From the NCBI GenBank assembly GCA_022865305.1, contig JALHSP010000026.1, positions 186,001 through 250,000 of the forward strand: a DNA stretch of 64,000 nt, in the 5' to 3' direction. The notes beneath the pieces are model-generated. The model saw only the letters and a program-made list of their open reading frames with translations. It made no database searches and was not told the origin of the DNA. Position 1 is the first letter of the stretch. Each line of letters starts with the position of its first letter. Shown here piece by piece: positions 1 through 64,000 of this stretch. Origin of the DNA: Bacteroidales bacterium. Lineage in GTDB: Bacteria > Bacteroidota > Bacteroidia > Bacteroidales > VadinHA17. Both the position numbers and the translations under genes were made by a program.

Positions 1-2
1 AA

Positions 3-890
3 TCACTTAAGGATATAATTGTTGTTCAGCCGGGTAATGAAGGGGCCAATGAACCATGTCTTGTTCAAAAATTTGATGATAATTACTCAATAGAAATAAA
101 ACCATTTGCAACTTCCCATAAAGATTTAGGTCAATGGGAAAGCCTGGGATTCATTATTAATATTAAAAAGAATAAAGAGACTATTAGAACAATTGGCTAT
201 ACAAGTGATGCTCACTGGAGACAAGATTTTTCCGATAATTTTAAGGATTGTCATATTATATGCGCCCATCTTGGTTCAATAGTAGATATTTTAAATAAAA
301 AGGAATTTTGTAGCTTGTGTGGAGATTATAGAGATAATGGAGATGGTAAATGTGAAAAAGATCCGGAATGTAAAGAAAAAAGATTCGTAAATGGAAATCC
401 TACAACAAAGAAATTATTAAAACAAGCACAAGAACAAAATCATCTTTATCTTTCTGGTCTAACTATGTTTTTTGATAAACTTCTGGCGAATGAAGAAAAT
501 GGTGATAAAAAAATGGAATTGGCGGTAATCTCTGAATTTGGCGAAGAACTTAAAGAAGGATTACGCATGGATTTATTTCACAAATTTGATGATTGGTTTC
601 AAGAAAGAAGTACAAGAAGTACAAAAAAGGCGAAATGTTTCCCAGGTGATATTGGACTGGAAATCGATTTATTGAATAGTAATATTCTATGTTGTTGTTG
701 TCAGGAATTCAAATCAAAAGATGGAATATTACCTATTCCTTATGGTAAAGATGAGGCGATATTTTACATCTGCGATGAATGCAAGTCTGTTCTATCACCC
801 TACCAGATAGAAAAAAAATTGAAAGATTATTACGAGAATGGCCGCCATTTAGAATTAGCAGAACTGATCACCGATGGACAAGTACGATGA
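3..890 (+). CDS. Metallo-beta-lactamase-fold protein with Cys clusters (5' end outside window)
   Basis: The frame is open from the window edge, so about 295 C-terminal residues are seen. The first ~90 residues read like the second half of an MBL-fold hydrolase: a TSHKD stretch, then IGYTSDAHW and IICAHLGSI, where MBL enzymes carry late metal-binding Asp/His residues. The HxHxDH motif would lie upstream and is not visible. After this come two cysteine clusters, CSLCGDY with further Cys, and near the C-terminus CCCCQEF followed by CDECKSVL. These look like zinc-binding knuckles and are not usual in housekeeping MBL enzymes. The stop overlaps the ATG of the next gene (ATGA), so the two are probably translationally coupled. 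Substrate unknown. The MBL call is moderately sure; the zinc-binding role of the Cys clusters is inferred. Confidence 0.6.
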   Translation, partial: SLKDIIVVQPGNEGANEPCLVQKFDDNYSIEIKPFATSHKDLGQWESLGFIINIKKNKETIRTIGYTSDAHWRQDFSDNFKDCHIICAHLGSIVDILNKKEFCSLCGDYRDNGDGKCEKDPECKEKRFVNGNPTTKKLLKQAQEQNHLYLSGLTMFFDKLLANEENGDKKMELAVISEFGEELKEGLRMDLFHKFDDWFQERSTRSTKKAKCFPGDIGLEIDLLNSNILCCCCQEFKSKDGILPIPYGKDEAIFYICDECKSVLSPYQIEKKLKDYYENGRHLELAELITDGQVR

Positions 891-2089
891 AAATCTGCTT
901 CATAACCAAATATCCCCCCATTCAGGGTGGCGTCTCATCAAGAGCATATTGGCAGGCAAAAGCTCTCGGGCAACGCGATCATGAAGTTCATATTGTCACT
1001 AACTCGCTTGAGGTTGAGGATGATTATAAAGAGGTTTTCGATTTAAACGATCCTGACTTTCTTCCGGAAAATGTCTTTCTTCACAGCACAAATGCTGAGT
1101 CAAATCCCTGGCATATCCCCTTCTCTCCTGCATATACTGAACGAATTGCCAACCTGGCAATTGAAGTAATCCGGCAATATGACATTAAGGTAATTGATTC
1201 AAATTTTATTCTTCCCTATGGTATTGCAGGAAATATTGCAAAGAGTATTACCGGAGTACCTCAGATCCTCCGGCATGCCGGCAGTGATATCGGAAAACTT
1301 TTTATTTCGACATCTTACAGTTCCCTCTTCAAATTTGTCTTTCAGCGTGTCGACAAAATCCTTACCTACCCACAGTTAAAGGAGTTGTTCATTTCGATGG
1401 GAATCCCGGAATCCAGAATCTCTATTGATGATAGGGTAATTGTTGACACAATGGCTTTTAACCCCGGGGTCAATCCGATCCCTCTTTCTGAATATACGGA
1501 TTTAAAGATTACCGGCTACCCTATCATAACCTACATCGGGAAAATAAACTACTACTGGGAATCGAAAGGATTAATGGAATTAGTGGAGGCTGTAAAGGAT
1601 ATCAAGGAAGATTTTTTGTTACTGTTTTTTTCTAATGGCAGAGGTCTGAAAGAGTTTAAAATGTTTCTTGAAGAGCAAGGTCTTATGGGAAAATCTGTCT
1701 TCCTGAACTTCCTTCCTCCCTGGAAAATACCTTCCGTTATCAAGCTATCTACATGTGTTGTCTTACCGGAAAGAGATTTTCCTGTTAAATATCATGTCCC
1801 TATCCTTCCAAAAGAGGTAATGGCAATCGGGAAATGCCTGGTTCTCGGGAAAGAGATTGCTCATAATCAATACTATGGAAATTTAACTGACAGGGAAAAT
1901 GTTCTGCTTGTTAATCCCAAAAACATTCCTGCTTTCAGGAGTGTTATCGAATTTGTTATACACAATCCTGAAGAGGTGGCTGAAATTGGAAGAAAAGCTT
2001 ATGAAACCTCAAAAACAATTGATAACTTTAATGAATTCATTGACTATACTTTAGAACAATATAATTCTCTCATTGAAGTCAAAAAGTAA
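887..2089 (+). CDS. GT4-like glycosyltransferase
   Basis: A 400-residue protein. I chose the ATG at 887, which overlaps the upstream TGA, because it begins MKICFITKYPPIQGGVSSRA, a typical GT4 N-terminus with the glycine-rich donor-side loop. A longer frame to 779 has no such start. Further GT4-type features are the N-terminal Rossmann half (HEVHIVTN), a mid-protein YIGKINYYWESKGLMELVEA block at the start of the C-terminal domain, and a late region (LPKEVMAIGKCLVLGKEIAHNQYYG) where GT4 enzymes bind nucleotide sugar. There is no signal peptide, so it is cytosolic. Coupling to the Cys-rich MBL gene, rather than to a polysaccharide cluster, is odd and suggests a dedicated two-gene module. Donor and acceptor cannot be read from sequence. 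Confidence 0.75.
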   Translation: MKICFITKYPPIQGGVSSRAYWQAKALGQRDHEVHIVTNSLEVEDDYKEVFDLNDPDFLPENVFLHSTNAESNPWHIPFSPAYTERIANLAIEVIRQYDIKVIDSNFILPYGIAGNIAKSITGVPQILRHAGSDIGKLFISTSYSSLFKFVFQRVDKILTYPQLKELFISMGIPESRISIDDRVIVDTMAFNPGVNPIPLSEYTDLKITGYPIITYIGKINYYWESKGLMELVEAVKDIKEDFLLLFFSNGRGLKEFKMFLEEQGLMGKSVFLNFLPPWKIPSVIKLSTCVVLPERDFPVKYHVPILPKEVMAIGKCLVLGKEIAHNQYYGNLTDRENVLLVNPKNIPAFRSVIEFVIHNPEEVAEIGRKAYETSKTIDNFNEFIDYTLEQYNSLIEVKK

Positions 2090-2104
2090 AAGGATTTTCT
2101 GCCG

Positions 2105-2467
2105 TCACTTGCTCTGTTTTTCGTCCTCTTTCTTTAACCTTAACAACTCCTCTATTTTGTCAATTATATTCTGTGGGCATGATCCGATTTTATAAATTAC
2201 CCTGATCTTTTTTAGAGACACTGTTCTGTCAACAACAACAAGTGAATCAAAGGTTAAACCCATCTGAATGCCTTCAGGGGAATCCTTGTTAACAATAAAA
2301 CAATATTTGTATTTTGAGACCTGTTGAACCTGTTTTGTAAGACAACATAGTTCAACCTCATCCTGAAGATCTTCGATAATTATTGCCGGCCGTGCTGTGG
2401 TTTCAATGGGATTTTCCTGGTTGGGATAAGCCGGAATATTGACCACATTCCAGACCTCATACACCAT
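2105..2467 (-). CDS. PemK/MazF-like toxin-fold protein
   Basis: 120 residues. The middle ARPAIIIEDL and LCCLTKQ segments, and the C-terminal pattern GLTFDSLVVVDRTVSLKKI followed by KIGSCPQNIIDKIEELL, match the layout of PemK/MazF-type RNase toxins (an RPA.VV strand, then a late S/D-x-V..D...L.K..G segment before the final helix). The start ATG lies inside the end of the upstream membrane-protein gene (11-nt overlap), so translation is coupled. No classical small antitoxin is adjacent; the overlapping partner is a predicted membrane protein. Family assignment rests on pattern only. It could be a MazF-fold protein with no RNase activity. Confidence 0.5.
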   Translation of the reverse strand: MVYEVWNVVNIPAYPNQENPIETTARPAIIIEDLQDEVELCCLTKQVQQVSKYKYCFIVNKDSPEGIQMGLTFDSLVVVDRTVSLKKIRVIYKIGSCPQNIIDKIEELLRLKKEDEKQSK

Positions 2468-3026
2468 TGGTTTTAAGTTTTTTTGCTAAATGATGGTGAG
2501 TATGATGAGCATATACCTGATCGGAATCATCACCCCAGATATCGTTCATTATATCTAACGACTCCTTTTCTTTTTCACTAAGTGAAGTAGTATTGGCAGA
2601 AACAAACAATGCCCTGGAAAGGTTATTTCTCATCTCAGTTAAAACAGCTGATATTTTATTGAATTTATTGAAGATACTTTTAAATGGAAACTTTTTAGCG
2701 TCCGGTTCAATTTCCTTATCTAATGCTTCCATGAACAATACCATTGTGTTTATTATATTATATCCATCCCTGGTACTTATAAATGATAAATCAGGAATAT
2801 CTTTCTTTAATAAACTCAATTCCTTTTGCAAATTCCTGTATAAACTCCAGAGCATTAAATTAGCAACGGGAACAAAAAGAATCAATAGAAAAGGAAGTAA
2901 AACCAGAGATAAAATAATCCATGGTATGTTACTAATTGCCTTTATTGTGTAAGAAGAGAAATTAATGATTTTATAGGACTTCTCCTGCTCAACATAATGA
3001 AAATTTATTTGTAATGCAGCATCCAT
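2457..3026 (-). CDS. Predicted membrane protein coupled to the MazF-like gene
   Basis: About 189 residues from the ATG at 3026. A TTG further upstream would add 11 residues and is less likely. Two adjacent hydrophobic segments (around residues 30-60, IPWIILSLVLLPFLLILF and on) form a hairpin or one long span, followed by a charged, helical cytoplasmic part and a histidine-rich tail (YAHHTHHHLAKK). I do not recognise the family. The 11-nt overlap with the PemK/MazF-like gene suggests the two act together, with this protein as membrane anchor or antidote, but nothing in the sequence proves that. A CAAAGTTA motif at 3044-3051 (TAACTTTG on the minus strand) could be its -7 promoter box. Confidence 0.55.
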   Translation of the reverse strand: MDAALQINFHYVEQEKSYKIINFSSYTIKAISNIPWIILSLVLLPFLLILFVPVANLMLWSLYRNLQKELSLLKKDIPDLSFISTRDGYNIINTMVLFMEALDKEIEPDAKKFPFKSIFNKFNKISAVLTEMRNNLSRALFVSANTTSLSEKEKESLDIMNDIWGDDSDQVYAHHTHHHLAKKLKTNGV

Positions 3027-3190
3027 CGTAATCAACTTTAGTACAAAGTTATAAATCAAATCAACAATTTATTGAATTTGATAGAAAAATTTGTCTCTGA
3101 TTAGCTTTTAATAAGATGTAACTTTTTATTAATCATTATATTTCTAATCAATATTATCCTTCATCATTGTAAGGAATATAGGTTTTCCCT

Positions 3191-4510
3191 TCATTTACCT
3201 TTTCTTTTTTTCCCGGTTTTCACACTTTGCTTCTTTTTCTCAGCTTTTATCCTCTCCAGCAACACACTTGCCGGCTCATCATTCGGATCTTGCGGTACCA
3301 GCTCGCCGCGAAATGCTTTAGCTAAAATGCTTTGTGGTAGCTTATCGAGTATGGTTTTGGCCTTGATGTAATGAGCTTCTACCTTTTTGGCAAAATCAAA
3401 TAACTGCTCAATTCTATGAACGATTTCTTCTTGTTCATTTGGTGTTGGGATCAAAATTGGTAGTTCTCGGATATCATTTAATCCAAGTCCTGACTTTGTT
3501 GCCCCTTTTTTAACTTCATCAAAGTATTTCCTTCCTCCATTCATAGCTGAAATATAATAAGCAAGATACTTAGCATTATACCCTTTCTTAGGGCGTGCTA
3601 GACAAACATGTTGATTTACATAAGACTCTTGAAAACCAGCATATACTAATCCGATCATTCCAACATCCCCCGTAATCGAAATCAGAATATCATTTGTATT
3701 GACTTTAGTTCTTGTGCCTTCTGAATTAAGAGGCGGAGTTACATATTTATTCTTTGAAGGATCTACATTAATTTGTATAGTATCATAGTCGAGATTTGTT
3801 ACCCTAATAAATAACTTACCCTCATCAGAATAATAATCTGCCCAGCCTCTGGAACCACTTGTTATAAATTCAAAGACTTCATTACCATTACTAATAGTCC
3901 AATTCTTTTTTAGTTTGTAATTATCGTTTAATTCATGAGATAATCTTCCACTCACAGCAGCAGCCAGCACACTCTGGCGGAAGCGTTTGAGTAAAATGGG
4001 GATTCTATCGAGACGTCGTTTGTTACTTTCAACATTTTCCATTAGGGCATCGAGCTTAGCAACAATGCGGTGTTGCTCAACAAGAGGAGGTAGAAATATT
4101 TTACAGATTTCGAAAAAATCTTTATTGATATGTTGTAAGCCAGTTCCTGTGCTAGTTTCCTTAATGAAATTGTTATTGTGCTTAATAATGTATTCAATAA
4201 ACTTAGTTGGGATCTTATCAAGTGGTCTTAAACCTACTAAAGTTGAACCAATTGCACCTTTAAAACCACTGCCACATTTCCCTATACTACCGTCCCATAC
4301 CAATAAGACAAAACTTTCATCAACGATAGAAACCTTTGGATCATTAGTATATGCTCTTACAGATTTACCCTCCATCTCGTCAATGAGAATATAAGGAACA
4401 TATCCTCCTTTTAGAGTATCAATTGTACTTGAAGGTTTCTTTCCTTTTTTTGATAGAACAATTTCACCTAAACTACATTTACTCCATCCTTCTAATATCC
4501 TATTCTCCAT
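3191..4510 (-). CDS. hsdS: Type I restriction-modification specificity subunit HsdS
   Basis: 439 residues from the ATG at 4510, which overlaps the end of hsdM by 11 nt. Two target-recognition domains are visible. The first starts GWSKCSLGEIV and ends with IFLPPLVEQHRIVAKLDALM. The second starts KKNWTISNGNEVF and ends with ILIPTPNEQEEIVHRIEQLF. Each is followed by a helical spacer; the central one is ...LLKRFRQSVLAAAVSGRL and the C-terminal one LPQSILAKAFRGELVPQDP. The PL/PNEQ..IV..I..L repeat is the HsdS signature. Length is normal. HsdS sets the bipartite DNA sequence recognised by the HsdM2S methylase and HsdR2M2S nuclease. The two recognition domains differ, so the target is probably asymmetric. 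The target itself cannot be read out. Confidence 0.95.
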   Translation of the reverse strand: MENRILEGWSKCSLGEIVLSKKGKKPSSTIDTLKGGYVPYILIDEMEGKSVRAYTNDPKVSIVDESFVLLVWDGSIGKCGSGFKGAIGSTLVGLRPLDKIPTKFIEYIIKHNNNFIKETSTGTGLQHINKDFFEICKIFLPPLVEQHRIVAKLDALMENVESNKRRLDRIPILLKRFRQSVLAAAVSGRLSHELNDNYKLKKNWTISNGNEVFEFITSGSRGWADYYSDEGKLFIRVTNLDYDTIQINVDPSKNKYVTPPLNSEGTRTKVNTNDILISITGDVGMIGLVYAGFQESYVNQHVCLARPKKGYNAKYLAYYISAMNGGRKYFDEVKKGATKSGLGLNDIRELPILIPTPNEQEEIVHRIEQLFDFAKKVEAHYIKAKTILDKLPQSILAKAFRGELVPQDPNDEPASVLLERIKAEKKKQSVKTGKKRKGK

Positions 4511-5906
4511 TATTCTCCAACATTGAAAGTATTTCACGCAGATCATCAACAACAGCTTCAAGTTCAGTTATAGCTTCGGATGCAAGTTCATTTGGTTCCG
4601 GGAGGTTATCTGCATCTTCCAGACTTTCATCTTTTAGCCAGGTTATATCGAGCTTGAAGTTACGTTTCTTAACTTCATCCATAGTATAACTTCGGAATCG
4701 GCTGGTTTCTCCATGGTCAGTTCGTTTGCTTCTACCATTCGGATCAGAACCATAGCATTGTTCAAACTCTTCAAAATATTTAGATGTAAGCGGGCGGTCT
4801 TTTTTAGTAATACCTTCTACATTACTTCTGGCATCGAAAATCCAAACTCTTTCTGTTGGCAATCCTTTCTGAAAGAAGATGACATTCGCCTTAACTCCCT
4901 GTGCATAAGGGGTAAATGTTCCACGAGGCAACCGGAGTATTGTATGCAGGTTGCAATCATGCATCAATATTTCAAATACTTCTCCAGCCTTGTCTTCAAA
5001 TAATACATTATCAGGTAAAACAACCGCAGCTCGTCCACCGTCCTCCAGGATACTCATAACATGTTGTATAAAATTGAGCTGCTTGTTGCTGGTTTCTACT
5101 GTAAAATCATCCCTTTCCGGTGCCTGATTTGCTCCCTTTGTTCCAAATGGCGGATTGGTAAGTACTACATCAAATTTTTCTGTTCCAGGAGTACTATAAA
5201 TTGTATCTCCTAGTTTAATTTTAGGTGTTACATTGTGTAGGAACATGTTCATCAAAGCGAGACGCCTGGGGCGGGGAACAAGTTCCTGTCCGTAATATGT
5301 TTCCTCACGGATCCTTTTAATCTCCTCTCTTGGCAGTGCCCCTTTACATTCTTTCAATAGCCATTCGTAACTTGCCACTAAGAAGCCGCCTGTACCACAA
5401 GCAGGATCGGTCATTTTAAACTTTTTTTTGCCTCTCGGATCCGGCTTCATTAGTCTTACCATGGATTGTATCAATGGGCGAGGAGTAAAATATTGTCCGG
5501 CTCCTTTCTTCCCTTCACTGGCTGCTTTCTCCAGTAATCCTTCAAATGCGGCACCTTTAACATCAACATCCATCGCGGTCCATTCATCCTCATCTATAAG
5601 TCCGAGTAATTTTTTTAAACTCACGGGATTACTAAATCGGTTTTGAGATTGGGTAAAAATTTCTCCTAATAATCCTTTCTCTTTTGCAAGTTCGCGTAGC
5701 ATATCGGTGTAGTGGTCCATCAGATCACCACCGCTGAGTTTTATCAGAGATTGCCAGTTATATTTATCGGAAATATGTACTTCGTGCTCGTCAGCCATTT
5801 TTAAAAATAGCAGGTAAGTTAACTGCTCAATGTAATCGCCATAATCAACTCCATCATGCCTCAGGGTATGGCAGAACCCCCACAATTTATTTACTATATC
5901 ACTCAT
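4500..5906 (-). CDS. hsdM: Type I restriction-modification adenine methylase HsdM
   Basis: 468 residues, normal length. An N-terminal helical HsdM domain (~1-125) is followed by the N6-adenine methylase fold. The SAM-binding motif is DPACGTGGFL at residues 167-176 and the catalytic motif is TNPPFGTKG with NPPF at 251-254. It methylates adenine in the sequence chosen by HsdS and forms the core of the restriction complex. The gene sits between the transposase/hairpin block upstream and hsdS downstream, whose ATG it overlaps. The break of about 140 nt after the transposase gene means its expression depends either on read-through past three hairpins or on a local promoter. Confidence 0.97.
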   Translation of the reverse strand: MSDIVNKLWGFCHTLRHDGVDYGDYIEQLTYLLFLKMADEHEVHISDKYNWQSLIKLSGGDLMDHYTDMLRELAKEKGLLGEIFTQSQNRFSNPVSLKKLLGLIDEDEWTAMDVDVKGAAFEGLLEKAASEGKKGAGQYFTPRPLIQSMVRLMKPDPRGKKKFKMTDPACGTGGFLVASYEWLLKECKGALPREEIKRIREETYYGQELVPRPRRLALMNMFLHNVTPKIKLGDTIYSTPGTEKFDVVLTNPPFGTKGANQAPERDDFTVETSNKQLNFIQHVMSILEDGGRAAVVLPDNVLFEDKAGEVFEILMHDCNLHTILRLPRGTFTPYAQGVKANVIFFQKGLPTERVWIFDARSNVEGITKKDRPLTSKYFEEFEQCYGSDPNGRSKRTDHGETSRFRSYTMDEVKKRNFKLDITWLKDESLEDADNLPEPNELASEAITELEAVVDDLREILSMLENNGE

Positions 5907-5922
5907 GTTTAATTTTTATGAT

Positions 5923-6039
5923 AATCCCGAAGGGATTGCAGATTTATAGAATATTTTGTACAATTGGTTGTACGACCCCGACGGGGTCGCAGAATCTGGC
6001 ATTACATTTTTGCTATAAACCTTAGATGCCTTCGGCATC
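5923..6039. repeat. Three REP-like hairpins beside the IS200-like transposase
   Basis: Three perfect short palindromes lie in the gap between the transposase and hsdM: aatccc-gaa-gggatt (5923-5937), cgacccc-gac-ggggtcg (5973-5989) and gatgcc-ttc-ggcatc (6025-6039). Each has a 3-nt loop and they are spaced 35-40 nt apart. Their position directly 3' of a Y1/HUH transposase gene fits the REP/RAYT arrangement, in which the enzyme acts on such palindromes. They could also attenuate transcription into hsdM. Confidence 0.7.
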
Positions 6040-6045
6040 ATTTTA

Positions 6046-6504
6046 TTAATACCATTCGAACAAATATTTTTCATCATGCTCAACTTCAAATCTTTTCAAA
6101 AAATCAATATACTCATCTCTAAATGTCGTTTTACGATGATGTTCTTTTTGATTCAATATGTATTTCACCACGTTATCAATTTGAGAGTGACTATATGAAA
6201 AAGCGCCAAATCCCTCCTGCCAGCTGAAATAGAACTTAGATAATCTGTTTTCTTTGACAAAATCGTTGCTAGCCTTTTTAATTTCTCTGACCAGGTCTGA
6301 CAAACAACAACCAGGCTTCATACCAACAAAAATGTGGATATGATTGGCAGTTCCTCCTATTGCTATTAATTTCTGGTTTTTATTTCTTACAATACCAGTA
6401 ATATATTGATATAACCTTTCTTCCCATTCAGAGCCAATTGTAACTTCTCTACCTTTAACTGCAAAGACAATTTGAATATATATCTGTGAAAATGTACCTG
6501 GCAT
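6046..6504 (-). CDS. IS200-like / REP-associated tyrosine transposase (RAYT)
   Basis: 152 residues, typical for the Y1_Tnp family. The HUH metal motif is NHIHIFV (H55-x-H57). The catalytic Tyr is probably Y115 in NVVKYILNQKEHH, following SYSHSQID. These are single-strand DNA nucleases that cut at hairpin foot sites. The gene starts 3 nt after the stop of the hsdR C-terminal gene and lies inside the restriction operon in the same direction. No terminal tnpB or IS ends are visible, and three short hairpins lie just downstream. This looks like a resident RAYT, not a fresh IS copy. It is intact over its whole length. Confidence 0.88.
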   Translation of the reverse strand: MPGTFSQIYIQIVFAVKGREVTIGSEWEERLYQYITGIVRNKNQKLIAIGGTANHIHIFVGMKPGCCLSDLVREIKKASNDFVKENRLSKFYFSWQEGFGAFSYSHSQIDNVVKYILNQKEHHRKTTFRDEYIDFLKRFEVEHDEKYLFEWY

Positions 6505-6507
6505 ATA

Positions 6508-7194
6508 TTAAGCGGCAATGGCCGAATTTATTTCAGTAATAATTTTTTTGTAGTTATCAGGAAATACCATTTTGAATCTTGTGAAACCGCCTCGATCGGT
6601 AAACACAGGTAATTCTTTGAAATCATTTTCATCTAAAGTCATGTTTTGCTTAAGATGCTCCTTTATGTATTCCATCCATTTTCCCTGCTCAGAACTTAAC
6701 TTTATTCCACTGGTTACCTTAAGGATTGCTTGATTTACTCTTTCTTCCGGGCTAAGTAATGGTTCAGTTTCCTTGGCTGCATGTTTCACCATACTGATAA
6801 TATCCACTATATCTTTATGATACACTACTTTATGTGCTATGAGCAATTTTGTCTCTTCAAAATCATTTTCTTTAAGAGCAGTTTTAAGTTCATTCAATGC
6901 CTTGGTATTCCAGTTCTTGGGTTTGTTAAGCAGGATTGAAATCGCTTCGATTTCATTCTCTTTTTGCTTAATGAAATCTGCAAAAGCAATAAGATAGTCA
7001 TCAGGTTTTAGACCAGATTTTGTTTTGGTGTAAAACAGAATATCAGAATGAACTTCATCTTTTACCTCATATCCAACCCAAAATACTTTTTTTGCACGTT
7101 CGTAGTTCTCAAGCAGGTCCTGAAACTGAGGATCTCTGAGCAGTCTCATTACGCTAGCAAAGCTTTCGAATATTTCGGGTAATGACTTCGCCAT
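6508..7194 (-). CDS. hsdR: HsdR C-terminal subunit (EcoEI_R_C domain), separate gene
   Basis: 228 residues matching the C-terminal part of EcoEI-family HsdR proteins. It has the segments MRLLRDPQFQDLL, DYLIAFADFI, VDIISMVKHAAKETEPLL and the closing FKELPVFTDRGG...EINSAIAA. In the family this helical domain docks the motor subunit on the HsdM/HsdS core. Its ATG is embedded in the TAA of the upstream gene (TAATG), so re-initiation by terminating ribosomes is expected. The start (LPEIFESFASVMRLLRD) duplicates in register the last ~14 residues of the upstream protein (GRFAEQLSKYFEKYR), so this looks like a settled gene split and not a recent frameshift. Confidence 0.85.
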   Translation of the reverse strand: MAKSLPEIFESFASVMRLLRDPQFQDLLENYERAKKVFWVGYEVKDEVHSDILFYTKTKSGLKPDDYLIAFADFIKQKENEIEAISILLNKPKNWNTKALNELKTALKENDFEETKLLIAHKVVYHKDIVDIISMVKHAAKETEPLLSPEERVNQAILKVTSGIKLSSEQGKWMEYIKEHLKQNMTLDENDFKELPVFTDRGGFTRFKMVFPDNYKKIITEINSAIAA

Positions 7195-9227
7195 TATCTG
7201 TATTTTTCAAAGTATTTAGATAGTTGCTCGGCAAAGCGTCCCATATCGCCATCAGGAATATATTTGCTGAAATCTTCACGTGCCTTACCACTCATGTTTT
7301 TTTCAATTCTATGCAACCTTTTAGCCAACCGTTTTGCATTTGCATAGCGATCTTCGTTATTGTAAATCTTTTCAATAAGCTCTTTAATTGTTATGGTGTC
7401 TGTACCGGGAGGATCGATACTAAAGTTATAACTGGCATCTTTAAAATATTTAATTAATGTACCATTGAAACAATCGAAAATAACAAAATGAGTTTTAGCT
7501 ACTTCAAAACATTTACGAGTACCACGGCCCAGCATCTGTTCCCAAAGAATCCGGGATTTCACAGGACGAAGAAATACAATAAATTCCAATGCCGGAATGT
7601 CTACCCCGGTACTCAGCATATCAACTGTAACCACAATCTTCGGATCAGGGCGATTCCGAAATTCTTTAATCTTCTTTAACGGACGATCAACATTAGGGCT
7701 GCCTGTAATCTTTGCAACAAAATCATCGCCAAGGTTATATTTCTCCTTACAGATCTTAACAAGCCGATCTGCATGTGAAATATGTTGAATATCGTTTGAA
7801 GCAAAAATTAATGTTTTTGGGAATCTTCCAAATTGGGTTTCCCAATCATCCGTATATTTTTTTAACTCCTCGATAATTTTTTGGTTAGTATCAGGGGCTG
7901 TAATTTTCTCTTCGATTTCAGTCGTGGTAAATTCTCTTTCATCTTCAAGCTGGTCAATCTGTTCTCTACCCGTTTCCGTATCAACAATACCAACCTGTTC
8001 ACCTTCTTTCAGAAAGGCTCCATTCATCAATACTTTTGAATCTATAGCAATTGCATCATAGTCGACAAGAAAACCTTCATCAATTGCCTGCTGCAAAGGG
8101 TAATTGAAAACAGGTTTACCAAAATATGCGACAGTGTGTGAAGCAGGAGTTGCTGTTAATCCGATCTTAATAGCATCGAAGTGGTTCAAAACATTCCTCC
8201 ATACGTTTGTCTCTTTAGATGTATAGCCTCGATGGCATTCATCTGCAATAATGAGATCGAAAGCATGTGATGGTATTGAAAGAGTTTCTGTATCATCTTC
8301 TTCCTCTTTCTCTTCACCCTCAGGAAAAGCACCTTCACGGCCGTATAGATTTATTGCCATGCGTTGTATTGTACAAACATACAGGAATGTCTTGCTGCTA
8401 TCCGGGTTAGTTAAATAAGAATTGGGTAAAATACCAGGATCATATTTCATATCCTCAAAATCTTCCCTCCTGAATCGTTGAGAATAAAGCTCATACTCAT
8501 CTTTTAATTTTATTTTTCGTGGAGTATCGAATGAGGCAAAAGCTGTTACTGCCTGTGCAGCAAGTGATTTACGGTCAACAAGAAACAATACTTTTTTTGC
8601 ATACTTCGACGCTAACATTCTATATACCAGACTAACTGTTGTATAAGTTTTTCCAGTCCCGGTAGCCATTGCAAGAAGCATCAGGTTTTTTCCGGACTCA
8701 ATTCCCTTTTCAACAGCATTAATTGCATCCTTCTGGTATTCGCGGAGGCCGGGAGATTCAATCGGAGTATTCCGGAGCCATTTTAAAGAAGGTTCCTTAT
8801 CGGCTTCAAAAAAGCTTAATAGTGCCTGAGGGGAATGAAAATTAAAAGTTTGCCGACTTAGATTCTTCTCCGACCTTATGTCTATATGATAAATAAGCTC
8901 CCCGTTTGAGGAATATAAAAATGGGACCTTGTATTGGTTCCAATTACCAATCGTATTTATTGCTCCCTTAGAATACCTTTTTGCCTGCTCCAGGACATTC
9001 TGTGCACCTACCTCAATTTTTTTTGCCTCAACAAATCCAAGTAATTTTCCATTGACTATCAACCCATAATCAGCTGGACCATTTGCAGTTTCAAATTCTT
9101 CAATTGCATGATTTGTCAATGTAGAGATATTATCTACTGAATTGGCTGGAATGATTATCCATCCGGCAGATTGGAGCAATTTGTCGATTCTGGTTTTGCG
9201 GGTAATATATTCTGATTCTGAAGACAC
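7194..9227 (-). CDS. hsdR: Type I restriction endonuclease HsdR, nuclease-motor part
   Basis: 677 residues from a GTG at 9227. The N-terminal HSDR_N nuclease domain shows PADYGLIV...LLGFVEAKK, giving D53 and E67-x-K69 of the PD-(D/E)xK site. The SF2 motor follows: Walker A MATGTGKTYTT (K193), DECH box IIADECHRGY (329-332), GLTATP, then the RecA-2 segments VVTVDMLSTGVDIPALEFIV and the arginine finger motif MLGRGTRK. The protein stops after IPDGDMGRFAEQL, just before the C-terminal docking domain, which is the next gene. No promoter of the usual pattern was found in the 300 bp upstream. A GTG start is unusual here but there is no in-frame ATG nearby. Confidence 0.93.
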   Translation of the reverse strand: MSSESEYITRKTRIDKLLQSAGWIIIPANSVDNISTLTNHAIEEFETANGPADYGLIVNGKLLGFVEAKKIEVGAQNVLEQAKRYSKGAINTIGNWNQYKVPFLYSSNGELIYHIDIRSEKNLSRQTFNFHSPQALLSFFEADKEPSLKWLRNTPIESPGLREYQKDAINAVEKGIESGKNLMLLAMATGTGKTYTTVSLVYRMLASKYAKKVLFLVDRKSLAAQAVTAFASFDTPRKIKLKDEYELYSQRFRREDFEDMKYDPGILPNSYLTNPDSSKTFLYVCTIQRMAINLYGREGAFPEGEEKEEEDDTETLSIPSHAFDLIIADECHRGYTSKETNVWRNVLNHFDAIKIGLTATPASHTVAYFGKPVFNYPLQQAIDEGFLVDYDAIAIDSKVLMNGAFLKEGEQVGIVDTETGREQIDQLEDEREFTTTEIEEKITAPDTNQKIIEELKKYTDDWETQFGRFPKTLIFASNDIQHISHADRLVKICKEKYNLGDDFVAKITGSPNVDRPLKKIKEFRNRPDPKIVVTVDMLSTGVDIPALEFIVFLRPVKSRILWEQMLGRGTRKCFEVAKTHFVIFDCFNGTLIKYFKDASYNFSIDPPGTDTITIKELIEKIYNNEDRYANAKRLAKRLHRIEKNMSGKAREDFSKYIPDGDMGRFAEQLSKYFEKYR

Positions 9228-9422
9228 TAAAGATGTAAAATTTTAAAGTATGAGTATTTTAATAATTTATAGATCAATTTATTAGACAATGAGATTTATG
9301 GGCTTCACTAATAAGGATAAAATTACGCAAAATATAAGTAAATACAAATTGGAGCTTTTCAGGTTACAATAAATGCAATAGAATTGTAATTAAGTAACCA
9401 GACAATATTTAAATATCTAAAA

Positions 9423-9551
9423 TCATTTCAAAGGCTCCATATACCTGACACCTTTTCCGTTCTTCTTCGCATACTCAATCTCACTCTGTGTTGATGAACA
9501 GACTGAGAAACCGCACGTCGAATACCCACCCCATAAAAAACAATACCTTTG
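9423..9551 (-). pseudogene. Short relic of a protein-coding 3' end
   Basis: In the 365-bp gap upstream of hsdR, the minus strand carries 42 codons that read like a real protein C-terminus, ending SEIEYAKKNGKGVRYMEPLK and a TGA at 9423-9425. The frame is open only from a TAA at 9552-9554 and has no start codon. The residue mix (alternating E/K helix, GKxVRY) looks coding, not repeat-derived. I do not recognise the family with certainty. The rest of the gap is AT-rich and shows nothing else. Confidence 0.3.
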
Positions 9552-9592
9552 TTAATAATAACCGATGCTTAATACTTTATTTTAATTAAATA

Positions 9593-10069
9593 ATGAAGGC
9601 TGTCACAGTAAAAGAAATCAGTCAGGAATTACTTAACCTGACACCTAAAGAACTCCGTGACCTCTGTCTCCGGTTGTCAAGATTCAAAAAAGAGAACAAG
9701 GAGTTACTGACTTACCTGCTGTTTGAGTCATCAGATGAGGCATCGTATATTGAAAGTGTAAAAAAGGAGATTGATCTGCAGTTTGAGCAGGTAAATAAAA
9801 AGAGTTATTACTTTATTAAAAAAGGTCTTCGCAGGATTTTGCTCAACACCAGGAAGTATATCAGGTATTCACATAATAAGAAAACGGAGATAGATTTGCT
9901 TATCTATTATTGTTCAAAACTGAAAAAATTCACCCCCTCTATTCAGAGGAATGCTGCACTCCGGAATCTTTATTTAAGGCAAATCGGGACAATAAGGGAA
10001 AAACTTGGCTCCCTCCATGAGGATTTGCAGTATGACTACGGGTTGGAGTTGAAGGCATTGGACAGCTGA
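9593..10069 (+). CDS. Conserved-looking hypothetical helical protein
   Basis: 158 residues, mostly alpha-helical and rich in Lys/Arg/Leu, with no signal peptide or membrane segment, so cytosolic. The N-terminus (VKEISQELLNLTPKELRDLC) looks like a helix-turn interaction motif, and two basic helices follow (FIKKGLRRILLNTRKYIRYS and RNLYLRQIGTIREKLGS). I cannot name the family. A TACCTTTG box at 9544-9551, about 42 nt before the ATG, fits the Bacteroidetes -7 element, although no TTTG lies at the right distance upstream. It is a lone gene, diverging from the restriction operon. Confidence 0.6.
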   Translation: MKAVTVKEISQELLNLTPKELRDLCLRLSRFKKENKELLTYLLFESSDEASYIESVKKEIDLQFEQVNKKSYYFIKKGLRRILLNTRKYIRYSHNKKTEIDLLIYYCSKLKKFTPSIQRNAALRNLYLRQIGTIREKLGSLHEDLQYDYGLELKALDS

Positions 10070-10124
10070 CGAAGACGGCTTGCAATGCACGGAACAAGAG
10101 GGAGGATCTGGTGAAAGAGACGGA

Positions 10125-10394
10125 TCACTGTACTTTCTTTATCCCGGTAAAGGTACCTTCTCCGTATGTGGCGAAGATTACCTTTCCTTTCATACGATTG
10201 CCATCAACTGTCCCGACATACTCCATTGTAACTTCGGATGCTGAGATTTGAAGGTTAATTTTACTGCCTTTCAAAGTACCTTTCAGCGGAGCCTCTCCAA
10301 ACTGACCGGAATAGGTCCCGGTAATAATGGAATCATTTACCTGCTTCAAAACTATAACAGGATTCCCTGAACCCTGGCCCGTTTCGACAGACAT
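10125..10394 (-). pseudogene. N-terminally truncated relic of a GTYSG/GTVDG beta-sheet protein
   Basis: About 89 codons with repeated beta-hairpin motifs (SIITGTYSGQFGEAPLKGTL, VGTVDGNRMKGKV, YGEGTFTGIKK). In-frame codons upstream of the first ATG still read SAGTWN, the start of this domain, but then run into a tccgccagccggcgga repeat with no signal peptide or start. It is therefore probably the surviving 3' part of a secreted protein. A second, shorter relic with nearly the same C-terminus is at 46537-46599. It may still be translated from the internal ATG, so a small real gene is not excluded. Confidence 0.45.
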
Positions 10395-10548
10395 GTTCCA
10401 TGTGCCGGCAGAACAGACCGTCCGCCAGCCGGCGGACGAGACGACCGAAGGTCAGACCGCACGAAGTGTGAGACAGAGCGAATTGGGAATTTACTTCAAC
10501 AGATCGGAATATATTACTATTTTTAAAAGATGTAAAACAACTCTAAAA

Positions 10549-11418
10549 ATGACCGTTTTCGGGAGCTTCAAATTGACAAAATTATTACATAAGATTATTC
10601 CGGTTTTTATATTCTGCATGATATTTATGCTTTTACTTTTTCCCCAGGCATGCAGGAATAAAAAACCTGAATTCAGGGTTATCTCTTTTTTTAGTGCTGA
10701 AAACGACCCTGCCCATATAAGCTTCGTCAATGAAGCTAACAGGTGGTTCCCGGAAATGGCTGAAAAATATAATTTCATCTATTATTCTACCAGCGACTGG
10801 GACAACCTGAATCCGGAATTTCTTTCAGGCTACCAGGTGATTGTTTTCCTCAATTCAAGACCCGACTCCACTGACCAGAGAACCGCTTTCAGGCAATATA
10901 TGGAAAACGGGGGTGCATGGATGGGATTCCATTTCGCCGGATTTGCGCTTACTCCTTCAGCTTTCCCGCAAAACTGGGACTGGTACCATAATATTTTTTT
11001 AGGATCAGGCGAATATAAAGGAAATACATGGCGCCCCACTTCCGCTGTCCTGCACACCGATGACCTGTTGCATCCTGCAACGAAACACCTTCCTGAAACA
11101 TTCACTGCTTAACCCAATGAATGGTACTCCTGGAAAAATGATCTGAGAAACAACAATGATATAAGAATACTCATATCAATCGATACATCAAGCTTTCCAC
11201 TCGGTACAGGACCAAAACGGTACGAGATATGGCAGAGCGGCTACTACCCGGTGGTCTGGACCAACAGGAACTATAAAATGCTCTATATCAATATGGGCCA
11301 TAACGATATAGATTATGAGAATAAAACTAATGAGGAGCTTTCATTAACTTTTAACAATAAGATACAGAACAGGTTAATTATTGACGGCCTTTTCTGGCTG
11401 GGGAGAACAGAACAATAA
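10549..11418 (+). pseudogene. ThuA-like lipoprotein gene broken by an in-frame TAA
   Basis: From the ATG at 10549 the frame encodes a signal peptide with a lipoprotein-type Cys (LLLFPQACRN), then a ThuA-like domain: FRVISFFSAENDPAHISFV, a GYQVIVFLNSRPDS strand, and GGAWMGFHFAG, the ThuA core. The frame meets TAA at 11110-11112 after HPATKHLPETFTA, then continues without a shift as PNEWYSWKNDLRNNNDIRIL through YPVVWTNRNYKMLYINMGHNDIDYE to a TAA at 11416-11418. The second part is the expected ThuA C-terminus, so one nonsense change (for example TCA to TAA) splits the gene. ThuA-like proteins act in sugar metabolism; the substrate here is unknown. A sequencing error is the main alternative. Confidence 0.8.
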
Positions 11419-12030
11419 GGCGCAAGGGCGCAAGGGTGAAACGGCAGATAGAAATGAGGGGGTGAGGGCGGGAGGGGGAGAGAAGGGGAGAAAAGTTGAA
11501 AGTTTATAAAGTCATTACAATCTGATAAATTGCAAGATTGCATGTTGAGGAGCCCCGCCCTGCGGGGTAAACTTCGCGACGAACCGAGTCCCGCTTAGAC
11601 GGGACGAGCTCGGCGAAGCCAAATCCCGACAACCTGAGGAACGAAGGTTCGTCGGGAGCCGCAAAGACTCAGAGCTTAGAGTTCAGTTCTGCATGACTCC
11701 GTTGTTAAAAAGAATTAAGAATGAAGAACATTCGAACAGCGAAGCAAGAATTTAAATCTTCTGCATTCTTATTTCGTTTGTTCGTTGTTCTTACTTCAAA
11801 TACAAACTCTGTGTTACACCGTGAAAAACTCCGTGTTACTCAGTGGTTAAAAAGATAAAAGAATAAGTTGAAGTCCGCCTTCGCTATTGACTTCTTCGCC
11901 AGTCGGCGGATTCGTCGGCCAAAGAAAGCGTTGGAAGACATATTGGGAAATCCATCACCAATTACCTGCCTGCCTTGCCTAACCTGCCTACCGACAGGCA
12001 GGCGGCAGGCAGGCGTCATCTTCATGGTAA
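11419..12030. repeat. Intergenic repeat mosaic
   Basis: No gene is visible in this 612-bp stretch. In order it holds a GCGCAAGGGCGCAAGGG decamer tract (11420-11445), a G/A-rich tract (11455-11495), one copy of the REP-like double hairpin (11543-11606), a segment resembling gtgttacaccgtg...actccgtgttactcagtggt (11811-11850), a tccgcc...ggcgga segment, and an inverted CTGCCTGCC/GGCAGGCAGG repeat (11957-12018) next to the stop of the NlpC/P60 gene. Open frames here are translations of the repeats. Confidence 0.75.
11543..11606 (+). repeat. REP-like double hairpin, copy 1
   Basis: Begins gttgaggagccccgccctgc and continues with cggggtaaac, then a second, diverged stem gtcccgcttagacgggac. It shares the TTGAGG-CCCGCC-GGGGTAAAC core with the copies at 14512, 23545, 42959, 43765 and 49100. 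Confidence 0.7.
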
Positions 12031-12606
12031 TTAATCAAACACCCTTGTCCCGAAAATAAACCTTTCGTTCCACCAGGGATCGTTTAATGAAGTGATGGTT
12101 ACACCATTTTTGGAAGAAGTGTGTATAAATTTATTATTCCCGACATAAATGCCAGAATGGGTGATGAAACGATGTGTTTCATATGATCTGATAAAAAATA
12201 CCAGATCCCCTTTTAGAAGTTCATCCATTCTGGTTATTATTTTTCCATACCTGGCCTGTTCTTCCGAGTTATGGGGCAGATGAATGCCGTGTCTGGCAAA
12301 AACCGTTACCAATAATCCGGAGCAATCCATGCATTTCATAGTTGTTCCGCCCATGCAATGGGGTACACCAAGGTATTGCTGAGCGGTTTTAATGATTTCA
12401 TCAGCACTGGTATTGTGAGTATTTATCTCTTTTTCAGTGCCCGCGTCCATAAAATCTTTCAGTTTTTTCTTTTCAGCCTGGCTTTCGATGTTCTGAAACG
12501 ATGGTTCAGGATAAAGTTGTTTGGAGCAGTAAGTAATAAGTAGCTGACATACAGCAACTAATAGAATAATAAATTTTCCTTTGGTTTCAAAAGATATTTT
12601 AATCAT
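12031..12606 (-). CDS. NlpC/P60 (C40) cell-wall hydrolase lipoprotein
   Basis: 191 residues with an N-terminal signal peptide ending in a lipobox-like LLITYCSKQ (C27), so probably membrane-anchored in the periplasm. The C-terminal half is an NlpC/P60 domain: YLGVPHCMGGTTMKCMDCSG with catalytic Cys95, then THSGIYVG with His150 and FIHTSS with His162 as the polar third residue. Such enzymes cut the D-Glu/meso-DAP peptide bond of murein. Length and order of the triad are normal. The stop lies 12 nt from the large GGCAGGCAGG inverted repeat, which could act as its terminator. Confidence 0.9.
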   Translation of the reverse strand: MIKISFETKGKFIILLVAVCQLLITYCSKQLYPEPSFQNIESQAEKKKLKDFMDAGTEKEINTHNTSADEIIKTAQQYLGVPHCMGGTTMKCMDCSGLLVTVFARHGIHLPHNSEEQARYGKIITRMDELLKGDLVFFIRSYETHRFITHSGIYVGNNKFIHTSSKNGVTITSLNDPWWNERFIFGTRVFD

Positions 12607-12664
12607 CTAAAATTCTGCTATATGGTGAAGTAAATATGAGAATTGTTTTCTTTTTTCAGAAAGT

Positions 12665-13708
12665 TTAGAAGTAGCGATCGGCAATTATTTCCTGGTAATG
12701 GTTGCTCTCAAGAACAGGTATAAGAGTTTCCCTGTCTGCTGAAAAAACAAGAGTGCCAATGCTTGCATCGCTGTTGGCTTCTCTTACCCACAGTCTGTTG
12801 CCTTCAAGATTAACTTCAGCTTTCCCGGATGCATTGAGACTCGCCATTTCAATATTGATTTTCTGCAGATATTTGTTTATCAGTTCTTTATACGATGTCC
12901 GGATAGCGCTGTACGCTTCAATAAAAGGCCGGTAATTTCGTAACTCCTTATATTCAGCGGGATATTCTCTTTTCATATGCAGTAAATACTCTCTTATAAA
13001 AAAGTCGAATTCAAAGAAAGCTGTCATCTTGCTTTGCGAATGATAAACCCATTGAAAAAACCCTGAGGCATCTGATCCTTCTGCTTCTTTGTATGGCTCA
13101 AGCATTTCAAAGCAGAATTTTGATTCAAGATAATAGGAATGCAATTCATTCAGCAGTCCGATAATCCCTTCTGGCTGTGTTGATGTGATGCCATCTATAT
13201 AAGTGTCAAAACGAAATGTCCGGAGGTTTCCCGGAATGTCCGGGATAAGTTCCCTGGAAGGGAACAGTGATTTCAGGGGAAATGAGATGAAAAAGGATCT
13301 GGCGGGGGAGTAGTAAAAAAATTCTTCAGCTTTATCCATATCAAGTTTAAGACCCTTTTCACGCGCATAACGGAAAATATTCTGATCGCAATATCCATGA
13401 GCAATCTCATGGATGCTGGTTGCCATTGATGAAAGAAGGTCAGTCCTGCTTCTCCCTTTAAGGTAATAAAAAGTGCCAGCTGACTTCTTTGTTGCGATTA
13501 TGCCATTTACCGCTTTTGCTTCCTGTTTTGCAGGCAGGCTTTCATATTGCATCAGTAAATCCCAGGAATCAGGTGAATATTTCTTTGTCGCGTTCTTTAC
13601 CCATTCCTTTGTATCGGAAAACTCATCCGTTACATTATTATAGTAAGGATAATTCCATGCCAGACCAATGACAATTCCGGGAAAAATCAGCTTCAGGATG
13701 GCTTTCAT
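12665..13708 (-). CDS. Putative exported HEXXH metallopeptidase
   Basis: 347 residues from the ATG at 13708; 25 further upstream codons lack a credible start. A hydrophobic N-terminus (AILKLIFPGIVIGLAW) looks like a signal peptide or anchor. The only clear catalytic motif is SIHEIAHGYCDQ, giving H100-E101-x-x-H104 of a zincin. A third ligand is not obvious; the downstream helical region with ELHSYYLESKF and EYLLHMKREYPAEYKE could supply it. I do not recognise a named family. It follows the NlpC/P60 gene's direction but is 58 nt upstream of it, so the two may be co-transcribed. Confidence 0.65.
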   Translation of the reverse strand: MKAILKLIFPGIVIGLAWNYPYYNNVTDEFSDTKEWVKNATKKYSPDSWDLLMQYESLPAKQEAKAVNGIIATKKSAGTFYYLKGRSRTDLLSSMATSIHEIAHGYCDQNIFRYAREKGLKLDMDKAEEFFYYSPARSFFISFPLKSLFPSRELIPDIPGNLRTFRFDTYIDGITSTQPEGIIGLLNELHSYYLESKFCFEMLEPYKEAEGSDASGFFQWVYHSQSKMTAFFEFDFFIREYLLHMKREYPAEYKELRNYRPFIEAYSAIRTSYKELINKYLQKINIEMASLNASGKAEVNLEGNRLWVREANSDASIGTLVFSADRETLIPVLESNHYQEIIADRYF

Positions 13709-14369
13709 CAGCGCGGGTTTTATTAATTGAAAGCATAAAAACTTAATATTTATTGCAAATAAAATGCCACACTGCAAAAGCATAGCTACTAGCTCATAGC
13801 TCCTAGCTCCTAGCTCATAGTTCGCGGCCGTATGACTCTGTGGATGAAAAAAGGTTTAAAAGGTTGAATAAGTTGAAGAGGTTGAAGCCAAGTTGGAGAT
13901 GTCTTGCTCACATAGTTCGCTTTCTTAGTGGGATACACCTGTCTTTTTTGCTAAGATTTTTGTTCATTTTTTGCTCTCCCAAAAAGTTCTTGTTCATTTC
14001 TTTTGCTCCTCCAAAAGAAATGAACCAAAGAAAAGGAGGCCGGAAATGACAACTTCAGCCTGTTTGTACGCTCGCTACACAAAGCCCTCGGCGCTACCAA
14101 ACAGGCCGAAGTTCGCGCCATTTCCGGTTTGCCCTCGCACCGATACTTTGATAATTTCATTATTAACTTAAAATTTTATGGATTTCAAACGGACTCAGAG
14201 AATTTTGGGAAAGAGCGACTGTTTTGAGGCTTGCTGTGGTGGCCTGGTGTAAGCAATACTGTCTGAGGAGGGCTCCGAGTGAAGTTGAGGAGACCGACGA
14301 GTTGTATTGCGTGGGCAAGCCTCAAAACTGGAGCCCCAAAATTATCTGCAGCCTTGATATTTTTTGGTT

Positions 14370-14441
14370 ACTTTTTTGTATCAAGACAAAAAAGTAACTG
14401 GGGTTTGGGGCAACGCCCCATTTTTGAGACGAACAAAGAAA
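14370..14441 (+). repeat. 72-bp dispersed repeat, copy 1
   Basis: Nearly identical to 40662-40734, with a few substitutions and one length difference. It contains two hairpins: an inverted repeat gttacttttttg (14367-14378) / caaaaaagtaac (14387-14398), and tggggc-aac-gcccca (14406-14420). It ends in gacgaacaaagaaa. No coding function is evident. Confidence 0.85.
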
Positions 14442-14511
14442 GAACAAGAAAAAAAGAAATCCAGAGAATCGGGACGAGACGTCCCGCGTACACGGAACAG
14501 ACCGCCGCAGG

Positions 14512-14548
14512 TTGAGGGACCCCGCCCTGCGGGGTAAACTCCGCGGCC
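14512..14548 (+). repeat. REP-like hairpin, copy 2 (first stem only)
   Basis: Reads gttgagggaccccgccctgc then ggggtaaactccgcgg. The second stem of the element is missing. It lies about 90 bp upstream of the aldo/keto reductase gene. Confidence 0.65.
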
Positions 14549-14574
14549 AATTTATATACCTGGAGCAGAGAATG

Positions 14575-14603
14575 TTGATATAAAGATAGTTTTCTTAAAT
14601 TTG
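14575..14603 (+). promoter_or_regulatory. Promoter for the aldo/keto reductase gene
   Basis: TTG at 14575-14577, 18 nt, then TAAATTTG at 14596-14603, which is an exact TAnnTTTG Bacteroidetes -7 box. The predicted start of transcription would give a leader of about 30 nt before the ATG at 14640. Confidence 0.45.
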
Positions 14604-14639
14604 TAATCAGTTCTTAATCTTATCTAAACTTATCCTGTA

Positions 14640-16124
14640 ATGGCTTCAATTAAAACAAGATCCAAACTTTCGCGACGCGAATTTATGAGACTTTCAGCAG
14701 CAGCTGCAGCTGGTGTTTCATTGATACCTGCCCTTTCCTGCACTTCAACCACCATTCCTTCTCCTATGAAACGACGTTTCGGACGAATCAATTTCGATGT
14801 TACTACAATAGGGCTTGGAGGACAAAGTTCACTGATGTGGACCCCGGATGGTATTGAACCTGTTGACATCATATTAAAAGCTTTTGACCTGGGAATTAAT
14901 TACTACGATACCTCGAATGCATATGGTCCAAGTCAGAAAAATTATGGAAAAGTCTTCCGGAAACTTAATCTGGTTCCGGGACAGAAAGGTTACAACCAAA
15001 AATTCAGGGATTCCATTTTCCTGACAACCAAGACAATGGTTCGCTGGGCAAAAGGAGATTATCCGAAACTTGACAACGTTCGAAACAGCACGGACGGGAA
15101 TCATGGGGAGGGAGCAGTGGCTGATCTGAAACGCTCTCTTTCACAGATGTTTGGAAACGATGACGGAAGCTATCCGGAAGGAGCTTATGTAAACATGATA
15201 CTTATACATAATCTTACTAATTTCGAAGAGGTTGATGTGGTGTATAAAGGTCTTGAAACACCCCTTGATATAAATGAAAATTTTGGCGCCCTGGTTGCTC
15301 TTCGCGACTACAGAGATGGCACCAACATTACCGGACTGAATCCTAAAAAGGAAAAGCTAGTAAGGCATCTGGGATTTTCAGGACATAACAATGCTCCTGC
15401 AATGATGGACATGATTCAGCGCGACAAATGGGAACTTCTGGATGGTATGCTGGTTGCGATCAACGTGAATGACCGGCGCTACCTTAATATGCAATACAAT
15501 GTAATCCCTGTCGCACAAACCAGGAACATGGGAGTGATAGCCATGAAGGTGTTTGCCGATGGAGCAATGTATACCAAAGAACCCGGATGGTCAAATAAAC
15601 CTGATGATGTGGTTAGAATAATTGGAACTGAATCGGTTCCAAGTAAACCCTTGATCGAATATGTACTTACTACTCCAGGTATACATACACTCATAATAGG
15701 TACCGGTCAGATAAATGATAATCCCCTTAAATGTCAGCTTGTCCAAAACTATTATGCGGCGCAGATTGAACCTGATGCACTGAGTGGAAATGAAAGACGT
15801 GAACTTGAAAAGATAGGTGCGCGGGCACGTAATGGGGAAACAAATTATTTTCAGTTAGCTGACACAGGTTTAACTCCTCCGAGAAATGTTAAACTCACTA
15901 AGTCCGATGGAGTAAAATTATCATGGGATACCAGCTATGCAGGTAATGAACCCATTACACATTATGAAATAGTAAGCGATGGTAAGATTATTGGAACAGT
16001 CCAGCATCTTCCGCAGGCTTCCAAAGATCCTTTTAGCTATGAAATCCATTCGGGAAAGGAATTCAAAGTTGTAGCAGTAGATGCAATCGGGAGAAAATCC
16101 GCAACTGAGGTACTTACAATGTGA
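14640..16124 (+). CDS. Tat-exported aldo/keto reductase with C-terminal FN3-like domain
   Basis: 494 residues. A twin-arginine signal (SRREFMRLSAAAAAG, R12-R13) with a Cys after LIPALSC suggests export and possibly lipid anchoring. The AKR barrel follows: FGRINFDVTTIGLGG, DTSNAYG (catalytic Asp and Tyr), LTTKT (Lys) and LIHNL (His), completing the AKR tetrad, then late VIAMKVFADG and HTLIIGTGQ near the NADP site. Residues from about 410 on (PPRNVKLTKSDGVKLSWDTS) look like a fibronectin type III domain, an unusual addition. Substrate unknown; exported AKRs in this phylum are often near sugar-modifying genes, such as the ThuA relic upstream. Confidence 0.88.
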   Translation: MASIKTRSKLSRREFMRLSAAAAAGVSLIPALSCTSTTIPSPMKRRFGRINFDVTTIGLGGQSSLMWTPDGIEPVDIILKAFDLGINYYDTSNAYGPSQKNYGKVFRKLNLVPGQKGYNQKFRDSIFLTTKTMVRWAKGDYPKLDNVRNSTDGNHGEGAVADLKRSLSQMFGNDDGSYPEGAYVNMILIHNLTNFEEVDVVYKGLETPLDINENFGALVALRDYRDGTNITGLNPKKEKLVRHLGFSGHNNAPAMMDMIQRDKWELLDGMLVAINVNDRRYLNMQYNVIPVAQTRNMGVIAMKVFADGAMYTKEPGWSNKPDDVVRIIGTESVPSKPLIEYVLTTPGIHTLIIGTGQINDNPLKCQLVQNYYAAQIEPDALSGNERRELEKIGARARNGETNYFQLADTGLTPPRNVKLTKSDGVKLSWDTSYAGNEPITHYEIVSDGKIIGTVQHLPQASKDPFSYEIHSGKEFKVVAVDAIGRKSATEVLTM

Positions 16125-16159
16125 ATTTGAATAAGGTTTGTGGTTTCTACTCAACCGAC

Positions 16160-16230
16160 CAAGACTGCATGGTTGCAAGATCGCACGATTGCACGATTGC
16201 ATGATTGCACGATTGCATGATCGCAAGACA
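16160..16230. repeat. GCACGATTGCA-type 9-10-nt tandem repeats
   Basis: Between the aldo/keto reductase and the propeller pseudogene lies a run of gcacgattgcatgattgcac-like units with a period of about 9-10 nt, beginning with gcaagatcgcacgattgc. It belongs to the same loose family as 17826, 41490 and 43808. Confidence 0.7.
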
Positions 16231-16314
16231 ATTAAACAAACAGCTTTTAATACGTTGATATTTTAGTAGGGTATTGATCTTGCAGGGCTTATGATTCTCC
16301 GGTAAACCTCTTTC

Positions 16315-17605
16315 CTATTCCCGTCCTATCCTGTACAAATACTTTTGCGTTCTCAATATAACTGAATTTCTTAAAATTGCAGGTGTTGCCCAAATCCCTG
16401 AATCCATTTGATTCTTTGCGATAACTTCATATTTCCGGTCTGCTTTTATTACCAGAACCTCCCCTTTAACAGAGAAGAACCAGATATTACCATTTACATA
16501 TATTGGTGAGGCGTCATAATTTGACGTCATGTGTACTGACCAGATTTCTTCTCATGTCGCTGCATCAAGGCACATGAGAATGTTTCTGGTATTTACGGTA
16601 TATATCAATCCGTCTTTAATTACAGGTGTCAGGCATTGGTTTCGTGACAGTTCATCCCGTTTTTTCCAAAGTACATTTGTACTGGTTATATCTCCATTGC
16701 CGTCGGGATTAACCGCCAGTAATTCTGTAAAGTTGGTACCGTCACCGGAAATCATGTATCCGGTGTACCAGAATACTACTCCTTTTTCTGTAAAGGGCAT
16801 AGCTATTGTCGATTCGGCTCCATCCACCACTCTCCATATTTCCTTGCCGGTATTGGGTTCGTAAGCTATGCAGACGGCGGAACCGTTGGAGATCAACATA
16901 TCGCGTCCTTTTACATTTATTATTATTGGGGTTATATATGCTTTTCTGCCGATTTTCGTTATCGGTTCATAAGGCTCTGCAGGTCTGTCACTTCTCCAGA
17001 TCAGCTTACCGTTCGATTTATCGAGAGCAACGATATACCTGAAATCAGTACCTTCGAAGTGAAGAATGAGAAGGTTTTTATAAATTACAGGTGATGACGC
17101 CGGACCCTGAATGTGCTTACATTTGAAATCAGTACGTTTCCACACGATTGAACCATTTGCAGTATTTATGCAGGCTGTCCCCATGCTTCCGTAATGAACA
17201 TATACAAAGCCCTTTTCGATACATGGTGTAGGAGAGGCAAAAGTATTTAAAGAGTGCTTCCCTTCAACTTCATCGGGAGTAAAAACCTTTATATCATAAA
17301 TTATTTCCCCGGTTTGAAAATTGATGCAAACAGCATAAAGGCTCCTTCCCATCAGATTTTGCTGTAGTTACCCATATCTGATTGTTATATACAACAGGCG
17401 AAGAATAGCCATTGTCATGAATTTGAGTTTTCCATTTTATGTTGGATTCATCCCATTTCAGCGGGATATTATCAGTTACTGCTATACTGTTCAGATTGCT
17501 TCCTCTGAAGTGAGTCCAGTTACTATCCTGAGAACTGGCTTGTTTAGGGCCAAAAGGAAATGCAATAAAGAAGAAGCAAAAAAGGTGTAAGGGTTTTGAA
17601 ATCAT
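16315..17605 (-). pseudogene. PQQ-like beta-propeller gene with frameshift and nonsense codon
   Basis: A signal peptide (MISKPLHLFCFFFIAFPFG) and WTHFRGSNLNSIAVTD open a BamB/PQQ-type propeller. Propeller blades are seen as NGSIVWKRTD, NGKLIWRSDR and TGKEIWRVVD. Two lesions are visible. First, at a GGG run (plus strand 17348-17350) the frame shifts; removing one G restores TTAKSDGRSLYAVCINFQTG. Second, at 16552-16554 a TGA replaces the Gly of the expected CLDAATGEEIW, and the same frame then continues with EEIWSVHMTSNYDASPIYVN to a TAG at 16315. Both would be repaired by single-base changes. It is therefore a recent pseudogene or a site of sequencing error. Confidence 0.82.
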
Positions 17606-18158
17606 ATAAAGCTATTTTAACTATTAAAAAACCTCATCCCAAATAAAAGGAAATTTCACCAATTCCCTGCCTGCCGGCCTTGCTCCGCCGAAGCGGCTAC
17701 GCGAAGGCGATGCAGGCAGGTGCCACCGGGAATTGGACATGTTACAAAGAACGATGGGGAGAAGGGGAGAAGAGCTCATGGCTCATAGCTCGTGGCTCGT
17801 AGCTTATAGCTCGTGACAACCTATAAGACCTGCAAAAGCTGCAAGACCTGCAAGACTGGCAAGACCTGCAAGACTGGCAAGACCTGCATGATTTGCATGA
17901 CTTGCACGATACACGACCTGAAGTTTGAGGCGTAGGCGAAAATCCCGGTAATAATTGAACAGGCAAAAAATTTTAATAGCCAGAACTATTATTTTAGTTT
18001 AATTTTACCTAACTTTATAGATTATTAATGTATTCTATTGACAACCATGTCGCTTTAGTTTAAAGTATTACCAGAATAAATATTGTTAATTGATAACAAT
18101 ATATCTGCATGAAGTACGATTTATAAATACCGAACCGAATCTTCCAAAACCTCTTTCG
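17606..18158. repeat. Intergenic repeat mosaic
   Basis: No gene. It contains the CTGCCTGCC inverted repeat with a tccgccgaagcgg insert (17658-17720), gtgccaccgggaattggaca (17720-17739, again at 23296), a ggggagaaggggaga tract, a tandem of ctcatagctcgtggctcg units (17773-17816) and a long CTGCAAGAC-type tandem run (17826-17915). The last 150 bp are AT-rich and probably hold the promoter of the efflux operon; TAACTTTA near 18010 is one mismatch from a -7 box. Confidence 0.7.
17826..17915 (+). repeat. CTGCAAGAC(C/T)GG tandem repeat array
   Basis: About nine degenerate units of 9-10 nt (cctgcaaaag, ctgcaagacctgcaagactg and so on). In the minus frame it encodes a CKSCRSCQSC pattern, which is an artefact of the period. 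There are no spacers, so it is not CRISPR. Confidence 0.8.
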
Positions 18159-19442
18159 ATGAAGGTTGTTTTGTTTGTCTCCTTACTTTTCACCTTTTGG
18201 CTTTTATCCTGTACTGGAAATAAAGATAACAGGGTAATTACTTTCCAGCTAAGCAAATCAGATTATATAGAAAAGATAAATGTTCCAGGGACAGTTCGGG
18301 CGGTAGTCAACTTTCCTGTTATGCCACCCAGAAGGATGTTTGGTCAGATGACAATTGTGCGACTTGCACCTGATGGGGCATTTGTAAAAAAGGGAGATAC
18401 AATCTGTGTCCTCTCTGAAACTGCACTGGAATCTATGTATCAGGAAATGCTGACCTCCATTGAAACCCTGGAGGCAGAATTGAAAAAAACGGCGGCCGAC
18501 AACCAGCTTAATATTGCACTTCTTGAGGCCAATCTTGCAACAAGCGAAGCTCAGCAGAAAATATCTTCTCTTGATTCACTGCAGATGAAGTTCGCAACAG
18601 AAGTGCAAAAGAAACTGCTTGAGCTTGAAATGAAGAAGGCTATGATTGAAAAACAGAAGACAGAGAGAAAGCTGGCTGCCACTAAAACGATCGGCGAGAC
18701 AGATATAAGGCAGAAGAAAGCAAGGATCATCCAGGAGAAAACCAAGGCCCAGACATATGCTGACCAGATCAATTCGATGACCATTATAGCACAAAGAGAT
18801 GGAATAGTTATGCGGACCGAATCTCCAACCTTCAGTATAATGAGTTCCCAGGGAACTGGAACATTTGGTGGACCATTGAGAGAAGGAAGTGTTCTTTTAT
18901 TAAATACTCCAGTGTTGCAGTTTCCTGATCTTAGCAAAATGGAGGTATCAGCTGATGTAGCAGAAGCAGACTTCAAAAAGATAGAAAGAGGGCAGAAAGT
19001 AATCATAACAGTGGATGCAGCAAAAAAGCTTGTTACAACCGGTAAGGTAAACAGGAAAAGTCTTGCAAGCAGCGCTACCCAGAGGTATTCTCGTTCAAAA
19101 GTAAAGCTCTATGAAGTTATAATTGATGTTGACAGCTGTCATTCGAAGATAAAACCAGGCCTCAGTGCAGATTGTGAGATCATTCTGAGAGAGGCAAGGG
19201 ATACTCTTTTTGTTCCAACACTTGCCATTTTTGAGAGGGATAGCACCAAGGTGGTCTATGTATTGGGGAAAAAAGACTTCATACCTGTAAAAGTAGAGAC
19301 CGGATCATCAGGAAGTTCTTATACAATAATAACAAACGGCCTTAAAGGTGATGAAACAATTGCCTTATCAGAACCACCAAACAGTCTGATTATTCCTGAA
19401 AAAGAGGGCGCAGATACAATCAAAAACCGTAATCTTAAATAA
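18159..19442 (+). CDS. Membrane-fusion (periplasmic adaptor) lipoprotein 1
   Basis: 427 residues from the ATG at 18159, where a lipoprotein signal (VVLFVSLLFTFWLLSCTG) begins; an upstream in-frame ATG at 18090 has no signal. The order is that of HlyD/MacA adaptors: half a lipoyl domain with LAPDGAFVKKGDTICVL, a long coiled-coil hairpin (about residues 85-215, rich in E/K/Q), the second half (IIAQRDGIVMRTES), a beta-barrel (LSKMEVSADVAEADFKKI, GQKVIITVDA) and a membrane-proximal domain (ITNGLKGDETIALSEPP). It would link an inner-membrane transporter to an outer-membrane channel. The stop abuts the ATG of the next adaptor with no gap. Confidence 0.88.
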   Translation: MKVVLFVSLLFTFWLLSCTGNKDNRVITFQLSKSDYIEKINVPGTVRAVVNFPVMPPRRMFGQMTIVRLAPDGAFVKKGDTICVLSETALESMYQEMLTSIETLEAELKKTAADNQLNIALLEANLATSEAQQKISSLDSLQMKFATEVQKKLLELEMKKAMIEKQKTERKLAATKTIGETDIRQKKARIIQEKTKAQTYADQINSMTIIAQRDGIVMRTESPTFSIMSSQGTGTFGGPLREGSVLLLNTPVLQFPDLSKMEVSADVAEADFKKIERGQKVIITVDAAKKLVTTGKVNRKSLASSATQRYSRSKVKLYEVIIDVDSCHSKIKPGLSADCEIILREARDTLFVPTLAIFERDSTKVVYVLGKKDFIPVKVETGSSGSSYTIITNGLKGDETIALSEPPNSLIIPEKEGADTIKNRNLK

Positions 19443-20690
19443 ATGATAAAAAGAATAATACTCCCATTATTAATAATCCTGGCATCTTGCAGGGGGAAAG
19501 AGGTTTCAGATGTCCAGGTGACCGCAGTTAAAAGAGGAACCTTCCTGGAGGAGCTGACGGAGCAGGGCACTGTCAAAGCTGTTAATTCAATTTCTATTTC
19601 AGCTCCTGCTATATCGTCCCGGTATGGTGCAATGAAACTAGCCAGGATCGTTGAAGACGGAGAGGAGGTTGAAAAAGGTGATACTATAATGATATTTGAT
19701 CCTTCAGAGATTAAAAGAGCTATTATTCAGGCTGAACAGCAGCTTGAAATTGCAAAAGCAGAGTATGTGAAGCTGAAATCAACACAGCAATCAGAGATAG
19801 AGGACCTTGAAGCCGACCTTGAACTAGCCCATATTTCACAGGAGATCTCAAAGATAAATTTCGAAACAGCCGGATATGAACCTGAGGCAACAAAAAAGGA
19901 GATAAAGCTGAAGCTGGAATCTGCCACAATTGCACTTAACAGGACACAGGAACAGATCGAAAACAAAAAAGTGATCCACAGGGAGGACCTGCTTCAGAAA
20001 TCACTGACTATCAAACAACTCACATCTACACTAGCGGATGCAAACAGCTCAATGAACAACCTTTTTGTTGTAAGTCCTGCCAAAGGAATTGCAATAAAGG
20101 AAATGAACTGGAACACTGACCAGAAATGGGCAGCAGGCGACCAGCCCTATTCCGGTTCAAGGCTTATTGAGCTTCCTGATCTTTCGGAAATGATGGCTGA
20201 AGTAAAAATAAATGAAGTGGATGTATCAAAAGTTCTGCCCGCTCAGAAAGTGGAGATACGTCCGGATGCTTACTCAGATTCCGTATTTACCGGGAAAATT
20301 GAATCGATAGCTAACCTTGCCCAGAATAAGGATTACAAATCAAAAATAAAGATCTTCCCGGTCCAGATCAGAATAGACGGTCAGAGTAAAACACTCCTTC
20401 CCGGACTAACAGTCAGCTGTAAGATCATTGTCAGCGAGATTCCTGATGTCCTTTATGTTCCTCTTGAATCACTTTTCAATGAGCAGGGGATGGATTATGT
20501 CTATATAAAATCAGGCTCAGGATTTAAACGTCGCGATATTAAAACCGGTGCCATTAATACCGATTATGCCATTGTGACCGAAGGCCTTGATGAGAATGAT
20601 TTAATTGCACTTTCCAATCCGTTCCTGAAAAAGGAAGAGGTGATGGAAAAGAAAACGAATGGGAACAATAAGACAGCAGTACCCAGATAA
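19443..20690 (+). CDS. Membrane-fusion lipoprotein 2
   Basis: 415 residues, starting directly after the stop of adaptor 1. Lipoprotein signal LPLLIILASCRGKE. The lipoyl half (LARIVEDGEEVEKGDTIMIF), an alpha-helical hairpin of about 100 residues, the return strand with VVSPAKGIAIKEMNW, then DLSEMMAEVKINEVDVSKV and a C-terminal VYIKSGSGFKRRDIKTG all match the MacA/HlyD order. It is a clear paralogue of its two neighbours, diverged enough to be an old duplication. The three may form mixed rings or serve different steps; sequence does not decide. Confidence 0.88.
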   Translation: MIKRIILPLLIILASCRGKEVSDVQVTAVKRGTFLEELTEQGTVKAVNSISISAPAISSRYGAMKLARIVEDGEEVEKGDTIMIFDPSEIKRAIIQAEQQLEIAKAEYVKLKSTQQSEIEDLEADLELAHISQEISKINFETAGYEPEATKKEIKLKLESATIALNRTQEQIENKKVIHREDLLQKSLTIKQLTSTLADANSSMNNLFVVSPAKGIAIKEMNWNTDQKWAAGDQPYSGSRLIELPDLSEMMAEVKINEVDVSKVLPAQKVEIRPDAYSDSVFTGKIESIANLAQNKDYKSKIKIFPVQIRIDGQSKTLLPGLTVSCKIIVSEIPDVLYVPLESLFNEQGMDYVYIKSGSGFKRRDIKTGAINTDYAIVTEGLDENDLIALSNPFLKKEEVMEKKTNGNNKTAVPR

Positions 20691-20715
20691 AGCCAAACCA
20701 TAAGGAAAGCCAGAC

Positions 20716-21960
20716 ATGAAAATAATCTCCTTATTTATTAAAATCCTGCAGAAAAAATTTATGCCATATCTGTTAATAACGGTTCTTTTCCTGTTGCCGG
20801 TCTCATGTAACAAAAAACAGGGCAGCGGATACTCGGTATTAAAAGGACCCTTCAGACAATCGGTTATTGAAACCGGAGAACTGCAGGCTGTAAATGCTTC
20901 CACCCTGAGTATGCCAAGGATAAACTATATATATGGCTACAATTTTAAGATCGTCGGTCTTGCTGAACATGGCAAAGATGTTCATAAAGGCGATCCGGTG
21001 ATAAATGTAGATCCTTCATCTGTTCAGAAATATATTATCGAAAAGAGAGAATCTCTTGAAAATGAAATAGCATCAGCAAACAAGCTGAAAGCCCAGCTCA
21101 TCAACAACCTGCAGGATCTTAAGGCACAGCTCAGAAATGAACAAGCCTCCTATGAAATAAAAAAGCTCGAAATGCAAAGTTCAGCTTTTGAAACTCCAGG
21201 CAAAAGAAAAGTGATAGAACTTGAATTCCGCCAGTCTGAAATAAAGCTTAACAAAATAAAGAGAAATCTTGAACTGAGGCCGAAGCTCGACAGCCTCGAT
21301 TACCGCATCCAGCAGATAAAAGTAAAACAGAAAGAGAATGAGCTGAAGGCTGCACAGGAGACCTTGAATCTGATGACTGTTTATAGTCCTCTTGACGGAA
21401 TCTTCGTGATCGATGTGAACTATAGAACAGGCCAGCCAATCAAAGTTGGTGATGAAGTTTATCTTGGCAATCCGGTTGCAAAGATCCCGGATATCAGGAC
21501 AATGAAGGTAAAAGGAATTGTACTGGAAAATGACATAAGTAAGATAAAACCAGGTCAGAATGTTATTGTCAGACTTGATGCTCTGCCCTCTGTTCCTTTT
21601 CATGGTCAAATAAATAATTTAGGTAAGGTGTGTGTTGAACAGGATAATAAAAAAGTATTTCTGACAGAAGTACTTATATCAGAATCTGATCTGAGACTTA
21701 AACCCGGAATGACAGTCAGCTGCGAATATATAACCTATGAAGGTGAGGATGAATTTTATGTTCCCAACAACTGTATCCTCGAGGAAAATAAACACTTCTA
21801 TCTTTTTACCAGGAAGAGAGGAAAAATAAGAAAGACTGAAGTAAAGACAGGACCCTCAAACAACATGTATACCATTGTTTCAGGCGATCTGAAATCAGGA
21901 CAGGCTCTTGAACTTCCGGAAAATATATTAACAAGTAAAAAGTCTGACTATGCAGATTAA
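20716..21960 (+). CDS. Membrane-fusion lipoprotein 3
   Basis: 414 residues from the ATG at 20716 (an internal ATG at residue 16 is an alternative). Signal and lipobox: MPYLLITVLFLLPVSCNKK. The lipoyl half (VGLAEHGKDVHKGDPVINV), a long hairpin rich in K/E/Q (about 105-215), the return strand VYSPLDGIFVIDVNY, then a beta-barrel (TMKVKGIVLENDISKIKPG) and the distal domain. It overlaps the permease gene by 11 nt, so this adaptor is the one most tightly coupled to the transporter. Confidence 0.88.
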   Translation: MKIISLFIKILQKKFMPYLLITVLFLLPVSCNKKQGSGYSVLKGPFRQSVIETGELQAVNASTLSMPRINYIYGYNFKIVGLAEHGKDVHKGDPVINVDPSSVQKYIIEKRESLENEIASANKLKAQLINNLQDLKAQLRNEQASYEIKKLEMQSSAFETPGKRKVIELEFRQSEIKLNKIKRNLELRPKLDSLDYRIQQIKVKQKENELKAAQETLNLMTVYSPLDGIFVIDVNYRTGQPIKVGDEVYLGNPVAKIPDIRTMKVKGIVLENDISKIKPGQNVIVRLDALPSVPFHGQINNLGKVCVEQDNKKVFLTEVLISESDLRLKPGMTVSCEYITYEGEDEFYVPNNCILEENKHFYLFTRKRGKIRKTEVKTGPSNNMYTIVSGDLKSGQALELPENILTSKKSDYAD

Positions 21961-23188
21961 AGAAAGTTTAAGAATTGCACTCTTTGGACTGCGCGATCAT
22001 AAATTCAGATCATTTCTGACAATGCTTGGCATTATTTTCGGAACAGCTTCAGTCATTACTATGATATCGATAGGTGAAGGGGCAAAAAAACAGGCTATGA
22101 CAAAATATCAGGATCTTGGAGTCAGCAATATTATTATCCGCGACAAAGACCTTACAGATGCCGATCTTGAAACGGTTCGGACAAAATTTTCTCAGGGATT
22201 ATCGCTCGATGATACAAGAGCGATACGTGAAATTGTTCCGGGGGTTGCAGGAGTAGCTCCGCAATCAGAGGCTAAGCTCGATGCAATGTATGAGGATAAA
22301 TCTGCAAAAGCTACAGTAATTGGCGTAACTCCTGAAGTGACAAATATCCTGAATTACAGGGTGGATAAGGGGACTTTTATAGACAGGGATCATTACGACA
22401 GGCAGCTGAAAGTTTGTGTGCTGGGTGCAAATATTGCCCGTGAGCTTTTTAGTTATGAGGACCCGCTGGGCAGGAATATTAAACTTGGTGACCAGTGGTT
22501 CGAAGTTACCGGAGTTCTTAAGACAAAGGCTCTCTTCACCGAAACTGTCGGAGAGCTGGCAGCCCGCGACCTGAATAATGATGTTTATATTCCCCTTTCA
22601 ACATTCGGGAAAAGGATTCCAAAGTCAAACATACTTTTAAGCGAGTTGAAGCAGGCAACCATCAAACTCGAAAGCTCTGAAATGTTAATAGAGTCTGCCG
22701 ATGTCATAAAGAGTATTCTGACACGACGCCATTTCAACAACGATGATTTCAGCATAATAATTCCTTATGAGCTGATGGAACAGGAGAAACGTGAAAGCCG
22801 TATTTACAACCTTCTGCTTGCCTCTATAGCAGCAATTTCACTTATAGTAGGGGGAATAGGTATAATGAATATAATGCTTGCTTCTGTTATGGAACGAACG
22901 CAGGAAATAGGTATCAGGCGAGCAGTCGGGGGACGAAGATCTGACATCATGGGTCAGTTTGTAACAGAGGCAATGGCCATGAGCATCACCGGAGGTTTGA
23001 TCGGAGTTTTTCTGGGAATTGTACTTTCTCTGGGAATTGGTCTCTTAACTGAGGTTAAAACTAATCTTACACTTTACTCGATATTCATTGCATTCGGTTT
23101 TTCAGTAGTTGTCGGGATCACCTTTGGTTACCTTCCTGCAAAAAGAGCAGCTGATCTTAAGCCAATAGAATCGATCAGGCATGAATAG
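21950..23188 (+). CDS. MacB/FtsX-type ABC transporter permease
   Basis: 412 residues. One N-terminal membrane helix (FRSFLTMLGIIFGTASVITM), a MacB-type periplasmic core (about 40-275), then three helices at the C-terminus including LLLASIAAISLIVGGIGIMNIMLASV. The MERTQEIGIRRAVGGRR coupling helix is the site where a MacB-family ATPase docks. There is no ATPase domain in this protein and none in the adjacent genes, so an ATPase must be encoded elsewhere. With three adaptors it would form a MacAB-like export system; the cargo (lipid, peptide or drug) is unknown. Confidence 0.92.
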   Translation: MQIKESLRIALFGLRDHKFRSFLTMLGIIFGTASVITMISIGEGAKKQAMTKYQDLGVSNIIIRDKDLTDADLETVRTKFSQGLSLDDTRAIREIVPGVAGVAPQSEAKLDAMYEDKSAKATVIGVTPEVTNILNYRVDKGTFIDRDHYDRQLKVCVLGANIARELFSYEDPLGRNIKLGDQWFEVTGVLKTKALFTETVGELAARDLNNDVYIPLSTFGKRIPKSNILLSELKQATIKLESSEMLIESADVIKSILTRRHFNNDDFSIIIPYELMEQEKRESRIYNLLLASIAAISLIVGGIGIMNIMLASVMERTQEIGIRRAVGGRRSDIMGQFVTEAMAMSITGGLIGVFLGIVLSLGIGLLTEVKTNLTLYSIFIAFGFSVVVGITFGYLPAKRAADLKPIESIRHE

Positions 23189-23247
23189 TTTAACTAATAA
23201 AGCACCTGACAAAATCCATCAACAGCTGCATTACCTTCCAAAATACT

Positions 23248-23315
23248 AAATCCCGCATGGTATTGGTCCTGCGGGATTTGTGGTTTAGGGATGTAGTGCC
23301 ACCGGGAATCGGACA
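23248..23315 (+). repeat. AAATCCCGCA stem element, copy 1
   Basis: Stem aaatcccgca with a 12-nt loop and tgcgggattt, followed by tggtttagggatgtagtgcc. The same stem, the same loop length and a related flank are at 33372-33422. Confidence 0.75.
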
Positions 23316-23544
23316 GTATATGAGAAAAAAGACATGCTTCATTCGGGCAGGTTTATTCTTACAGTGCCAAATATTCCACAAAGTTTATAAAGTCGAAAGT
23401 TTTTAAAGTTCATAAAGTTTATAAAGTGCAATTAGAATAGAACTCACATGACCTGCACGACATACATGATTTACAATTTGAAGAGCGGATAACCATTAGG
23501 AGGAGACTAAGGGACGGAGGAACGGAGAGACTTCGGGATCACAT

Positions 23545-23580
23545 GTTGAGGAATCCCGCCCTGCGGGATAAACTCCACAA
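23545..23580 (+). repeat. REP-like hairpin, copy 3
   Basis: Begins ttgaggaatcccgccctgcg and continues ggataaactcc. First stem only. It lies 20 bp from the end of the HicB-like gene. Confidence 0.65.
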
Positions 23581-23600
23581 CAGATATTAACGCATAAGAA

Positions 23601-23969
23601 TTATTTCTGTTTTTTTGGATTCAGGTAATCCTGCAAATCATCTATTGTTAATCCCATGGTTCTGAGATTGTTCTTAATTATAAACAGAGGAACAGGTTTT
23701 TTATCAAGACTCTTTTTTATTTTCCAGCCAAGCTTCTTTAAATCTTCAGCCAGAGTGCCTTTGTTCATAGTATATCTGAAATACTCCGATAAGGTTACTT
23801 TAAAGGATCTTTCAGCCTCGGCAGCCGTAGGTCCATATCTGCTCAGATCTAAAGCCGGACAATACGCAATAACATTATTGCCATCTTCGAATTCTATCAA
23901 AGGCAACCTGCATCCAATCTTATTCTTTCCATTAGCCCATTTCCCCGTAACCGTTCCTTTTTGTGACAT
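23601..23969 (-). CDS. Solo HicB-like antitoxin-fold protein
   Basis: 122 residues. The middle reads LPLIEFEDGNNVIAYCPALD followed by LSRYGPTAAEAERSFKVTLSEYFRYT, the HicB pattern of a partly degraded RNase-H-like sheet with the conserved ..Y.P.LD.....G.T..EA.... motif. A C-terminal basic helix (KKLGWKIKKSLDKK) and the tail LTIDDLQDYLNPKKQK are not a clear ribbon-helix-helix. No HicA-type toxin gene is found within 400 bp on either side. It has its own promoter (23989-24020). It may be a lone regulator or neutralise a distant toxin. Confidence 0.7.
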   Translation of the reverse strand: MSQKGTVTGKWANGKNKIGCRLPLIEFEDGNNVIAYCPALDLSRYGPTAAEAERSFKVTLSEYFRYTMNKGTLAEDLKKLGWKIKKSLDKKPVPLFIIKNNLRTMGLTIDDLQDYLNPKKQK

Positions 23970-23988
23970 CTGTTCTGATTTTATACGA

Positions 23989-24020
23989 CAAAAATATCAA
24001 TAAATACACAATAATTCAAA
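23989..24020 (-). promoter_or_regulatory. Promoter of the HicB-like gene
   Basis: On the minus strand, TTTG (24020-24017), 20 nt, then TATTTTTG (23996-23989), an exact TAnnTTTG -7 box. The predicted leader is only about 13 nt. Confidence 0.6.
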
Positions 24021-24426
24021 AAACGACCTGAAACAAAAGTTAAAAGTCATAGTACCGTTTGAGAGATAAACCCCATAACGAAATGGTTATTAGTTATTAG
24101 TTCCATGTTCCATGTTGACCGATGAACGCTAAACACTCCTCCTTCGCTGCGACCTATACTACAGCCTTCGCTAAAGCTCCGGCTGTCGAAGAAAGCTACG
24201 GAGGGCAATGGGCTCAAAGAGAGAAAAAGTCAGGACCAGGACAAGCCCTTACAGAAGTCCTTACAGAACCTGCAATCTGATAAAAAAATATTAAAAAAGA
24301 AAAATCAAAAGAAAGAAAAGCTTATTTTTGTAAAGAGGGGACTAAGAAGGAAATACTACTTAGGGAATTATATTTCTATTATTGCTTATAAGTTTTGAAT
24401 TTATTAACCAATAAATATATGAGCTT
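24021..24426. other. Intergenic region without a gene
   Basis: Contains an inverted repeat region around ctccttcgctgcgacc...gaagaaagctacggagg (24140-24205), like the tccgcc/ggcgga segments elsewhere, then AT-rich DNA. TATTTTTG at 24323-24330 could be a -7 box for the lipoprotein gene at 24427, but no good -33 TTTG precedes it. Confidence 0.5.
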
Positions 24427-25008
24427 ATGAAAACTTTGAATTTCAGGTTGCTGGCAATTATACTTGCCTCGTTTATATTAATTCCGGGTTGTAAGGATAA
24501 AGACGAGAAAGAAGTATCGAAATTTGTTGGGAATTTTGTCATCAGTGAAGCTAAACTGGCTGAAGCGTTAACTGTACCTATTGTAGAAGTTCCCGGAAAT
24601 CTTACTGTTCCCGTTGGTACAGATATTACCCAGGCAATACAAACCGCGTTGTTGAGTGCAGTAAACTGTTCTTCTCCTGATAAATCTTATGTGGAGTTAA
24701 GGGAAGATTTTTCAATGTATTTCAGCTGCGAAGGATTAAATCCATTAAATGCCGGCACCTGGGAAGAAGTGTCTGCTACATCATTAAAACTGAACATGAA
24801 TAGTGCTGCTATTCCATCCTTGCCTACCGGATTTGTTTTAACGGTAACAGATATTGTGAAAGTTACAGGCGGATTGACCGGGATAACCAGTGTGCCATTA
24901 CCAAAGGCGATGATTGCAGGCATGATTGCTTCTATGCAATTAACCTTAAGTCCCTCTGCACCTGATATTTTTATGGTAAAAATTTCAATAGAATTCACGA
25001 AGAAATGA
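24427..25008 (+). CDS. Small lipoprotein of unknown function
   Basis: 193 residues. The lipoprotein signal is clear (LAIILASFILIPGCKDKDEK), giving a mature protein anchored at Cys22. The remainder is a beta-rich secreted domain with no motif I recognise; notable are a long Thr/Val-rich stretch and a C-terminal strand PDIFMVKISIEFTKK. Two Cys (in VNCSSPDKS and YFSCEG) could form a disulfide. It is convergent with the TonB receptor gene and the two share a strong bidirectional terminator. Confidence 0.7.
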   Translation: MKTLNFRLLAIILASFILIPGCKDKDEKEVSKFVGNFVISEAKLAEALTVPIVEVPGNLTVPVGTDITQAIQTALLSAVNCSSPDKSYVELREDFSMYFSCEGLNPLNAGTWEEVSATSLKLNMNSAAIPSLPTGFVLTVTDIVKVTGGLTGITSVPLPKAMIAGMIASMQLTLSPSAPDIFMVKISIEFTKK

Positions 25009-25052
25009 TGTTGCAGAAACTTTCTTGCTGAACTGCATAGTTCTGATTACTG

Positions 25053-25082
25053 ATTAAACCGGCTTTAAAAAGCCGGTTTAAT
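25053..25082. terminator. Bidirectional intrinsic terminator
   Basis: Perfect 14-bp stem attaaaccggcttt (25053-25066) / aaagccggtttaat (25069-25082) with a 2-nt loop, followed by T-rich sequence on the plus strand. It lies between convergent genes, and the stop codon of the TonB receptor (25078-25080) is within the stem. Confidence 0.85.
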
Positions 25083-27912
25083 TTTTAGTTCGCTTAGTAT
25101 ATTCCATAATATCCTCATAAACAAGACTAATATAGTATAAACCACCAATTTGTGCACTTCCAAAACTGGTGGTATAATAGTTGTTTAAAATATTTGATCC
25201 TCCCATTTTAAACACGGTTTTAATTGCAGAAACTTTGTACGAAATATGAGCATCAAGCGTGGTAAATGCCGGAATCTCTCCGGCACCAAAGCCTGCCTCC
25301 CACATAAAGCTACTTTGCCAGTGAAAATTTACATTAAATCCAAGGTTTGGAATGATTGCATGGTGACCGACAGACAGGTTTGCACGGTACTCAGGGGAAT
25401 TGAACTGGGCTTCCACACCAGGCGCATCAATGCCTTGCAGCAACTTATTATAGGCCACATTGCTTTTAATCAATATGCCGATGGGCGTCATATAATCCAT
25501 ACCTACCGCCCATCCGCATGATGAAACCGGTTGATCAGTTGTAAAAAAGGTCTGGTAAAGCAGATCTTTTTCAGTTCCTGCATCTTCAGCTAATTGAGCC
25601 ACCAGCTGAACTGCTTCAAATCCTTTGTATTTATTATAAAAAGCATACGTATCCAGAAATAGCTTTTTCCCCAGAAACAATCCTTTGTATCCAATTTCAG
25701 AAGAGGCAACTTTCTCAGGACTTAATCCCGGCAATACAATAGGGCCATTCTCCGTGACTGGTTTGTCTTTAACAGGATTTCTTCCCGACATGGGATATAG
25801 TGGAATCGAACTAAAATTATATTTGTTCTGAACTTCGGGCATTCCACCTATTGTTCTGAATATCCCTGTATTAACGTCCACCCATTGATCTGCAATGGAA
25901 GGGAAACGATAGGCAGTTTGAATGGTTCCTCTTATACTATGCTCCATTTTCGCCCCCGGGAAATAGATCAAAGAAAATCGGGGTGTGTATTGTGCTTTGA
26001 AATATTGGTTTTTATCGAACCTGAAAGCACTTGTTAATCTAAGATGGTCATTTATAAAGTTTTTATTGATCTGGACAAATGTCCCAAACTGATTAATGCT
26101 AATCGGGTGACCCGGTTCATCAATAAAAACAGTTCCATTACTGTTGACAAAATAAAAACGGTTCGAAGCACCAACCTGCATTTCCATAAAGTGAATAAGG
26201 TTCTTAAAATTATACATCCCCTCCACCTGATAGATTTTACTATTATCAAAAACCCCGGCTCCACCTTCGTTGATGGAGTTGGAAGTAATCTTATTCATCA
26301 TTGTATTAAATTCACTGGTACCATGAACAGGAAAGGCTGGTTTGGATGAATTAAAAATAACTCCTGTTTTCGGATCTCTGTTGTCCGCCACTAACCGTGC
26401 AAATTGGTGGGCATTATTCATATCGCCCGTAACAAGTGCAGTTTGTGTATATGCTGTCAGATAATCTGAAAACCAGTCTTCCGAAGGTTTCCATTCTTCG
26501 TTTAGCAGCAGTGCAGCACCTCCAACATCATACGATGAACCTGAATTTTCATTCACCCCCCACGCTCTGACATAATAATTAGGGTTATTCACTTCGATTT
26601 TTCCGGAAAGGATATTGAATTCGCGTGCTGCAAAACGGTTCTGTGCAGTATACACACTTGTACCCTGTGCATAATTAGTCTGTGCAATTGCTTCAGTACG
26701 TTCATTAATAAAATAATGCAATGATCCTGCAAATCTGAGGTTTTTCGTTTTGTCATCGGATAAATCACTTTCTTTCCAACCTGTTCGTGTAACCAGTTGA
26801 TCCGGAAAATATTGTATTGCTGTGTTAAAGAGTTCTTCATATTCCGGAGAACCCGGCGTTATACCTTGAGATTCAGCAATACCATCAATAACCTGGGGGC
26901 CTACATCTTTCAGGTTCAACGACACCAATGACTCATCACCATAGGTATTCACACCATCGTAACCTGGATTTGTAAGTCGGATTAATGATGGATCATTCAG
27001 GTCAGTCCGATCTCTTTTATCACCTGCCTGCCAATCGGTTGCATCCAGATATGAACCTGTAATTTTCAGGGCTATTCGATTACTGAAAGCCTTGGCATAT
27101 CTAAAATCCACTTCAAACATTGGCGTTAGATTATCAACTGTCCGGGAGGCAATGTTCATTACACCAGACTGAACTGAAACCGATAGTCCCTGATATTGAA
27201 ACGGATCTTTACTTTCTATTACCAGTGTACCATTCATTCCGCCAGGTCCATACAGGGCACTGGAAGCCCCCACCACCATTTCCAGGCTTTTAACATCAAT
27301 CTGCGACAATCCAAATATATTTCCTGCAGAGAAGCTCAATCCGGGGGCAATGTTTTCCACACCATCAATAATCTGGTTCATCCTGTAATTGGTATAATCG
27401 TTGAATCCCCTCGTATTGGGTAAACGAAACGTAAGGCCATGTACATTCATATCTACCCCTTTTAACTGGTATAAACCATCGTAGAAGTTTGCTGCAGAAA
27501 TTTGCTTCAAATCGCGCAAATTCATTTTCTCGATACTAACCGGAGACCTTAAAATATTTTCCTCGACACGACTGGCAGAAATTACTACTTCCTGCCCCAA
27601 TAATAATTGTTCTTCCATTTTGATTTCAAGAAATGTAGTTGCATTTATCACTTCAATATCCTGTGATACAAAACCTACATATGAAATATGTAATACCAGG
27701 GGTAGTGGAATTTGGGTTTTAAGTGCAAAAACACCGTCGTTTCCGGTAATTGTTCCATGTATATCATTTTTGATGGCAATGTGAACGCCAATCATAGGTT
27801 CACCCGTTTTAGAATCAGTAATTTTTCCTTTGATTTCATTGCTTTGTGCTGATACCGGGTTTAAAATCAGAACGAAAATCAAAAAAGTTATTAAGCAGGA
27901 TATTGCTTTCAT
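25078..27912 (-). CDS. TonB-dependent outer-membrane receptor (944 aa)
   Basis: Signal peptide MKAISCLITFLIFVLILNPVSAQ, then a CarboxypepD_reg-like domain (~25-110, KGKITDSKTGEPMIGVHIAI and GYFVSQ-type strand), the plug (about 120-235, EEQLLLGQEVVISASRVEEN and ALYGPGGMNGTLVIESK), and a 22-strand-type barrel to the C-terminus. The barrel ends without a terminal Phe (IMEYTKRTKN). There is no SusD partner, so a siderophore, vitamin or other small ligand is more likely than glycan. It is a lone gene with a perfect 16-bp palindrome 150 bp upstream (28066) that could bind a regulator. Confidence 0.93.
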   Translation of the reverse strand: MKAISCLITFLIFVLILNPVSAQSNEIKGKITDSKTGEPMIGVHIAIKNDIHGTITGNDGVFALKTQIPLPLVLHISYVGFVSQDIEVINATTFLEIKMEEQLLLGQEVVISASRVEENILRSPVSIEKMNLRDLKQISAANFYDGLYQLKGVDMNVHGLTFRLPNTRGFNDYTNYRMNQIIDGVENIAPGLSFSAGNIFGLSQIDVKSLEMVVGASSALYGPGGMNGTLVIESKDPFQYQGLSVSVQSGVMNIASRTVDNLTPMFEVDFRYAKAFSNRIALKITGSYLDATDWQAGDKRDRTDLNDPSLIRLTNPGYDGVNTYGDESLVSLNLKDVGPQVIDGIAESQGITPGSPEYEELFNTAIQYFPDQLVTRTGWKESDLSDDKTKNLRFAGSLHYFINERTEAIAQTNYAQGTSVYTAQNRFAAREFNILSGKIEVNNPNYYVRAWGVNENSGSSYDVGGAALLLNEEWKPSEDWFSDYLTAYTQTALVTGDMNNAHQFARLVADNRDPKTGVIFNSSKPAFPVHGTSEFNTMMNKITSNSINEGGAGVFDNSKIYQVEGMYNFKNLIHFMEMQVGASNRFYFVNSNGTVFIDEPGHPISINQFGTFVQINKNFINDHLRLTSAFRFDKNQYFKAQYTPRFSLIYFPGAKMEHSIRGTIQTAYRFPSIADQWVDVNTGIFRTIGGMPEVQNKYNFSSIPLYPMSGRNPVKDKPVTENGPIVLPGLSPEKVASSEIGYKGLFLGKKLFLDTYAFYNKYKGFEAVQLVAQLAEDAGTEKDLLYQTFFTTDQPVSSCGWAVGMDYMTPIGILIKSNVAYNKLLQGIDAPGVEAQFNSPEYRANLSVGHHAIIPNLGFNVNFHWQSSFMWEAGFGAGEIPAFTTLDAHISYKVSAIKTVFKMGGSNILNNYYTTSFGSAQIGGLYYISLVYEDIMEYTKRTKN

Positions 27913-28284
27913 AATTTAATAAACGTTTTAAATATGGTAATATTAAGTCCCCCTGTCCGATTTAATGCGAGCAGTCAATTACGGACAAAATTGAACTGTG
28001 GTATATTCATTAAAAACAAAGAAATTTTATAGCCTGTTTTGTCAAAATCAAAATTAAATATTTTTTCAGATTATAATCTGATTAATTGTAACTTCATTAA
28101 ATGGAAAAACTATTACAGAAAAGGAGTTAATTTAGAAGTATAAACCTGTAAACTTTTTTCAGGACGAGTCAAAGAGGTGATGGGGTGAGGGGGAGAAGGG
28201 GAGAAAAGAGAAAGGGAAAAGGAGAAAGGAGAAAGTATAAGACCCAGGACCGCAAACCGCACGCCGCAAACCGCAAGACAATAT
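27913..28284. other. Intergenic region between TonB receptor and response regulator
   Basis: AT-rich promoter-like sequence (27913-28110) holding the palindrome at 28066, then a purine tract gggggagaaggggagaaaag with further GGAGAAA units (28186-28235) and a short ccgcaaaccgcacgccgcaa run. No gene. Confidence 0.6.
28066..28081. promoter_or_regulatory. Palindromic site upstream of TonB receptor
   Basis: Perfect palindrome tcagattataatctga. A CAAAATTA at 28049-28056 (TAATTTTG on the minus strand) lies beside it and could be the -7 box of the receptor gene. Operator function is a guess from position. Confidence 0.35.
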
Positions 28285-29055
28285 TTATCTCTCAAGCCAT
28301 CTTCTGAATTCTGTCAGCTTGCTGCGACTTACTAATATATCGTCATCTCTTGAATTGACAATTTTCAGTTTTAACCTGCTGCCTGAATATGAAATTATGT
28401 CAGCTATTGCATCGATATTTACAATATGCTTTCTGCTTATCCTGAAAAATTGCTTCGGATCAATAAGCTTTTCAATCTGCTCAAGCGAATAGTTAATATC
28501 GTATGTTTTACCTGTATTGTCGAGAATGAAGGTAGCCTTTTCGAGACTATAGAATAAGTTTATTTTTTCGACCTCAATTGATTTAATATGCATTCCAATG
28601 TTTACTACAAAACGTGATTTATAGTTATTGGTCAGCAACTTCATTACCTGGTCAACCTTGTATCTTAAAGTCTGGTTATAAACATCTTTTATACTGTAAC
28701 TAATTGATCTGAACTGATCTATTGCATATTTAAGATCGTCAATACCTATCGGTTTCAATAAATAATCAATACTGTTGACTTTAAAAGCTTTTATTGCATA
28801 TTCCTCGTAAGCTGTCGTAAAAATTACCGGACATGTAATATTTACATGATTAAATATCTCAAAGCTCAAACCATCAGATAACTGAATATCAAGAAATATC
28901 AAATCCGGCACAGGATTATTTTTAAACCATACCAGGGCTTCATCGACTGAAGAAATAATTCTGAGAATGTCAATTTTTATATCGACCTGGTTTATTAATC
29001 TTTGAAGATGTTCTGCTGCAGGCTTTTCATCTTCAATAATTATTGCCTTATACAT
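28285..29055 (-). CDS. LytTR-family response regulator
   Basis: 256 residues. The receiver domain (1-~120) has acidic EDEKPAAEHL, the phospho-acceptor in IFLDIQLSDG (Asp near 56), FTTAYEEYAIKAF and the Lys in LLKPIG. A LytTR DNA-binding domain fills the C-terminus (FVVNIGMHIKSIEVEKINLF, FFRISRKHIVNIDAI). It overlaps the upstream histidine kinase gene by 8 nt and belongs to the same likely operon as a TPR protein and a TonB receptor, which may be its targets or its signal source. Confidence 0.95.
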   Translation of the reverse strand: MYKAIIIEDEKPAAEHLQRLINQVDIKIDILRIISSVDEALVWFKNNPVPDLIFLDIQLSDGLSFEIFNHVNITCPVIFTTAYEEYAIKAFKVNSIDYLLKPIGIDDLKYAIDQFRSISYSIKDVYNQTLRYKVDQVMKLLTNNYKSRFVVNIGMHIKSIEVEKINLFYSLEKATFILDNTGKTYDINYSLEQIEKLIDPKQFFRISRKHIVNIDAIADIISYSGSRLKLKIVNSRDDDILVSRSKLTEFRRWLER

Positions 29056-30103
29056 CTTTTATACTTAAAACAGGAATTTTAACTACGAAGTTTTCATTTG
29101 ACATCTCAACCAGAACTTCTTTATCAGATAAATATTTGTATCTCGATTTAATATTTTCCAGGCCTATTTTACTGGATACAATTTCAGTCTTTTTAGGTTG
29201 CAGGTTGTTTCTTACAACAATATAATCTTCTTCTTCCCTGATCTCAACTATTAATGGTTTGTTTACCACTATCGTATTGTGTTTGATTGCATTTTCAAGA
29301 AGCATCTGCAACGCCATCGGAATAATGAATTTATCAGTTGCATCAGATAAATTTATGTTTATTTGAAGTGAGTCTTCATGTCTTATCTGGTACAAATATG
29401 AAATCGATTCGAGCAATTTCTTCTCAGTTGCTAAATCAACCACTTCTTTTTCACGGCATTCAAGAACATATCTGAAAACATTTGAGAATTCCCGGATAAA
29501 TGTTACTGCTTTATGCTGGTCTTTATAAACTAATGAAGATAAGGCTGTTAAGCTATTGAAAAGAAAATGTGGATTAACCTGATTTTTAAGAGCTTCGTAT
29601 TCGATTGCCAGTTTTTCTCTTTTAAGCTTTTCTTCATTTACAGCTGCCTGCTTCCAGCTTTTAAAGAAATGAGAACTATTGATCAGGATAACACCTGTAA
29701 TTGTAAAAATGATCAGATATTTTAGTCCTTCAAATGTCTTACTGTATAAGATGTCAATTCCCTGTTTTTGTATCACAATAAAAATCAGGTAATTAACTGT
29801 AAAAAGAATAAGAATGCCAATTATTATTTCGAGAAAAGCAGTTAAAAAAAACCTCAGATTAGGTCTCTTTAACCAGGAGATATGTTGTTCGAGCTTCCAT
29901 TCGATGTATTCAAAACTCTTCATTGAAGGTATGCCAATTGCCAAAGAATAGATCATGACAAACGACATGATCTTAACAGACAAAAATCCCTGCGGGTAAG
30001 CGAGAAGTGTAATAATTAAACCTATAATGATCGGAATTATCAGGTGCCATGGGGAGAACTTGAAAATTTTAAAATCGGGTTTTATGTAAATGTCAGATAG
30101 CAT
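29048..30103 (-). CDS. LytS/YehU-type sensor histidine kinase
   Basis: 351 residues. At least three or four membrane helices occupy residues ~15-155 (WHLIIPIIIGLIITLLAY, FLEIIIGILILFTVNYLIF, YLIIFTITGVILI). The His_kinase domain starts with the phospho-acceptor motif QVNPHFLFNSLTALSS. The catalytic N-box is MLLENAIKHN and a late G-box is SKIGLENIKSRY. There is no extra periplasmic sensor domain, so the signal is probably read in or near the membrane. It pairs with the LytTR regulator directly downstream (8-nt overlap). Confidence 0.95.
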   Translation of the reverse strand: MLSDIYIKPDFKIFKFSPWHLIIPIIIGLIITLLAYPQGFLSVKIMSFVMIYSLAIGIPSMKSFEYIEWKLEQHISWLKRPNLRFFLTAFLEIIIGILILFTVNYLIFIVIQKQGIDILYSKTFEGLKYLIIFTITGVILINSSHFFKSWKQAAVNEEKLKREKLAIEYEALKNQVNPHFLFNSLTALSSLVYKDQHKAVTFIREFSNVFRYVLECREKEVVDLATEKKLLESISYLYQIRHEDSLQININLSDATDKFIIPMALQMLLENAIKHNTIVVNKPLIVEIREEEDYIVVRNNLQPKKTEIVSSKIGLENIKSRYKYLSDKEVLVEMSNENFVVKIPVLSIKDV

Positions 30104-30242
30104 AGTTCAGTTTCATATCCGGAAAGTTACATCGTAATTCAATGATATGCATTTATTTCTTTCATTGCTGTCAAATTTAGGCATTTATATATTTCGGTTA
30201 TACCCTTTTTTATGAATTCAGAATATCATGTTTTTGGATCGA

Positions 30243-30929
30243 TTATTCCTTTTTATCCGGCTGTTTATCTGAATTCTGTCCAGGCAGGTCAGTTTTGCAT
30301 TCATTGTACAATCTCAAAGCATCTTCTTCACCCCAGAATGGATGAATAATGCTCTTTGGTTTAAAACTCTTATATACATTTAATGCTTTATCAAATATGG
30401 GAATGGCAGCCTCCTTTCCCCCGCCAAAAAACTTCGGTGTGTTCATTATCGATTTACCTCTTAAATAATATATCCTGGGATTTCCAGGGTCAAGCTTTTC
30501 AGCATCATTAAGAGCACTGGCAGCTTTTGGAAGATATATGGGCCCATTGATCATCGGGCTGATCGACATACGTGCATAATACAACATGCTTTGAAGCACA
30601 TAAATTTCACATTCATCAGGTTTGATCTTAAACGCTTCATCAAGAAGATTCTGAGCCCTGCCACAGTACATTTCCCTGTCGCCTTCATTGGTTTCAATAA
30701 AACCCATATTAATATAAGCATAGGCCTCGTAATAATATGGTAACCATTCATTTTTGTATACGAGTAAGATCCGTTCGCTGCAATTGGCTAACTGCCGGTA
30801 ATTCTCCAGCTTATAATCCTTATAAGCCAGCTCAATACTGTTCCTTAATATTGAATAATACAAAGTATCGCTACCGGGAGTTTTGTGGGCGATCAACAAT
30901 ACAAGCGCAATAAGTAATATTTTTTTCAT
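30243..30929 (-). CDS. Secreted TPR-repeat protein
   Basis: 228 residues with a short signal peptide (KKILLIALVLLIAHKTPGS). At least three TPR-like helix pairs can be seen: YYEAYAYINMGFIET, AQNLLDEAFKIKPDECEIYV and AASALNDAEKLDPGNPRIYYLRGKS. The C-terminus is charged (NSDKQPDKKE). Probably a periplasmic scaffold. It lies between the TonB receptor and the histidine kinase in one direction (110 and 140 nt spacing), which suggests a role in the same response. Confidence 0.8.
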   Translation of the reverse strand: MKKILLIALVLLIAHKTPGSDTLYYSILRNSIELAYKDYKLENYRQLANCSERILLVYKNEWLPYYYEAYAYINMGFIETNEGDREMYCGRAQNLLDEAFKIKPDECEIYVLQSMLYYARMSISPMINGPIYLPKAASALNDAEKLDPGNPRIYYLRGKSIMNTPKFFGGGKEAAIPIFDKALNVYKSFKPKSIIHPFWGEEDALRLYNECKTDLPGQNSDKQPDKKE

Positions 30930-31038
30930 TTGTACAGGATTTCATTCTATTGGTTATGATTCTATTTAATGTAATGCGATGAGCTGCTTAAGTTTTAATA
31001 TACTGACTCCATGATCCTTTGTGCCTTTGCACCATTCT

Positions 31039-33195
31039 TTATATTTCAGGTTTCCCGGTAAAAGAAACGAACAGTCCAACCAGATAAAATCTCCGTGACA
31101 CCGGTATCACAGGTTCTGATTCATAAACACCATATTCATCCGGATGATTTGCATACCTGTATCCAAAAATATTTTCGCTGCCAAGGATATTCGTAACCTG
31201 GGCATAGATCATGGTAAACTTCCCAAAAATCTCAGTAAATTGGAAGATGCTCAGGCTTAGATTATTATATGATTTTGTTCTTTTCATTTCACTATAACTG
31301 ATATTTGGATTGATATATGGCCGTCCGCTTGAGAATTCGTAACCTGCACTGATGTATGAATCAGTTTTCGATATATAATGCTTATATACTAATGACAGGT
31401 TGTGTGTCGAAAGGAAAAATGGAGAGTGCTCAAAACTATAATCCTTATAATTCCGCTTGCTGTCAATCAATGAATAAGATATCCAGAAATCTCCGTTTTT
31501 TATTGATTTTGAGTCCCTGTAGAATAAATCAATACCTTTTGCATATCCGGATCCATTATTATTGAATGCCTCAGGTGCAATGGCATAAAGAGAATCATAT
31601 TTAATAAGTCTGTCATATTTTTTATAGTAAGCTTCAATCCTGAATATTCTACTCTCTTTAGTCACCTGGTAATTAATAATGAAGTGGTCTGCCTGTTCTG
31701 TTTTTAGTTTATTGTTATAGGCCAGGTATTCGTTTAAAGGTTGTTCGGAGAAGCTTCCGTATCCTAAGGACATCTGGCTGTTTATTGAAGTTTTGTATGC
31801 TAAAGAAAACCGTGGCGATATGTATGACTCATTTGATAACGGAACAGATTCAGCTCTTCCTCCGATCCGTGTCGAGATCCTTTTAAATAATTTGATTTCT
31901 GATTCAATAAAAGCTGCAATTACAGGGCTGTTATATTTCCAACTGTATGAATTACCTGAAAGAGGGATATAATTCCTCGAAAAATCTTTATTAAACAGAT
32001 CCACTCCGAACCTTAGATTTATTTTTTCATTGACTGGTTTTGTAAGAGCAAGTTTAAACGCATATGATTGTTTTGTGGTTTCAATATTATCTTCATTCAT
32101 TTTAATTTTCTCATTATCAAAATTATACGAAGCACCGGAATTCACTATCCACTCTTTCCCGATAATTCCTTTGTAGGACGATACTATAAACAGATCATTG
32201 TTTTTAAGCGAGATAAGATCATCCAGCCGGGTATCGAGGTTGCGATAATACATGCCGCTGTTATCCATTGAAAAATTTGTCAGTATTTTTATCAGGCCGC
32301 TTTTCCCGACTTTCTGGCGATAAGCGATCATCTGGCCAAAATTCTCAGGTTCGTGATTCCATTTGATATTTGAGTTAATTATCCTGTAAAGGGGAGACAT
32401 ATTGACATATTGCGTTGAAGCAGACAGAGATGACTTCTCCCATTTTTTTGTTTTATTAAAACTGACACCTGAAAAAAACAGAGAAAGTCCCGTTTCATCT
32501 TTTTCCGGTTTATCGATTGAATTCAGAATTAATACTGACGACAATGCCTGTCCATATTCGGCAGAATATCCACCTGTACTGAAAACTGTTCCGCGGAATA
32601 ACATAGGAGAGAATCTTCCACGAACCGGTACGCTTGGCATTTTTGCAGTGTAAGGACTCTCGACCATCAATCCGTCAATAAATGTTTTTGTTTCATTTTG
32701 TTCCCCTCCACGAACAAACAAACCTCCTTCATCACCGACATTGCTTGTTCCCGGCAACGTTCTTATAACGCTTAACGCATCACCGAAACCAATAGGGTTA
32801 GTGGCCATATCCAGTCTGTTCAACGCCACTGATTTTTTCTTATCCCCGGCTTCAAATGTGCTGGCATAAACAACAACTTCTTTTAGCTCAACATCATTTT
32901 CAGAAATTGTAATTATAAGTTCAATAGTATCATTCTGAAGTGTAACAGGTTCTTCATGCGTTTTGTATCCGATGCAGCTCACTACCAGGATCTTGTCTCC
33001 TGTTAGATCAGTTGATAATAAGAATTTGCCCTGTTCGTCGGAATTTGTCCCTTCAATTGTTCCTTTAAAATAGATATTTGCCCCGATAACAGGCTGGTTT
33101 TTATCAGTCTGTATATTCCCATTAATAGTTGTTTGACAGAGTAAACTGTTAATCTGTAAAAGAAACAAGATTCCTGACATGCCAAATTTTACCAT
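31039..33195 (-). CDS. TonB-dependent receptor (718 aa)
   Basis: Signal peptide to about residue 20 (GILFLLQINSLLC), then a CarboxypepD_reg-like domain (INGNIQTDKNQPVIGANIYF, VVSCIGYKTHEEPV), a TonB-box-like segment (ELKEVVVYAST), a plug with IRTLPGTSNVGDEGGLFVRG and GGYSAEYGQALSS, and a barrel. It heads the likely operon with the TPR protein, LytS-type kinase and LytTR regulator. The mix suggests surface sensing or uptake under two-component control. No SusD. Ligand unknown. Confidence 0.92.
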   Translation of the reverse strand: MVKFGMSGILFLLQINSLLCQTTINGNIQTDKNQPVIGANIYFKGTIEGTNSDEQGKFLLSTDLTGDKILVVSCIGYKTHEEPVTLQNDTIELIITISENDVELKEVVVYASTFEAGDKKKSVALNRLDMATNPIGFGDALSVIRTLPGTSNVGDEGGLFVRGGEQNETKTFIDGLMVESPYTAKMPSVPVRGRFSPMLFRGTVFSTGGYSAEYGQALSSVLILNSIDKPEKDETGLSLFFSGVSFNKTKKWEKSSLSASTQYVNMSPLYRIINSNIKWNHEPENFGQMIAYRQKVGKSGLIKILTNFSMDNSGMYYRNLDTRLDDLISLKNNDLFIVSSYKGIIGKEWIVNSGASYNFDNEKIKMNEDNIETTKQSYAFKLALTKPVNEKINLRFGVDLFNKDFSRNYIPLSGNSYSWKYNSPVIAAFIESEIKLFKRISTRIGGRAESVPLSNESYISPRFSLAYKTSINSQMSLGYGSFSEQPLNEYLAYNNKLKTEQADHFIINYQVTKESRIFRIEAYYKKYDRLIKYDSLYAIAPEAFNNNGSGYAKGIDLFYRDSKSIKNGDFWISYSLIDSKRNYKDYSFEHSPFFLSTHNLSLVYKHYISKTDSYISAGYEFSSGRPYINPNISYSEMKRTKSYNNLSLSIFQFTEIFGKFTMIYAQVTNILGSENIFGYRYANHPDEYGVYESEPVIPVSRRFYLVGLFVSFTGKPEI

Positions 33196-33533
33196 TGATT
33201 TTACTCTTTTTCATTGCAAATTTTGTTTATCTGTTATTTGCTGCAAAATAAAAGTTACCAATCGGTTAAAAATTAAAGATGAAATGCAACTATGATAGAT
33301 GAACAGAAATTCGTCCTCAATTCCCTGCCTGCCCTTCCTACCGGCAGGCAGGCGTCACTCTCTAGAATTAAAAATCCCGCAGATTATTGATCTTGCGGGA
33401 TTTGCGATTTAATGACGTGGTGCATGGTCCGCCTTTGCTGTTCCGTCGATGAAGCTTTAGAGCGTAAGCGACAAGCCTTTGGCAATCCGAACACCTGGCA
33501 GCCGGGTGACTATCAAAAACCAGAGACAGAATT
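33196..33533. repeat. Intergenic repeats
   Basis: No gene. Contains the CTGCCTGCC inverted repeat (33317-33357), an AAATCCCGCA stem copy (33372-33403) with its flank (to 33422), and a tccgcctttgctgttccg segment (33428-33480). Confidence 0.7.
33372..33422 (+). repeat. AAATCCCGCA stem element, copy 2
   Basis: aaatcccgca, 12-nt loop, tgcgggattt, then gcgatttaatgacgtggtgc. Matches 23248 in stem, loop length and flank. It lies directly downstream of the CTGCCTGCC repeat. Confidence 0.75.
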
Positions 33534-35612
33534 CTATTGAATTCTTCTGGTAATTGTATATTGACCGGTTATTTTATAATCGTTAGTTTCCAGAAGAAGA
33601 GGGTATTGTACCAGATCCTGATCTTTAATGTCTGTTGATAAATAGTGTGAATTGCTTGCTTCACCCATATAATCATCTCCATCTTTTGTCCCATCGTCAG
33701 CCTCATAGCCGGTTGTGTAAAAGGAATAAAGATATCCAGGTATAAGATTTACATAATTCTTTGATTGATTGATATTATAAATATTTCCTGGTTCACCATC
33801 CTTATTGAAATTAAATTCCCAACTTCCGTTTGCGGTAACAGAAGTACGAATTTTAATTCTGTATTCATCCGTTTCATATGGCCAATCGTCTTTATTTGAT
33901 TTTGATTCAAAAGTTGAGTAGATAACATTTAAATCATAGACATACCTCTTTACAGGCAGAGTTGCACTGTATATTTGATTTCCTTCATTTTCCTCCGTAA
34001 CCGATCGATTTATATCCACATTTACCGTAAAGGTATAATTTCCGGGGTTTTGAACTGTAAATGTTCTTGAAGTTACTACTGCTACATTACTGGATATGGC
34101 AGAAGCAACAACTCCCACAGGTACATTAATATCTATAGGTGCTAAGGCAGGCGATGAGGTAATCTGAATTTTAAAGTCATTCTTTATTTCTTCAGGATGA
34201 CTGAATCCGAGTTTAACATTAAGTGAAGTACTGCGTCCTGCAACAGCATAGGGCTCTGTCCATGAGATCTCCATCGGAAAAATGTCGGGTAGCGGAGCAG
34301 GTGGAACAGGGTATACTATGGTAAGTAATTGTGGACTCACAATTTCAGTTTTATTATCTAATGCAACAATACCATAATCACCTTCAGGCAGCTGATATCT
34401 TGTAGTAAAGAAATCATTAATTCTTCCCAGTAAAAATTCTGATTGAGCAACCCCAAATTCTCTCACTGCAATATCCTTTTTGGCGTTTTGTATTTCGGAA
34501 ATATTAGCATGCACAGCAATGTTTTGCGGAATGGCAGTATGCGCAACAGGCTCAATATTAATAGGGTGCATAATAACTTGCGGATATGTAACCTGCGGAT
34601 GCATTTTTTCATTCACACTTTTTGCAAATCGTTTATACTGAGCTGAATTTACTATTGCCTGACCTGACACACCCATAAATTTACTGAATTCGGCAAACAC
34701 AGGAGGCCCCCATGTTTTAAAGTTGCCTAATACAATTCGATTCTGGGATTTAACAATTATATTTTCTGGTGGGAAATTGTATTTTACCTGATCTCCGATT
34801 TTAAGAACAACTTTCAAAGTATCGATCTTATTAAGATGTTTTCCATACAGAAAAATTTTATCATTAGTACCGAAAGTAAAAGTTTCAGGGTAGACACTTG
34901 TTACTTTAGGCAAGACTTCAGTGCCTTCATATTTTATGCCCAGGTTAAAACCTGCAATTATATTTCCTCTGATCCTGTTAGAAAAAATTATAGTTAAGAA
35001 GAAAGCGAGGTATATAACCATAAACGATAAGCCTATTCCTCTTAAGAGTGTCAAGGTCCTCTTCTTACGGAATAATAAGAAAATAAAAATAATTAAGCCA
35101 ATCGCGAGCAATATAATCGAACAGATAATTACTGCAGAATTTACAGTTTTATCTACCAGCACAAATACATTACCAAAAGTGAGAACAATAATATCCTCAA
35201 CGCTTGAACTGATGAGGTTAATATTCTCCTGAATCTCGGATGATAACTGATTCATTAACATTGGCAAAGACTCATCGAGTATTCCTGTTTTAATCTGGTC
35301 TAACAATTGTGAAATGTTGCGAAATGCATTATCAACTGTACCATTTACTTCGTCAAAAAGAAAACCGCCACTATTTTGTATGGTAGTTTCAATCACCTCA
35401 GCGAGCTTATCCAAACGTTCGTCGATTAAGTTTCCGACTTCTCGCGATAGTTCACCAGTTTCAACTTTGGTATCAATCTGCTGGACAATTGAATTTATGT
35501 TCTCAAGCAGATTATTTGCGGTTTGTGTCAGGTCTTTTAAACGTGACACTAAACCACATCCATTCAGTAAAAGAAAACTGACAAGGATGCATAGGATTGC
35601 ATTTTTTTTCAT
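33534..35612 (-). CDS. Large lipoprotein with membrane hairpin and IPT/TIG-like domain
   Basis: 692 residues from the ATG at 35612, which starts a lipoprotein signal (AILCILVSFLLLNGCG); a frame to 35675 adds 21 residues with no signal. Residues ~25-150 are a helical coiled region (TQTANNLLENINSIVQQIDT). Two membrane helices follow near 160-225 (AVIICSIILLAIGLIIFIFL, GIGLSFMVIYLAFFLTIIF), unusual for a lipoprotein. Then an IPT/TIG-like strand set (KVTSVYPETFTFGTNDKIFL), and a C-terminal CARDB-like beta domain (ISWTEPYAVAGRSTSLNVKL). It has its own promoter but lies directly downstream of the CHAT/MBL operon in the same direction. Function unknown; a link to that operon is only positional. Confidence 0.7.
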   Translation of the reverse strand: MKKNAILCILVSFLLLNGCGLVSRLKDLTQTANNLLENINSIVQQIDTKVETGELSREVGNLIDERLDKLAEVIETTIQNSGGFLFDEVNGTVDNAFRNISQLLDQIKTGILDESLPMLMNQLSSEIQENINLISSSVEDIIVLTFGNVFVLVDKTVNSAVIICSIILLAIGLIIFIFLLFRKKRTLTLLRGIGLSFMVIYLAFFLTIIFSNRIRGNIIAGFNLGIKYEGTEVLPKVTSVYPETFTFGTNDKIFLYGKHLNKIDTLKVVLKIGDQVKYNFPPENIIVKSQNRIVLGNFKTWGPPVFAEFSKFMGVSGQAIVNSAQYKRFAKSVNEKMHPQVTYPQVIMHPINIEPVAHTAIPQNIAVHANISEIQNAKKDIAVREFGVAQSEFLLGRINDFFTTRYQLPEGDYGIVALDNKTEIVSPQLLTIVYPVPPAPLPDIFPMEISWTEPYAVAGRSTSLNVKLGFSHPEEIKNDFKIQITSSPALAPIDINVPVGVVASAISSNVAVVTSRTFTVQNPGNYTFTVNVDINRSVTEENEGNQIYSATLPVKRYVYDLNVIYSTFESKSNKDDWPYETDEYRIKIRTSVTANGSWEFNFNKDGEPGNIYNINQSKNYVNLIPGYLYSFYTTGYEADDGTKDGDDYMGEASNSHYLSTDIKDQDLVQYPLLLETNDYKITGQYTITRRIQ

Positions 35613-35653
35613 AGCTAAATTGGTTTTTTTTATTACTAGAACATTGACAAAAC

Positions 35654-35686
35654 CAAAGTTACGAGATAAATACAATACAAGTCAAA
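35654..35686 (-). promoter_or_regulatory. Promoter of the large lipoprotein gene
   Basis: Minus strand TTTG (35686-35683), 21 nt, TAACTTTG (35661-35654), an exact Bacteroidetes pattern. Transcription would start about 35 nt before the ATG at 35612. Confidence 0.65.
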
Positions 35687-35719
35687 TTTATTTTTACTAC
35701 ACAGCCAGATCCTCCCTTT

Positions 35720-35822
35720 TTGAGAGTTCTGGTGTCTTAACCCGCTTGCGGGACCGTTTCGCCCTTTGGGCGGTTTTTCTTTGGTTCTTTCTTTGGCCGA
35801 ACAAAGAAAAATCAAGCAAAGA
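35720..35822. repeat. CCCGC/CGCCC hairpin element
   Basis: Two hairpins, cccgcttgcggg and cgccctttgggcg followed by gtttttct, then tttctttggttctttctttgg and cgaacaaagaaa. The CGAACAAAGAAA end is shared with the repeats at 14370 and 40662. It lies between the CHAT/MBL operon and the large lipoprotein gene. On the plus strand the second hairpin looks like a terminator. Confidence 0.65.
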
Positions 35823-35829
35823 ACATATA

Positions 35830-36933
35830 TTAAAGTTCAACAATTATTCCTTCTTTTCCTCCAGGTGGATATTTTGCTGTAAATCCCTTTTTACTCCCTG
35901 CCGGAGCTGCCGACCAGATCGAATTGAACTTTGTTTTATAATTGAACCACAGTACAGGCTTTTGAACAGACCACTTAATTACAGCGTCAACTGCCGATTT
36001 ATTAGGATGATTATGCAATTCCCCGTTTGTACTGAAAAGAAAATGCTTTGAATCGATTAAATCCATCAGATCCTTTGAAATATTATTCCGGCTTCCATGA
36101 TGCGAAACCTTTACTGCATCTGCTTTTAACCTTTTTCCACTATTCCCTGTGAGTTTCCTTATAGAGTTACAGATAACCTTATGGTGAGCATCTCCGAGAA
36201 AAAGACAGCTTTTGCCACCAAACTCTGCGAGAAAAGCAATGCTGGTACCATTAGAAACGGATTGATCTGTGCTGAGCTGTTTTTTAAGTTTCTGTTCAAA
36301 ATCACTTTCACCACCCAGTACACCCTGAGAAACATGATATTTTGTTGAGGCTACAAGCTGTTTCCACGCTTTCTCAAGATCGCCGGGATCCAATCCGAAT
36401 TTTTCAACATCTGCCTCCCACTTTCCTGCCATATCTGATAATTTTTCCGGATCTGGTGAGAGTAAAGTAAGCTTCATGCCATCCTTCAGTTCTTTTACTG
36501 GCAATGGTCTGTTTTTTCCCGCCATTACCGCTTTTCTGTCGAAAGCTTTGTTCCACTCATTGAATGCCCTGCGGCTTATAAGAGCACTTAGGAAATCCCC
36601 TTCTCGGCCACCAAGCATTTCAGATTTCCTGAGATGACGCCACCCGTTAAACCAGATATCAACTGGCATAAAAGGCCATCGTGTACGATCATCGGCAAAG
36701 AGCCGGATAATACCTTCAATATGGTCTGTGTCCACATGTGTAATAACAACAAGCTCAACACGTTTATCATCATCAGGAAGACTTTTCAATTTTTTCTCCA
36801 CAGCAGGAAAAGCATTAATCGGTCCCCCATCTACAAGGATATGCCGGGTTCTTGATTCAGTACCATATTCAATCCATAAAGCGTCACCTTGAATGGCAGG
36901 TAACATCTCAATTCTGAAAAATGATTTTGCCAT
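35830..36933 (-). CDS. ComEC-like metallo-beta-lactamase-fold hydrolase
   Basis: 367 residues. The MBL metal site is clear: VVITHVDTDHIEG gives H66-x-D68-x-D70-H71. A later LFLGDAHHK supplies Asp248 and KVSHHGSRN supplies His278/279, the pattern of ComEC/Rec2-type MBL domains. Substrates in that class are nucleic acids or phosphoesters. There is no membrane segment, unlike ComEC itself, so it is a free cytosolic enzyme. The gene starts 5 nt after the CHAT gene's stop and is the last of the three-gene operon. It probably acts with the CHAT protease; which comes first in the signal is not known. Confidence 0.85.
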   Translation of the reverse strand: MAKSFFRIEMLPAIQGDALWIEYGTESRTRHILVDGGPINAFPAVEKKLKSLPDDDKRVELVVITHVDTDHIEGIIRLFADDRTRWPFMPVDIWFNGWRHLRKSEMLGGREGDFLSALISRRAFNEWNKAFDRKAVMAGKNRPLPVKELKDGMKLTLLSPDPEKLSDMAGKWEADVEKFGLDPGDLEKAWKQLVASTKYHVSQGVLGGESDFEQKLKKQLSTDQSVSNGTSIAFLAEFGGKSCLFLGDAHHKVICNSIRKLTGNSGKRLKADAVKVSHHGSRNNISKDLMDLIDSKHFLFSTNGELHNHPNKSAVDAVIKWSVQKPVLWFNYKTKFNSIWSAAPAGSKKGFTAKYPPGGKEGIIVEL

Positions 36934-36938
36934 TATTT

Positions 36939-39878
36939 TTATTTTGTAGTAAGTTTCCAGTCTGCATCACCAAAAGCAACAATACATAAAGCCATAAGAG
37001 GCCCTTCAATAATTGCCTTTTGTTTAATCGCTCGTATTATTTCACCAATACGTTCATATTTATCGGTTTCGCTTATAAGACCCTCGATAAGTTGTTCAGC
37101 AACGTCAGTGGCATGGTCCACAAAGACTTTTGCAATGGTACTGATAACAAGTGCTGCACCACCTCTCCTGAACCAGCTCACATAACTTCCGTAATCAAGC
37201 GAAGTTCCGGCAGTGTCACATCCGATAAGTGCAACGAGCGGAAAAGTAGGTTCGTCTTCCGGATGAACATAATCTGGAGTGATCTGTCCGCTAAGGATAG
37301 ATTTTCCGCCTATTTCGAGTGAAGCATCAGATTTACTTCCTTCAGTATGTGGCAGGGCAAGGAGAATTCGCGGTTTTATGGTTTTAACAGTATCTTTCCA
37401 TTGATCCCAATTCTTTACTTCCTGAGGTGGTAAACCCAAATGGGAAGTACAGGATTGTATTACCTGTTCAAATCTGGCTTTTTTGACTTTTGTACTTGCA
37501 GCCACCAGGGCAGATCCTTCCAGATCCAGAAAGCCCCGAAGTGTTGTTGGTTCTGTTTGAAGATAATGACCACTTTCAGACTGTTTTAACTGTTTTGGAG
37601 TCATATGACGTTCAATTACTTTCGTCACTCCCCAGAAACCTATAGGACATACATATTTAACTGTCTGATATTTACATTTTTTACTGCAATTGCCAACTTC
37701 CAGGCAGGTTCCATCAATTAATTTATTTATTTCAGCTAGCCTTTTTCCTTTTTCCGGTATCTTTTGCAAGGTCTCCATAGGGGGACAAAGTTTTGCATCG
37801 TTATTGGGAGCAACTGCGTTATATATAAACTCCAGAGGAATGAGATCATCTGCCTGGGTGCTTACTACCTGGATATATTCTACTTTTTCAAATGAAGTTT
37901 CATTTCCGGAATTCTTAATATAATCCTCAACAATTAAACCGTAAAGTGAACGTCCGATTTGTGCAAGTTTTACCAGCATCTGCACATTTTCTTTAATCTC
38001 CAGTCCTCCATGATAGTCACGTGGAGACATGGCGATATTAGATAATTCGGTATTTAAGTCCCCGATTATCTCATTAGAGTCAGGGATATCAGCTACCCAT
38101 TCATGATTGGCTGAAATAGCCGTAATCCATGAACGGTTATGCGAAGTCCTGTTATGTACCAGAGCAAGATCGAACTGCCGGCGTTCACCAAGATCCACGA
38201 TATTTGACCTTACTGACAGGATATCGTCAAAAGATATGACGTCATTTTCATTTAATTTTTCTGAATCCTTTACTACTCTTCCTTTGAGCAGGGCTGTCTG
38301 AAGAATCCGGCCTCTGTGAATAACTGTGATCCTGCCTTCAAATACCGGTTTCTTACCAGGAATTATCTGAAATTCACATTCAGTGCTTGGTCCATTTTTA
38401 GGAAGCTTAATAGGTTTTCGCAAAGGCTTATCAATATGATCTGGTTCAGAGAGAACAACACTCAAACACCATTCATCCCTATCCTTTGGCAGCTTCTCAG
38501 TAGAAAATTCAGTACCTAAAGATCCCCATTTTTTATCAGGTTGACCGATTCGTATCCGAATTATAGTTGAAATACCTTTAAAGAAAGCCCTTTCCTCCTC
38601 GACTAATTTTCCATCCTTCGTTATATATACCTGCTTTTGCAGAAATCGCTTTATCTGTTTTTTATCAATAGACTCACATTCAGAAGTTTCTATTGCTTTG
38701 CCCATCTTTGCCATTCCTGTAGCTCCTGTATCTTCACGCTCGAATATTATTGCCTTCTTAAATTCCCGGAGCTTTTTAGCTGCAAAGTCGGGGCGTATAA
38801 AATCATCCTTCCCGATTTCCTTCGTCGGGATACCCATCCTTTCAAAAGAATCTGATTTCATTTCAAGATGGGCTCCTTTTGGCAGGCTTTCCAGCCTTTT
38901 GTACATTTTTTCAAGCAAATGTTCAATCTGGAAAGAAGCCAGATCTTTACTCAGGCAGATAACCGGATCACAATGATAGCTTTTCGTAAAAGCTTCGAAA
39001 ATAGCCACATCAAGAGGTTGATTATGTGAAAGGTTTTCAACAAGGCGATTAATTGCCCGTGCCATACTCTCATCCTTTACATTGGGATTAACGATGACAA
39101 AACCGTTGGCATGACTCTCTGCAATGATATTGAAAAGTCGGTTGTACAAAGGTTTAAGGTCATCCTCAAACGATCCGTGAATAATTATCAGATTAGTTTT
39201 ATGTGGAACGGGAGAATCCAGCATCATTTTCAGCAACTGTGTGGTATTCCCGTTGAATATCAGAAGGTCGCAATTGTCATTCTCCCGATCAATGCAGACG
39301 ATTTGCGTAAGTTCGCTGGAAGGCCAGTAGAAAAATGCATTCCTCACATCTTTCTCAGCCTTGTTTCCGGGGAAATATCCTAAACGAAGAGGCCATTTCA
39401 CCTGCGGGAGCACCTTATCTGTATTGAGGTCAATATGAACGGCTTTTATTGAGGGGCTGGCATTCTGAAATAATCTGAACCAGGGACTTACCATTTCTTT
39501 AATTGGAAAATCGAGGATTTTTATTTGCAGAACAAGATCAGGTTCGTTGATCAGACTTCCCCATGCATTTGATACACTTAATGGATCCAGATCAGCCAGA
39601 AATACGTCATCCCTGCCTATTCTGACTGTTGAATTCTTTTCAGGAAATCTCCAATGAAGGAAATAATCTTTCTCTTTAGGTTTCCATTTATTTTTATTGT
39701 TAATCCCCATTGAGTATCTGATAATTTCCCGGACGATATCCTGAAGACTCCCGGGTGATTTATACCTTTTTTTTGAAAGAGCATCTGACTCAAAGATACC
39801 CAGAACCATAAAAGAATTTGCAAACTGTTTATCATCCAGTTTCTTTCCCCATTTTTGCCAAAATTCAAATTTATTCAT
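36939..39878 (-). CDS. Large protein with C-terminal CHAT (caspase-like) protease domain
   Basis: 979 residues. The C-terminal part (~590-979) fits the CHAT family: a DLIPLEFIYNA segment (like the usual LPxELLY), a catalytic His in LLALPHTEG (H844), and a catalytic Cys in LVALIGCDTAG (C887) followed by RRGGAALVISTIAKV and EIIRAIKQKA. A zinc-like four-Cys set (C725, C731, C735, C744) lies inside this domain. Residues 430-560 look like a beta-sandwich. Residues 140-330 (IIIHGSFEDDL ... GFVIVNPNV) could be a degenerate, Cys-less second CHAT-like copy. No TPR repeats are evident. The role, as an effector that cleaves other proteins in cell suicide or defence, is inferred from CHAT relatives. Confidence 0.78.
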   Translation of the reverse strand: MNKFEFWQKWGKKLDDKQFANSFMVLGIFESDALSKKRYKSPGSLQDIVREIIRYSMGINNKNKWKPKEKDYFLHWRFPEKNSTVRIGRDDVFLADLDPLSVSNAWGSLINEPDLVLQIKILDFPIKEMVSPWFRLFQNASPSIKAVHIDLNTDKVLPQVKWPLRLGYFPGNKAEKDVRNAFFYWPSSELTQIVCIDRENDNCDLLIFNGNTTQLLKMMLDSPVPHKTNLIIIHGSFEDDLKPLYNRLFNIIAESHANGFVIVNPNVKDESMARAINRLVENLSHNQPLDVAIFEAFTKSYHCDPVICLSKDLASFQIEHLLEKMYKRLESLPKGAHLEMKSDSFERMGIPTKEIGKDDFIRPDFAAKKLREFKKAIIFEREDTGATGMAKMGKAIETSECESIDKKQIKRFLQKQVYITKDGKLVEEERAFFKGISTIIRIRIGQPDKKWGSLGTEFSTEKLPKDRDEWCLSVVLSEPDHIDKPLRKPIKLPKNGPSTECEFQIIPGKKPVFEGRITVIHRGRILQTALLKGRVVKDSEKLNENDVISFDDILSVRSNIVDLGERRQFDLALVHNRTSHNRSWITAISANHEWVADIPDSNEIIGDLNTELSNIAMSPRDYHGGLEIKENVQMLVKLAQIGRSLYGLIVEDYIKNSGNETSFEKVEYIQVVSTQADDLIPLEFIYNAVAPNNDAKLCPPMETLQKIPEKGKRLAEINKLIDGTCLEVGNCSKKCKYQTVKYVCPIGFWGVTKVIERHMTPKQLKQSESGHYLQTEPTTLRGFLDLEGSALVAASTKVKKARFEQVIQSCTSHLGLPPQEVKNWDQWKDTVKTIKPRILLALPHTEGSKSDASLEIGGKSILSGQITPDYVHPEDEPTFPLVALIGCDTAGTSLDYGSYVSWFRRGGAALVISTIAKVFVDHATDVAEQLIEGLISETDKYERIGEIIRAIKQKAIIEGPLMALCIVAFGDADWKLTTK

Positions 39879-39928
39879 AACGATCCCCTCCCTGATTTAT
39901 TAGTATTTTATGAACTGAATAACATCAG

Positions 39929-40432
39929 TTATTTCGAAAGCAAAACAAAGCCTGCCAGCAGAGCTATTAATGGCATTAAATAAACGATCAGGCAGATAAT
40001 CATATCTCTCCAGTAACCTGTCCCATTTAAAGACCTGGGATCGATATCGGTAGTAGTTCCTGAGATTTGAAGGACTTCGTCAAAAACTCCGGCAACAGCT
40101 GATTTGGCTTTACTAATATCAAGTATAGTTTTATACAATTTATTAAGTGCTTTAATTACTCTGTACTTTCTTCTGACATAATTAGAGTCGACTACCAGTG
40201 CACCCAGCGTAATAACAATGGCTAAAATTGCCATAAGATTCAATAGCTGGTTGAAGTTACTGATACACCCTTTATCAATGATTGATTTAATCAGCAGCCC
40301 CCATATTGCAAAGAAAACAGTCAGGAATCCTGTCCTTAATGCCCAGATCATTTTATCATACTCATGAATTGCCTGATTTTTTCCATCCATTTCAAACAAG
40401 ATGGTTTTTTGCAGTAATGTTTCATTTTCCAT
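39929..40432 (-). CDS. Small three-helix membrane protein, first gene of CHAT operon
   Basis: 167 residues. Three hydrophobic segments are predicted (around 31-50, 64-83, 144-165: GFLTVFFAIWGLLIKSII, NLMAILAIVITLGALVV, MIICLIVYLMPLIALLAGFV). A charged helix of about 55 residues (RRKYRVIKALNKLYKTILDI) separates the second and third. The layout resembles small SLATT-like membrane components of conflict systems, but I cannot assign it to a family. It is 50 nt upstream of the CHAT gene under the same promoter. It could be the sensor, or a pore opened or cut by the protease. Confidence 0.65.
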   Translation of the reverse strand: MENETLLQKTILFEMDGKNQAIHEYDKMIWALRTGFLTVFFAIWGLLIKSIIDKGCISNFNQLLNLMAILAIVITLGALVVDSNYVRRKYRVIKALNKLYKTILDISKAKSAVAGVFDEVLQISGTTTDIDPRSLNGTGYWRDMIICLIVYLMPLIALLAGFVLLSK

Positions 40433-40540
40433 AATGGTTAATTGTTTTAATTAAGGAATATTCAACAATATATCAATAATGATAATATTGAGACTCAACT
40501 CCATATATATAGAATTTTCTGACCTGACTTTCCTGGTTAT

Positions 40541-40572
40541 CAAAGTTAAACCACTATTACAGGAAAAGCAAA
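40541..40572 (-). promoter_or_regulatory. Promoter of the membrane protein-CHAT-MBL operon
   Basis: Minus strand TTTG (40572-40569), 20 nt, TAACTTTG (40548-40541). This is an exact match to the Bacteroidetes housekeeping pattern. The predicted leader is about 100 nt and holds TATATATATGG and an inverted-looking AT segment, leaving room for control. Confidence 0.65.
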
Positions 40573-40661
40573 AAAATATTTAGTCCGGATGGTTTGCTCG
40601 CCTGAAGAATATGTTACTTTCTTTTAGCGTTAAAAGAAAGTAAAGAAAAAGATTTTAATAA

Positions 40662-40734
40662 ACTTTTTTGTATCAAGACAAAGAAAGTGACTGGGGTTTG
40701 GGGCAACGCCCCATTCTTAAGACGAACAAAGAAA
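40662..40734 (+). repeat. 72-bp dispersed repeat, copy 2
   Basis: Nearly identical to 14370-14441, with the same tggggcaacgcccca hairpin and the same gacgaacaaagaaa end. It lies between the CHAT operon promoter and the FMN reductase gene. About 350 bp here (40433-40782) has no gene: an AT-rich leader, the promoter, and this repeat. Confidence 0.85.
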
Positions 40735-40782
40735 AAACGAAAAAGACTTTAAGACGCTGCGCAGCGAATGAGAGATCACTGT

Positions 40783-41343
40783 CTATTCCATCATTCTTTT
40801 TTTCGCCTCAATACACCAGAATAGTTCTTTAATGAAATTTGCTGTTCGTTTATCAAGAGCGGCTTTGTCAACCGGATTCCCATTATCATCAAATGTCTCC
40901 CTGACCCTGGGAACGGGGAACATGGCAGTAACTGTCCAGGCCCGCATCTTCCAGAGTGTGAACTGCAATGATGTGATCACCTGGGCTCCGCCGAAATTAC
41001 CATCTGATACTGTCGAAATAGCAACGGGTCTGTGATACCACGCGTCATATAACAGGTCAATAACATTTTTCAGACTGGCAGGATAACCTCCATTATATTC
41101 CGGTGTAACAATAATAACACCGTCAGCATTTTTAATCTTCTCTGCAAAATCAAGCGCTGCATCGGGTGGATCCTTTTGTAAACGCAGCCTTTCATTAAAC
41201 AACGGGAAATTGTATTTATTCAGATCCAGCATCTCAACTGTTGCAAGTTTATTTTCTTCCAGATAGTTTTTGAAATACAAAGCCACCCTGTGACTGTTCC
41301 TTCCTGTCCTGACACTGGATGATATAATGGCAATCTGCGGCAT
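40783..41343 (-). CDS. NADPH-dependent FMN reductase family protein
   Basis: 186 residues, the normal length for this flavodoxin-like fold. The FMN phosphate loop is ISSSVRTGRNSHRVA at the N-terminus. The second flavin-binding loop is VTPEYNGGYPASLKNVIDLL, the family signature, followed by SDGNFGGAQ. It is a cytosolic flavin or quinone/azo reductase. It is a lone gene; the coding strand runs away from the CHAT operon's promoter region. Confidence 0.92.
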   Translation of the reverse strand: MPQIAIISSSVRTGRNSHRVALYFKNYLEENKLATVEMLDLNKYNFPLFNERLRLQKDPPDAALDFAEKIKNADGVIIVTPEYNGGYPASLKNVIDLLYDAWYHRPVAISTVSDGNFGGAQVITSLQFTLWKMRAWTVTAMFPVPRVRETFDDNGNPVDKAALDKRTANFIKELFWCIEAKKRMME

Positions 41344-41424
41344 ATTACTGTATTATAAACTGATTTATCAAAAGTGGATTTATTACTGGTAAAGATACAA
41401 TAACTCAGGTTAATTAATCCATTC

Positions 41425-41522
41425 TGCAAAGGCACAAAGGCACAAAGGCAGAAGAGGTGATGGGGAGATGTCTGGCTCCCGTTGGTCGCTGTCATGCAAG
41501 TCATGCAAGTCATGCAAGACTC
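41425..41522. repeat. AAAGGCACAA and CATGCAAGT tandem repeats
   Basis: caaaggcacaaaggcacaaa (10-nt period) is followed by a gatggggagatg segment and then tcatgcaagtcatgcaagtc (10-nt period, 41493-41520), ending 10 bp before the helicase stop codon. Confidence 0.75.
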
Positions 41523-41530
41523 TTCCCGAC

Positions 41531-42772
41531 TTATCGTCTCCGCCCACGGTTATTGCGATTACGGCTTCCCGGCGGAACGTAACGCGGACGTTTATGATCT
41601 CTGCGTTGCCGTTCAGGCGGTTTAACGGGATTTTCGTCAATTAGCGGATAAGGATGATTATCAACGACCTGTATCTTTTTTGTGATCAGTTTTTCAATGT
41701 CCCTGAGATATTCTTTTTCATCTGCATCACAGAATGAGATTGCCGTTCCGTTTGCCCCGGCCCTTCCAGTCCTGCCTATCCTGTGTACATATGTTTCAGA
41801 GATATTGGGTATTTCATAGTTAATCACAAATTCAAGATCATCCACATCAAGGCCGCGGGCTGCAATATCAGTTGCTACCAGTACACGGGTTGTCTGAGCT
41901 TTGAAATTTGAAAGTGCACGCTGCCGGGTATTCTGTGCCTTGTTACCATGAATTGATTCGGCACTGATATTTTTCTTTTTCAGAGCTCTCACAACTTTAT
42001 CAGCACCATATTTAGTGCGGGTGAAAACAAGGGCTGTTTTTATCTTTTCATCCTTTAATAACTCAAGCAGGAGCGCATTCTTATTGCCCTTGTCTGTGAA
42101 GTAGACGAACTGTTTGACAATTTCGACTGTTGTTGCTGAGGGAGTAACCTCAACTTTTACAGGTTTGTATACTATTGACCCTGCGAGTTTTACTATCTCA
42201 GGCGGCATGGTAGCGGAGAAAAAAAGTGATTGTCTCTTATGAGGGAGAGCTGCAATGATTTTTCGTACATCATGAATGAATCCCATATCGAGCATCCTGT
42301 CTGCTTCGTCAAGGACAAAAATTTCAATATTTTTTAAAGAAATAAATCCCTGGTTCATAAGATCAAGCAGCCTGCCGGGTGTTGCCACAAGGATGTCTAC
42401 GCCATTTCGCAATGCAGCTGTCTGCGGATTCTGATGCACCCCTCCGAAAACTACTGTGCATGTTAATCCTGTATACCGGCCATAAGTTACAAAACTCTCC
42501 TTAATCTGTATTGCCAGTTCTCTGGTGGGTGTGACAATAAGGCTTCTTATTCTTCTCTTCCTGTCGAATGATCTGGTTTTACTCAGCAACTGAAGGATGG
42601 GTACTGCAAATGCAGCTGTTTTTCCCGTGCCTGTTTGTGCACAACCAATCAGATCGGTTCCCCTGAGGACGATTGGAATAGCTTGTATCTGGATTGGCGT
42701 AGGTATTTTGTATCCCTCTTCTTTTAATGATTTAAGAATGGGGTCAATAATGTTCAAAGATTCAAATTGCAT
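41531..42772 (-). CDS. rhlE: DEAD-box RNA helicase (RhlE-like)
   Basis: 413 residues. Q motif IPTPIQIQAIPIVLRG, motif I AQTGTGKTAAFA, PTRELA, DEAD box in VLDEADRMLDMGF, SAT, then the second RecA lobe with VLVATDIAARGLDVD and HRIGRTGRAG. The C-terminus is short, basic and Arg-rich (RRDHKRPRYVPPGSRNRNNR), a typical RNA-binding tail. It unwinds RNA in ribosome assembly or RNA decay. The Bacteroidota members of this family are often annotated rhlE; the exact orthology is not tested here. Confidence 0.93.
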   Translation of the reverse strand: MQFESLNIIDPILKSLKEEGYKIPTPIQIQAIPIVLRGTDLIGCAQTGTGKTAAFAVPILQLLSKTRSFDRKRRIRSLIVTPTRELAIQIKESFVTYGRYTGLTCTVVFGGVHQNPQTAALRNGVDILVATPGRLLDLMNQGFISLKNIEIFVLDEADRMLDMGFIHDVRKIIAALPHKRQSLFFSATMPPEIVKLAGSIVYKPVKVEVTPSATTVEIVKQFVYFTDKGNKNALLLELLKDEKIKTALVFTRTKYGADKVVRALKKKNISAESIHGNKAQNTRQRALSNFKAQTTRVLVATDIAARGLDVDDLEFVINYEIPNISETYVHRIGRTGRAGANGTAISFCDADEKEYLRDIEKLITKKIQVVDNHPYPLIDENPVKPPERQRRDHKRPRYVPPGSRNRNNRGRRR

Positions 42773-42958
42773 AAAATTGTTTGTAAAAGTATTGTGAAAT
42801 AAAAACTGCCGGTTAATGGCTGGGATTATTCCGTTATTAAAAGTGGGCGAAGGTACTAATTAATAACAAAGGCACAAAGGCTCAACGGTACAACGGCGTA
42901 AAGGCGTAAAGAAAGAAGAGGAGAGGGGGAGAAAAGGACAAAAGATAAAAGTAAAAAG

Positions 42959-43013
42959 TTGAGGAATCCCGCCCTGCGGGGTAAACTCCGTGACGAAATC
43001 CCGCAAAGCGGGA
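42959..43013 (+). repeat. REP-like double hairpin, copy 4 (most complete)
   Basis: Starts ttgaggaatcccgccctgcg, then gggtaaactccgtgacgaaa, then a second stem tcccgcaaagcggga. It is preceded by gacaaaagataaaagtaaaaa, which also precedes copy 6 on the other strand. It follows decamer repeats caaaggcacaaaggctcaac (42868-42912). Confidence 0.85.
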
Positions 43014-43064
43014 ATAAATGACACTCAGTACCGCACGCCGCATTCCGGCCGCCGAACACCACTA

Positions 43065-43514
43065 TTATTTGTCGTATCTTTTATAACCAACAGGTTTCAT
43101 TCTAGGCCTCTCTTTTTCTTTCTGATGTAATGCATCTATCTTTTTCAGGAGAAAATGGAAGACTTCGTTTAACTTATCGTCAAGATTCCTGATTTCATTT
43201 TTCAATTCGCTGTTTTCTAAAAGAAGGGCACGGTACCTGGCAAATGCTCTCATTATTTCTATATTTACCTTAATGGCTTTCTCTGAACTAAGTACCGATG
43301 AAAGCATTGCAACGCCCTGCTCAGTAAATGCCATAGGTGAATATCTGGTCCCGCCCCATTTTGAGGACGCATTTTGCGACCTCAAATTAAAGAACTCCTC
43401 ATCTGTAAGGACAAACATAAAATCTTCCGGAAATCTGCTAATATTTCTGCGAACCTGCTCTTTCAATCTTTTGGTTTCAACTCCATAAAGTGCTGCAAGA
43501 TCATAATCAAGCAT
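43065..43514 (-). CDS. ORF6N-domain protein, 5' end probably frameshifted
   Basis: 149 residues from the first usable ATG (MLDYDLAALYGVETKRLKEQ), which falls inside the ORF6N domain. In-frame codons upstream of it still read SLIFKIRGYKV, the expected start of this domain, but run to a TAA with no ATG. One base away in frame, an ATG at 43573 reads GAA TTA TAA; adding one A (ATG GAA ATT ATA AAA) would give a normal start, so a 1-nt deletion in an A-rich tract is likely. ORF6N domains bind DNA in phage-type regulators. The promoter at 43620-43652 supports an original start near 43573. Downstream are a coiled C-terminus and charged tail. Confidence 0.75.
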   Translation of the reverse strand: MLDYDLAALYGVETKRLKEQVRRNISRFPEDFMFVLTDEEFFNLRSQNASSKWGGTRYSPMAFTEQGVAMLSSVLSSEKAIKVNIEIMRAFARYRALLLENSELKNEIRNLDDKLNEVFHFLLKKIDALHQKEKERPRMKPVGYKRYDK

Positions 43515-43619
43515 GACTTTATATCCTCTTATTTTAAATATAAGAGAATTATAATCAGCTTTTATAATTCCATTTTAATATTGATTCGAATTGTTCATGA
43601 TGCAGTGAGCATCTCAGAC

Positions 43620-43652
43620 CAAATTTACGAAAAAATGTTGTAGTAATTCAAA
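43620..43652 (-). promoter_or_regulatory. Promoter of the ORF6N gene
   Basis: Minus strand TTTG (43652-43649), 21 nt, TAAATTTG (43627-43620), an exact pattern. Transcription would begin about 40 nt before the ATG at 43573. Confidence 0.6.
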
Positions 43653-43898
43653 AATATTTATGAAGAATTTATCAGATGCAGACCTATGGTAACAACGACT
43701 AAGTAGAATGATAAAGGTTTTAGAGGAGGTAAAGGCTCTTATAAAAATGGACTGCATGAATACATGTTGAGGATCCCAGCGACGAAATCCCGGGAGCGCA
43801 GTGATTCGGGAACCGCAAGACCGGCAAGACTGGCAAGACCTGCAAGACGTCGCTCGGTTTTCCAAAAGAAAATCCAAATTAATAATTACGGATTCACT
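43653..43898. repeat. REP-like copy 5 and CAAGACTGG tandem repeats
   Basis: No gene. A partial REP-like copy (43765-43812: ttgaggatcccagcgacgaa then atcccgggagcgca) lacks the first stem and is followed by ccggcaagactggcaagacc tandem units (43808-43850). Confidence 0.65.
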
Positions 43899-43906
43899 TA
43901 TCTTTG
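43899..43906 (+). promoter_or_regulatory. -7 box of the TonB receptor gene
   Basis: TATCTTTG, an exact TAnnTTTG box, 48 nt before the ATG at 43954. No TTTG at the usual distance upstream, so the -33 part is weak or absent. Confidence 0.4.
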
Positions 43907-43953
43907 ATAGTTATTAATAAAAGAAAACATTTACAGGTTTAAACATATCCGAA

Positions 43954-46503
43954 ATGAGAAGTCTGGCATTAGTAATAATTCTTTTAACAATAAGCGCCGG
44001 AACAGGTGTTTTTGCCCAAAGTGGAAGTATTACAGGTGTTGTTACTGACAAAGCCACTAATGATAAGATACCTTTCGCAAATATTGTGGCTATTCTTAAA
44101 AGTAATACAGCTTCAGTAAAAGGTACAGTATCAGATAAGGATGGGAAGTTCGGTATTGATAATCTTCCGTTTGGAAATTATAATGTAGTGATATCATTTA
44201 TCGGGTATGAGCCTGATACCATAAGAAATATTGATATTGACAGACAAATCCAACAGGTAAATATAGGGGAAATACAGCTTAGTGCCATAACATTTGCTTT
44301 AGGTGAAGTAGTAGTAAAAGATCTTGCTGAAACAGCAACTGCTAAATTAGACCGGATTACATACAATGTCCGGGATTTTGAGACTACCAAAGGTGGTAAT
44401 GCTTCTGATGTATTAAATAAATTGCCTTCAGTATCAATCGATCCGGATGGTGTAATTTCAGTAAGAGGAACATCCGATTTTATGGTCTATCTTAATGGGA
44501 AACCTTCTCAGATGGAACCCTCGCAGCTTCTGGCGCAGATCCCTGCCAGTACTATTGAAAGTATTGATGTAATTACCGTACCATCTGCGAAATATGATGC
44601 GCAGGGGAAAGGTGGGATTATTAATATTACAACCAAAAAAACCGGTGAAAAAGGGATGTCAGTCTCTGCAAGCGTATTAACAGGCGGCGCACCTTGGGGC
44701 AATTATACCGATCAACTAAGCAACTATAGCTTAAACGATAACCGGTTGGGAGGCTCATTGAACTTCATTTATAATAAGAACAAACTATCATTGTACGGAG
44801 GGTCAAATTTCAACAAAAAGGATGTGAACGGAACACGTCCCGGTTATGCAAGACTGCTGCAGGAAAACGGGTCATATTATCACATGATGGTATCAGATGG
44901 CTTGCGGCCCGAATGGTCCAGGAATTATACTGCAAATGCCGCAATGGACTATCAGCTAAACAACAGATCAGTTATTTCAGCATCATATTTTTATGGAAAC
45001 AGGAACGACGGCCGGTCTGCCTTTTATAAATACCACAACTTTTATGGTGATGAAGATAAAAACCCGATAACTGGTGTTCCTGTTGAAGATGACTGGATAT
45101 ATAACCCGAATAAACGTAACCGATATGGTATTTTTCACACAGCCAATATCGATTATACCCGGAAAACCGATAATAATTCAGAGTTGAAAATTTCTGCATT
45201 ATTCGAACATTCGGAGCTGAGGCGTGATATGGATAATCTCCGGAACCAGTCCACACCTTTATTTAACGTTACCGGCGATCTTGAAGAGCATTTTATACAA
45301 ACAGACGATACTCCTCTTGATGGCTACAGACTATCGGTGGATTATACAAAAAAGCTGAACAACGGACATACATTAAGTCTGGGGATACAACCACAGTATT
45401 TTTTAACCTCCGGGTCATTCAGCTTTGACACACTTAACGTCTTAAACAATATATGGGGTGATTATAATTACTTTGAAAACGCCATTGACTTCAGACGTGG
45501 GATTTATGCCGGATATGCAGATTACTCAGGCAGTGCGGGTAAATTTAAATTTTTGGCCGGATTAAGGCTTGAATATACGGATCAGGTCCTGGATATGGAA
45601 AATCCTGATTACTTCACAATCTTTGACAGAGTAAAAAAATCCAGGTATGATGTACACAGGTTAGACTGGTTTCCCTCAATACATCTGAGTTACAATATTT
45701 CGGAAAAGAATAAAGTTACAATAGCATCCAGCAGAAGAATAAGCAGGCCGCCTTTAATTAATATGACACCTTTTCTGTACCGGGAGCACTATGAGGTTTA
45801 CGTCGTAGGAGACCCTGCACTTGAACCGGAATATCTGACGAGTCTTGAGCTTGCTTTTAATAACAAAGCTGAAAAGCATAATATCAGCCTTACCGGATAT
45901 TATCGTGGTACTGATAACGCGGTTTTTCGGGTTAACACCGTGTACGAAGAAGAGAATGTGCTGATACGAAGCTATACCAATTCTGCAAACACCCGGGCAA
46001 CAGGGATGGAACTTGCAATGAATTTTGAAGCAGGTACTTTTGGAAGGTTTATTATAAGCAGTTCCGTGTACAATTTCAAGGTTGAAGCGGATATTTTTGA
46101 ATATAAAGAGAATAACAGAAGTACCAACTGGAGTCTTAAAGGGAATGCGAATTTCATGCTGACAGAATCATTAAAATTTACGATTGATTTTGATATGAAA
46201 TCAGCAACTGTCACTGCACAGGGAAGAGATGAAATGTTCTATATGGCCAACACATCATTGAATTACACGCCAAATCAGCTCAAAGGATGGGATTTTTCCC
46301 TGAAAGCGCTTGATATTTTAAGATCAAATATAACCAGACTAAATACACGTGCGTATGATGCTGGCGGCACCCGGATATTCTATCAGGAAATTGAATATAA
46401 TCGTTACGGTCCGATAGTTGAATTAAACGTATCCTATGCTTTTAATATGACCGGTAAATCAGGTAAAAAAATTGAAAGTTCTTTTGGTAAAGAGCAGTTC
46501 TGA
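43954..46503 (+). CDS. TonB-dependent receptor, OMP_b-brl_3 type (849 aa)
   Basis: Signal peptide to about residue 22 (LLTISAGTGVFAQ). CarboxypepD_reg-like domain (GSITGVVTDKATNDKIPFAN, VISFIGYEPDTI), plug with GNASDVLNKLPSVSIDPDGV and VPSAKYDAQGKGGIINITTK, and a barrel of the OMP_b-brl_3 type with the last strand rich in aromatics. These receptors often carry peptides, siderophores or other compounds and lack a SusD partner. It stands alone, with its own promoter. Confidence 0.93.
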   Translation: MRSLALVIILLTISAGTGVFAQSGSITGVVTDKATNDKIPFANIVAILKSNTASVKGTVSDKDGKFGIDNLPFGNYNVVISFIGYEPDTIRNIDIDRQIQQVNIGEIQLSAITFALGEVVVKDLAETATAKLDRITYNVRDFETTKGGNASDVLNKLPSVSIDPDGVISVRGTSDFMVYLNGKPSQMEPSQLLAQIPASTIESIDVITVPSAKYDAQGKGGIINITTKKTGEKGMSVSASVLTGGAPWGNYTDQLSNYSLNDNRLGGSLNFIYNKNKLSLYGGSNFNKKDVNGTRPGYARLLQENGSYYHMMVSDGLRPEWSRNYTANAAMDYQLNNRSVISASYFYGNRNDGRSAFYKYHNFYGDEDKNPITGVPVEDDWIYNPNKRNRYGIFHTANIDYTRKTDNNSELKISALFEHSELRRDMDNLRNQSTPLFNVTGDLEEHFIQTDDTPLDGYRLSVDYTKKLNNGHTLSLGIQPQYFLTSGSFSFDTLNVLNNIWGDYNYFENAIDFRRGIYAGYADYSGSAGKFKFLAGLRLEYTDQVLDMENPDYFTIFDRVKKSRYDVHRLDWFPSIHLSYNISEKNKVTIASSRRISRPPLINMTPFLYREHYEVYVVGDPALEPEYLTSLELAFNNKAEKHNISLTGYYRGTDNAVFRVNTVYEEENVLIRSYTNSANTRATGMELAMNFEAGTFGRFIISSSVYNFKVEADIFEYKENNRSTNWSLKGNANFMLTESLKFTIDFDMKSATVTAQGRDEMFYMANTSLNYTPNQLKGWDFSLKALDILRSNITRLNTRAYDAGGTRIFYQEIEYNRYGPIVELNVSYAFNMTGKSGKKIESSFGKEQF

Positions 46504-46536
46504 TCCCGGCACCCGACACCCGACCTGCACGACCGC

Positions 46537-46599
46537 TTACTCTTCCTTCTTCTCCCCGGCAAAGGCGCCTTCCCCATAAGAGACGAAAATCACTTTGAC
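46537..46599 (-). pseudogene. C-terminal relic of the same family as the 10125-10394 relic
   Basis: Twenty codons ending in TAA read VKVIFVSYGEGAFAGEKKEE. They match the C-terminus of the relic at 10125-10394 (GKVIFATYGEGTFTGIKKVQ) in about 11 positions. There is no start codon; upstream codons are interrupted. Both are therefore remains of one gene family. Confidence 0.55.
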
Positions 46600-46601
46600 T
46601 T

Positions 46602-46859
46602 TTAATAATATTTTGGTTTAAACCGTTTAATTATTGTCCAGGCAACACTTGGGAGCCTGTCCCAATCCGTATCGGAAGTATTATTCAGTCGATAGAGTAT
46701 GCCCAAATCAAGAGCTATAATTGTTCTTCTGATGTAAAATTCCCTGCCAAGTCGCCAGTTAAAGTATTTATTGTTTTTAGGAGGCTCGAACAGACACGAA
46801 TCCCGGGTAATTGCTGAGTCATGCTGCATTTTCTTTATTGTTTTTTTGAGATGGTTCAC
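46602..46859 (-). CDS. Small hypothetical protein
   Basis: 85 residues, basic and aromatic-rich (NKYFNWRLGREFYIRRTIIA; AWTIIKRFKPKYY). No signal peptide or known motif. Its stop is 2 nt from the relic above. The codons look plausible but there is no operon or family support. It may be a fragment. Confidence 0.35.
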   Translation of the reverse strand: MNHLKKTIKKMQHDSAITRDSCLFEPPKNNKYFNWRLGREFYIRRTIIALDLGILYRLNNTSDTDWDRLPSVAWTIIKRFKPKYY

Positions 46860-46957
46860 CTCAGCATAATAATCTCAAGAACCACTGAAAAGAACAGTGC
46901 TAAACCATTCACCAGGTCCTCTGAATTGGGGGACTTGGGTGAATTGGTAAAAATAAA

Positions 46958-46990
46958 TTTGACTTGTATTATATTAATCTCGTACCTTTG
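46958..46990 (+). promoter_or_regulatory. Promoter of the 151-aa lipoprotein gene
   Basis: TTTG (46958-46961), 21 nt, TACCTTTG (46983-46990): an exact Bacteroidetes pattern, with a leader of about 58 nt to the ATG at 47055. Confidence 0.65.
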
Positions 46991-47054
46991 TAATAGTCAT
47001 TGCCCCCACAAGTTAATTTTCAATATTTGTCACGATTATCATCAATAATTAATT

Positions 47055-47510
47055 ATGAGATATATTCGAATTATTTTTGTTTTATTCTTATTAACTCTTA
47101 TCTGGTTTTATCTTGCCAGGTGCAAAGAAGATAGCCCTCCTCTAACAATGACTTTACGTGATAAGCCACTCCCTTTAATCAAAAATTGCATTAAGGGGAA
47201 ATGGAAGCTTCAATATGTATATGGAGGACTCATAACACATAAGTATATTGATACGTACAATTCTTACATGATTTTAAGTCCAGACCACATAATTATGGGA
47301 AATGATTCAATAGGAGTTTTTGTCGATACAACTATTATATGGGTTAGGACTGATATAGGATCTAATGATTTCACATATTTACTAAGGTATTCACGGTCAA
47401 ACTACCCGTTCCCCATAAATTACATTATCGATCAAATTAAGAATGATACTTTAATAATTAGAGAATATTTGGATGACGGTTTTGATTACTACTATACTAA
47501 AATATATTAG
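47055..47510 (+). CDS. Small lipocalin-like lipoprotein, unknown
   Basis: 151 residues. A hydrophobic signal ends in LARCKEDSP (Cys 23), a probable lipobox. The rest is a beta-rich domain starting IKGKWKLQYVYGGLITHKY, which resembles lipocalin-like domains that start with a GxWxL strand. Later strands include DSIGVFVDTTIIWVRTD and IIDQIKNDTLIIREYLDDG. The family is not certain. It has a good promoter and a low-GC composition, unlike its GC-rich neighbours at 47.6 kb. Confidence 0.6.
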   Translation: MRYIRIIFVLFLLTLIWFYLARCKEDSPPLTMTLRDKPLPLIKNCIKGKWKLQYVYGGLITHKYIDTYNSYMILSPDHIIMGNDSIGVFVDTTIIWVRTDIGSNDFTYLLRYSRSNYPFPINYIIDQIKNDTLIIREYLDDGFDYYYTKIY

Positions 47511-47531
47511 CTGATTTTAAATCATAATCTT

Positions 47532-47654
47532 ATGAAAACTTACACAAAATTATTAACCCTATTCCTGTTAAGTCTTAATGTTTTAATTTCCAAAGCTCAG
47601 CAGAATGATAGGTGTTCGGGTTGCTCTCTTTATGTTGTATTGCAGAATGCATAG
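47532..47654 (+). pseudogene. Truncated 5' end of a secreted protein gene
   Basis: Opens with a good signal peptide, MKTYTKLLTLFLLSLNVLIS then KAQQ, and ends after 40 codons at a TAG in higher-GC sequence. The break near 47590 coincides with a change in base composition, so an insertion or deletion seems to have removed the rest of the gene. Confidence 0.55.
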
Positions 47655-48132
47655 GTCTTAGGTATAGAACATAAATCGCAACCCTCACTATTGATAAGTG
47701 CTCGCCTGCTGCAGCCAATTTTAATCGGCATTCGTGGGTTTGCATAAAGCAATATTTCATGACACAGCAAGGCCAAGCCCTACCGGGTTCATGCTGAAGC
47801 CTTGCTTTAGTCATTCAATAACCCCACTTCATATGCCGAAAATTGTCTGCTACTCGCGGCGGCTCGCGACAGACTGAATTTGATTGATGGTATTTAGGAT
47901 GTCTAATGAACAACAAATGATAAAGTGTCTTTTAGGTAATGTATTGGTTATTTTGAAGATATAATGAAATTAAGGATACTTTTTATTGACTTATATCAAG
48001 TTAAATAGTAAATTTGATAGCTATAATGTCTGATATTCTAATAATCAATAGGGTTGCAATGATTTTATTAAGTTTTTAGTGTTAAACATGAATTACTTTA
48101 AGATTTATCAATAATAATGAGACAATAAGTAT
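47655..48132. other. Unexplained segment with a GC-richer core
   Basis: About 47600-47900 is GC-richer than its flanks and includes ccaagccctaccgggttcat, tgctactcgcggcggctcgc and an imperfect inverted pair gcaaccc (47678) / gggtttgc (47738). Such a patch between AT-rich small genes could be an insertion, but no transposase, ends or attC-like core can be shown. The remainder is AT-rich without a gene. A 79-codon minus frame here (47575-47814) has no support. Confidence 0.4.
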
Positions 48133-48321
48133 TTGATTTTTATTTTATTACTTAATATACTATATTTTTATCATCAAAATGATAACTTTTACTGGACCTC
48201 AATTAGAGGTCAGGCGAAATATAATCTTAAAGATGTCGAGAGTGCTTGTTTGGATTGGAGCAAAGCTGGTGAACTGGGTGTTAAACAAGCGTATGAACAA
48301 ATTGCACAGTATTGTAATTAG
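48133..48321 (+). pseudogene. C-terminal fragment of a TPR/Sel1-like protein
   Basis: The last ~40 codons read RGQAKYNLKDVESACLDWSK then AGELGVKQAYEQIAQYCN, the usual last repeat of Bacteroidota TPR/Sel1-type proteins, ending in TAG. The upstream part is hydrophobic and unrelated, and starts only at a TTG. It is a 3' gene fragment, possibly the matching end of a gene that was interrupted. Confidence 0.6.
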
Positions 48322-48690
48322 AAATTCACAGATTCTAAGCTTAAATCCCAAAAGATATATTTTGAATGTACGAATTGCAATGAAATTCAATTCAGGAATC
48401 CTCAATTTGGATATTATGATCGCGAAACAAGTGTTTTGTTTTCCATTTCAGTTGTTAACAATACAAAAGATGTTTTATGGATAATAAAAGTTAAATATAG
48501 ATGTCAAGATTCTTCTGGGAATGATACAGATTCTGGAACATATGAATTTAATGGAATAATGCATCCTTTAGTTCATTCTAAGTCAGCAAAAAGAGAATCA
48601 GTTGATATAAAATTCCCGGCTGGCGGAAAAATTATCTTTGAAGTCGAATCATATAAAGTATGGCCATGTCCAACTGATGATCCTTGTTAA
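48322..48690 (+). pseudogene. Fragment of a Cys-containing hypothetical protein
   Basis: The frame of the TPR fragment continues after its TAG and reads ...KIYFECTNCNEIQFRNPQ... to LVHSKSAKRESVDIKFPAGG and PCPTDDPC, ending at TAA 48688-48690. It has a CxxC pair like a zinc ribbon. There is no ATG, GTG or TTG in frame for the first ~110 nt; the first ATG (48436) would give 84 residues. Probably another truncated gene; a small intact gene from 48436 is possible. Confidence 0.4.
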
Positions 48691-48732
48691 AGGCTAAAAA
48701 TGTTTCAGCTATGTTTCAGTAGTAACAAACAA

Positions 48733-48765
48733 AAAAGCCTCGATATGATAGTGTATCAAGGCTTT
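48733..48765 (-). terminator. Terminator of tRNA-Leu
   Basis: On the minus strand, AAAGCCTTGATA ... TATCGAGGCTTT forms a stem (one G-T pair), followed by a run of six T. It lies 16 nt past the tRNA 3' end. Confidence 0.8.
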
Positions 48766-48780
48766 ATATGTTTGAAAAAG

Positions 48781-48864
48781 TACCCGGAGCCGGGATCGAA
48801 CCGGCACAGTATTGCTACCACTGGTGTTTGAGACCAGCGCGTCTACCAATTCCGCCATCCGGGC
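48781..48864 (-). tRNA. tRNA-Leu (anticodon CAA)
   Basis: 84 nt, class II with a long variable arm. The acceptor stem is GCCCGGA / TCCGGGT with a G-T first pair. The D-arm is GGCGGAATTGGTAGACGC. The anticodon stem-loop is CTGGT-CTCAAAC-ACCAG (anticodon CAA, codon UUG). The T-arm is GCCGGTTCGATCCCGGC. The terminal CCA is not encoded (A then CTT follows). A terminator follows at 48733. Confidence 0.97.
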
Positions 48865-48981
48865 GTGTCTCAAGGACTGCGAAAATAGATAAATTTGATC
48901 TCCTTACAAATATTTTGTATCTATTTTTTGCTCCTTCAACACCTTAAACTTTTTCAACTTTAATTTACCCACCCCAAGCCC

Positions 48982-49099
48982 CTCCCAGGAGGGGATCCTT
49001 ATGATTGCCCTGACCTCCCGTCCTTAGGCCGGAACAGGCTCTCCCAGGAGGGGATCCTTATGATTACCCTGACCTCCCGTCCTTCGTCCGGGACAGGCT
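48982..49099 (+). repeat. 59-bp tandem duplication
   Basis: Two adjacent units (48982-49040 and 49041-49099) begin ctcccaggaggggatcctta and include ccctgacctcccgtcctt before a diverged end (aggccggaac / cgtccgggac). Differences are few. Each unit has a cccaggagggg stem. A related accccggccctc...gggacaggct sequence appears at 63569-63605. Confidence 0.85.
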
Positions 49100-49182
49100 T
49101 CCGCTTTGCGGGATTTCGTCACGGAGTTTACCCCGCTGGGCGGGGTTCCTCAACTTTTTACTTTTATCTTTTGTCTTTATCA
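49100..49182 (-). repeat. REP-like double hairpin, copy 6 (inverted)
   Basis: On the minus strand it reads TTGAGGAACCCCGCCCAGCG, GGGTAAACTCCGTGACGAAA, TCCCGCAAAGCGG, preceded by GACAAAAGATAAAAGTAAAAA, matching copy 4. The leader part overlaps the last codons and stop of the DUF1080 gene (the KDKR and TAA codons). Confidence 0.8.
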
Positions 49183-49946
49183 AGCCTTAGCAACTCCACC
49201 TTCCTGAACTCCACCGGGTGACTCTCCGCCTGCAGACAAATATATCCTTCTTTTATCAAAGTGCCATCCGGTAAAGGATAGCCTTCGGGTGCTCCGCCAA
49301 CCTGAGGCTTGTTGTAGGTAAGCACTGTATCTCCTTCAAGAATATGATGTATCACACTGTCACCAAGAACCACAAATTCAGCCGTAACCCATACATCACC
49401 ATGATATGTCTTTGATTTCGAGTTGGTGCAATGTCTTGTTATAAGCTGACCGTTCATTTCAATATGAGTTCCCGGAGTACAAACATTACTCGTTGTCCGC
49501 TCAGCAACACCATCTCCACCCAGAAATTGCGCTTCGATTGATACCGGGAAATCCTGATCCATAGTCATCGAAGCTGCAGATTGTGAATGAAGCATGACTC
49601 CGCTGTTCCTGAAAGCCCATGACGGTCCCTCCGGAACCTGCTCACCTGTAAAGCGATATTCGATCCTGAGCTTGTAAAAGGAGAATGGCTCCTTATAAAA
49701 GATATGACCAAATTCATTATTGAACTTGTCAAATCCTTCATACCGGACTTTCATTATTCCATCCTCAACCCTGAAGATGTTCTTGTAGTTGTTGTTAAGT
49801 TCATAACCTTTGATCTTGATATCCCATCCGGTCAGATCTTTTCCGTTGAACAGCTGTATCCAGTTCTCTTTTTGGGTTTTACCGGTTCCGGTTCCGCAGG
49901 ATGCTGCGAACAGCAATAATGTCAGTAAAATAAGGGTATTTTTCAT
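49164..49946 (-). CDS. DUF1080 (3-keto-disaccharide hydrolase-like) lipoprotein
   Basis: 260 residues. Lipoprotein signal LILLTLLLFAASCGTGTG. The concanavalin-like DUF1080 domain fills the rest: WIQLFNGKDLTGWDIKIKGY, FRVEDGIMKVRYEGFDKF, FRNSGVMLHSQ and the last strand EGYICLQAESHPVEFRKVEL, all family landmarks. Recent work links the family to hydrolysis of 3-keto-glycosides. It is probably in the periplasm or on the surface. The final KDKR and stop lie in the REP-like repeat. Confidence 0.92.
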   Translation of the reverse strand: MKNTLILLTLLLFAASCGTGTGKTQKENWIQLFNGKDLTGWDIKIKGYELNNNYKNIFRVEDGIMKVRYEGFDKFNNEFGHIFYKEPFSFYKLRIEYRFTGEQVPEGPSWAFRNSGVMLHSQSAASMTMDQDFPVSIEAQFLGGDGVAERTTSNVCTPGTHIEMNGQLITRHCTNSKSKTYHGDVWVTAEFVVLGDSVIHHILEGDTVLTYNKPQVGGAPEGYPLPDGTLIKEGYICLQAESHPVEFRKVELLRLDKDKR

Positions 49947-49962
49947 AGCATTGGTTTATGTG

Positions 49963-51924
49963 TTATTTATTAATACTTTTTATTTTACCACGGAGTTGCA
50001 CAGATATACCTTTGCGCCTTTGAGCCGTTGCGCCTATCATCTCCCTTACCACCTTTTCGATCCCATCCGCATTGAAACCACATTCCCTGATCAGCTCTTC
50101 CTGTGTGCCCTGTTCAACAAAATAATCAGGAATACCAAGACGGCGTACTTCAGCACTATAACCGTTGTCGCACATAAATTCGATGACAGCACTGCCAAAT
50201 CCGCCTTTGAGTATGCCATCTTCGACTGTAATGATCCTCCTGAATTTTTTGAAAACGGAATGAAGGGCTTCCTTATCCAGAGGCGTCACAAACCTCATAT
50301 CCCAGTGTGTGACCGTTACGGATTCCAGTGCAAGCTTTTTAGCAACAGCTGCAACATCATTGCCGGGATGTCCGATGCTTAATATTGCAATATCATTCCC
50401 TTCGCTTATAAGGCGGGCCTTCCCGATTTCAATCTCCAGGAATGGCCTCCTCCAGTCAGGAGTCTTACTGCAACCCCTCGGATATCGGATAGAAAATGGC
50501 GTATTATTCTTATCAAGCTGTGCAGTGTACATCAGGTTTCTCAGTTCAACGGCATCCATTGGGGCGGAGACTATTATATTGGGTATGGTGCGCATGAATG
50601 CGAGGTCGAAAAATCCATGATGTGTCGCGCCATCCGGACCGACAAGACCAGCACGGTCAATACAGAACACAACATGAAGATTCTGGAGAGCGACATCATG
50701 GATCACCTGGTCGTATGCTCTCTGGATGAACGATGAATAGATATTGCAATACGGGATCATCCCCTGTGTGGCAAGACCTGCTGCGAATGTCACAGCGTGT
50801 TGTTCTGCAATACCGACATCGAATGTCCTTTCAGGTATCTCCTTCATCATAATGCATAATGAGCATCCTGTCGGCATTGCAGGAGTTATACCGGTAATCT
50901 TTTCATTCTTCCTGGCAAGCTCCAGTATGGTTTTTCCAAAAACTTCCTGGTACGACGGAGGTGTATCTCCATTTGATGTAATTATGATTTCACCGGTCTC
51001 CTTGTCAAATTTCCCGGGAGCATGAAAAGTGGTCTGGTGCTCTTCGGCTTGTTTAAAGCCTTTTCCTTTAACTGTAAGACAATGAAGAAGCTTCGGTCCT
51101 GGAATTTTTTTCAGATCTTCAAGAACATGTGTCAGGTGCATGACGTCATGTCCGTCGATTGGTCCGAAATACCTGAAATTCATACCTTCAAAAAGATTAC
51201 TCCTGTCGAGGAGGGTGCTCTTTAATCCGGATTCAATCTGTGCTGCCAGTGTACGGGTTTTTGGTCCGTACCTTCCGAAGATACCGAGCATGTTCCAAAT
51301 CTTATTCTTGAATCTGTTGTATGCATTACTGGTCGTTATGTCAAGGAGATATTCCTTCAGAGCCCCTACATTCGGATCAATAGCTATATTGTTATCATTA
51401 AGGATAACAAGGATGTCAGATTTACCGATGCCTGCATTATTCAGTCCTTCAAAAGCCTGTCCTGCGGTCATTGCGCCATCGCCGATAACGGCCACTATAT
51501 GGCGTTTTTCTCCCTTGCGATTGGCGGCGACAGCCATCCCGAGGGCAGCCGAAATGGAGGTAGATGAATGTCCTGTTCCAAAAGCATCATACTCGCTTTC
51601 TGCCATTTTCGGGAAACCGCTTAAACCTTTATATTTCCTGTTGGTGTTAAAATTTTCGCGTCTTCCAGTAAGTATTTTATGCCCGTAAGCCTGGTGTCCG
51701 ACATCCCAGATTATCTTGTCGTAAGGTGTATTAAAAACGTAGTGCAATGCAACCGTTAATTCAACAACTCCAAGACTTGCACCGAAATGTCCGGGATTGC
51801 TGCTGACAACATCGATAATGAACTGTCGAAGTTCCGCGCTAACTTTAACAAGATCAGCCGGATCGAGCTTCCTGAGATCTTCAGGAGTTGATATTTTAAA
51901 CAGTAAGCTCTCTTCGGTGTCCAT
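49963..51924 (-). CDS. dxs: 1-deoxy-D-xylulose-5-phosphate synthase
   Basis: 653 residues from the ATG at 51924 (MDTEESLLFKISTPEDLRKL); 10 further upstream codons are hydrophobic and lack support. Thiamine-diphosphate features: HQAYGHKILTGRRENF, GDGAMTAGQAFEGLNNAG with the GDG..NDN motif ending VILNDNNIAID, the lid TVKGKGFKQAEE, and the transketolase-like second domain with FDVGIAEQHAVTFAAGLAT. It condenses pyruvate and glyceraldehyde-3-phosphate in the first step of the MEP isoprenoid pathway. The family normally ends near VVREMI; here about 22 more residues (GATAQRRKGISVQ...) come from GGCGCAA-type tandem repeats downstream. Confidence 0.97.
   Translation of the reverse strand: MDTEESLLFKISTPEDLRKLDPADLVKVSAELRQFIIDVVSSNPGHFGASLGVVELTVALHYVFNTPYDKIIWDVGHQAYGHKILTGRRENFNTNRKYKGLSGFPKMAESEYDAFGTGHSSTSISAALGMAVAANRKGEKRHIVAVIGDGAMTAGQAFEGLNNAGIGKSDILVILNDNNIAIDPNVGALKEYLLDITTSNAYNRFKNKIWNMLGIFGRYGPKTRTLAAQIESGLKSTLLDRSNLFEGMNFRYFGPIDGHDVMHLTHVLEDLKKIPGPKLLHCLTVKGKGFKQAEEHQTTFHAPGKFDKETGEIIITSNGDTPPSYQEVFGKTILELARKNEKITGITPAMPTGCSLCIMMKEIPERTFDVGIAEQHAVTFAAGLATQGMIPYCNIYSSFIQRAYDQVIHDVALQNLHVVFCIDRAGLVGPDGATHHGFFDLAFMRTIPNIIVSAPMDAVELRNLMYTAQLDKNNTPFSIRYPRGCSKTPDWRRPFLEIEIGKARLISEGNDIAILSIGHPGNDVAAVAKKLALESVTVTHWDMRFVTPLDKEALHSVFKKFRRIITVEDGILKGGFGSAVIEFMCDNGYSAEVRRLGIPDYFVEQGTQEELIRECGFNADGIEKVVREMIGATAQRRKGISVQLRGKIKSINK
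50011..50037 (-). repeat. GGCGCAACGG decamer repeat within the dxs 3' end
   Basis: Minus strand ATAGGCGCAACGGCTCAAAG then GCGCAAA: a 10-nt-period tract of the kind seen at 11420, 41428 and 42868. It is in frame with dxs and encodes part of the C-terminal tail. Confidence 0.7.
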
Positions 51925-51942
51925 GGGGCAATAAATAATCAG

Positions 51943-51950
51943 CAAATATA
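51943..51950 (-). promoter_or_regulatory. -7 box of dxs
   Basis: Minus strand TATATTTG, an exact TAnnTTTG box 19 nt before the ATG at 51924. No clear TTTG upstream at 19-21 nt. Confidence 0.4.
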
Positions 51951-52076
51951 ACAATTATTATTCCCGGGTGTTTGCAGAAGCATCACCGGGATTTTCTTAT
52001 TTTTGCCTTAGAATTAGGAGTACAATTAACAATATTTATTAATTAAGGTAGTTACATCAAAAAATAATCTGTGACC

Positions 52077-53090
52077 ATGAATAAATCAGTTTTTTTCACT
52101 CTCGCCGTGTTGCTGCTTGCAATATCTGTAATATCATGTGTTCCGGGCAGGAAATATAAAAGTCTGCAGGATACCAGCAGGCAATTCATGAATGAAAGGG
52201 ATGATTTCAAAACCGAAAATATAGGTCTTGAAATGGCAAACAGGGAACTTGAGGCAAAAATGACTATTCTTGAGAAAGAGATGGGCACTGTAAAGGAGGA
52301 AATTACAAAAGCACAGAGTGAACGCGACAAAGCTGTTGAGGAATTTAGCAGGATATCAGGAAAATATAATGATCTGCAAAATGCGCAGGAAGATCTGATA
52401 CGGGGTAATGTCAAAGAGACACAGAAGCTCCTTGCTGAACTGCAGGCTGCACAGGAAAACCTCCAGAAAAAGGAAGAGCTTCTGCGACAGCTTGAGATGA
52501 ACCTCGATACAAAAAAGTCTTCGCTTGATGAGCTTACCTTTGAACTGGAAAAGAGAAATCAGAGGATGCTCGAGCTTGAAAAGATACTTGACGGTCAGAA
52601 GAAGATCGTTCAGGATCTGAAAAACAAAGTATCGGAAGCTCTTCTCGGATTTGAAAATAATGGTTTAACAGTTACCATGAAAAACGGGAAGGTTTATATA
52701 TCGCTTGATGAAAAGCTGTTATTCAAAACGGCCAGCTGGGATATCGATGCAAATGGCAGGAGTGCGCTTAAGAAGCTGTCGGGGGTACTGGAAAGGAATC
52801 CGGATATCCAGATCACAATTGAAGGACATACCGATAACGTTCCATATAATCCCAGCAGCGGAAGGTTGGATGATAACTGGGATCTGAGTGTCAAAAGAGC
52901 CACATCAGTTGTCCGTGTTCTTCTTGAAGGGTCAAAAATTGATCCGAAACGTCTGACTGCTGCAGGCCGCAGCCAGTACTTGCCGGTTGATTCACGCAAC
53001 ACTGCTGATGCCCGCCAGAAGAACAGGAGAACAGATATTGTCCTTACACCCGACCTTACAGAGTTGTACCGGCTTATTGATAAATATTAA
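52077..53090 (+). CDS. OmpA-family lipoprotein with coiled-coil
   Basis: 337 residues from the ATG at 52077, preferred over a GTG 6 nt upstream because the signal peptide starts with it. Lipoprotein signal LAVLLLAISVISCVPG. Residues ~30-200 form a long coiled-coil (ENIGLEMANRELEAKMTILE, VKETQKLLAELQAAQ). The C-terminal OmpA domain binds peptidoglycan: LLFKTASWDIDANGRSAL, ITIEGHTDNVPYN, NWDLSVKRATSVVR and RRTDIVLTP. It probably ties the outer membrane to the cell wall. It diverges from dxs. Confidence 0.93.
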   Translation: MNKSVFFTLAVLLLAISVISCVPGRKYKSLQDTSRQFMNERDDFKTENIGLEMANRELEAKMTILEKEMGTVKEEITKAQSERDKAVEEFSRISGKYNDLQNAQEDLIRGNVKETQKLLAELQAAQENLQKKEELLRQLEMNLDTKKSSLDELTFELEKRNQRMLELEKILDGQKKIVQDLKNKVSEALLGFENNGLTVTMKNGKVYISLDEKLLFKTASWDIDANGRSALKKLSGVLERNPDIQITIEGHTDNVPYNPSSGRLDDNWDLSVKRATSVVRVLLEGSKIDPKRLTAAGRSQYLPVDSRNTADARQKNRRTDIVLTPDLTELYRLIDKY

Positions 53091-53110
53091 TTAAAATCGC
53101 TTATCCGGTT

Positions 53111-54661
53111 TTATTCCGAGAATTCCAGCAATTTTACCTTCATGTTTTTAAGCGCCTGCAGGAGATTATCTTCAGGTTTTAAGAAATCCTGGTTTCCCCA
53201 GAACCGGGTATCATAGCTGGTAATTGTTTTTGAAAATACAGAATGAACAGGAGCAAGCTCTTCCCTGTCAAACCTGTTTACATTGTTGATGTTCATACCT
53301 GTTATTGCCAGCTCAAAGAACACATTGAACTGGCTGCTGAAGAGTTTTTTCCTTCTTTTTGAGGTGAATACAAGGTCACCCCTGACATGGTTCAGGAAAT
53401 ACCTGTTATTTACTTTGCGATAGCTCACCGAATATTTTACTGTCACCGGCCATGTGTTAAATCCGCGGGATGAACTGGAAATAAAAGACTCTTTCATCTT
53501 ATGAAGATATTTCGGATGAAGTTCAAAATCAGCATGAAGTATTGCAAAATCGTCAGTATTGATATATATTGTTCCCCTGTACAATGGCGATTCAACTCCT
53601 TCCTTTTGTTCAAAATCTATCACATATGCTGCTTCCTGATCGAATGAAACAATATCGGTTATCCTGTAGATGTATTCATCCATGCTTTCCCTTGCAATGA
53701 AATCAAAAATATGTTTGGCACCATCAAGCTCAAGACATGTGCTTATACCTGCCTTGAGTCTCACTGCCAGTGTATCGCCAGGGTCAGCATTTTCTATTTT
53801 CCTGCTTTTATACACTTTTACCTGATCACCAAGAAGGGTGGCGGTATAAGCGCTTTTATATATCTGAAGAACGGCTTCGGAATATACCTGAAGTTCTTCC
53901 TTTTTCATAACGCCTTCCCTGTAGAAACCTGTTAGAAGCGCAGGAGTGTTCCCATAGTTGTCATGTATTGCCGCCAGAGTTTTGTAAATAACTTCCTGCG
54001 GCACTTTTGTCCTGATAATGATTTCGGGGATCGAGATAAATTCCCTTCTCATAATGATAGTGAAATTATTTCCAAGAGATTGTTTCACAGGAATCTCTCT
54101 TCCGAGGTACCCCAGATAGGAAACGTATATTGTATCATTCAGGCAATCGGGTGTGATATTCAGAACAAATTCCCCGTTGTTATTTGTAACTGTACCTCTC
54201 CCTATGTTCTTCAGTCCTATTGAAGCAAATGGAAGCGGATCAAATGTTTCATCATCTACAATGAATCCTGAAATATAATTTGTTTCTCCCGCAGGAATCG
54301 AATCGGTTAAAACAACCGGAGACTGGTAGGCTTTTGAAATAATTATATATTTATCTATAACAGAGAATACGAGAGTATCATTCTGAAGGATTTTCCCCAG
54401 GATGATATTCAGTTTTTCATTACTGAATATCATCTCGATCTTATTATCAGGATTTATCAGCCGGCTGTCGTATGTAAAATTATAACCAGTCTGCCTGGTA
54501 ATCAGATTAAGTGCATTGCCTGTTTTTATCAATCCTGCCCTGAATGTGAAAGCAGAATCCAGAATGCTTACCTGACATGCTGCTTCCTGTACAGTGGCAA
54601 GTAAAATGAACAATGCAATGGCTGAAAATTTCTTAAAAATAAAGCCATTGAATGACAACAT
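53111..54661 (-). CDS. STN + CarboxypepD_reg-like protein, last gene of sigma/FecR operon
   Basis: 516 residues. Signal peptide to about residue 29. An STN (secretin/TonB short N-terminal) domain covers ~30-110 (GNALNLITRQTGYNFTYDSR; LVFSVIDKYIIIS), then a CarboxypepD_reg-like domain (ISGFIVDDETFDPLPFASI). The C-terminal ~330 residues (LLTGFYREGVMKKEELQVYS to the end) match the first gene of this operon in outline. It has no TonB barrel. STN domains receive signals in FecR-type systems, so this may be the signal receiver or the regulated product. It starts 15 nt after the FecR gene. Confidence 0.82.
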   Translation of the reverse strand: MLSFNGFIFKKFSAIALFILLATVQEAACQVSILDSAFTFRAGLIKTGNALNLITRQTGYNFTYDSRLINPDNKIEMIFSNEKLNIILGKILQNDTLVFSVIDKYIIISKAYQSPVVLTDSIPAGETNYISGFIVDDETFDPLPFASIGLKNIGRGTVTNNNGEFVLNITPDCLNDTIYVSYLGYLGREIPVKQSLGNNFTIIMRREFISIPEIIIRTKVPQEVIYKTLAAIHDNYGNTPALLTGFYREGVMKKEELQVYSEAVLQIYKSAYTATLLGDQVKVYKSRKIENADPGDTLAVRLKAGISTCLELDGAKHIFDFIARESMDEYIYRITDIVSFDQEAAYVIDFEQKEGVESPLYRGTIYINTDDFAILHADFELHPKYLHKMKESFISSSSRGFNTWPVTVKYSVSYRKVNNRYFLNHVRGDLVFTSKRRKKLFSSQFNVFFELAITGMNINNVNRFDREELAPVHSVFSKTITSYDTRFWGNQDFLKPEDNLLQALKNMKVKLLEFSE

Positions 54662-54676
54662 TTTTCAATAAAAGAG

Positions 54677-55672
54677 TCATTTTTTTGTAAGATGGTAAAC
54701 ATTTCCATCTTTTGTATAACTCAGGTTAAAGCTAAGACAAATTAAGCGAATTATTGTATCCTGAGTCTCGTTATCAAATTGAGATACCCATGTCTCATTT
54801 AAAATATCGGGATCGTCAGCAATAATTTCCATGTCATAAGCTCTCTTCAGATCTTTAAATACGACATCCAGTTTTTGACCGTTATATACCAGCAAACCCG
54901 TGTTCCATGCCATATAATTCGGATTATTATTCAATGTTTTTCTGGAAAGCTTTGAATCTATAGTACCAACATAACCCGGATCAAGAACAAGATTCTGTAT
55001 TCCTGAACTATCGGAAAGCATCACCTGACCTGTTTTTACGAAAACTTCAACAGCAGAGCCGGGATTATTTGTTATGACATTGAAGGAAGTTCCAAGAACT
55101 TTCACTTTTGCTGTACCTGCATCAACAGTAAAAGGATTATTGACATCGGATGTTATTTCAAAAAATGCTTCACCTTTAAGAGCCACATTTCGGCCTGATT
55201 TTACAAAGCTGGCACGATAGCTCATTTCAGTATTCCGGTTAAGGAATACTGAACTACCATCGGGAAGAATAACCTTAAGATTTGTCTGATCATTACCGGT
55301 GGTGGCAACAATCTTCTTACTCAGATTGCCTGTTCTGTTCAGATAAACAATGACAGATCCGAGACTTAATAAGATCAGAGTGACGGCAGCGATTTTCATG
55401 AAGGTGCTTCTCATGAATATGGTCCTTCCGGCGAGAGTTTCAGCTATGTCACTGGTTTCCTCCATCCTTGCATGAACTTTATTCCATGCATTGTCAACAT
55501 TTATTTCCTTTTTGCTGCTCATCTTTTTCAAATTTTTCCAGTGTTTTTCAGTGTCATAGCTATCCTCAGCCATGAACTGACTGTATATCTCTGACTGTTT
55601 GCTCTTTTCTTCTGAAAGGATGGAAGCAAGTTCCTCCCACTCCCTGTCAGTTAATCTCTCTGTATTCTTCAT
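54677..55672 (-). CDS. FecR-family anti-sigma factor
   Basis: 331 residues. A cytoplasmic N-terminal part (~1-85) binds the sigma factor; one membrane helix follows (~90-110, IAAVTLILLSLGSVIVYL). The FecR domain in the periplasm reads VILPDGSSVFLNRNTEMSYR, LKGEAFFEITSDVNNPFTVDAGTAKVKVLGTSFNV in part, and a C-terminal DUF4974-like region (VFKDLKRAYDMEIIADDPDI). It starts 5 nt after the sigma gene. Normal length. Confidence 0.95.
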   Translation of the reverse strand: MKNTERLTDREWEELASILSEEKSKQSEIYSQFMAEDSYDTEKHWKNLKKMSSKKEINVDNAWNKVHARMEETSDIAETLAGRTIFMRSTFMKIAAVTLILLSLGSVIVYLNRTGNLSKKIVATTGNDQTNLKVILPDGSSVFLNRNTEMSYRASFVKSGRNVALKGEAFFEITSDVNNPFTVDAGTAKVKVLGTSFNVITNNPGSAVEVFVKTGQVMLSDSSGIQNLVLDPGYVGTIDSKLSRKTLNNNPNYMAWNTGLLVYNGQKLDVVFKDLKRAYDMEIIADDPDILNETWVSQFDNETQDTIIRLICLSFNLSYTKDGNVYHLTKK

Positions 55673-55677
55673 TTCTT

Positions 55678-56214
55678 TTATTTTTCTGTCAATGCTTTTC
55701 TGAATTCTTTTAGTGCTCTTCCCATATTGGCCTCCACCGTCTTAACCGAAACAGATAACTTTTCAGCAATTTCTGCATATTTCAATCCCTCAAAGCGGTT
55801 CATGCAAAAAATCTTACTGCATCTTTCAGGCAGCCGCTCAAGTACCCTTGCAATTTTTAACTGAAGTTCTTTAAAAAGGATAATGTCGGCCGGATTTTCA
55901 GCATTTTCAGTCTGCCGGTATGTCATTTCATGAGCATATTTCCCGACAACCCTGTTATGATCCATCCAGTGCAGGCACCTGTTATGGACCGCTCTGAAAA
56001 GATATCCATTTAAAGAACTTTCAATATTGAGCTTTTCTCTGTCCTGCCAGAGTCTGAAGAACAGATCCTGGACTATTTCTTCGGCTGTATCATGGTCTTT
56101 AACCAGTGTTTTGGCATATTTGACCAGGGAAACATAGGAGGATCTGAAAAGTGATTCAAACTGTCCTTTATCACCTTGCCGGATCCTCCCGATTATTTCA
56201 GTGTCCCTGATCAT
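55678..56214 (-). CDS. ECF RNA polymerase sigma factor
   Basis: 178 residues, no regulatory extension. Sigma region 2 is LVKDHDTAEEIVQDLFFRLW and region 4 is LPERCSKIFCMNRFEGLKYA followed by EIAEKLSVSVKTVEANMGRAL, the helix-turn-helix that binds the -35 element. It is the Bacteroidota FecI-like type held by the FecR protein encoded next. It starts 13 nt after the upstream CarboxypepD gene in the same operon. Confidence 0.96.
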   Translation of the reverse strand: MIRDTEIIGRIRQGDKGQFESLFRSSYVSLVKYAKTLVKDHDTAEEIVQDLFFRLWQDREKLNIESSLNGYLFRAVHNRCLHWMDHNRVVGKYAHEMTYRQTENAENPADIILFKELQLKIARVLERLPERCSKIFCMNRFEGLKYAEIAEKLSVSVKTVEANMGRALKEFRKALTEK

Positions 56215-56226
56215 AAACCTGATCCA

Positions 56227-57534
56227 TTATTCTTGTGTTTCCCTGTCGCTGAATTTAAGTTTCTTACTGAGTCTGCGGATTGCTGATTCAATACTCTGAT
56301 CGGGTTCGATAACGTTGTAATCTCCCCAGAATTCCGGATCCGCAAATGAACCGACTTTTTCAGAAAATATATCTGTGTATTTTATCTTATCTTTACCTGT
56401 AAATTTAATAACTTCTTCGGCAGTACGGTCAGTAATAGCTATCTCCGACATGGTAGTATAAAATGTATTGAAGAGTTTCTTCTTCCAGTTAACCTTAAAT
56501 TTAACTTCAGCTCTGGAATATGCAAAATGCCATTTGCCATCCTGCTCGCGGAATTTGGTCCTGTAAGTCGCAACTTCCGGAGTTACTTCCATTCCAAGCG
56601 GCTTCTTCCTGATAAAGATTGACGAAGCGGCTGCTTTATCCGAAAGGTTGAATCCGAATTCTGCTTCAGTTATAGCATAGGAATCCATTTCTATATAGAG
56701 GGTCCCCATGAACAGAGGTATGTCAACTGATGGTTTTTGTACGAATTCAATTGCGTAATGAGGCCTGCCGTCAATTTCAATAACTGTTGACAGAGAATAA
56801 TTATAGTTTTTCATTGCCTCTCTTGTCAAAATCATTTCGGTGTTTTTTGCAATATCAAGCTGAAGAACACTTATAGGCCCTGCCTGGAGCTTAAACAGAA
56901 CAGTATCCATTTTTTCAACATCAGCGCTTTTTCTCCCTTTATAGATCCTGGCTCCGTCAAAACGGACATCATTACTATAGGGAGCTTTGAAGATCTCCAC
57001 AACGGCTTCTCCTATGGATATATATGTGCGGTTTTTACGGATTGTTTCCCTGTAAAAAGCTGTCATCAGATTAGGCTCATTTTCGTAGTTTTTACCTATT
57101 CTGTCGATTGCCTTGCTCACAATATCCTCCGGATCCGTAGGTTTCACAATAATCTCTTTAATGGGTATAGGAGCAGCTTCCAACGAGATGACATTCTTAT
57201 ACCCATTATCTCTCATCGTACTGATCGGGACTACTTTATTCTTATATCCCAGATAAGTAATTTCGAGATTTTTTGAGGTTTCAGAATCACCGATCTTTAA
57301 GGTGAATTCACCGTCGATGTTAGTTACAATTGCAACATTGGTTTCCATAACAGCAACTGTTGCAAATACAAGAGGAGTACTTGTTTCAGCATCAACAACC
57401 TTACCTTTTATGGTAAGATAGGTTTGCTGATCGGCCTTTTTCCTTGCGGAGGTGCCGGCTGCAAAAATAGTCTGGGTTGTAAAAGCCAGCAGAACTACTA
57501 CCGCAGCAATTGAAATGTTTCTAAATGTTTTCAT
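56227..57534 (-). CDS. CarboxypepD_reg-like exported protein, first gene of sigma/FecR operon
   Basis: 435 residues. Signal peptide to about residue 27 (ISIAAVVVLLAFTTQTIFAA). A CarboxypepD_reg-like domain (LTIKGKVVDAETSTPLVFAT, LEITYLGYKNKVVPIS) is followed by a long domain starting MTAFYRETIRKNRTYISIGE. The same order of motifs, and a shared ending around SEKVGSFADPEFWGDYN, is found in the last gene of the operon (53111-54661). The two are paralogues; this one lacks the STN domain. Placing a sigma/anti-sigma pair between them suggests regulation of envelope proteins and not glycan uptake. Confidence 0.85.
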   Translation of the reverse strand: MKTFRNISIAAVVVLLAFTTQTIFAAGTSARKKADQQTYLTIKGKVVDAETSTPLVFATVAVMETNVAIVTNIDGEFTLKIGDSETSKNLEITYLGYKNKVVPISTMRDNGYKNVISLEAAPIPIKEIIVKPTDPEDIVSKAIDRIGKNYENEPNLMTAFYRETIRKNRTYISIGEAVVEIFKAPYSNDVRFDGARIYKGRKSADVEKMDTVLFKLQAGPISVLQLDIAKNTEMILTREAMKNYNYSLSTVIEIDGRPHYAIEFVQKPSVDIPLFMGTLYIEMDSYAITEAEFGFNLSDKAAASSIFIRKKPLGMEVTPEVATYRTKFREQDGKWHFAYSRAEVKFKVNWKKKLFNTFYTTMSEIAITDRTAEEVIKFTGKDKIKYTDIFSEKVGSFADPEFWGDYNVIEPDQSIESAIRRLSKKLKFSDRETQE

Positions 57535-57683
57535 GGCAAAATTTAATTAAGTTATTAATTACAAACTGTTTTTTATTCAGTATAAATTTCCTTTTCGTCA
57601 CTATGACCTTTTAAAAGGCATTTAACCCTATTGATTTACAGAAAAATATTTTCTTATCTTACTTCACTATTTCAGAATAACAC

Positions 57684-58667
57684 ATGACTGGCAGATTAGT
57701 TAAACCTGTAAATGCCCTGTATGCAGGGCTCACTTATTTAAAAAGTACAGTAACCGGAAAAGCATCTGTCTCCGGGATGCCTCTTTCAATTTCTGCTGAA
57801 CTGACAAATCACTGCAATCTGAATTGTCCCGAATGCCACTCCGGTTCCGGATCAGGATTAATGAAACGAAAACGGGGATATATGGATATGGCACTTTTTG
57901 ATAAAGTTGTTACTGAGCTTAAACCCTGGCTTTACAATATCAACCTTTACTTCCAGGGTGAGCCGATGCTCCATCCCCGGTTCTTTTTATTTCTGAAAAA
58001 AAGTCAGGGCATCAGGACCGTTGTCTCAACAAATGGCCAATTCTTATCATTGGAGAACTCGGAAAAACTGGTAAACTCGGGATTACGAAAGCTGATCATA
58101 TCGCTTGACGGCATGGACCGGGATGGTTATTCATCTTACAGGATCAACGGGGATTTTGTGAGAGTGATGGACGGAATAAGTAACGTAGCCAAAGCCAGGG
58201 AAAGATACTCTTCAAAATTGGATCTCCAAATTCAGTTTCTTGTAAACAGGTATAACGAACATCAGATACCACAGGCAAAAATTTTCGCCCGCGGAATGAA
58301 AGCTTCCCTTAAACTGAAATCCATGCAGATTATTAATAAGGAAGCTGTCGGATCCTGGCTGCCCTCAAAACCGGAATTCAGCAGGTATGAAAAAAAGAAC
58401 GGGGAATATATTATAAAGAATTTACTTCCCAACCGGTGTGCGCGACTCTGGTTTAATCCTGTCATAACATGGGATGGTAAAGTCCTGCCATGCTGTTTCG
58501 ATAAAAATGCGGATCATATAATGGGAGATCTTAACGAGTATTCATTTTCCGACATATGGAATGGTCCGAAATATGGCATTTTCAGGAAAAACATACTATC
58601 GGAGAGGTATACGACAGAAATATGCAGAAACTGTACATCAGGACTTTATTGGGGGATAAAACATTAA
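57684..58667 (+). CDS. Radical SAM enzyme with SPASM domain
   Basis: 327 residues. The AdoMet iron-sulfur motif is TNHCNLNCPECHSG (CxxxCxxC), followed by YFQGEPMLHP, VVSTNGQFL and ISLDGMDRDGY. The C-terminus holds a SPASM-type cluster-binding region: CARLWFNPVITWDGKVLPCC and CRNCTSG. Such enzymes modify peptides or tungsten/quinone-type cofactors, or act on small molecules. No precursor peptide gene was seen nearby. It is a lone gene diverging from the sigma operon; the two penicillin acylase genes follow on the same strand 42 nt downstream, so co-transcription is possible. Confidence 0.9.
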   Translation: MTGRLVKPVNALYAGLTYLKSTVTGKASVSGMPLSISAELTNHCNLNCPECHSGSGSGLMKRKRGYMDMALFDKVVTELKPWLYNINLYFQGEPMLHPRFFLFLKKSQGIRTVVSTNGQFLSLENSEKLVNSGLRKLIISLDGMDRDGYSSYRINGDFVRVMDGISNVAKARERYSSKLDLQIQFLVNRYNEHQIPQAKIFARGMKASLKLKSMQIINKEAVGSWLPSKPEFSRYEKKNGEYIIKNLLPNRCARLWFNPVITWDGKVLPCCFDKNADHIMGDLNEYSFSDIWNGPKYGIFRKNILSERYTTEICRNCTSGLYWGIKH

Positions 58668-58709
58668 TTTCAGGAATTTCGTAACTTAGCAAAATAATCC
58701 TTCCCAAAG

Positions 58710-61139
58710 ATGAAACCTCCTAAAAGAATTATCTTTTTCCTGCTTTTAATAGGACTATATGTCTCTGTTTCGGGTTTTGTCTCATCTTCGGGTACACGTA
58801 AGAAATCAATACCCCAGTATGAAGGTGAGATTATTATCTCCGGACTGATTGATAAGGTCACAGTATACAGGGATGAGAGGGGCATGCCTCATATTTATGC
58901 TGGCAATGAACATGATCTGTATCTGGCAGTAGGGTTTATATCAGCCCAGGAAAGGCTCTGGCAGATGGATCTGATCCGGCGCAGTTCAACAGGCCGCCTT
59001 TCAGAAATATTAGGTGATAAAAAAAATACTTCACCTGAAATAATGGGTAAGTCTTTTTTGCAGGCTGATATGTTTGCAAGGTATCTTCAGATACAGGAAA
59101 AGTCGAAGATTGTCCTGGAGAAAGAAAATCCTGAAATAATAAGTTGCCTGCAGGCTTATGCTGATGGCGTAAATGCTTTTATTAAAACCTCATCTGACAA
59201 GCTGCCTCTCGAATTCAGGATACTCTCATACACTCCAGACCCATGGACACTGGAGGATATGGCCAATATAATAGGATTCATGGGATGGAATCTGACTTCA
59301 AGGAATCTGACCTCTGAGATCTTCAGCTATCAGCTGGTAAAGAAACTGGGTATCGAAAAGGCCTCCAGGTTGCTTCCTGACTGGAAAATACCAACAGAAT
59401 ATGCCTATCCTGATTTTGAGATCAGTGAAGAGCTTCTATCCAGCATACAATCATTTGTTTCATCATTTGACCAGGTTGCAGAACTTGGGGTGACTGCATT
59501 TTCGGGGAGTAATAACTGGGCTGTTTCCGGAAACAGGACAGAAACCGGAAAGCCAATCCTTTCAAACGATATGCATCTGACTCTCAGCTCCCCTGGCATA
59601 TGGATGCAGATGCACCAGGTGATCCCGGGGAAACTTAACGTTACCGGTGTTCTGATCCCTGGTCAGCCTTTTATTGTAGCTGGCCATAATGAAAGAATTG
59701 CATGGGGGATGACCAACCTTATGGTGGATAATGTGGATCTTTATGCCGAAAAGATAAATCCTGAAAATCATAACCAGTATTTTTTCAACGGAGAATGGAA
59801 AGATATGGCAAGCAAGGATGAAATAATTAATATTAAAAAAAGGAAGCAGGATACACTTACTGTTAAATTCACTCACAGGGGAGCAATTATTTCAGAATTA
59901 AAGGATGTAAAGGATGTTACTTTGAGCATGAGATGGTCAGGGTATGATTATAGCGATGAGATCAGATCAGTGTACTTGCTTAACAGAGCAGCAGGGTGGG
60001 AGGATTTCAGGGAAGGATTGAAAACATTCAGGGCAGTAAGCCAGAATTTTGTTTATGCCGATGTCGATGGTAACATAGGTTTGAATGTTGGAGGTGGTAT
60101 TGCTATAAGAAAAGGTGGAGGAATCATGATACAGAATGGAGAAACCGATGAATTTGACTGGAAAGGATATGTTCCTTTTGAGCAGCTTCCTTTCAGCTTC
60201 AATCCTGAAAAAGGGCATGTTTCATCGGCTAATAATAAAGCTGTAAACGATGATTATCCGTACTATATCAGTTATGACTTTGTTGTACCATACAGGATAA
60301 ACAGGATAAGGCAAATGCTTGATGAAAAGGAGGTTTTCGGGATAGAAGATTTTAAACGAATGATAAATGATCAGCATTCCGATCTGGCCGCATTACTGAC
60401 ACCCTATATCCTCAGGCTTAATAACAGAACGGAAGAACTGACTCCTCAGGAAAAGAGTGCACTGGCTGCCCTGACAGGATGGGATTATGATATGAACGCC
60501 AGCTTAATAGCTCCCACAATATTTGAATTTTTCAGAAATAGTTTCAGAAAAAACCTTCTGGCTGATGATATGGGTGACTTTTTCAGTCAGATATTTTATA
60601 TGACGGCAGAATACTATGTGTACCGTATCCTTAAAACCGGATCGGATGACCTGGTAGATAATATTAATACACCTGAAAAAGAAACAATTGATGACATTGT
60701 GATGCAAAGCTTTAAAGAGTGCATTAAATCGCTGATAAAAAAGCAAGGGAAAAATCAGGAAAGATGGAACTGGGGTGATATTCATAAAATTACTATTAAG
60801 CATCCTTTAGGTTCCGTAAAAATACTTAACTGTCTCTATAATCTGAATTCGGATAAATATGGCATAGGGGGAAGTGATCATACTGTCAGTCCTTATTTTT
60901 CCTTTGTTCCGGGATTTAAAGTAGCACACGGGGCATCAGAAAGGCATATATTCAATACTGCTGACTGGGATGAATCATTAACAGTATTACCTGGCGGAGC
61001 TTCGGGAATGCCGGCAAGCGAGTTTTATCTCTCCCAGGTAGAAACATATCTCAACGGTAATTTTTATAAGGATTATTTTTCATATGATGCAGTTAAATCC
61101 TCGGCAAAATATACCCTGATACTTAAACCGGAAAAATAG
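58710..61139 (+). CDS. Penicillin acylase-family Ntn hydrolase 1
   Basis: 809 residues. N-terminal signal or anchor (IIFFLLLIGLYVSVSG), then the alpha chain (VTVYRDERGMPHIYAGNEHD). The beta chain starts at the nucleophile Ser267 in AFSGSNNWAV, produced by self-cleavage after the Gly. Later motifs: NDMHL, PGIWMQMHQVIPG, GQPFIVAGHNERIAWGMTN, the oxyanion-hole-type NNKAVNDDYPYY, and FNTADWDESL near the C-terminus. The enzymes split amide bonds, such as acyl-homoserine lactones or lipoamino acids. The natural substrate is unknown. A close paralogue follows. Confidence 0.94.
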   Translation: MKPPKRIIFFLLLIGLYVSVSGFVSSSGTRKKSIPQYEGEIIISGLIDKVTVYRDERGMPHIYAGNEHDLYLAVGFISAQERLWQMDLIRRSSTGRLSEILGDKKNTSPEIMGKSFLQADMFARYLQIQEKSKIVLEKENPEIISCLQAYADGVNAFIKTSSDKLPLEFRILSYTPDPWTLEDMANIIGFMGWNLTSRNLTSEIFSYQLVKKLGIEKASRLLPDWKIPTEYAYPDFEISEELLSSIQSFVSSFDQVAELGVTAFSGSNNWAVSGNRTETGKPILSNDMHLTLSSPGIWMQMHQVIPGKLNVTGVLIPGQPFIVAGHNERIAWGMTNLMVDNVDLYAEKINPENHNQYFFNGEWKDMASKDEIINIKKRKQDTLTVKFTHRGAIISELKDVKDVTLSMRWSGYDYSDEIRSVYLLNRAAGWEDFREGLKTFRAVSQNFVYADVDGNIGLNVGGGIAIRKGGGIMIQNGETDEFDWKGYVPFEQLPFSFNPEKGHVSSANNKAVNDDYPYYISYDFVVPYRINRIRQMLDEKEVFGIEDFKRMINDQHSDLAALLTPYILRLNNRTEELTPQEKSALAALTGWDYDMNASLIAPTIFEFFRNSFRKNLLADDMGDFFSQIFYMTAEYYVYRILKTGSDDLVDNINTPEKETIDDIVMQSFKECIKSLIKKQGKNQERWNWGDIHKITIKHPLGSVKILNCLYNLNSDKYGIGGSDHTVSPYFSFVPGFKVAHGASERHIFNTADWDESLTVLPGGASGMPASEFYLSQVETYLNGNFYKDYFSYDAVKSSAKYTLILKPEK

Positions 61140-61169
61140 TACATTAGAATAAATTAAATTATCGGTCTT

Positions 61170-63563
61170 ATGAAAATAATTAAATCAATTCTGTTTTCAC
61201 TTTTAGTGCTTATTGTAATTGCAGTGGTTGCAGGTCTGATACTTGTTACCGGGATTAAACACGGAGCAGTGCCGGAATACGAAGGAGAACTTACTCTTTC
61301 AGGACTTACAAATGAGGTTACTGTCTACAGAGATGAAAGGGGGATGCCTCATATTTATGCAGAAAATGAGCATGACCTGTATTATGCGGTCGGTTATGTG
61401 ATGGCACAGGAAAGGTTGTGGTTTATGGATCTTATACGGCGTGCCACAACAGGACGGTTGTCTGAAGTTATGGACGAATCGCTTGCAGAGACCGATAAAT
61501 TCCTCAGGTGCCTTGAAATGACAGCAAAATCGAAAATGGTATTGAGCAATGAAGATCCTGCTGTTATATCCTACCTGCAGGCATATACTGACGGTGTAAA
61601 TGCCTATATAGCTGATGCCGGGAAAAAGCTTCCGCCGGAATTCAGGATACTTTCCTACAAACCTGATCCATGGAAACTTGAAGATATTGCCAATATTATC
61701 GGATATATGGGATGGGATCTTGCAAAGGATAATCTGACACAGGAGATTTTTTATTACAGGCTGGCACAAAAATCAGGGATTGAAAAGGCAACTCAGCTCA
61801 TTCCTGACTGGAATGCAGTTAATTCAGTAGTTTTCCCCGATTATAAAATAAATGATACTTTATTAAAAGAAGCCCAGGCTTTCATTTCATCAATGGATAA
61901 ACTGAAAGCACTGGGAGTAGTGTCTTTTTCCGGAAGCAATAACTGGGCTGTTGCAGGCAGGAAAACTGAAACAGGCAAACCGATTTTCTCAAATGACATG
62001 CATCTCGATTTTGGCTCTCCGGGTATATGGTTTCAAATGCACCAGGTAATCCCCGGAAAGCTTAATGTCACGGGAGTTGCTGTTCCGGGTCAGCCTTTTA
62101 TCGTCTGCGGGCATAATGAGAAAATTGCCTGGGGCATGACTAATCTTATGGTTGACGATATTGACCTTTTTGCCGAAAAGATCAATCCTGAAAATGAGAA
62201 TCAGTATTATTTCAATGGCGAATGGAAAGATATGGCAGTGAAAAAAGAAATAATAAAAATAAAAGGAGGGAAGCAGGATTCGGTTATTATTAAATATACT
62301 CACAGGGGACCAATTATCTCGGGATACAGGAATGTAAAGGATGCATCACTGAGCATGAGATGGTCCGGATATGATTCCAGCGATGAACTCAGGACCGTGT
62401 GCCTCCTGAACAGAGCCTCAGGATGGGATGAGTTCCGGTCGGCAATCAATACCTTCAGATCAATAAGTCAGAATTTTGCTTATGCCGATGTTGAAGGTAA
62501 TATCGGATTAAATACCGGTGGGGGTATTCCCATAAGAAAAGGGAATGGATCACTAATCAGGAACGGAGAAACTGAAGAATATGACTGGAAAGAATTCGTT
62601 CCGTTTGAACAGCTGCCCAATAGCTTCAACCCCGAAAAAGGATATGTTTCTTCAGCCAATAATAAAACAGTAGCCGAAGGGTATCCATATTATATAAGTT
62701 CAAACTTTGCTCTCCCTTACAGGATAAGCAGGATCAGGCAGATGCTTGAAGAAAAAGAAATTTTCTCCCTTGAGGACTTTAAAAGGATGATAACTGACCA
62801 GCATTCTGATTATGCTGCTTTGATGACGCCCTTCATACTGAGGCTGAATGACAGAAAAGATAAGCTTACTTCAGCTGAAACCGATGCACTGAACACTCTT
62901 AACGGGTGGGACTATGATATGAATGCAGATCTTGTTGCACCTTCAGTCTTTGAATTCTTCAGGATAAGTTTCATCAGGAATATACTCTCTGATGAACTGC
63001 AGGAACTTTTCGACAATTTGATTTCTGTATCAAAAGATTACTATATATACAGAATCCTTAAAACAGGACCGGATGAATGGGTTGATGACATCAACAGTCC
63101 GGAGAAGGAGACTCTTGATGATATAATTCTGAAGAGTTTTAAGGATTGTGTTGCATCAATTACCGCCCGGTTCGGAGAAGACCAGTCAAAGTGGAAATGG
63201 GGCAATATTCATAAGATCACCATCAGCCATCCTTTGGGATCAGTGAAGCTACTTGACAGGGTATTTGGGTTTAACTCGGATGAGTATCCTGTCGGAGGAA
63301 GTGATCATACCGTTTGCCCTTACTCTTTCGATCCCGGGTTTATTATAAACAACGGAGCTTCCGAGAGGCATATCTTTAATACGGCAGACTGGGATGAGTC
63401 ATATACTGTTATTCCTACCGGGGCCTCAGGGATTCCTGCAAGCGAATTTTATCTGTCGCAGATGAAAACATATATTGAAGGGAAATTTTATAAGGATGCT
63501 TTTACAGATGGTGCTGTGAAAGCAGCAGCGAAGTACACTTTGAAGCTAATGCCGGGGAAATAG
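61170..63563 (+). CDS. Penicillin acylase-family Ntn hydrolase 2
   Basis: 797 residues, paralogue of the upstream gene with the same landmarks over the whole length (DERGMPHIYAENEHDLYYAV, FSGSNNWAVAG with nucleophile Ser256, NDMHLDFGSPGIWFQMH, GHNEKIAWGMTN, FNTADWDESY). It has an N-terminal membrane anchor (ILFSLLVLIVIAVVAGLILV) and is 30 nt downstream, so it is co-transcribed. The N-terminal spacer region and several loops differ, so substrate may have diverged. A local tandem duplication is the simplest origin. Confidence 0.94.
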   Translation: MKIIKSILFSLLVLIVIAVVAGLILVTGIKHGAVPEYEGELTLSGLTNEVTVYRDERGMPHIYAENEHDLYYAVGYVMAQERLWFMDLIRRATTGRLSEVMDESLAETDKFLRCLEMTAKSKMVLSNEDPAVISYLQAYTDGVNAYIADAGKKLPPEFRILSYKPDPWKLEDIANIIGYMGWDLAKDNLTQEIFYYRLAQKSGIEKATQLIPDWNAVNSVVFPDYKINDTLLKEAQAFISSMDKLKALGVVSFSGSNNWAVAGRKTETGKPIFSNDMHLDFGSPGIWFQMHQVIPGKLNVTGVAVPGQPFIVCGHNEKIAWGMTNLMVDDIDLFAEKINPENENQYYFNGEWKDMAVKKEIIKIKGGKQDSVIIKYTHRGPIISGYRNVKDASLSMRWSGYDSSDELRTVCLLNRASGWDEFRSAINTFRSISQNFAYADVEGNIGLNTGGGIPIRKGNGSLIRNGETEEYDWKEFVPFEQLPNSFNPEKGYVSSANNKTVAEGYPYYISSNFALPYRISRIRQMLEEKEIFSLEDFKRMITDQHSDYAALMTPFILRLNDRKDKLTSAETDALNTLNGWDYDMNADLVAPSVFEFFRISFIRNILSDELQELFDNLISVSKDYYIYRILKTGPDEWVDDINSPEKETLDDIILKSFKDCVASITARFGEDQSKWKWGNIHKITISHPLGSVKLLDRVFGFNSDEYPVGGSDHTVCPYSFDPGFIINNGASERHIFNTADWDESYTVIPTGASGIPASEFYLSQMKTYIEGKFYKDAFTDGAVKAAAKYTLKLMPGK

Positions 63564-63632
63564 GACCTCACCCCGGCCCTCTCGAACAAGATCGGGACAG
63601 GCTCTTCCCTTGAGTACATGGTATTCTGCTTC

Positions 63633-64000
63633 CTAAACCGTCATTACATCCTTTTCTTTCATCGCCATCACTTTATCGACCTTAGTGTTGAAATCACTGG
63701 TCATCTCCTGGACTTTTTCGACGGCATCTTTTTCCATATCTTCAGGCAAACCATCCTTGAGCAATTGTTTAAGCTCATCGTTTGCGAATTTACGTGCATT
63801 CCGTACGCTGATCTTTGCTGTCTCACCCTCATTGCGCACCTGTTTGACAAGCTGATGCCTTCTTTCTTCTGTAAGGGGAGGGATATTTATCCGGATAACC
63901 TCACCGTTGTTAACAGGAGTAAGCCCGATATTTGCTGCCATTATTGCCTTTTCAATAGTGCCGAGCATGGTTTTTTCCCACGGTTGTATCATTATTGTCT
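63633..64000 (-). CDS. frr: Ribosome recycling factor, 3' part
   Basis: The last ~122 codons; the 5' end lies beyond the window. It reads MIQPWEKTMLGTIEKAIMAA, INIPPLTEERRHQLVKQVRN, ARKFANDELKQLLKDGLPED and ends MAMKEKDVMTV, the C-terminal two-thirds of RRF. RRF splits terminated ribosomes with EF-G. Core gene, normal sequence. Confidence 0.96.
   Translation of the reverse strand, partial: TIMIQPWEKTMLGTIEKAIMAANIGLTPVNNGEVIRINIPPLTEERRHQLVKQVRNEGETAKISVRNARKFANDELKQLLKDGLPEDMEKDAVEKVQEMTSDFNTKVDKVMAMKEKDVMTV

Follow-up and report, generated by a model that had tools for sequence, protein, structure and literature searches.

Pairs of a protease and an MBL pro-nuclease have been described, in the main text of PMC12799240, for AVAST, Hachiman, Lamassu and DRT systems and, where the protease is a caspase, under the name canu. 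The nucleases are gated by two insertions and, in Hachiman and AVAST, they are activated by a trypsin partner; in canu the nuclease gene is located downstream of the protease gene and the caspase activates the nuclease by proteolysis. Proteases of other diverse families are also mentioned in that main text, and the terms 'CHAT', 'patatin' and 'phospholipase' do not occur in it. For CHAT proteases, Csx29 provides a precedent for allosteric activation (PMC10028731). No description of a combined patatin-CHAT-MBL system was found in the accessible text of the open-licence PMC literature, and the literature searched yielded no cleavage, nuclease or phage assays for any CHAT-MBL member.

The window considered here, the whole analysed stretch of 64,000 nucleotides from a Bacteroidales genome, carries a CHAT protease gene followed by a gene for an MBL hydrolase. 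The initial annotation regarded this as an unexpected partner for a caspase-like protease, but pairs of MBL proteins and proteases had already been published (main text of PMC12799240). The two genes form a real module that is widely scattered, and we consider it fairly likely that they constitute a canu-like protease/pro-nuclease module of two genes, with a separase/Csx29-like CHAT as its protease. If this is correct, the theme of protease-activated nucleases would extend beyond trypsin and paracaspase partners to include CHAT proteases, and protease-nuclease pairs would become linked to phospholipases.

Organisation of the Locus

Three genes are arranged head to tail on the minus strand, as annotated initially, and encode a 167-aa membrane protein (39929..40432), a CHAT protease of 979 aa (36939..39878) and an MBL protein of 367 aa (35830..36933), with gaps of 50 nt between the membrane protein and CHAT genes and 5 nt between the CHAT and MBL genes. 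The range assigned earlier to all three, 36939-40432, covers the first two genes and omits the MBL gene that the same annotation describes. The membrane protein, a putative member of the system, has three predicted segments (29-47, 56-74 and 145-163), in agreement with its earlier description and as judged by a simple hydropathy scan only. An exact match to the Bacteroidota-type promoter-like motif TTTG-N20-TAACTTTG is present where it had been reported, on the minus strand at 40541..40572, 109 nt before the start codon of the membrane protein gene. Chance would yield 0.51 occurrences of the pattern TTTG-N20-TANNTTTG in the window, which has two; since 7 of 100 shuffled sequences also contained at least two, the motif by itself is weak evidence. 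As stated before, the products of the membrane protein, CHAT and MBL genes lack STAND, TPR and known sensor domains according to Pfam.

The CHAT Protease

The CHAT protein comprises a pseudo-CHAT unit (residues ~34-322), a beta-rich part (~412-540) and a separase/Csx29-like protease (~519-979). The catalytic dyad proposed earlier was located at the positions given, with His844 retained in 55 and Cys887 in 53 of 56 aligned CHAT rows, the window included, and a single relative (L037) carries Arg at the Cys887 position. The cluster of four cysteines noted within the CHAT region, Cys698, Cys731, Cys735 and Cys744, is kept in 56, 51, 55 and 56, respectively, of the same rows. A caspase-like fold around the dyad had also been anticipated, and this was borne out by an AlphaFold model which VIA-align assigned to the Csx29/separase fold; the model thus supports the reading that the window encodes a genuine CHAT, or caspase-like, protease whose dyad is intact. 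The earlier description of this protein was accurate as to the Pfam domains that it lacks but it missed the extra N-terminal unit, which we read as a degenerate second CHAT. The CHAT alignments A1 and A2 contained 26 and 96 rows, respectively, out of 120 listed matches, while the N-terminal alignment A5 included 48 of 50 locus fragments, with L045 and L056 left out, and L056 was also left out of alignment A7. At the L045 locus of a Methanoperedens-type archaeon (7928-11722) a caspase (C14) domain is present N-terminally on the CHAT protein, such that two protease units occur in one chain, and the MBL gene follows directly.

Distribution and Gene Order

A search of 5.8 billion proteins yielded 247 CHAT relatives among 7,999 scored candidates, with 120 listed, and a pattern scan across 84,980 species, each represented by a single genome, produced at least 57 loci. 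Their distribution is patchy, over nine phylum-level groups, and hosts include Pseudomonadota, Bacteroidota, Myxococcota, Thermodesulfobacteriota and Actinomycetota, as well as Chrysiogenota, Verrucomicrobiota, Chloroflexota and the Methanoperedens-type archaeon. Close to the window the CHAT gene is rare and was found in one of 395 genomes sampled from the phylum and one of 117 from the family, the window's own in each case. No CHAT relative was matched in phage records or IMG/VR; partial matches occur in five plasmid records, and in all five the MBL gene adjoins the CHAT gene.

An MBL gene follows the CHAT gene in all 54 loci with enough downstream sequence, out of 57 in total; the sequences of L018 and L047 stop at the CHAT frame and that of L032 stops within the MBL gene. 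In 52 of the 54 loci, the aligned MBL start lies between -115 and +73 nt relative to where the CHAT frame ends, while in L040 it is 364 nt away, after an early CHAT frame end, and in L056 CHAT and MBL occupy one broken frame. The single open reading frame of L056, read by eye, seems to be due to a frame break before the Cys, and therefore no fusion is claimed. Protein distances for CHAT and MBL correlate closely (Pearson 0.94 over 52 loci, with none of 999 permutations as high), a value which includes host kinship. The gene-order search suggested by the initial annotation thus had a divided outcome: the exact triplet was not recovered, with the membrane protein present in none of the 57 loci, and the conserved unit is the CHAT-MBL pair.

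The MBL Protein

The ComEC-type site assigned earlier, consisting of H66, D68, D70, H71, D248, H278, H279 and H309, is invariant in all 54 MBL rows, the window included, and the protein appears from its sequence to be a soluble, ComEC-like partner of the CHAT protease with a presumptive nuclease activity. A profile comparison with solved ComEC aligned residues 6-80 and 221-315, leaving 140 residues between them against 60 in ComEC, such that about 80 residues beyond ComEC are located between the two motif blocks in this sequence comparison. The distance from HxDxDH to the following Asp motif is 151 residues in the window, which is also the median for CHAT-associated rows (43 of 53 were parseable), and 141-149 residues in four plasmid loci where a caspase gene and then a CanB-like gene precede the MBL gene (L096-L099).

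An alignment that included, in addition to these four, a Priestia Avs1a (L092), two MBLs of ABC-three-component loci (L093, L094) and a plasmid CHAT-MBL (L095) showed extra regions at the same places as in the CHAT-associated MBL proteins. Relative to the other aligned MBLs, the first extra region is longer in Avs1a and the second is shorter in the ABC-three-component proteins. G108 and G112, considered as CHAT-specific cut sites, are conserved but they are also present in Avs1a and were therefore rejected as such. At the base of a quick tree built from 61 MBLs, the rows associated with CHAT and those associated with a caspase intermingle on long, weakly supported branches, and this pattern fits, and does not prove, an exchange of protease partners. 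Distant MBL matches were also found in seven phage records.

Relationship to Known Systems

The closest likeness is to canu, in that a caspase-family protease gene lies upstream of an MBL nuclease gene, in the window and in the 54 loci, and the MBL is related and carries extra residues beside the active site. However, CanA is a MALT1-like paracaspase with a C-terminal Ig-like fold, whereas the window protease is CHAT/separase/Csx29-like, and CanB is encoded beside CanA, with which it forms a complex, whereas only 5 nt separate the CHAT and MBL genes of the window, with no CanB-like gene present. Strictly speaking, CHAT-MBL therefore falls outside canu. A profile search revealed no similarity between CanB-like plasmid proteins and CHAT, and the CHAT protein may contain a structural counterpart of CanB. 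Further differences from canu are the N-terminal pseudo-CHAT unit and the identity of the third gene of CHAT-MBL loci, which encodes a patatin or a membrane protein.

Homologous MBL proteins with protease partners also occur in AVAST type 1 (Avs1a) and in nuclease-protease Hachiman, Lamassu and DRT systems. The Avs1a model matched all 53 MBL rows scanned (E <= 1e-5), and the window MBL scored 237.6 bits, below the curated cut-off of 420; the model also matched MBLs from caspase loci (214.9) and from ABC-three-component loci (192.4), and the latter render the match non-specific. Moreover, the MBL gene lies upstream in AVAST type 1 and in the Hachiman, Lamassu and DRT variants but downstream here, and neither STAND/protease nor Avs1c domains were detected in six window proteins scanned around the MBL. 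Similarly, in contrast to the Hachiman, Lamassu and DRT systems, no STAND or trypsin domain was present in the window genes scanned. The window protein differs from the Type III-E Craspase, with its TPR-CHAT protein Csx29, in that no TPR array was found and that MBL, rather than Cas7-11 and Csx30, is the partner; eukaryotic separase likewise has other partners, and the window protein carries a second, degenerate unit at its N-terminus.

Among 14 plasmid regions, six carry a caspase gene, a CanB-like gene and an MBL gene (L096, L097, L098, L099, L100 and L103) and are canu-like in their gene order. Three of them carry a lipase-type gene beside the caspase: a divergent patatin gene (L096), a DUF2235 gene on the same strand at 8 nt (L099) and a divergent alpha/beta hydrolase gene (L100), hinting that lipases accompany protease-nuclease modules more widely. 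DUF2235 is related to phospholipase toxins. On a Bosea plasmid (L101, 3470-9171) the MBL gene lies between genes for two proteins of 838 aa and 682 aa that both bear a caspase-family annotation, and TIR-domain genes are located immediately upstream; a Rhizobium etli plasmid (L104, 3841-7092) carries a MoxR ATPase gene, a gene for a 373-aa protein and an MBL gene in a row, possibly a further type of MBL partner.

Genes Upstream of CHAT

A patatin-like phospholipase gene precedes the CHAT gene, directly or with one small membrane gene between them, in 31 of the 51 loci with at least 1.1 kb of upstream sequence. All five representatives scanned exceeded the Pfam cut-off for PF01734, and the catalytic Ser and Asp columns are kept in 31 of 31 proteins. 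Among the other 20 loci, an alpha/beta-hydrolase-like gene was identified by eye in L049 and L055, the latter without a Pfam match, and 13 have no clear upstream partner; SH3-domain genes lie upstream of CHAT in L033, L047 and L050 and a possible PD-(D/E)XK nuclease gene, assigned by eye and with no Pfam match, in L044, and L045 is the locus whose CHAT protein is fused to a caspase domain. In L048, the 465-aa open reading frame that precedes CHAT resembles a shadow frame and was discarded; upstream frames at GC-rich loci are crude calls.

Patatin is absent beside the CHAT gene of the window and no remnant of it was found there (best E 0.031). A quick maximum-likelihood analysis of 56 CHAT proteins, with SH-aLRT as the only support measure, placed the window as the sister of L002 and L008 (100). 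These three belong to a group of eight rows (98), in which L002, L003, L004, L006 and L007 carry patatin, L005 does not and L008 is cut. The same eight rows group together in the MBL tree (94), where the sister of the window is not resolved and the nearest row is L003. The window protein thus nests within a largely patatin-bearing clade, and the simplest reading of these trees is that the window lineage lost a patatin gene.

Proposed Mode of Action

The gene order shared with canu, the related MBL and the published activation mechanism lead us to propose that the CHAT protease cleaves the MBL protein. In the resting cell, the extra stretches beside the active site would hold the MBL nuclease off. 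A trigger, for which the N-terminal pseudo-CHAT unit and the beta-rich part may act as sensors, would arrange His844 and Cys887, whereupon the CHAT protease would cut the MBL protein, and the freed DNase would degrade DNA and stop the infected cell. A patatin phospholipase or the product of another membrane-acting gene may, in many relatives, serve as an added effector or regulator and, in the window, the 167-aa membrane protein would occupy the patatin slot. The initial suggestion of a conflict system remains plausible for the CHAT-MBL pair, and the separase-like family of bacterial CHAT proteins is thereby tied to a concrete candidate substrate that is encoded adjacently in 54 of 54 loci.

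There is nearly an even chance that the working unit in the window consists of CHAT and MBL alone, with the gene for the 167-aa membrane protein as a bystander. The 57 loci contain no relative of the membrane protein, so that a conserved triplet was rejected, and in genome samples its only match was the window's own (one of 60 relatives, one of 393 for the order, one of 117 for the family and one of 385 for the class). A homologue that is 81% identical (P0122) lies on a contig of 88,672 bases, whereas the best other full-length CHAT match is 54% identical among the matches listed, so that the two genes seem not to travel together, and CHAT-MBL pairs also occur in the 13 relatives lacking a clear upstream partner. 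An equal contig size of 6,689 (0.08 expected) suggested that the homologues P0126 (membrane protein) and P0072 (CHAT) share one contig, but this is probably a coincidence because their compositions are unlike and P0072 is 80% identical to the betaproteobacterial L010. On the other hand, the membrane protein gene shares its strand with CHAT across the 50-nt gap, the promoter-like motif precedes it with none seen between the two genes, and, of 117 genomes of the family, only that of the window has either gene. Moreover, its position is a slot that often holds patatin or a different small membrane protein in relatives, and L002 and L007 carry unrelated small membrane genes at a comparable place.

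An extension of the proposed CHAT-MBL mechanism, which we offer tentatively, is that the CHAT protease, controlled by its pseudo-protease half, fires both the pro-DNase MBL and a membrane-acting protein, with the phospholipase replaced in the window by the three-pass protein. DNA and membrane would then be attacked together, and the membrane actor would be a patatin, an alpha/beta-hydrolase or a small membrane protein.

It is doubtful that the true CHAT target is instead the membrane-side gene product, either patatin or the 167-aa protein here, which would be cleaved and activated, or released, to break the membrane while MBL acted separately as, for example, a second nuclease or regulator. 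Such a target would accord with the frequency of patatin upstream of CHAT and with the correlation of CHAT and patatin distances (0.836, 31 loci); the MBL-patatin correlation is similar (0.855, 30 loci), both values include host kinship and neither was reached in 999 permutations. It would also accord with the 150-aa membrane protein whose gene separates patatin from CHAT in L002 and L007; a relative of this protein precedes patatin in L004. This family, to which the window membrane protein showed no relation, shares six exactly equal contig sizes with the listed CHAT matches, against 0.29 expected, and one pair carries neighbouring locus tags, R2750_03340 and R2750_03345. However, the patatin slot is empty or otherwise filled in 20 of 51 loci, whereas MBL is present in 54 of 54, and a mechanism has been published for the MBL partner (main text of PMC12799240), with none found for patatin. 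A role outside defence, in regulated proteolysis during stress or development with CHAT as a signalling protease, comparable to Csx29 in its cleavage of a sigma-factor inhibitor, and with MBL as a processing hydrolase, is improbable in view of the patchy spread over nine phylum-level groups, the nuclease-type MBL of defence lineages and the associated phospholipase genes.

Genomic Neighbourhood

The neighbours of CHAT-MBL loci look mostly ordinary. Out of 525 selected neighbouring proteins, the nearest 138 were scanned and PADLOC matched 32 families, each listed family by one to three proteins and with no control set; the matches are scattered and a defence-island context was not seen. In the window, the MBL gene is followed after 154 nt by a gene (33534-35675, minus strand) whose 713-aa product is a membrane protein that weakly matches CARDB and TIG. 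It was rejected as a part of the system; partial relatives (76% and 74% identical) occur in two of 61 other genomes of the same genus, without CHAT or MBL on the stretches fetched. A same-genus genome (G406) gave no match to 33316-40800 at the settings used but did not provide a clean empty site, since both flanks are present but rearranged.

About 26 kb from the CHAT operon, a minus-strand gene at 7194-9227 shows ResIII, helicase and HSDR_N matches and its product is a candidate type I restriction subunit. An ORF6N-domain protein (E 5e-32) is encoded on the minus strand at 43065-43514, two genes upstream of the first gene of the operon; proteins with this domain are often found on mobile elements. 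Finally, the intergenic region before the membrane protein gene (40600-40790) contains an 84-base repeat, a copy of which, 92% identical, is located at about 14370-14453.
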